Shown in pieces: positions 1 through 9,306 of a stretch of DNA of 9,306 nucleotides (position 1 is the stretch's first letter; each line of letters starts with the position of its first letter). Below the pieces are notes generated by a model, which saw only the letters and a list, made by a program, of their open reading frames with translations, was not told where the DNA came from and searched no databases. This DNA is from Thermopetrobacter sp. Its GTDB lineage: Bacteria > Pseudomonadota > Alphaproteobacteria > Rhizobiales > Aestuariivirgaceae. Position numbers and translations under genes: made by a program. The DNA lies in contig DRPD01000184.1 in the NCBI GenBank assembly GCA_011374735.1, positions 1-9,306 of the forward strand, in the 5' to 3' direction.

Positions 1-24
1 GCAAGGCAACTCGCAGGGTGGAAA

Positions 25-383
25 TCAGCGCGCGCCGGCGCGGGGCCGCCAGGCGAAGGGGCCGGCGCGCTCATAGAGCCAGTGATACTGGGTGATCATC
101 TGCTTCACGCGGGTCAGGCGATAGCCCAGCAGGGCCGCCGCCAGCAGCACCGCGGCGGCGGTGGCATAGGCCCTGAGCGACAGCAACGCCTCGCCGAACA
201 GGGCGTAATGCAGAAAGCGGGTGGCGGCGGCCAGCAGCAGCATGTAGATGACCAGCTGCCAGACGGGGCGCCATTTCAGGGCCAGGGCGCGGCCCGACAG
301 GAAGGCCGCGCCGCCGGCGATGATGACGGTGAGGATCAGGAACACCGCCGGCGTGCTGCCGGTGATCTGCTGGAAGACGCCGC

Positions 384-387
<4 letters not shown>
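25..387 (-). CDS. DUF6867-type small membrane protein at the end of the liv operon
   Basis: This is a 120-residue integral membrane protein of unknown function. Three hydrophobic segments are visible at about residues 13-33, 41-62 and 72-90. They are followed by a basic, aromatic tail with QYHWLYERAGPFAW at about 100-113. That tail and the position right after livF match my recollection of the DUF6867 family of alphaproteobacteria, which often sits beside branched-chain amino acid transporter genes; the family name is from memory. The start at 387 was chosen because its ATG overlaps the livF stop (ATGA) and is preceded by a strong GGAGGGCGGGG ribosome site. The frame stays open upstream only as a by-product of GC-rich sequence antisense-free inside livF. 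An accessory or stabilising role for the LivHM channel is a guess from context. Nothing is visible in bases 1-24 beyond the gene. Confidence 0.8.
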
Positions 388-3297
<2,910 letters not shown>

Positions 3298-3300
3298 GGC

Positions 3301-4215
<915 letters not shown>

Positions 4216-4260
4216 GAATGCTCCCCCTCCCCTGCACGCGGACGCATGATGGCGCTCTCG

Positions 4261-4330
4261 TCGTCTGACGCTTTTAGCCTTGCGCGGCGGCGCTGGCAAT
4301 AGATGATCGCACGGGCAGGCCATCAGACGA
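4261..4330. repeat. Inverted 8-base repeats flanking the livH promoter
   Basis: TCGTCTGA at 4261-4268 and its exact reverse complement TCAGACGA at 4323-4330 flank the candidate livH promoter. The second copy sits inside a small palindrome, CCATC-AGAC-GATGG (4320-4333). The first copy falls at the predicted transcript start and the second about 25-30 bases upstream of the -35 box. They could be paired operator half-sites for a regulator of livH, of the divergent gene, or both. No regulator gene is present in the window, and chance is possible. Confidence 0.3.
4271..4299 (-). promoter_or_regulatory. Candidate sigma70-type promoter of livH
   Basis: On the minus strand, TTGCCA (4294-4299, five of six matches to TTGACA) is followed after 17 bases by TAAAAG (4271-4276, four of six matches to TATAAT). 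Transcription would start near 4264, giving a leader of roughly 50 bases that includes the purine-rich ribosome site. Spacing and position are good. It is a visual match only. Confidence 0.45.
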
Positions 4331-4439
4331 TGGTTCAAGACGGCGATTCACCATAGCGGCAGAGAGGCGGCGGTAGGGCGGCGGCGGTGTGCTATCCGAT
4401 GACGGCGACGTTGCAGACGGCAAGCGGGAACTTGCGGAC

Positions 4440-5003
4440 ATGACACCGGCCACGACCACGGACGCCCTCGACGCCCATCACGACCTGACCTGGCTGATCG
4501 GGGCGCTGGCCCGCGCCCTGCACGCGCGGCGCGATATGCATTCGGCCATTCTGCCGGCCCTGGAGCGCGTGGCCGGGTGTGATTTCAACGCGCCGCTGGC
4601 GGACACCGCGCCACGGCTGGCGGCGGCCTGCCGCCGGCTGCCGGAGGCGGTGGTGGCGGCGCTGCCGGTGGCGGAGGAAGTGGCGCAGGCGCTGGCGGCG
4701 TGCTTCGAGCACCTCAAGTGGCGCGGCGATGACGCCCAATGGGCGGCGGCGGACGTGCTGGGGCCTGTGGGGCCGGTGCGCTGCGCGAACGGCGGCATTC
4801 GGGTGGTGATCGCCGCGCAAGACGCCGTGGCGCCGGTGGCCGATGAGCGGAACCTGCTGTTCGTGCTGGCCGGGCGGGCCGGGTATCATGACATGCACGG
4901 GGCGCTGCGCCAGCTCGACGCCGGCGGGGTGGCCGTCGTCGGCGGCCATGAGCTGCGCGCCTGTTCCTCCGCGCCGCTGCTGGCGGTGTTACTCAAGCGA
5001 TAG
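4440..5003 (+). CDS. Hypothetical protein, likely a degenerate DddQ/DMSP-lyase-like cupin
   Basis: A 187-residue protein that I do not recognise with certainty. The layout resembles the DMSP-lyase (DddQ-like) cupin family: a helical N-terminal half (about 15-92), then W94, LGPVGP at 108-112, a beta-rich stretch from 117, [10 protein letters not shown] at 141-150 and [18 protein letters not shown] at 170-187. In active members the strand before the FVLxG motif carries a HxHxxxE/Y metal site. Here that stretch reads [10 protein letters not shown], so those ligands are absent; H170, near the position of the last cupin His, and R173 remain. It is probably cytoplasmic, with no signal peptide. An in-frame GTG at 4389 would add 17 residues. 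I prefer 4440 because G/C at third codon positions rises sharply there, but neither start has a clear ribosome site. The 3' end overlaps the end of convergent gltX by 15 bases. Catalysis is doubtful; a binding or regulatory role is equally possible. Confidence 0.6.
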
Positions 5004-6338
5004 CCGCTCAAGCGCCCGGGCGCGGCCGATCAATGGCAGCAAACGGCCCATTTCCGGGCCATGCGCGCGGCCGGTCAGCGCCCGGCGCAGGGGCTGAAAC
5101 AGCGCCCGACCCTTGCGCCCCGTCCGTTCCTTCAAGGCCGCCGTCCACTCCTTCCAAGTGTGCCCGCCCCACGGTTCTCGTGGCAGCAGGCGGGCGGCGG
5201 CGGCGATGAAATCGCGATCTTGCGGATCGATGCGCGGGGTGATGTGGCCGTGGACGACCTCCACCCACGCGCTCACATCGGCCAGCTTCTCGACATTTCC
5301 CCTGACCGCCTGCCACAATGCTTCGTCCGCGTCGACCCCCAGGGCCCGCAGCCGCGGCGCGGCCGTCTCCCAGTCCATGGCGTGCAGCAGCTTGGCGTTG
5401 AGCGCATGCAGCTCGCGTTCATCGAAGCGGGCCGGGGCGCGCGAGAGATTCTCCAGATCGAAACGGGCCGCCAGTTCATCCATGTCGCCGAACGCCGCCA
5501 CCGGCTGCGACGTGCCGACGGTGGCGCAGTAGGACACCACCGTTTCCGGCTCCAGTCCCGCCTCCCTGAAGGCGGCGACGGTCAGCGATCCGGCGCGTTT
5601 CGACAGCGGGCCGCCATCGGCGTTGACCATCAGGGCGTGGTGGGCGAAGGCCGGCGGGGTGGCGCCCAGCGCCTCGGCAAGGGCGATCTGCACGGCGGTG
5701 TTGGTGACATGATCCTCGCCACGGATGACGTGGGTGATCTCCATCTCGATGTCGTCCACCACCGACGGCAGGGTGTAGAGGTAGCTGCCGTCGGCGCGGA
5801 TCAGCACCGGGTCGGACAGGGTGGCGAGATCGATAGCCACCTCTCCGCGCACCCGATCGGTGAAGCGCACCACGCCGGAAGGCAACCTGAAGCGCCAGTG
5901 GGGCTTGCGGCCGGCGCGTTCAAGGGCCGCCCTTTCGGCTTCGCCGAGCTTCAGCGCGGCGCGGTCATAGACCGGCGGGCGGCCGGCCATCACTTGCGCC
6001 TTGCGCTTCAGGGCCAGCTCCCGCTCCGTTTCGTAGCAGGGATAGAGCAGCCCGGCGTCCTTCAGCTTCTGCGCCGCCGCGTCGTAACGGGCCAGCCGTT
6101 CGCTCTGGCGGTGCATGGCGTCGGGCGCGAGGCCCAGCCAGTTCAGGTCATCGATGATGGCCCGGGCGTATTCCTCCCGGCTGCGTTCTTCGTCGGTGTC
6201 ATCGAGACGCAGAATGAAGCGCCCGCCGCGCGGCTTCGCGAACAGCCGGTTGAGCACGGCGGTGCGGATGTTGCCGATGTGCAGGCGGCCGGTGGGCGAC
6301 GGGGCGAAGCGCACGGTGACGGGGCGTCGTTCGGTCAT
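4989..6338 (-). CDS. gltX: Glutamyl-tRNA synthetase (GluRS2-type)
   Basis: A cytoplasmic class I aminoacyl-tRNA synthetase that charges glutamate onto tRNA. The 449-residue protein opens with [18 protein letters not shown] at 11-28, containing the HIGH-class motif as LHIGN (19-23). [11 protein letters not shown] lies at 46-56 and [11 protein letters not shown] at 205-215. The KMSKS-class loop is GPLSKRAG at 243-250, so the usual first Lys is Pro. The anticodon-binding half is present to the end. Alphaproteobacteria often carry two GltX proteins, one of which can charge tRNA(Gln) for amidation by GatCAB; this resembles the shorter GluRS2 kind, but tRNA specificity cannot be read here. The start overlaps the nadE stop (ATGA), implying coupled translation. 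The stop (TAA, complement of 4989-4991) lies inside the end of the convergent cupin-like gene. Confidence 0.93.
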
Positions 6339-7996
6339 GTCCGGCCGTTCTCCCTGAAGGCGTTGGTGATGGGCCAGCGGCGGTCGCGGCCGAAGTTGCG
6401 GCGGGTGATCTTGACGCCGGGGGCGGCCTGGCGGCGCTTGTATTCGGCCACATACAGCAGATGCTGGATGCGCGCCACCAGCGCCCGGTCATGGCCGCGC
6501 GCGGCGATCTCGCCCACCGACAGCTCCTCCTCGATGAGCCCTTCGAGAATGGCGTCGAGCACCTCGTAGGGCGGCAGGGTGTCCTGATCGGTCTGGCCGG
6601 GCCTCAGTTCGGCGGAGGGCGCCTTGGTGATGATGCGCTCCGGGATCACCTCCCCTTGCCGGTTGCGCCATTTCGCCAGCCCATAGACCTGCGTCTTGTA
6701 GATATCCTTCAGCGGGTTGAAGCCGCCGTTCATGTCGCCATAGAGCGTGGCGTAACCCACCGACATCTCCGACTTGTTGCCGGTGGTCAGCACCAGGGGG
6801 CCGAACTTGTTGGAGATGGCCATGAGCACGACGCCGCGGGCGCGCGACTGGATGTTCTCCTCCGTCACGTCCGGCTCCCGCCCGGCGAACAGCTCCTTGA
6901 GCGCCGCGGTGAACCCCTCCACCGGCTGGAAGATCGGCACCACGTCATGGCGGATGCCGAGCGCGGCGGCGCAGGCGCGGGCGTCCTCGATGGATTGCGG
7001 CGCGGTGTATTCATAGGGCAGCATCACCGCCCACACCCGTTCCGGCCCCAGCGCGTCGGCGGCCATGGCCGCCACCACCGCCGAATCGATGCCGCCGGAC
7101 AGTCCCAGCACGACGCCGGGAAAACGGTTCTTTTCCACATAATCACGGGTACCCAGCACGCAGGCGCGCCAGACGGCCTCTTCTCCCTCCGGCCGGGTGG
7201 CGCAGCCGGCGGCGGCGACGTGCCAGCCATCAACCGTTTTTTCCACGGCGCAGGTGAGGGTTTGTTCGACGAAACTCTCCATGCGCCACGCCAGACCGGC
7301 GCAGTCGGGCTGTTCCCTTCCCGGCCGCGGGTTGAGGGCGAAGGAGCCGCCGTCGAACACCAGTTCGTCCTGGCCGCCGACCAGATTGAGATACACCAGC
7401 GGCAGGCCGGTTTCGGCCACCCTTTCGGCGGCCAGCTTCAGCCGCGTGTCGTGCTTCTCCGTCTCGAACGGCGAACCGTTGGCGACCAGCAGGATGTCCG
7501 CGCCGCGCGCTCGCAGATGCTTCGCCACCGGCTCCGTCCAGATGTCCTCGCACACCGGCAGGCCCAGCTTCAGGCCGCGAAACGCCACCGGCTCCGGCAA
7601 GGGGCCGGGCGCGAACACCCGCTTTTCGTCGAACACGCCGTAGTTGGGCAGATCGTGCTTGAACCTCAGCGCCGCCACCTCGCCGCCGGCCAGCAGCGCC
7701 ATGGCGTTGTAAACCCTTCCCTCTGCGCGCCACGGGGCGCCGATGAGCATGGCCGGGCCGGAAGCGGTTTCGGCGGCCAGCTCCCGAACCGCGGCCATGC
7801 AGGCGTCGATGAAGGCGGGGCGCAGGATCAGGTCTTCCGGCGGATAGCCGCAGATGAACAGCTCCGGCAGCATGACGAGATCGGCCCCGTCTCGCGCCGC
7901 ATCGGCCAGCGCGGCCAGCGCCTTTTGCGCATTGCCGGGGATGTCGCCGACCAGCGGGTTGCCCTGATGAAAGGTGATGACGATGCGCGCGCTCAT
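6335..7996 (-). CDS. nadE: Glutamine-dependent NAD(+) synthetase
   Basis: Catalyses the last step of NAD synthesis, amidating nicotinic acid adenine dinucleotide with ATP and glutamine-derived ammonia. The 553-residue protein is the two-domain type. The N-terminal nitrilase-like glutaminase has a Glu-Lys-Cys triad visible as E45 ([14 protein letters not shown]), K113 ([14 protein letters not shown]) and C149 (LPVCEDIW). The C-terminal synthetase has the PP-loop SGGIDS at 300-305, with [18 protein letters not shown] and [13 protein letters not shown] further on. All catalytic residues seen are intact. The start at 7996 ([14 protein letters not shown]) fits homologues; an in-frame ATG at 8035 would add 13 residues, but those codons lack the gene's G/C third-position bias and overlap a candidate -10 box. 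The four-base overlap with gltX makes a nadE-gltX operon. Confidence 0.95.
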
Positions 7997-8030
7997 GATT
8001 GCCGTTCGCCGATGATGCCTGTCGGCGGCA

Positions 8031-8060
8031 GGCATACTCCGCCCGGCGTGGCGCTGGCAA
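8031..8060 (-). promoter_or_regulatory. Candidate promoter of nadE-gltX
   Basis: On the minus strand, TTGCCA (8055-8060) and TATGCC (8031-8036) are separated by 18 bases; the -35 is good and the -10 weak. An A/T-rich run, AATTTTAAT at 8077-8085, lies about 17-25 bases upstream of the -35 box, where an UP element would sit. A start near 8024 would support the nadE start at 7996. The -35 shares an 11-base block with the livH promoter. Confidence 0.3.
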
Positions 8061-8099
8061 CCGTCCCGCCTTGAGCAATTTTAATGTGCGCGGGGACGG
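8061..8099. repeat. Inverted repeat in the nadE / dsrC-like divergent region
   Basis: CCGTCCC (8061-8067) and GGGACGG (8093-8099) form a perfect 7-base inverted repeat around a 25-base centre that contains the only clear A/T-rich run of this intergenic region. It could be an operator shared by the divergent genes or a chance GC-rich pairing. Confidence 0.25.
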
Positions 8100-8107
8100 G
8101 TGGCGCC

Positions 8108-8135
8108 TTGCGTTTTCTCCGCACTGTGGCAGAAT
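8108..8135 (+). promoter_or_regulatory. Weak candidate promoter of the dsrC-like gene
   Basis: TTGCGT (8108-8113) and CAGAAT (8130-8135) are 16 bases apart, with three and four of six matches to the sigma70 consensus. A start near 8142 would give a leader of about 48 bases. That leader would carry a tandem ATTCAA-ATTCAA (8152-8163) and the strong ribosome site GGGGGAGG (about 8174-8181) before the ATG. The match is weak, and an alternative sigma factor or activator is possible. Confidence 0.25.
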
Positions 8136-8189
8136 GCCGCAAGGACGTGAGATTCAAATTCAAGACAGGCAGAAGGGGGAGGAACCATC

Positions 8190-8549
8190 ATGCCGACCAC
8201 CATCCAGCACATCATCCATCCCGGCGCCACGTCCGACACCCCGGAGTTTCCCGACGCGCCGCCGGAGTGGTCGCCGGCCATGGCCGTAGAGCGGGCGAAG
8301 GAGCTGGGCATCGAGATGACCGACGAAATCCGGGAAGTGATCCGGGTGCTGCAGGGCGCCTATCGCGACGAACCGGAGCCACCGCTGCGCCGTCTGCACG
8401 ACGCGCTGGAAGGGCGCTTCGCCAAGCAGGGCGGCGTGAAGCATCTCTACGCGGTGTTCGGGCGCGGGCCGATCACCGCCGGATGCTATCTGGCCGGGCT
8501 GCAACCGCCGGCCGGGGCGGTGGATCAGGGCTTCGGCTCCGTGGCCTGA
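8190..8549 (+). CDS. DsrC/TusE-family sulfur-carrier-like protein with a single, non-terminal cysteine
   Basis: A 119-residue cytoplasmic protein of the DsrC/TusE/DsvC family. Family landmarks are the W27 region (PPEWSPAMAVERAKELGIEMT), EIREVIRVLQGAY at 46-58, RRLHDAL at 67-73, KHLYAVFGRGP at 84-94 and the C-terminal arm TAGCYLAGLQPPAGAV at 96-111. In DsrC the arm carries CysB and, eleven residues on, a penultimate CysA; TusE keeps only CysA. Here the CysB position is C99, while the CysA position is Ala110, followed by an eight-residue extension (DQGFGSVA). So the residue used for trisulfide or persulfide transfer in known DsrC/TusE is missing. A strong GGGGGAGG ribosome site precedes the ATG. 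The gene leads into cytochrome c and SQR genes, suggesting a role in sulfide oxidation as carrier, chaperone or regulator. Family assignment is firm; function is open. Confidence 0.85.
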   Translation: MPTTIQHIIHPGATSDTPEFPDAPPEWSPAMAVERAKELGIEMTDEIREVIRVLQGAYRDEPEPPLRRLHDALEGRFAKQGGVKHLYAVFGRGPITAGCYLAGLQPPAGAVDQGFGSVA

Positions 8550-8550
8550 C

Positions 8551-9012
8551 ATGAAGTCTTACTGGACGTGGGTGGCAGCCGCCGGCGTGGTGCTGGTGGG
8601 GGCCATCTGGTGGGCCGGCCGCCCGCCCTCGCCATCCGGCAACACGGCCGCTGCCGGTGTCTTGCTGAAGCCTGACGACAAGGCGCTGGTGGAGCGCGGC
8701 GCACGTGTCTACGCGCAGAATTGCGCCACCTGCCATGGCGCCGACCTGAAGGGGCAACCGGGCTGGCGGCGCAATCCGAGGCTGGCCCCGGCCCATGACG
8801 AGACGGGCCACACCTGGCATCATCCCGACACCCTGCTCGTCGCCGTGACGCGCGACGGCACGGTGTTTCGCGGCGGCGCCATGCCACCCTTCGGCAAGGT
8901 GTTGAGCGAAGAAGACATCATCGCCGTGCTGTCGTTCATCAAGAGCCGCTGGCCAGAGGAAATCCGCGCCGCACACGATCGCATCAACAGACGGGCGGCC
9001 GGGCGGGGCTGA
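8551..9012 (+). CDS. Membrane-anchored monoheme class I cytochrome c
   Basis: A 153-residue periplasmic electron carrier. Residues 5-21 form a hydrophobic signal or membrane anchor (WTWVAAAGVVLVGAIWW). With no obvious signal peptidase site, I infer that it stays tethered. A Pro/Ser/Gly linker follows to about residue 35. The heme site is CATCH at 58-62 in YAQNCATCHGADLKG, and the likely distal ligand is Met111 in FRGGAMPPFGKVLSEEDI; the C-terminal helix IIAVLSFIKSRWP completes the fold. The ATG lies one base after the stop of the dsrC-like gene with no good ribosome site of its own, so translation is probably coupled. Its closest visible relation by layout is to small cytochromes that accept electrons from dehydrogenases or feed oxidases. 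Beside an SQR-type flavoprotein it may take sulfide-derived electrons, but that is inference. Confidence 0.9.
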   Translation: MKSYWTWVAAAGVVLVGAIWWAGRPPSPSGNTAAAGVLLKPDDKALVERGARVYAQNCATCHGADLKGQPGWRRNPRLAPAHDETGHTWHHPDTLLVAVTRDGTVFRGGAMPPFGKVLSEEDIIAVLSFIKSRWPEEIRAAHDRINRRAAGRG

Positions 9013-9023
9013 GCGCCCCGCCC
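9001..9023 (+). terminator. GC-rich hairpin over the cytochrome c stop codon
   Basis: GGGCGGGGC (9001-9009) pairs perfectly with GCGGGGC's complement GCCCCGCCC (9015-9023) to give a nine-base-pair stem with a five-base loop, TGAGC, which contains the TGA stop. The following bases (TGTTGCT) have no real T-run, so it is not a textbook intrinsic terminator. It may partly terminate, or stabilise the mRNA 3' end, between the cytochrome gene and the SQR gene. Confidence 0.45.
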
Positions 9024-9033
9024 TGTTGCTACG

Positions 9034-9047
9034 CCTGACAAATCAGG
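9034..9047. repeat. Small inverted repeat upstream of the SQR gene
   Basis: CCTGA-CAAA-TCAGG is a perfect five-base inverted repeat with a four-base centre. It lies about 50 bases upstream of the candidate SQR -35 box, where an activator site could sit. The spacing does not fit FNR or CRP sites, and the regulator is unknown. Confidence 0.25.
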
Positions 9048-9099
9048 ATAGAACGCCCCTGTTTTCATGGTCACCGGATGGGGGACGTGGCCGCGATCC

Positions 9100-9128
9100 T
9101 TGACAGGCGGGGGGCGCCCTTCACATCC
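9100..9128 (+). promoter_or_regulatory. Candidate promoter of the SQR gene
   Basis: A perfect TTGACA (9100-9105) lies about 45 bases before the SQR start. The best -10 candidates (TCACAT at 9121-9126 or ACATCC at 9123-9128) are poor. With the 135-base gap and the preceding hairpin, this suggests that the SQR gene can be transcribed apart from the dsrC-like and cytochrome genes. Confidence 0.3.
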
Positions 9129-9147
9129 GTTTCGAGGGAGGAGAGAC

Positions 9148-9306
9148 ATGGCACACATCGTCGTGATGGGATCGGGGATCGGCGGCATTCCGGCGGCCTA
9201 CGAGCTGAAGGATGTCATCGGTTCGGGCGACAGGATCACGGTCATCAACAACCGGCCGTATTTCCAGTTCACGCCGTCCAACCCGTGGGCCGCGGTGGGC
9301 TGGCGC
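9148..9306 (+). CDS. Sulfide:quinone oxidoreductase-type flavoprotein (5' part)
   Basis: The first 53 codons of an FAD-dependent oxidoreductase, cut by the window edge. The N-terminus has the FAD-binding strand and GSGIGG motif at 8-13, then PAAYELKDVIGSGDRITVIN at 15-34 and PYFQFTPSNPWAAVGWR at 37-53. The YFQFxPSNPWxxVGW signature closely matches what I recall of the N-terminus of Acidithiobacillus-type SQR. Such enzymes are peripheral membrane proteins that oxidise sulfide to polysulfide and reduce quinone. The redox-active cysteines and quinone-binding residues lie beyond the window, so a related flavoprotein such as the FCSD flavin subunit is not excluded. The start is well supported by a GAGGGAGGAGAG ribosome site at 9134-9145. 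The dsrC-like and cytochrome c genes lie upstream on the same strand. Confidence 0.82.
   Translation, partial: MAHIVVMGSGIGGIPAAYELKDVIGSGDRITVINNRPYFQFTPSNPWAAVGWR

Follow-up and report, generated by a model that had tools for sequence, protein, structure and literature searches.

A DsrC paralog with a conserved FGSV-type tail and no carrier cysteine points to a large, so far unnamed family that follows dsrA

DsrC is a hub of dissimilatory sulfur metabolism. Its superfamily also holds RspA, said to go back to Venceslau et al. in 2014, in which the conserved cysteines are reportedly not needed and the role regulatory. For canonical DsrC of A. vinosum, one study (PMC3397948) places persulfidation and sulfite binding exclusively on CysA (Cys111). 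With CysA mutated, so that CysB alone was left, the protein took up no sulfur and its binding to DsrEFH was much weaker in the same study. Paralogy within the superfamily is already known: the accessible text of the A. vinosum genome paper leaves the roles of four DsrC paralog genes open (PMC3368242), and another study reports that on pyrite three of four paralogs went up about 2- to 4-fold and one went down about 7- to 8-fold (PMC11267869). Thiocapsa bogorovii carries several TusE/DsrC/DsvC genes, on which the available sections offer nothing decisive (PMC10892978); the same holds, as regards a tailed DsrC family, for the available parts of PMC13047784, PMC5516251, PMC11636981, and PMC8232776. 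Phage DsrC variants without a conserved cysteine are on record in accessible parts of two papers (PMC4164917, PMC8190135); our single scan of viral contigs with the family patterns described below returned 137 pattern matches, none of which was confirmed, and viral copies of the family were dropped as a candidate. We found no description of an FGSV-tailed or CysB-only cellular DsrC family in the open literature, the RspA-defining paper lying outside that coverage.

The gene studied here lies in a 9,306-nt stretch of DNA (the window), which is contig DRPD01000184.1 (C184) of a Thermopetrobacter sp. genome of 1.84 Mb in 410 contigs (92.7% complete). The features that matter for the comparison are as follows.

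8190..8549, + strand: DsrC-family protein of 119 aa (open reading frame, Pfam DsrC 52.6 bits, homologues)
8484..8486, + strand: codon of C99 (TGC), at the CysB position in alignments with the CysB of 1yx3, 1sau, 2xsj, and the DsrC of the same genome
8517..8519, + strand: codon of A110 (GCG), at the CysA position in the same alignments
8523..8546, + strand: C-terminal extension D112-A119 (DQGFGSVA), conserved in relatives and beyond the normal DsrC end
8551..9012, + strand: c-type cytochrome (CXXCH; Pfam Cytochrome_CBB3 55.2 bits) with a hydrophobic N-terminus, as judged by eye
9148..9306, + strand: start of a flavoprotein, likely of SQR/FCSD type, truncated where the contig stops (identity to the beginning of L005:9674-10942, 79%)

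The 119-aa protein has the DsrC fold and belongs to the DsrC superfamily by score (PF04358, 52.6 bits vs. a curated cut-off of 24.9), but falls under the cut-offs of the TusE/DsrC/DsvC sulfur relay model TIGR03342 (41.9 vs. 53.5 bits) and of the TusE model (34 vs. 191 bits). With canonical DsrC (DsvC) it shares the Pfam core, the arm GPxxQxCxxAGLxxPxG, CysB (C99), and presence in the same genomes. It differs in that the place of the penultimate CysA is taken by A110, with nine more residues after it, in the eight-residue FGSV-type tail, and in standing outside the dsr cluster: the gene is on C184, whereas dsrA, a dsrB-like match, dsrE, and canonical DsrC are on contig C132. In addition, its branch has an FPDAP block at the site of canonical EEGYL, while the Sulfuricystis- and Gallionella-type tailed members keep an EGxL block. 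TusE resembles it in fold and in having a single cysteine; however, the working cysteine of TusE is CysA, where this protein has A110, and the one kept here is CysB. The preliminary description had read C99 as CysB, A110 as CysA, and DQGFGSVA as an addition beyond the normal end, and had called the arrangement the reverse of TusE. Our alignments agree with this reading, as does the range of the structural match. A similarity to Fur/PerR was considered too weak to use. In two AlphaFold2 models (one of them of a second member, P0020), residues 113-119 have pLDDT <50, and therefore no docking pose is given.

Conservation was followed in two rounds of searches. The first search returned 13 homologues, one of them 87% identical with the same tail; when these were aligned with the query (14 rows), C99 and A110 did not vary. 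This invariance, together with a tail kept in nearly all relatives, rules out a sequencing error at codon 110 or at the 3′ end, which had been named as a possible source of the unusual arm. A genome scan located 17 loci across Alpha-, Beta- and Gammaproteobacteria. A profile search then gave the best 120 of 4327 proteins which, with others already collected, made 122 relatives plus the query (n = 123). Among these listed matches, the CysB position is Cys in 120 and Ser in 3; the CysA position is Ala in 117, Ser in 5, Thr in 1, and never Cys; the tail residues G116 (123/123), D112 (121/123), S117 (120/123), and F115 (119/123) are nearly fixed; and 116 of the 123 proteins contain a single cysteine overall. 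A second profile search, begun from five divergent tailed proteins (best 120 of 5174), gave a different picture of CysB: among the matches listed, the strict tail pattern is present in 114/120, and these have Cys (76), Ser (33), Met (4), or Thr (1) at the CysB position, the remaining six having Cys in three and Ser in three, and none of the 120 has Cys at the CysA position. Two single residues stand out elsewhere. A member from genome G046 (L158:4117-4566) ends in FGSVC, its last residue being a cysteine. In an FGSV-tailed member of G502 (L164, G502:C2:528931-529290), CysB is replaced by Ser, whereas the CysA position is Cys and is followed by the tail.

Within the genus, the gene is under purifying selection (dN 0.28–0.30 and dS 0.62–1.37 for the window copy against eight genus members). 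Arm pN is 0.02–0.05 in several closer genus pairs; for the window copy, it is 0.21–0.25 against 0.23–0.24 for the whole gene, so that here arm and remainder are conserved to a similar, not a higher, degree.

All PF04358 places in 28 dsr genomes were listed and nearly all were fetched, giving with other loci 132 different frames, one of them spurious. Tail classes among the frames were canonical (CysB and CysA), CysA-only (TusE-like), GGY, WSTG, FGSV-type, and a few others; canonical DsrC was present in 28/28 of these genomes. A core-only tree was built from query columns 25-98, leaving out arm and tail, with 172 rows that included 21 of the 122 proteins of the first set and 36 of the 120 of the second; a weak frame and 16 canonical rows that were nearly identical to others had been removed. 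The family was defined as 82 tailed rows (pattern slightly widened) plus four tail-less rows added by their arm. These 86 rows, with the window protein among them, form one side of a branch with support 98.4, although the inner forks are weak because the columns are few. Within the group, CysB is absent in 21 rows with seven changes and the tail in four with two changes; in one branch, Ser is the prevailing residue at CysB. An earlier tree of 158 rows had groups of 56 (support 92) and 53 rows (support 98), with five and four CysB changes, respectively, and two tail changes. In family f107, another bacterial family and probably Gallionella-like, the 20 members fetched all end in D-x-(S/A)-F-G (13 with the strict tail, seven with FGWA), and 18 of the 20 lack CysB (17 Ser and 1 Thr, read from the printed arms). 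CysB-only was rejected as the defining trait because it is common to the WSTG-tailed paralogs and missing in whole tailed branches; on sequence grounds, the mark of the family is the tail, not the lone CysB.

The family follows dsrA, occurring among the genomes sampled almost only in bacteria with DsrAB. Members were counted above 120 bits in the relatives of the window genome, above 100 bits in a phylum-wide sample, and at 118 bits or more in family f107. Among 60 relatives, 18 have a member, whose tail is degenerate in the three genomes of genus g8. All 18 are dsr genomes: in 17, dsrA scores above the cut-off, and G046 qualifies through a dsrB-like match plus dsrA pieces at contig ends; three further dsr genomes (G010, G026, and G047) have no member, and none of the 39 non-dsr relatives has one. 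Weak matches to the dsrA model, found in 43/60 relatives and likewise in controls, were left uncounted. In the phylum sample, a member is present in 6/398 genomes, all six among the 53 with dsrA, although others may have been missed because scoring covered only some of the first-look candidates; in f107, it is present in 21/80 genomes, 20 of the 21 among the 46 with dsrA, the exception being G490 (genome 77% complete). Fisher p values are 1e-12 (relatives), 4e-6 (phylum sample), and 2e-5 (f107), all optimistic because the genomes are related; counted by genus among the relatives, the comparison is 7/8 vs. 0/26 (p 1.5e-6). Conversely, no member was seen in 46 of the 53 dsrA genomes of the phylum sample (among the candidates scored) and in 26/46 of f107, and the family is therefore not needed for Dsr function. 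Genome G420 contains a Cys-free tailed member at 80 bits, with dsrA also present. DsrE (TIGR03012), found in 68/71 genomes, does not separate members from non-members, and DsrD proved useless as a mark of the reductive type, with no match in the 71 genomes and none in the controls either.

Gene neighborhood gives a narrower picture. The cytochrome gene begins one base past the DsrC-like stop, and the two are likely on the same transcript. A scan for promoters was negative, and terminator-like sites numbered one vs. 0.7 expected. The counterpart of the truncated flavoprotein, L005:9674-10942, is a Pyr_redox_2 protein that fits a model of type III SQR best, at 106 bits where the cut-off is 525. 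The order DsrC-like, cytochrome c, SQR-like is kept in seven of the eight testable loci of the genus; two of the 10 loci could not be tested, as their contigs end too soon. Thermopetrobacter sp. TC1, which belongs to the genus, also has the protein, and is reported to carry dsrABEFHCMKLJOPxN and soxXYZAB (PMC5099947), deviates in having a related cytochrome gene 5.6 kb upstream. A divergent MarR gene lies upstream in eight of the 10 genus loci and is absent in the window. Outside the genus, a homologous cytochrome c or SQR neighbor was found in 0/16 distinct loci (tblastn 1e-8; some stretches short); at L057, cytochrome genes of other kinds (c- and b-type) lie 1.2–4 kb away. The association with SQR and cytochrome c genes that had been suggested thus stands inside the genus but not as a general link. 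Only in L012 (Bradyrhizobiaceae MAG FeB_22), among the loci examined, is the gene beside dsr genes: it adjoins a CobB/DsrN-like gene, followed by DsrP- and DsrJ-like genes, which score under the cut-offs of the respective models, and a DsrK gene, which passes its own. The rest of the window holds likely branched-chain amino acid ABC transporter genes of liv type (384-4338, − strand; a reading of the sequence only), a 204-aa open reading frame with no Pfam match (4389-5003, + strand), and genes for a class I Glu/Gln-type tRNA synthetase and an NAD synthase with a carbon-nitrogen hydrolase domain (4989-8035, − strand), which overlap by four bases.

Because the family is found almost only alongside DsrAB, its members likely dock onto or tune the Dsr machinery and are not carriers. 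Our preferred reading, in which we place roughly even confidence, is that the protein is a DsrC paralog that does not carry sulfur but uses its arm and tail to dock on one of the Dsr proteins that bind DsrC, and tunes this partner. It is predicted to be a non-carrier because CysA alone binds sulfur and sulfite in A. vinosum; retention of the arm points to a docking site made for DsrC, and the tail, conserved but of low confidence in the models, suggests a flexible docking segment. Together, these points favor non-carrier tuning, and a binding partner free of transfer chemistry is the best fit among three ideas in the preliminary description. The arm block (GPxxQxCxLAGLxxPxG) would still fit a site made for DsrC on DsrAB, DsrEFH, or DsrMK, and the flexible tail would add a contact. 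Since neither a disulfide within the molecule nor a persulfide on CysA is possible, the paralog would occupy or adjust the DsrC site. Docking on DsrEFH would need the tail, given how much weaker the binding of CysA-mutant DsrC to DsrEFH is. In members that retain CysB, such as the protein studied here, a mixed disulfide could bring in redox control as well; such control cannot be needed across the whole family, and CysB chemistry would be optional. Purifying selection, canonical DsrC in all 28 genomes checked, and the dsr genes next to L012 also speak for this reading. Against it count the Cys at the CysA position of L164, the four tail-less rows of the family, the arm of the window copy, the dsrA genomes in which no member was seen, and a location beside dsr genes in L012 only among the loci examined. 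A stronger version, in which the arm sits in the DsrAB (or DsrEFH/DsrMK) site and the tail locks it, so that the family acts as a plug or brake of reverse Dsr and stops flux until release, is conceivable but improbable.

Several other readings have to be weighed against docking and tuning. Since CysB is usually kept, and since in the genus a cytochrome c and an SQR-like gene come after the DsrC-like gene, the protein might carry sulfur on CysB instead of CysA. This was the weakest of the three earlier ideas and is very unlikely: no sulfur was bound by the A. vinosum DsrC mutant in which only CysB remained (PMC3397948), whole branches have no CysB, and the neighboring genes do not recur at the 16 loci outside the genus. 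More tenable, though still doubtful, is a lone-thiol redox partner, in which CysB would pair with a second protein, for example with CysA of canonical DsrC, in a mixed disulfide or persulfide and so report or resolve the redox state of the pathway. The high retention of C99 and of a single cysteine in the first set, the Cys in 76/114 of the second (both among the matches listed), and the constant presence of canonical DsrC as a possible partner all agree with it. The one-Cys sensor proposed earlier is possible but does not hold generally, given the 38/114 tailed proteins (among the matches listed) with Ser, Met, or Thr instead, the 18 of 20 fetched f107 members without CysB, and the seven changes of CysB on the tree against two for the tail.

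An RspA-like regulator, with a helix-turn-helix-like core that binds DNA or another regulator and an arm without sulfur chemistry, is likewise a tentative alternative. The protein resembles RspA in belonging to the DsrC superfamily and allowing no CysA chemistry, and part of the FGSV-tailed family may lie within the published RspA set. A decaying paralog or a 3′-end assembly error would be in keeping with I47-R48 in the window copy at a site where most relatives have HW; for the family it is refuted by the 87% identical copy with the same tail, by dN well below dS, and by retention of the tail in Alpha-, Beta- and Gammaproteobacteria, which makes it a negligible explanation here.

Sulfur oxidizer genomes carry several DsrC paralogs, and the FGSV family offers a clean handle on them: a conserved tail, no carrier cysteine, and near-strict company of dsrA. 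Our results suggest that it is large and that a lone CysB is no sign of a carrier. Among the matches listed, the source records call tailed relatives TusE, sulfite reductase, or sulfur relay protein. Many are labeled “tRNA 2-thiouridine synthesizing protein E”, which is very likely wrong, and our findings suggest that records of tailed proteins under this name or as “sulfur relay” proteins are misnamed.

Two other DsrC paralog classes, named here by their tails, likewise lack CysA and occur in dsr genomes; they differ from the FGSV family in these tails and form separate groups on the core trees. The WSTG class, with WSTG after the arm, has CysB in 12/13 (L063, L065, L121-L123, L125, L126, L129, L130, L133, L134, L136, and L012:5617-5946). 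The class ending in GGY (e.g., L059:6788-7120, L068:1347-1727, L114, and L117) has it in 1/27; in G276, G302, G326, and G420, a gene of this class is found no more than about 1.5 kb from dsrA.
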